Shown here piece by piece: positions 1-11,571 of a stretch of 11,571 bases of DNA. Within the stretch, counting starts at the first letter, position 1. Every line of letters starts with the position of its first letter. Origin of the DNA: a bacterium (lineage in GTDB: Bacteria > UBA9089 > CG2-30-40-21 > SBAY01); the NCBI GenBank assembly GCA_040757115.1, contig JBFLYA010000120.1, forward strand, positions 1 through 11,571, given 5' to 3'. The notes beneath the pieces were generated by a model, which saw only the letters and a program-made list of their open reading frames with translations, was not told the DNA's origin and searched no databases. The position numbers and the translations under genes are program-made.

Positions 1-14
1 AGGATGATGAAAAT

Positions 15-102
15 GAATAGCACACGGATGACACGGATCGGATGAACGCTGATTTTATTTATTTCAGTTTTTTTCGTGTTTATTCGTGTTCATTCGTGGA
101 CT
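15..102. repeat. Inverted arms of a roughly 10-bp CACGGAT / CACGAAT motif
   Basis: The left part (about 20-50) carries repeated ACACGGAT. The right part (about 74-100) reads, on the other strand, as CCACGAATGAACACGAAT. The two halves are imperfect inverted copies made of a degenerate motif with a 9-10 bp period. They lie between the edge unit and hairpin unit 1. Confidence 0.6.
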
Positions 103-154
103 ATTTTCAGGAGAAACGGTCATGTCCCGCTGGGGCACAAACGAGGATGAAAAT
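103..154 (+). repeat. Hairpin unit 1
   Basis: 52 bp, from ATTTTCAGGAG to GATGAAAAT, with 7-bp outer inverted ends (ATTTTCA / TGAAAAT). The central stem pairs TGTCCC (123-128) with GGGCACA (133-139), with one bulged C, so it is the least perfect stem of the four. Confidence 0.8.
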
Positions 155-225
155 GTGTGGAGTGCGGTAGCGAGCTTTCGCTTTCTTCGGACAAAGCGAA
201 AGCAAGCTTTCGCACTCCAAAGGCT
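155..225. repeat. Spacer 1 palindrome (GGAGTGCG ... CGCACTCC)
   Basis: GGAGTGCGGTAGCGAGC at about 159-175 is mirrored by the complement of the segment ending CGCACTCC at 218. Each arm is about 26 bp and rich in CTTTCGC. The arms enclose a short loop around TTCGGAC, so the spacer could extrude as a long hairpin. Confidence 0.75.
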
Positions 226-279
226 ATTTTCAGGGGAAACGGGCATGTCCACAGGGTGGACACAAATGAGGATGAAAAT
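226..279 (+). repeat. Hairpin unit 2
   Basis: 54 bp. Same outer ends as unit 1. The central stem TGTCCAC (246-252) pairs perfectly with GTGGACA (256-262) across a 3-nt loop (AGG). Confidence 0.85.
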
Positions 280-368
280 AGTAGGTAGGAGATAGAAGGT
301 AGGAGGTAGGCTTAAGGAGTGATGTTTTCTTTACTTTCTACTTTCTACTCTCTACTTTCTACTTCCTC
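280..368. repeat. Spacer 2: inverted GTAGGAG / CTTTCTA tandem motifs
   Basis: The left half holds repeated GTAGGTAGGAGATAGAAGG-type sequence. The right half holds TACTTTC / TACTCTC / TACTTCC in tandem with a 7-bp period. The halves are approximate reverse complements around a short central segment. Confidence 0.7.
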
Positions 369-420
369 ATTTTCAGGAGAAACGGTCATGAGTCTGCGAC
401 TCACAAATGACGATGAAAAT
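369..420 (+). repeat. Hairpin unit 3
   Basis: 52 bp. The central stem TGAGTC (389-394) pairs perfectly with GACTCA (398-403) across the loop TGC. The stem sequence differs from units 1, 2 and 4, but pairing is preserved. Confidence 0.85.
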
Positions 421-520
421 AAAGGAAGGATGCGGGCGGGAATGCTGAAGTCGAGCAACGCAGGCTAAAGCCTGCGGCTACCAGCCTTCTCGAGTCCCGA
501 ACCCTGAGTCCCGAGTCCCT
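421..520. repeat. Spacer 3: GCAGGCTAAAGCCTGC palindrome plus GAGTCCC tandem arm
   Basis: A perfect 16-bp palindrome (GCAGGCTAAAGCCTGC) lies near 460-475. The last 30 bp are GAGTCCC-like heptamers, which pair across hairpin unit 4 with the start of the next spacer. Confidence 0.7.
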
Positions 521-576
521 ATTTTCAGGAGAAACGCTCATGCCCACAGGGAGTGGGCACAAAGGAAAATGAAAAT
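521..576 (+). repeat. Hairpin unit 4
   Basis: 56 bp. The central stem TGCCCAC (541-547) pairs perfectly with GTGGGCA (553-559) around the loop AGGGA. The unit is itself nested in a larger inverted repeat: GAGTCCC motifs (about 492-520) on the left and GGACTCG / GGGCTCG motifs (about 580-602) on the right. Confidence 0.85.
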
Positions 577-774
577 TAAGGGACTCGGGGCTCGGGATTC
601 GGGAATAAAAAATCCCCTAACCCCTTAATCCCCCGCCAGCGGGGAGATAAAAAAATAAAAATCTGTGTAATCTGCGAAATCTGCGGATTATTTTCAGGAG
701 AAATCTCTTACAGAACTTTCTCCTTGACAAAAGAATAAAAATTTGATATTCGTTACCTAAAAGAAGGATAAATT

Positions 775-810
775 ATGTTCCCCAAAGAAAGACTCAAAGA
801 AATCATATAG
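775..810 (+). pseudogene. 12-codon stub behind a promoter-like sequence
   Basis: An ATG at 775 preceded by AAGGA (spacing about 6) opens a reading frame of 11 codons (MFPKERLKEII) that stops at TAG (808-810). TTGACA at 724-729 lies upstream, but only a weak -10 (TATTCG) follows 17 bp later. The peptide looks like the beginning of a longer protein whose remainder has been lost where the repeat-rich sequence starts. It could also be a leader peptide or chance; I cannot assign a function. Confidence 0.3.
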
Positions 811-869
811 CGGTTATTAACTGGAAGTTTACATAGGATAATACCCATAAATAAGGCATGAGAATAATC

Positions 870-982
870 GTTCCGTTAGGAACATAATATCGGTAGAAAT
901 AGATAGACAAATCAATACAGTTCCGTAGATGGTAGAAAATTTATGGAAAGCCATTTACCGATATGTTGTCCCTATGGGACAT
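870..982. repeat. Palindromic element with variable terminal hairpins
   Basis: The left end is a hairpin, GTTCC-gtta-GGAAC (870-883), followed by ATAATATCGGTAGAAA. The right end is TTTACCGATATGT (954-966) followed by the hairpin TGTCCC-tat-GGGACA (967-981). The inner segments are inverted copies (ATCGGTA / TACCGAT). The outer hairpins have different stem sequences but the same position and shape. A degenerate second copy, GTTCCGTAGATGGTAGAAAA, starts at 920. No gene is visible between 811 and 1219. Confidence 0.6.
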
Positions 983-1024
983 TAAATGAAGGATGAGGTA
1001 GAATTTTTCACATTCCATTTTTTC

Positions 1025-1046
1025 CCATTTTATCATAAGAAAATGG
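1025..1046. other. Small inverted repeat CCATTTT / AAAATGG
   Basis: A 7-bp perfect stem (1025-1031 with 1040-1046) encloses an 8-nt loop. It has no adjoining T tract or upstream gene, so a terminator role is not supported. It lies in the otherwise featureless 983-1219 stretch. Confidence 0.4.
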
Positions 1047-1219
1047 AGGAAGGCAAGCCAAATGGACATAATTGTCTAAAAATATAGAGAGTTATAGCCC
1101 TAATTTGACATAGTGTAGTAATGGTTCACGCATAACTTGTTAATTCACTACGAGTAGTTACGAGTATTTAATTCTAAGTAAAGTTTTGAATAATAACTGC
1201 TATAAGCACTATTTCCCTG

Positions 1220-1321
1220 GTTACCATACAAATATATATTTCAAGGTTATTGTATGGTAACAAAATGCGCTTGACAAAAGTTACCATACATGGTATCATT
1301 TTTACAAGACTGTATGGTAAC
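1220..1321. promoter_or_regulatory. Two identical operator pairs (GTTACCATACA / TGTATGGTAAC)
   Basis: Four perfect 11-bp half-sites occur at 1220-1230, 1251-1261, 1280-1290 and 1311-1321, alternating in orientation. They form two inverted pairs, each 42 bp long with 20 bp between half-sites, and the pairs are exactly 60 bp apart. The first pair lies upstream of the -35 box. In the second pair, one half-site occupies the -35/-10 spacer and the other lies in the early transcribed region, touching the ribosome-binding site. This placement predicts repression by a dimeric protein binding cooperatively, most simply a product of the operon it controls. Confidence 0.85.
1271..1299 (+). promoter_or_regulatory. 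Sigma70-type promoter of the NTase/STAND/THEP1 operon
   Basis: TTGACA (1271-1276), a 17-bp spacer and TATCAT (1294-1299) give a near-consensus promoter. Transcription would start near 1306, inside the second operator pair. Confidence 0.8.
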
Positions 1322-1334
1322 AGGAGCGTAGGTG

Positions 1335-1661
1335 ATGAAAGTTATAAAAGGTGTATTAGAAGAAGAGCTTGAAAATTCTCTTAGAATGAAAGAAAAATAT
1401 GAGGATGTTCTGTCGAATTTGTCCAAAGGAAGCCTGGTGGAAAAAGAGATAAAGGGACATAGATATTACTATATAGTCTTGAGGGAACATGGAAGGGTCA
1501 AGTTTATCTACAAAGGTAAACTTTCTAAAGAAGAAATAGAGAAATACCTTGAAATTAAAGAGTTAAGGCTTAAATATAAAAAGCTTCTTTCCCAGGTGAA
1601 AAAGCAAATAGCCTTTTTAGAGAGGTCATTAAGTGGAAAAGAAATACGAGCTGTGTCTTGA
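1335..1661 (+). CDS. Small helical protein paired with the nucleotidyltransferase (putative antitoxin/regulator)
   Basis: 108 residues from ATG 1335. A GTG at 1332 is also in frame, but AGGAG at 1322-1326 is only 5 nt from it and 8 nt from the ATG, so the ATG is preferred. The middle holds a conserved-looking patch, GSLV then GHRYYYIVLREHG and IYKGKLS (about residues 32-64). It is followed by a charged helix to the C-terminus that probably forms a coiled coil. I have seen similar small proteins next to GSU2403-type nucleotidyltransferases; no helix-turn-helix is obvious. It overlaps the next gene by 29 bp in another frame and is first in the operon behind the operators. An antitoxin or autoregulator role is inferred from position, size and regulation, not from a recognised domain. 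Confidence 0.7.
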   Translation: MKVIKGVLEEELENSLRMKEKYEDVLSNLSKGSLVEKEIKGHRYYYIVLREHGRVKFIYKGKLSKEEIEKYLEIKELRLKYKKLLSQVKKQIAFLERSLSGKEIRAVS

Positions 1662-2310
1662 AGTATTAAGAAGACTCCAAAAAGAAAGGGTGTTAGAAGA
1701 GATTATAATTGTTGGTAGTTGGTGTATCTATTTTTACCGGGAATATTTCTCAAAGACTAACTATTCTTCTTCTATAAGGACAAGAGACATTGACTTTTTG
1801 GTTCCTCTGCCATTACACCTTAAGAAAAAAGTAGATATCCCTGAACTATTGAAGGATATGGGTTATATTATCGACTTTCATAGAAGTGGTTATATCAGGC
1901 TTTTGCATCCGGAACTCATCATAGAATTTTTAGTGCCGGAAAAAGGCAGGGGAGTGGATAAACCATATCCTTTACCCCAGTTAGGGGTGAATGCTCAAAG
2001 GCTACGATTTTTGGATTTTCTTGCACAGAATACAATAGTCCTTAAAACAGAAGAACTCACTTTAAATCTTCCCCATCCTGCTGCCTTTGGATTGCATAAA
2101 CTTATTGTTTCTTCCCGAAGAACTAAAGAGGAGAAACGAATCAAAGAAAGGGAAGAAGCAGTAAAGGTCTTAAATGCTCTAATAGACCAGGGTGAAGAAA
2201 AGTTGATAAAGGATTTGTTTGATTCTATGCTCGCAGGCTGGAAAAAGAAGATACTAAATATCCTGAAGAAATTCGGAGGAGAAAGGATATTAAACATCTT
2301 AGAGGAGTAA
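1633..2310 (+). CDS. GSU2403-type nucleotidyltransferase-fold protein (putative toxin)
   Basis: 225 residues from a GTG start at 1633, set by GAGAGG at 1620-1625 with 7-nt spacing inside the end of the preceding gene. The nucleotidyltransferase signature is present: VGSW (27-30), then TRDIDFLVP (50-58) with paired acidic residues D52 and D54, and a third acidic candidate in the strand LIIEFL (E98). A basic segment HPAAFGLHKLIVSSRR (148-163) follows, as in the NTP_transf_8 / GSU2403 family, then a helical, lysine-rich C-terminus. Proteins with this fold, such as AbiEii- and MenT-like toxins, transfer nucleotides to tRNA or protein targets; the substrate here is unknown. Coupling with the small upstream protein under a shared operator suggests a toxin-antitoxin-type module. 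The fold assignment is fairly secure; the toxin role is inference. Confidence 0.75.
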   Translation: MEKKYELCLEVLRRLQKERVLEEIIIVGSWCIYFYREYFSKTNYSSSIRTRDIDFLVPLPLHLKKKVDIPELLKDMGYIIDFHRSGYIRLLHPELIIEFLVPEKGRGVDKPYPLPQLGVNAQRLRFLDFLAQNTIVLKTEELTLNLPHPAAFGLHKLIVSSRRTKEEKRIKEREEAVKVLNALIDQGEEKLIKDLFDSMLAGWKKKILNILKKFGGERILNILEE

Positions 2311-2343
2311 AATCCATTAAGTGTGGAGGAGAAATAGAATACC

Positions 2344-4907
2344 ATGAACCACAGTAAAGCATATCCATATTTAAAAGCAACCCTGGATGCATTGATTGAG
2401 GCGGCACCAGGTTGGGCAAAAGCTCCGGCTAAGTTCTGGTCCTCTTTATCCGAACAACTGAAGGATAAATCCAAAGAGAAAATCAAACAGTTAGAACAGG
2501 AGATAAAAGGGATTTCTAAAGATGATCTGGAGACAATGATCAAGGAGACTGGATGCGAGCAGAAGGAAGATATTGAGCTTATAATCGGAGCAGTGTCGTT
2601 AATCCCTGGACTTTGCCAGAAGATGGATTATCGGTTTGATAGAGTAGATAGTGTGCTTGAGGAAATGAGCGGGAAGCTGGATGAACTTTTGAGGAAACCA
2701 ACATCTGAAAAACCCCTCCAGTTCCCTCTTCCATCCAGCTTGCACAACCAAACCCCGCCTGAGCCGAATTTTGTGGGTAGGGTTGAAATGCTTAAGGCAA
2801 TCACAGATTGGTATAAATCCCTTGAGGTAAAGATTGGGGCATTAGTCGGCTGGGGTGGGGTGGGAAAATCGGCATTAGTCAGAAAGTGGTTTGATAGCTT
2901 GAAAGAAAATAACATCCAGCCTGATGGCATATTCTGGTGGGGATTCTATCGCAATGCCTTTCTTGAGCGTTTCCTTGAGGCGCTATTTGGTTATCTCTCC
3001 CAGGATAGATTTAAGCTTGATGACTACAAGACCTCCTGGCAGAAGATAGACAAAATAAAAGAGCTTCTTTTGGGAAGGGAATATCTCATTATCTTAGATG
3101 GACTTGAAGAGATGCAGAAATCACAAACAGGCGAAGAATTTGGTAAGCTGCAACATTCAGAGTTCACAGACTTACTCAAATACATTGCTGATGCAGATTT
3201 TAAAGGCTTATGCCTGATAACCACAAGGTTCCCTTTAACTGACATTGAGAAATACCCAAGCTATCAAAGGCTTGAGATAGAGGAGTTACTAAGAGAGGAT
3301 ACCCGGCTACTGTTTCAAAAGATTGGTGTAAGAGGAAAAGAAGATGAGATAGATACATCTGGGAAGAATTTAAAGGCCATACCCTAAGCCTTGTCCTCTT
3401 AGCAAATTATTTAGGCACGGGGGGTGATATTAAGAGAGCAAAGGAAATACCGCCATTCTATTCTGACCAAGAGGCAGGTGGAAAGGCACATAGAATCCTC
3501 CTCTGGTATGATAAGCAATTAAATGAAGAACAAAGAGACTTTATGAAGATATTCTCTTTATTTAGAGGTGCTGTCTCGGAAAGGGAGTTTAGGGAGGTAT
3601 TCCAAACCAGGGTAGATTTCCATTTCCAGAGAATGGTAGATAACCTTTGCCAAAGAAGGCTCATTACCAAAGGCTCTGATAATACCTACACCACCCATCC
3701 CTTAATCAAGGGCTACTTTGAGTCTATATTTGATAAAAAAGAAAAGAAGCTAACCCATAAGGCAATCTATGAATACTTTGGAAAGATAGCAAAAGATAAA
3801 CCAGAGACCTTAGAAGAGATGCAGCCTTTGTTTGAGCAGGTGCATCATGGATGTTCTGCCAGGCTTTATGATGAGGTGTGGAAGGATGTTTATCGGGATA
3901 AAATTGGAGGGTATCCATGCGGATATAAACTCCAACATAAGCTTGGTGCCTGGGAGACCGACCTATCCCTTGCCAGAACCTTCTTCCCGGATGGTAACCT
4001 TTCACAGATGCCGCAGGTAAGTGAGAAGAGCGACCAGGGCTGGTTGCTCAATGAAGCAGGACTGGCACTTCTTTCTACAGGACGGCCAAAAGAGGCAGAA
4101 GAACCATTGAAAACAGCAATCGGGTTATATGTTGAAGACAAAGAACTTGCTTATGCCTCTGCAGGTTATCAAAACTTGGCTAACCTTCAGTTTCGAGTAG
4201 GTAGGCTCAAGGAGGCAGATGAGAGTGCAAAAAAGGCACATGATGTAGCAGAGAAGGCAGGGTCTGAGAAGAATATCCGCAATTCAAAAGCCTATCTTGC
4301 CTGGATACTTCATCTTGCGGGCAAGGATGAGGAGGCAGAAAAGGGGTTTCAGCAGGCAGATGAGCTTCAAAGAAAGATCAGTGGGGATCGGTTTTACAGT
4401 ATAACTGGAGTTTTCTATGCTGACTTCCTCCTCTCAATCAAGCAGATTGATGAGGCTTTTGAACTTACCAAAGCAAACCTTGAGATCTGCCAGAGGAATA
4501 ATTTTGTAAACAGCATCTCCCGCTGTCACCGCTGCTTAGCTGCCATTGAAAGGCTAAAGGGAAACCAGAAGGAAGCCAAGGCCCATCTTCAGCAGGCCCT
4601 TGAGATTGCCAGAAAGGTTGGTATGCCTTATCTTGAAATAGAAGCCTTGCTTGAGTTGAGCAGGTTGTGGTTGGATATGAAGAAATATAAAGAGGCTATC
4701 TCTCAGGCAAACCAGGTCCTGAAGCTATGTGAAAGAACAGGCTTTTTACTCTACGAACCCGAGGCAGAGCTAATCTTAGCCAGGGCATATTTATCCCAGG
4801 GAAACCTACAGGAAGCAAAACCCCTTGCCCAATCATCTTACGAAAAAGCCAAAACTATGGGTTATTATTGGCCACAAAAGGAGGCAGAAAGGATTTTTAA
4901 AAAATGA
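2344..4907 (+). CDS. STAND (NB-ARC-like) ATPase with C-terminal TPRs, frame change near 3345-3387
   Basis: Start ATG 2344, with GGAGGAG at 2325-2331 (12 nt away), 33 bp after the NTase gene. Residues 1-130 are helical and coiled-coil-like with no recognised effector domain. The ATPase follows: 'PPEPNFVGR' entry motif, Walker A GWGGVGKS (169-176), Walker B LIILD (248-252), and TTR (293-295). The initial frame stops at TAA 3385-3387. The frame one base back is open from 3348 to TGA 4905-4907 and continues the same domain without a gap (EFKGHTLSLVLLANYL, the conserved GHxLxL segment). It then gives a winged-helix-like region and about six or seven TPRs (about 4036-4890). One missing base, or -1 slippage, would restore a protein of about 854 residues. 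STAND ATPases with repeat sensors commonly act as signal-responsive switches, including in phage defence. It may be a real gene with an assembly error, a recent mutation, or programmed frameshifting. Confidence 0.85.
3369..3375 (+). other. Possible -1 slippery heptamer T TTA AAG
   Basis: In the initial STAND frame the codons read TTA AAG preceded by T, matching the X XXY YYZ pattern. Slippage by -1 would give TTT AAA and continue into KGHTLSLVLL. It lies 10 bp before the in-frame TAA. Only a weak 5-bp stem (CTAAG 3384-3388 with a downstream CTTAG) follows, so a stimulatory structure is poorly supported. Confidence 0.3.
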
Positions 4908-5419
4908 AACACATCTTTATTACGGGCAAACCCAAATCAGGTAAGACCACCCTTTTTAAAGAGCTAATCCCTTATTTGAAAGATGAGGGTGGATTTTATA
5001 CCCAAGAAGTCCTTTACCAAGATAAGCGCATAGGTTTTGAGATTATCACCCTGGATGGAAGAAGGGGTTTATTGGCAAGGAAAGGGTTAAGCTCACCATT
5101 TAACCTGGGAAGCTATGGAGTAGATGTAAAGGACTTAGATGAGATTGGTGTAGCGGCAATAGAGGAAGCAATAGAGAACAAAAAGGTTATTGTGATTGAT
5201 GAGATTGGGAAGATGGAATTATACTCAAAGAGATTTAAAGAAGTAGTACTTAAAGCCCTGGATAGTGGTAAATTTCTCCTGGGGATAATTCACCAGGCTA
5301 ATCTTCCATTTTTAGAGAGAATCAAAAAGAGGGATGATGTCTTAATCTTAGAGTTAACTTCAGAAAATAGAGGAGAAGTCTTCAAAACCATAAAGGGTAT
5401 TATAGACTCCTGGTTATGA
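4904..5419 (+). CDS. THEP1-type nucleoside-triphosphatase (NTPase_1 family)
   Basis: 171 residues, close to the usual size of the family (about 170-190). The start ATG overlaps the STAND stop as ATGA, indicating translational coupling. The P-loop is GKPKSGKTT (8-16). The family segment GGFYTQEV (29-36) is followed by GFEIITLDGRRGLLA (44-58). Walker B is VIVIDEIGKMEL (95-106) with D99 and E100. The later strand FLLGIIH (124-130) matches the family pattern. THEP1 proteins hydrolyse NTPs and dNTPs slowly in vitro; their cellular role is unclear, and an RNA- or nucleotide-processing role has been suggested from their fold. Here the gene is last in the four-gene operon, immediately behind a STAND ATPase. 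It may act as a nucleotide-consuming or regulatory partner, which is inference. Confidence 0.85.
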   Translation: MKHIFITGKPKSGKTTLFKELIPYLKDEGGFYTQEVLYQDKRIGFEIITLDGRRGLLARKGLSSPFNLGSYGVDVKDLDEIGVAAIEEAIENKKVIVIDEIGKMELYSKRFKEVVLKALDSGKFLLGIIHQANLPFLERIKKRDDVLILELTSENRGEVFKTIKGIIDSWL

Positions 5420-5472
5420 GAAAAAAGTCTGTTGCTATACTAAATATAATAAGTTAGACTAAAAGAGATTAA

Positions 5473-5708
5473 ACCACGAAGGACACGAAGGGCACGAAGT
5501 GAAATTTGACACATTATCAAATAAACTCATTGTAGAACTCAAAAGTGTTGAGAGAACATTATCTATTCATGAAGCTCAAATATTGACATATATGAAGTTA
5601 GCAAATATCAAAGTTGGTCTATTGATAAATTTCAATGTAGAAAGATTGAAAGAAAACATAAAAAGATTTGTCTTGTCCAATCTTCGTGACCTTCGTGCTC
5701 TTCGTGGT
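5473..5708. mobile_element. GxxExxY element A: inverted CACGAAG arms around a truncated nuclease gene
   Basis: The left arm (5473-5499) starts ACCACGAAGGACACGAAG. The right arm (5682-5708) is its reverse complement with 24 of 27 matches. The three mismatches fall in the 3-nt linkers between ACGAAG repeats. Immediately outside the right arm is GAATAGTTACAAAA, resembling GAACGGTTACAGAA at the right end of the second element. Cargo is the broken GxxExxY gene. Confidence 0.65.
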
Positions 5709-5714
5709 GAATAG
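5499..5714 (+). pseudogene. GxxExxY / PD-(D/E)XK nuclease-like gene, 5' half deleted
   Basis: The frame is open from a GTG at 5499 to TAG at 5712-5714, with no ribosome-binding site. The sequence matches the C-terminal half of the second copy in this window: LIVELKSVE followed by SIHEAQ and VGLLINFNVERL, ending IKRFVL. The N-terminal half, including the GxxExxY motif that names the family, is missing. The break lies just before the catalytic-type Asp (FD, then ELK), exactly where the left CACGAAG arm begins. The last dozen codons (LRDLRALRGE) are translated from the right arm. This looks like a deletion derivative of a small nuclease-fold gene and is probably non-functional. Confidence 0.7.
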
Positions 5715-5858
5715 TTACAAAAGAAAGTAGATGATATTCTAAATTCAATATTCAGGTTTGCCCCCAATACTTCACTCGGTTGGTCCTTTTGAGGACAAAA
5801 ACAACTTTTTCGTTATCCTGTGAGATAGATTAGTGGTAGAACGGAATCTGAGCTCGGT

Positions 5859-6809
5859 CTAAATAAGATAACAGGCGACGAGGTGCTGATTACCAATATT
5901 TTTAAGTTTGGGTATCTGTTTTTTGCAAATATCTTTTACCAGAGGACATCGTGGTGTAAACCGACATTCGGGCAATGGATTAATTGGCGCCGTAATTCGT
6001 CCTTTTATATCTACGCGTGGTCGTTGGTAGTCTGGGTCTGGTATGGGCACAGCAGACAATAACGCCTTTGTATATGGATGTTGTGGATTTTTAATTATCT
6101 CTTCCGTTTGCCCCATCTCAATTATTTTCCCCAGATACATTACCGCTAATTCATCACACATATAACGCGCTACCGCCAGGTCATGGGTAATGAATAAATA
6201 GGTTAAATTAAATTCATCCTTCAAATGCAGGAGTAAATTCATTATTCCTACCCTGATTGAGGCATCTAACATTGATACCGGCTCATCCGCAACAATAAAT
6301 TCAGGTTCAACAACTAATGTGCGGGCGATAGAGACCCGTTGTCGCTGACCACCACTTAATTCATGGGGAAAACGGTGTATAAATTCCTGTGGTGGCGTAA
6401 GTTCTACTACCTCTAAAGCCTTAAAAATCTTCTCTTCTCTATCTCCAATATGCTGAATTATTAATGGCTCAAGCAAAGTATCCATTACCGTCATTCTGGG
6501 ATTTAATGATTCATACGGGTCTTGAAATATCATCTGCACTATCTTGCGGAACTCCCTTAATTGCCTTCCTTCAAGATGCTCAATATCTTTACCGTTAATA
6601 AAAACATTGCCCGCGGTAGCGTTATGCAATCTGACCATCAATTTCCCGCAAGTGGTTTTACCACTGCCACTTTCCCCAACTAATCCAAGCGTCCTTCCTT
6701 TATTAATTGAAAAACTTATTTCATCTACCGCATAGACGAATTTATGGCATTTTCCCCAAAATCGCGGTTGTAATGGAAATAATTTCGTTAACTTCTCTAC
6801 TTTAACCAT
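5859..6809 (-). CDS. Oligopeptide/dipeptide ABC transporter ATP-binding protein (OppF/DppF type)
   Basis: 316 residues, typical for OppF/DppF. It is the cytoplasmic ATPase subunit that powers peptide (or nickel/oligosaccharide) import with a partner OppD-like ATPase and two permeases. Walker A is GESGSGKT (45-52), the Q-loop QDP (96-98), signature LSGGQRQRV (151-159), Walker B FIVADEP (171-177, E176) and the switch H209 in ITHD. The C-terminus carries the oligo_HPY region (HPYTKALLSAVP, 244-255) with Cys 282, 288, 295 and 313, as in members with a cysteine cluster. No permease or binding-protein gene is present, so its partners lie elsewhere and the substrate cannot be named. An in-frame stop sits just upstream of the ATG; there is no Shine-Dalgarno, consistent with the leaderless promoter. 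It ends with TAG, showing that amber is a normal stop here. Confidence 0.92.
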   Translation of the reverse strand: MVKVEKLTKLFPLQPRFWGKCHKFVYAVDEISFSINKGRTLGLVGESGSGKTTCGKLMVRLHNATAGNVFINGKDIEHLEGRQLREFRKIVQMIFQDPYESLNPRMTVMDTLLEPLIIQHIGDREEKIFKALEVVELTPPQEFIHRFPHELSGGQRQRVSIARTLVVEPEFIVADEPVSMLDASIRVGIMNLLLHLKDEFNLTYLFITHDLAVARYMCDELAVMYLGKIIEMGQTEEIIKNPQHPYTKALLSAVPIPDPDYQRPRVDIKGRITAPINPLPECRFTPRCPLVKDICKKQIPKLKNIGNQHLVACYLI

Positions 6810-6818
6810 ATTATTTAT

Positions 6819-6847
6819 ATCATATCATAAAACTATTCTTTTATCAA
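6819..6847 (-). promoter_or_regulatory. Promoter of the ABC ATPase gene, leaderless arrangement
   Basis: On the minus strand, TTGATA (6847-6842), 17 bp, then TATGAT (6824-6819) with an extended -10 TG. Only nine bases (ATAAATAAT) separate the -10 box from the ATG at 6809. Transcription should therefore start at or within about two bases of the start codon. Confidence 0.65.
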
Positions 6848-6858
6848 GTTTTTTTACA

Positions 6859-6887
6859 TTGACAGAACATAGAATTTGTGATAAAAT
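6859..6887 (+). promoter_or_regulatory. Promoter of the corC-like/corA operon, leaderless arrangement
   Basis: TTGACA (6859-6864), 17 bp, then TAAAAT (6882-6887) with extended -10 TGA. Exactly nine bases (ATATAAAAA) lie between the -10 box and the ATG at 6897, mirroring the divergent promoter. The two -35 boxes are 11 bp apart. Confidence 0.75.
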
Positions 6888-6896
6888 ATATAAAAA

Positions 6897-8150
6897 ATGA
6901 TACCATATCTTATCATTAGTATTATTATAATATTAATGTGCGTTTTATTAGCTGGATTTTTCTCGGGAATGGAGATGGGATTTATTTCTATTAATAAGAT
7001 TAGATTGAGGCATTTAGTCGAAAAAAAATATCACCGGGCATTAATTGCCCACGATTTATTAAAAGATACTCCACTCCTTTTAGCGACATTATTAGTTGGT
7101 ATCAATATGGCGATTATTACCGCCTCTTGTGTGACGACTTCTATGAGCCATTTACACAAGATAAATCCAATTTATACGGAGATAATCTTAACCTTTGTCA
7201 TCCTTTTAATTGGTGAGATAATTCCAAAGAGCATATTTCGTTCGCATTCAACGAAATTAATCTTAAGTTTAATTTATCCCTTGAAATTAATCTATTCGCT
7301 TCTTTTACCCGGCGTAAATTTAATGACAAAGATAACTAATCCGGTCATTAATCTCTGGAAAGGTTCTGATTTAAAGACAAAAAGCCCATTTGTGACTAAA
7401 GAAGAATTACGATTATTAATTTCAGAAGGAGAAGAGGTCGGGAGTTTAGATGAGGATGAAGAAGAGATGTTAGATGGGGTTTTTAGCTTATCGACGAGGC
7501 GGGTAAAAGAGGTAATGACCCCAAGGACTGATATGGTTTGTTTCAATATTGAGGATAATATCTCTGACATATTAAAGGAATTTGAAAAACATCCTCATTC
7601 TCGAATACCTGTTTATGATGAAACTATTGATAATATTATTGGCATCATATTTATTAAAGACATCTTTAAGTTTTATGAGAAAGGATTTGAAGAGACATCG
7701 GTTATTGAACTTATCCGATTTCCTTATTTTGTGCCAACAAGCAAAAGGATAGATAAGCTCCTGCAAGAATTTCAAGCCAATCATACTCAAATTGCTATTG
7801 TTGTCGATGAGTATGGTGGCACCGCAGGTTTGGTGACATTAGAAGATTTATTAGAAGAGATTGTTGGTGAAATTCGGGATGAATATGAGACAAAGGAAAT
7901 TTTTATCAAGGCATTAGTTGATGGCATCTATCTTGTGGATGCCCGAACCTCTATCGAAATGTTAAATGAAGAATTAGATTTGAATTTGCCACAAGATGAT
8001 TTTGAAACTATATCAGGATTTATTTTAGATTTATTAGGAAGAATACCCGCACCTGGCGAGATAATTAACTATAACAACCTAAATATGACTATTACTGAGG
8101 CAGATGAAAGGAGTATTCTTAAGGTTAAGATTTTTAAAAAGGAGAGATAA
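6897..8150 (+). CDS. CNNM/CBS/CorC_HlyC-domain membrane protein (UPF0053, putative Mg2+/Co2+ efflux)
   Basis: 417 residues, near the usual 420-440. The N-terminal CNNM (DUF21) domain has a first membrane helix (3-21), the motif FFSGMEMG (21-28), further helices at about 57-80, 95-110 and 120-140, and GEIIPKS (106-112). Two CBS domains follow: the first with VMTPRTDM (206-213), the second with VVDEYGGTAGLVTLEDLLEE (302-321) and VGEIRDEYE. The C-terminal CorC_HlyC domain spans about 335-415. Family members are linked to magnesium/cobalt export or resistance and act in the inner membrane; CBS pairs usually sense adenine nucleotides. Older 'hemolysin' names for this family are misleading. It is seven bases from corA, forming a divalent-cation pair. 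The start ATG has no Shine-Dalgarno and sits directly on the predicted transcription start. Confidence 0.9.
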   Translation: MIPYLIISIIIILMCVLLAGFFSGMEMGFISINKIRLRHLVEKKYHRALIAHDLLKDTPLLLATLLVGINMAIITASCVTTSMSHLHKINPIYTEIILTFVILLIGEIIPKSIFRSHSTKLILSLIYPLKLIYSLLLPGVNLMTKITNPVINLWKGSDLKTKSPFVTKEELRLLISEGEEVGSLDEDEEEMLDGVFSLSTRRVKEVMTPRTDMVCFNIEDNISDILKEFEKHPHSRIPVYDETIDNIIGIIFIKDIFKFYEKGFEETSVIELIRFPYFVPTSKRIDKLLQEFQANHTQIAIVVDEYGGTAGLVTLEDLLEEIVGEIRDEYETKEIFIKALVDGIYLVDARTSIEMLNEELDLNLPQDDFETISGFILDLLGRIPAPGEIINYNNLNMTITEADERSILKVKIFKKER

Positions 8151-8156
8151 CTAACA

Positions 8157-9137
8157 ATGATTAATTTATTTTTGTTGACCCGGGAGAAAAAACTTATTAC
8201 TGATTTTAAAGAAATCAATCTAACAGAGATTTTGAAGAATAATGACCATCTTTTATGGATTGATTTAATTGACCCGACAGATGAAGAAATTGGTATTTTG
8301 AGTGAAGATTTTAAATTTCATGAATTAGCCATTGAAGACTGTTTATTTCCACAAAGTCAACCTAAGGTAGATGATTTTGGGGATTACATCTTCATTGTTA
8401 TTCAAGGGGTTAAAAAATATAGAGAGAATGGTGAGGAAGAATTAAAGACAGAAGACTTAAACATCTTTTTTGGTAAAAATTTTGTCGTAACCGTCCAGGA
8501 AGAACCATTTAAAAGTATTGCCAACCTCGCAAGTCGTTGTAAGCAAAATCCTATGTTTTTGGATAAAGGGTCTGATTTCCTGTTGCACGCGATTATTGAT
8601 GGAGTAATTGATAGTTATCTGCCTTTTTTAGAAGAAATAGATGATAAAATTGAACAGGTAGAGGATGAAGTGCTGGTAAAACCAGGCAAGCAAGCGATAA
8701 TGAATGAGATATTCTCGTTAAAAAAGCAAATTTTAGCCATTCGCAAGATAATTGGCCCACAACGGGCGGTGATAGGGTTGCTCTCAAGAAGGGATATACC
8801 GTTCATTAAACCTAATACACTTATTTATTATCGAGATATTTATGACCATTTAGTTCGCATCGGTGATACGATTGATATGTATCGAGACCTGACAACCAAT
8901 ATTTTAGAAATATATTTTTCCTGGACATCCAGTCGCTTAACCGAGGTAATGAAGGTATTGACATTAATTGCCACCATTATGATGCCACTGACCTTAATTA
9001 CCAGTTATTACGGAATGAATATCAAACTACCAGAGTTTACCTGGGGATGTATTCGAAGTATGCCATTTGTCTGGGCATTACTAATTGGGACGACATTAGG
9101 ATTATTAATGTTTTTTAGACATAGAAAATGGATATGA
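8157..9137 (+). CDS. corA: CorA-family magnesium/cobalt transporter
   Basis: 326 residues, standard CorA length. The large cytoplasmic N-terminal domain (1-260) includes the typical openings LLWIDLIDPTDEE (32-44) and HELAIEDCL (55-63), then the long coiled helix leading to the membrane. Two C-terminal membrane helices (about 266-284 and 303-320) surround the selectivity motif YGMN (285-288), followed by the acidic loop. CorA forms a homopentameric channel that imports Mg2+ (also Co2+, Ni2+) down its gradient and closes when cytoplasmic Mg2+ is high. GGAG at 8141-8144 lies within the end of the preceding gene, 12 nt before the ATG, so the two are probably cotranscribed. Pairing an importer with a CorC-like protein suggests coordinated control of cytoplasmic Mg2+. 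Confidence 0.93.
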   Translation: MINLFLLTREKKLITDFKEINLTEILKNNDHLLWIDLIDPTDEEIGILSEDFKFHELAIEDCLFPQSQPKVDDFGDYIFIVIQGVKKYRENGEEELKTEDLNIFFGKNFVVTVQEEPFKSIANLASRCKQNPMFLDKGSDFLLHAIIDGVIDSYLPFLEEIDDKIEQVEDEVLVKPGKQAIMNEIFSLKKQILAIRKIIGPQRAVIGLLSRRDIPFIKPNTLIYYRDIYDHLVRIGDTIDMYRDLTTNILEIYFSWTSSRLTEVMKVLTLIATIMMPLTLITSYYGMNIKLPEFTWGCIRSMPFVWALLIGTTLGLLMFFRHRKWI

Positions 9138-9214
9138 ACAGTGATAGGGAGGGATGTCCTTGTTTCCTGAATTCACTTTCTCCCTGTAAATATAGCACTT
9201 ATTAATCGAAATTT
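9138..9214. other. corA-downstream spacer, no clear element
   Basis: A weak inverted pair (ATAGGGAG near 9145 with CTCCCTGT near 9180) is visible, but there is no T tract after it. A terminator is possible but not supported. The palindrome starting at 9215 follows. Confidence 0.3.
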
Positions 9215-9451
9215 GTAAGCGTTCAGGTGGTGTAACAAAAGGAGATGTGGAGATTAAGGAGATAGGGAGATATTATTAAAAAAATTGAAATTAATAGAAA
9301 CTAATAGAAATTTATGGAAATTTGTTGTTTTCCACAATCAATTTCTACCTATTTCTATAAATTTCAATCTATTTCTATTATCTTATCTCCATATCACTCT
9401 TATCTCCTTATCCCCTTTCTTACACTTTTGATATATAGCCTGAACGGTTAC
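9215..9451. mobile_element. Cargo-less 237-bp nested palindrome with GTAACCGTTCAGG-type ends
   Basis: Terminal inverted repeats are GTAAGCGTTCAGG (9215-9227) and CCTGAACGGTTAC (9439-9451), 12 of 13 matching. Inside are two further layers. One is GGAGAT-type tandem motifs (9241-9272) mirrored by ATCTCC-type motifs (9383-9415). The other is AATAGAAAY-type motifs (9282-9323) mirrored by TTTCTAT-type motifs (9337-9380), around a short central loop. No open frame is present. The whole could fold into one long hairpin, as expected of a MITE-like element. Its right end stops about 7 bp before the recO ribosome-binding site. Confidence 0.7.
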
Positions 9452-9469
9452 AAAAATTAGGATTTAAAA

Positions 9470-10267
9470 ATGCCATTATATGCCACTAAAGGGATAGTCT
9501 TGCGAAATCAAGACTTAGGTGAAGCGGATAAAATAATTACCTTGTTCACTGAAAAATTTGGGAAATTAAAGGGAGTGGCTAAAGGTGTCCGCAAAACAAC
9601 CAGTAAATTTGGGAGTAGTGTTGAGATTTTTACCTGCGCTGATTACCTGCTTTATGGAAAAGAAGGTAAAGACCTTGATATTATTACCCAGGCACAGATT
9701 ATTCAATCATTTAAGGAAATCCGCGAGGATTTGAGTAAAATTACAACTGGCTCTTTTATTATTGAGTTGGTAGATACATTAGTGGCAGGCAGAGAAAAAG
9801 ACCCATTATTATTTTCCCTTATCTTACAAACACTTACCTGGCTAAAAGACGAACAAAATGAGATGATAATACCTGCTTTTACCTTAAAAATAATGACCCT
9901 TGCAGGATTAAAACCACACTTTGGCGAAACTTGCGTTTTATGCCATAACTTAATTAATAATGATAAATTACAATTCAGCTCAAGTCAAGGAGGGGTAATT
10001 TGTTCTGGACATCAGATTAAAGATGGGATAATGCTAACAGGTAGTCTTAACAGTCTAATAAATCAATTACTTAAATTGGATATTTCCCGTCTAAAAAAGA
10101 TTCAAGTGGCTAAAAATTTATTATCCACAATCACAGAGTTAATGTTTGATTATCTTAACTATCATCTTCACAAACCACTCAAGTCTATGAATACAATGAA
10201 ATTAGGTAACCGTTCAGGTAGTCCTTTACCGCAGAGACGCAGAGGAACAGAGAAGATATGGAAATAA
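9470..10267 (+). CDS. recO: DNA repair protein RecO
   Basis: 265 residues. RecO loads RecA on SSB-coated single-stranded DNA together with RecR (RecFOR pathway) and anneals complementary strands. The N-terminal OB-fold starts typically (GIVLRNQDLGEADKIITLFT, 8-27) and continues with GKLKGVAKGVRK (31-42). The helical C-terminal part carries a zinc-binding cluster, CVLC (155-158) and CSGH (178-181), with His replacing the usual fourth Cys. AGGA at 9459-9462 is 7 nt before the ATG. The family-like sequence ends near residue 240 (YHLHKPLKSM). The last residues (RSGSPLPQRRRGTEKIWK) are read from the terminal repeat and CAGAG arm of the downstream element, so insertion has replaced the native end and stop. 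Activity is probably preserved, since the tail lies outside the conserved core. Confidence 0.92.
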   Translation: MPLYATKGIVLRNQDLGEADKIITLFTEKFGKLKGVAKGVRKTTSKFGSSVEIFTCADYLLYGKEGKDLDIITQAQIIQSFKEIREDLSKITTGSFIIELVDTLVAGREKDPLLFSLILQTLTWLKDEQNEMIIPAFTLKIMTLAGLKPHFGETCVLCHNLINNDKLQFSSSQGGVICSGHQIKDGIMLTGSLNSLINQLLKLDISRLKKIQVAKNLLSTITELMFDYLNYHLHKPLKSMNTMKLGNRSGSPLPQRRRGTEKIWK

Positions 10268-10677
10268 ATTAGATAACAGAAAAGATTATTGGTGCAGCCA
10301 TTGAAATACATAAAACATTGGGAGCAGGTTTGTTGGAATCTGCCTATGAAGAATGTTTATGTTATGAGTTATCAATATTAGGGTTACATTTTAAAAGGCA
10401 GGTTGAATTACCTGTAAGATACAAAGGAGTTAGATTAGATTGTGGCTATCGGTTAGATCTTTTTGTTGAAGAAGAAGTTGTTGTAGAATTAAAAACTGTG
10501 GAGCAATTACTTCCAATTCATGAGGCATAGCTTTTAACCTACTTAAAAATGATAAATAAAAGGGTAGGTTTGTTGATCAATTTTAATGTTCCTGTCCTCA
10601 GGGATGGGATTAAGCGTATCGTCCATAAATTTTAATTTTCTTCTCTGCGTCTCTGTGTCTCTGCGGTGAACGGTTAC
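10206..10677. mobile_element. GxxExxY element B: GTAACCGTTCA ends, inverted CAGAG arms, nuclease gene
   Basis: Outer ends GTAACCGTTCA (10206-10216) and TGAACGGTTAC (10667-10677) match perfectly as inverted repeats. Just inside are arms beginning ACCGCAGAGACGCAGAG (10228-10256) and their reverse complement (10639-10667), 25 of 29 matching. The cargo is one GxxExxY gene filling nearly all the space. The outer ends are the same motif as in the palindrome before recO. Mobility is inferred; no target-site duplication could be recognised. Confidence 0.7.
10258..10635 (+). pseudogene. GxxExxY family PD-(D/E)XK nuclease-like protein with two in-frame amber codons
   Basis: Reading from ATG 10258 to TAA 10633-10635 gives about 125 codons, the normal family size. 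Two TAG codons interrupt it: codon 5 (10270-10272) and codon 91 (10528-10530). Everything else is family-like: [20 protein letters not shown] (6-25), the naming motif GLLESAY (24-30), YRLDLFV with D67, then VELK with E77 and K79, forming a PD-(D/E)XK-type triad. After the second TAG the frame continues LLTYLKM and VGLLINFNVPVLRDGIKR. The second TAG replaces the Gln seen at the same place in the first copy (HEAQ), a single CAG-to-TAG change. The start overlaps the extended recO end by 10 bp. It is most simply a recently inactivated gene; the family's biological role is not established. Confidence 0.8.
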
Positions 10678-10710
10678 AGAAATCGGATAAAATTGACCAG
10701 TGATTTTATT

Positions 10711-11571
10711 TTACCTGATTATCCCTAATTTCCCTCTCTTCATATTGCCAATCCTATCTGTCAGGATATAAATGTATATTCCAGAGGCAACTCTTTCATT
10801 AGCAGAATTCCGACAGGTCCAGGTTATCTTACCTGCGCTATTAGATTCTCTTTCTTCTTCATAAACCAACTCACCAACAATGTTGAATATTCTTATTTTT
10901 ATCAGTCTATTTTGAGGCAAATTAGCAAAGGTTATTTCACCTTTCTTTGTCGGATTAGGATAACAATAGACAGATTGGAAATCGGTTATTTGAATTTGAG
11001 GTGTGGGTGGAGGTAATTTAATCTCTGTATTTTGTTGTTGCTCTGTTTTTACTATTGGTCCAACCATCTCTAAAGTCGCAGGTCCGACCGCAGAAACTCC
11101 ATCTGTCCAGTCTACCATAATTAACTCATCTTCCCCTAAATCACCAAATATATCAACTTGTGAAGGGGAAAATTCCCCGACCAAACTCGGGTCTCCAATT
11201 GCTTCTAAAGTAGCCGTTTTTGCAGATGGTGACTCACTCCCTATCTCTAAAGGATTAAGATTGATTCCAGGTTTCTCTTTTGCCTCTATCAAATAAGTGT
11301 AAGTGCCTGACTCTGTAAAACTAATGTTAGCATAATAATCTCCATCGGCTAAATTTCCACTCGTCGGAACAAACCCCATTGGAAAGGGACTACCAAAAAC
11401 TCTTTTCCCATCTTTATATATCCACAGGTGAACATATTTTGGCAGATTCCCATCCGCATCATAATATCGAACTTTATAAGTAAATAAAGTTACATTTACT
11501 GTGCCATAATCAGGGTCAACTGCATCAGATGTAAATCCCGACTCACCTGTCCAGGTAAGTATTGGAGCATT
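10711..11571 (-). CDS. Secreted/cell-surface protein, C-terminal part with FlgD-like (sorting-type) domain; start outside window
   Basis: The frame is open from the right edge to TAA at 10713-10711, so 286 residues of the C-terminus are visible. An internal ATG at 11379 is not the start, because 64 preceding codons continue the same domain. The first part (WTGESGFTSDAVDPDYG, YKVRYYDADGNLPKYVHLW) resembles repeated Ig-like modules of bacterial surface proteins. A linker containing QQQ and PPPTP leads to the terminal about 90 residues: VYCYPNPTKKGEITFANLP, IRIFNIVGELVYE, ASGIYIYILTDRIGNMKRGKLGIIR. This matches FlgD_ig / T9SS type-A-like C-terminal domains that mark exported proteins. The usual WDGRN is WTCRN here. 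The precise role is unknown. Confidence 0.8.
   Translation of the reverse strand, partial: NAPILTWTGESGFTSDAVDPDYGTVNVTLFTYKVRYYDADGNLPKYVHLWIYKDGKRVFGSPFPMGFVPTSGNLADGDYYANISFTESGTYTYLIEAKEKPGINLNPLEIGSESPSAKTATLEAIGDPSLVGEFSPSQVDIFGDLGEDELIMVDWTDGVSAVGPATLEMVGPIVKTEQQQNTEIKLPPPTPQIQITDFQSVYCYPNPTKKGEITFANLPQNRLIKIRIFNIVGELVYEEERESNSAGKITWTCRNSANERVASGIYIYILTDRIGNMKRGKLGIIR

Follow-up and report, generated by a model that had tools for sequence, protein, structure and literature searches.

Does the GxxExxY gene at 10206-10677, which is enclosed by inverted repeats, belong to a mobile element, and if so, what moves this element and what are its repeats for? An earlier note on this DNA had proposed a mobile or selfish element with nested inverted arms that resemble the outcome of self-templated end-copying. 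We analyzed the window, i.e. the whole stretch of 11,571 nucleotides, which makes up the entire contig C120 of an assembly of 4.3 Mb. A profile search of that assembly gave 78 matches to PF13366, fragments for the most part. The elements in the window are as follows:

10206 to 10677, plus strand: whole MITE-type element with the GxxExxY gene; a genome of the same genus (G005) matches its start and stop at identical bases
10206 to 10218, plus strand: outer terminal inverted repeat GTAACCGTTCAGG, IS66/ISBst12-like
10665 to 10677, minus strand: outer terminal inverted repeat GTAACCGTTCACC
10230 to 10252, plus strand: left inner arm with CGCAGAG at 10230-10236, CGCAGAG at 10238-10244 and a degenerate ACAGAG at 10247-10252
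10643 to 10665, minus strand: right inner arm with CGCAGAG at 10659-10665, CACAGAG at 10651-10657 and CGCAGAG at 10643-10649
10258 to 10635, plus strand: GxxExxY pseudogene (PD-(D/E)XK, PF13366/TIGR04256) with two in-frame TAG stops
5475 to 5499, plus strand: left arm of a second copy, CACGAAG three times with a 9-nt period
5682 to 5706, minus strand: right arm of the second copy, CACGAAG three times
5499 to 5714, plus strand: remnant GxxExxY ORF, C-terminal half only, resembling the CACGAAG subclade (KFDELS...)
5706 to 5718, minus strand: surviving outer end GTAACTATTCACC of the second copy
9215 to 9451, strand not assigned: element without a gene, the third in the window, with outer ends of this type; exact 8-bp target duplications (TSDs) are found at further copies of its family

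The element at 10206-10677 is situated a short way downstream of recO and consists of two layers, outer MITE-type ends (GTAACCGTTCA...) and an inner GxxExxY gene between heptamer arrays. The nesting that had been described is due to a second layer, an IS66-like outer terminus. The arms of the first copy (10218-10256 and 10639-10677) are 79% complementary over 39 nt and those of the second (5473-5499 and 5682-5708) 89% over 27 nt, with local-alignment scores of 23 and 21; in 2000 dinucleotide shuffles per pair of arms, neither score was reached once. When arms were paired across the two gene copies, the scores were only 8 and 11, which bears out that each copy lies in inverted arms matched only within its own element. 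The motifs ACGAAG and CAGAG, reported in the earlier note as different, do differ between the copies but are related, as CGCAGAG and CACGAAG both fall under a single heptamer, CRCNRAG, with three units per arm, one of which is degenerate in the left arm of the first copy. No left partner was found for the outer end GTAACTATTCACC of the second copy (5475-5718), and the score of the arms of the gene-less element at 9215-9451 was matched by none of 2000 dinucleotide shuffles.

With the TAG codons read through, the gene at 10258-10635 scores 157.5 bits against TIGR04256 (cut-off 35) and 152.6 bits against PF13366 (cut-off 22), and the remnant at 5499-5714 reaches 60/62 bits against PF13366/TIGR04256. 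Having two in-frame stops, the gene at 10258-10635 is dead and its protein can no longer be made; intact relatives occur elsewhere in this genome (L001, L002) and also in G005. Two GxxExxY copies of this genome (L003 and L005) have their first in-frame TAG in common, and therefore an already broken copy seems to have multiplied. Elsewhere in the window, positions 1-720 hold an array of ATTTTCAGGAGAAACGGTCATG...GAGGATGAAAAT units that take turns with palindromic inserts unrelated to them (GTAGGAG, GACTCGGG and CGCAGATT words), and this unit appears to be inserted or expanded between the genome and G005 (L087/L296, L261/L295). At 1332-2310 a small ORF overlaps a PF12281 nucleotidyltransferase (NTP_transf_8) in a toxin-antitoxin-like pair, and an NB-ARC/NACHT-type ATPase and TPR region at 2344-4907 is distributed over two frames (2344-3387 and 3543-4907), which looks like a single STAND protein split by a frameshift.

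Evidence for movement comes from the outer layer. GTAA...TTAC end pairs were counted over stretches of the genome and of G005, and an exact 8-bp direct repeat is present at 76 of 182 pairs, each other length from 3 to 12 being found at 0-6 pairs and none of 200 swapped control pairs matching. A comparison of G005 (L297) with this genome (L260) provides an orthologous empty site for a deleted GxxExxY element (TSD TAATGAAG), and such sites between the two genomes were also found for four-helix elements at L060 (TSD ACTTTTCT), L069 (TSD GTGAAATG) and others. The 10206-10677 family is represented in G005 by a single copy of full length, at 95%, some ten copies without part of the 5' half and at least 25 copies with an internal deletion and the same terminal bases; truncated and deleted copies with fixed ends are what MITE-like derivatives should look like. 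The GTAA...TTAC outer ends enclose several different inner sequences. The copy in the window has lost its own duplication and is without an intact TSD. The proposal of a mobile element is thus supported by the duplications and the empty sites, and 10206-10677 is a copy of a MITE-type DNA transposon with GTAAC...GTTAC ends whose family moves with an 8-bp target duplication. Presumably, this family is mobilized in trans by an IS66/ISBst12-type transposase. Its ends and duplication resemble those of ISDge4 (IS66 family, ISBst12 group), which terminates in GTAACTGCTCAGCA and has a repeat of 8 bp (PMC12898284). As the IS66 transposase in this genome is a relic, namely one domain with stops between GTAACCGTTCAGG ends on contig C277, without a TSD, and four fragments more, we infer the supplier of the transposase. 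Some GxxExxY cassettes of the genus (L004, L007, L009, L010 and L021) are enclosed by another outer repeat, CGACCTGTGAAATAGG / ACCTGTGCAATCA, which is apparently a second MITE-type end.

The inner layer is much more general. Matched inverted arms at a score of 18 are found in this genome in 14 of 19 near-complete GxxExxY genes and, with the same threshold, in 15 of 18 four-helix-bundle genes, compared with 3 of 236 control ORFs; the swapped-arm control within this genome is inflated by near-identical copies. One scan of named genomes yielded a clade-I set of 80 GxxExxY loci from about 18 phyla, with methanogenic archaea, Cyanobacteriota, Planctomycetota, Chloroflexota and Pseudomonadota among the hosts. 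Tandem CRCNRAG units, two or more and correctly oriented, occur on both sides in 55 of these 80 loci and on one side or both in 74, compared with 43 of 2738 control strand-windows (1.6%) from clade-I contigs, the pattern being derived from these 80 loci and used identically on the controls. In a motif-free alignment test, 52 of the 80 loci had a score of at least 18, versus 7.7% of swapped pairs. The typical arm has three units that are 8-11 nt apart and preceded by TTNAC. Most GxxExxY genes are therefore armed and ordinary genes are not, in line with the earlier note, although an architecture specific to GxxExxY turned out to be too narrow, since the unrelated four-helix-bundle family shares it. 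General insertion into pre-existing hairpin loops was rejected, as complementarity is at background about 6 nt beyond the arms. Among 72,556 plasmid records only 8 contain GxxExxY, no GxxExxY was found in 50,697 phage records, and queries of clades II (CRCRRAT) and III (GGAGAWA) had no matches in viral contigs. The openly accessible journal papers searched gave no description of the armed GxxExxY architecture, nor were the arm strings printed there in that context. Armed GxxExxY cassettes are apparently a widespread and undescribed class of mobile gene cassettes.

These cassettes are located between genes in several operons. A reading of the flanking translations places cassettes at the trpD/trpC junction (L191, L192, L197). 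The radA/FAD gene junction holds a cassette in Bacteroides finegoldii and the fabD/fabG junction one in Sphingomonas, whereas the Parabacteroides relative and S. paeninsulae, respectively, are empty and without arms. Empty sites exist also beyond the genus, and arms and gene come or go together as one unit. Long neighbours close by on both sides were available for 45 loci; in 29 of them both neighbours run in the direction of the cassette (+,+) and in 2 both are antisense (-,-), as counted from rough ORF predictions in which some genes of high-GC DNA are misplaced; on annotated plasmids, the neighbours are co-directional in all six GxxExxY regions. Outer ends of the GTAAC type were not seen in the inspected flanks of the cross-phyla cassettes, and neither a TSD above the swapped control nor any other transposition mark was detected at these GxxExxY cassettes. 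The mobility of GxxExxY cassettes across phyla therefore rests on lower-identity empty sites, scattered hosts and the four-helix example. At one locus in two species (L036 and L268), G005 has a full GxxExxY gene and this genome has CGCAAAG arms plus a few bases of the gene end, which is a gene loss with the arms kept. The ACGAATT-arm locus L012 contains in G005 (L370, contig C323) three inverted arm pairs in series, one of them empty, and an aspartic-protease-like gene lies between two of these arm pairs.

The four-helix-bundle (S23/IVP) genes are unrelated to GxxExxY but show the same armed architecture and the same preference for junctions, including cas6/cas4 and cmr2/cmr3. For a four-helix cassette on a Trichormus plasmid, 98-99% identical relatives on Nostoc plasmids lack gene and arms together, and the filled site has a 5-nt repeat, GTAAT. 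At the cmr2/cmr3 junction (L355, L357, L364), Picosynechococcus PCC 7003 has a four-helix cassette, PCC 7002 has nothing and Synechocystis PCC 7338 has a Uma2-family endonuclease gene, i.e. one junction with different insertions. Anabaena sp. 90 contains at cas6/cas4 (L351, L365) a four-helix cassette whose GGTGACAGGGAACA arm is greatly expanded, and in the same place a 99% identical Dolichospermum flank has an unrelated hairpin element (GTAGGTTGGGTT...AACCCAACCTAC). Two further four-helix-bundle cassettes (L051 and L056, with GGGACTC and GCAGAGA arms) have copies of a CRISPR-like repeat, CCTGATGAATAAGGGATTGCGAC, on either side.

What do the arms follow? Within an element, the words agree at 2.49 of 3 variable positions versus 1.74 in GC-matched swaps, and the spacing agrees between arms in 95% versus 53%. 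Read from outside to inside, the spacing orders [1,2], [2,3] and [3,4,3] recur and [2,1] was never observed. A unit-by-unit agreement between the arms was not detected (p=0.28), nor did G.U outnumber A.C where the arms are mismatched (17 versus 17). A match in word and spacing without unit order or G.U bias fits arrays of protein-binding words better than a paired stem or the copying of arms. On a tree of 126 proteins, the word classes (CRCNRAG, CRCRRAT, ACAGGAT, CRCGAAA and GGAGAWA) require 5 changes compared with a shuffled mean of 19.6 and minimum of 17, and the host phylum requires 41. The expected correlation of arm motif with gene clade is thus present, and it is much clearer here than in a Mantel test of protein distance against word (r 0.13, p 0.04; p 0.06 after GC). 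Within clade I every variable letter and the period cluster on the tree, values this low being reached in no more than 2 of 500 shuffles. The CACGAAG spelling is confined to one subclade that spans phyla and to which the second copy of the window is similar; the two motifs of the window therefore reflect two subclades. This linkage of clade and word could be due to joint inheritance of adjacent DNA together with any constraint on the arms.

The predicted structure of the protein (pLDDT 95.5) is a PD-(D/E)XK nuclease fold. Its closest structure is the Cas4 protein SSO0001 (Z 9.4), followed by restriction enzymes and Hjc with Z of about 7, a value that may reflect the shared fold alone. Residues E24, Y27, D64, K76 and Q88 are among the invariant ones and E74 is nearly invariant (at least 90%). 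A search of solved structures with the protein sequence gave no match, and PADLOC gave a weak Cas4 match only. We regard the arms as putative sites to which the encoded PD-(D/E)XK nuclease would bind, and a predicted action of the nuclease on the arms is plausible.

Taken together, 10206-10677 is a MITE-type copy of two layers, in which the outer ends carry a GxxExxY cassette that is probably a minimal mobile or homing element, with arrays that would be recognized by the encoded nuclease. The family moves by its outer GTAAC...GTTAC ends, presumably with an IS66/ISBst12-type transposase acting in trans, and the cargo is a PD-(D/E)XK gene flanked by inverted arrays of about three clade-specific heptamers. 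Bound to these putative recognition sites, the nuclease might cut or process the cassette ends or empty target arrays. Internal deletions give rise to gene-less arm pairs. Another reading is that arms and gene are old repeats captured by the MITE-type ends and that the nuclease plays no part in movement. The outer ends do explain the movement here, they are common to several different inner sequences and the window copy is a pseudogene; nevertheless, we consider this passive role unlikely, as the same arms occur across about 18 phyla with no such outer ends in the inspected flanks and the word class is conserved with the protein clade. The opposite extension is possible, but on balance doubtful: GxxExxY cassettes would be new minimal autonomous mobile elements of bacteria and archaea, in which a 125-residue PD-(D/E)XK nuclease recognizes its own inverted heptamer arrays and drives the spread into operon junctions, with four-helix (S23/IVP) cassettes as an independent second family of the same plan.

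The arms have also been considered in roles other than nuclease recognition. They might pair in the mRNA, so that RNase III excises the cassette from operon transcripts as in S23-encoding 23S rRNA intervening sequences; in Coxiella, a 28-bp stem around the S23p ORF is processed by RNase III (PMC4990558). The sense orientation within operons and the same architecture around S23/IVP-family genes are in line with this, but the lack of unit-by-unit covariation, the balance of G.U and A.C and an Rfam search of the window without a match make it quite improbable. Operators or expression signals for autoregulation of the nuclease gene, which would then spread by ordinary horizontal transfer, would account for a left array close upstream of the start codon and a word that follows the protein clade. 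We regard this as very improbable, since an equal inverted array follows the stop codon, the inserted unit has the arrays at its borders, and gene-less arm pairs persist and multiply. Fold-back synthesis, in which one arm is copied from the other as the earlier note had suggested, is disfavoured and hardly credible: word and spacing do agree within an element, and the arms of L175 and L156 are nearly identical over their length, but the units are not matched one by one, the spacing orders [1,2], [2,3] or [3,4,3] recur whereas [2,1] never occurs, and the word, like the period, goes with the position in the protein tree in different phyla, the word class not being arbitrary per element. Nuclease-read arrays carried by MITE-type ends remain our preferred reading.

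Annotations as a GxxExxY or four-helix-bundle (S23/IVP) protein are frequent and come without a function; these proteins are recast here as cargo or drivers of one kind of armed cassette. These cassettes enter trp, fab, radA and cas operons and leave the neighbouring genes undestroyed, and they may account for tandem words (CACAGAG, CGCAGAG, CACGAAG...) across environmental genomes. Those 23S_rRNA_IVP genes that have been listed as CRISPR-associated may be passengers, and the S23 genes within rRNA intervening sequences, long a puzzle, are connected with a larger class.

The gene of the window matches the GxxExxY family (TIGR04256 / PF13366) over its full length, although no element architecture was found published for this family. 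23S_rRNA_IVP genes in cas loci have been counted among CRISPR-associated functions (PMC3936711), and our four-helix genes between cmr2 and cmr3 and beside cas6/cas4 resemble them, here with arms; in contrast to that assignment, the empty sites suggest inserted cassettes. The TAACTGA repeats of Beggiatoaceae (PMC4679880) are likewise short tandem heptamers and mostly intergenic, but almost all are direct (one inverted set in 170) and the bracketing of a gene is not described. REPIN / RAYT systems (PMC3116915) also combine short inverted repeats, many gene-less copies and a nuclease gene, which is separate there, whereas here it lies inside the arms, is of the PD-(D/E)XK type and the repeat is a heptamer array. 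23S rRNA intervening sequences with S23p (PMC4990558) share the small ORF between complementary arms and the sporadic distribution, and the four-helix family has the same architecture; however, our cassettes lie between protein genes and not in rRNA, 10206-10677 encodes GxxExxY instead of S23p downstream of recO in a window without an Rfam match, and the arms are heptamer arrays without pairing-type covariation. Closest to the outer layer are the IS66 family (ISBst12 group) and its derived MITEs, with ends starting with GTAAC, an 8-bp target duplication and internally deleted multicopy derivatives, while the element described here has no transposase inside and carries GxxExxY (or four-helix) genes within a second, inner pair of arms.
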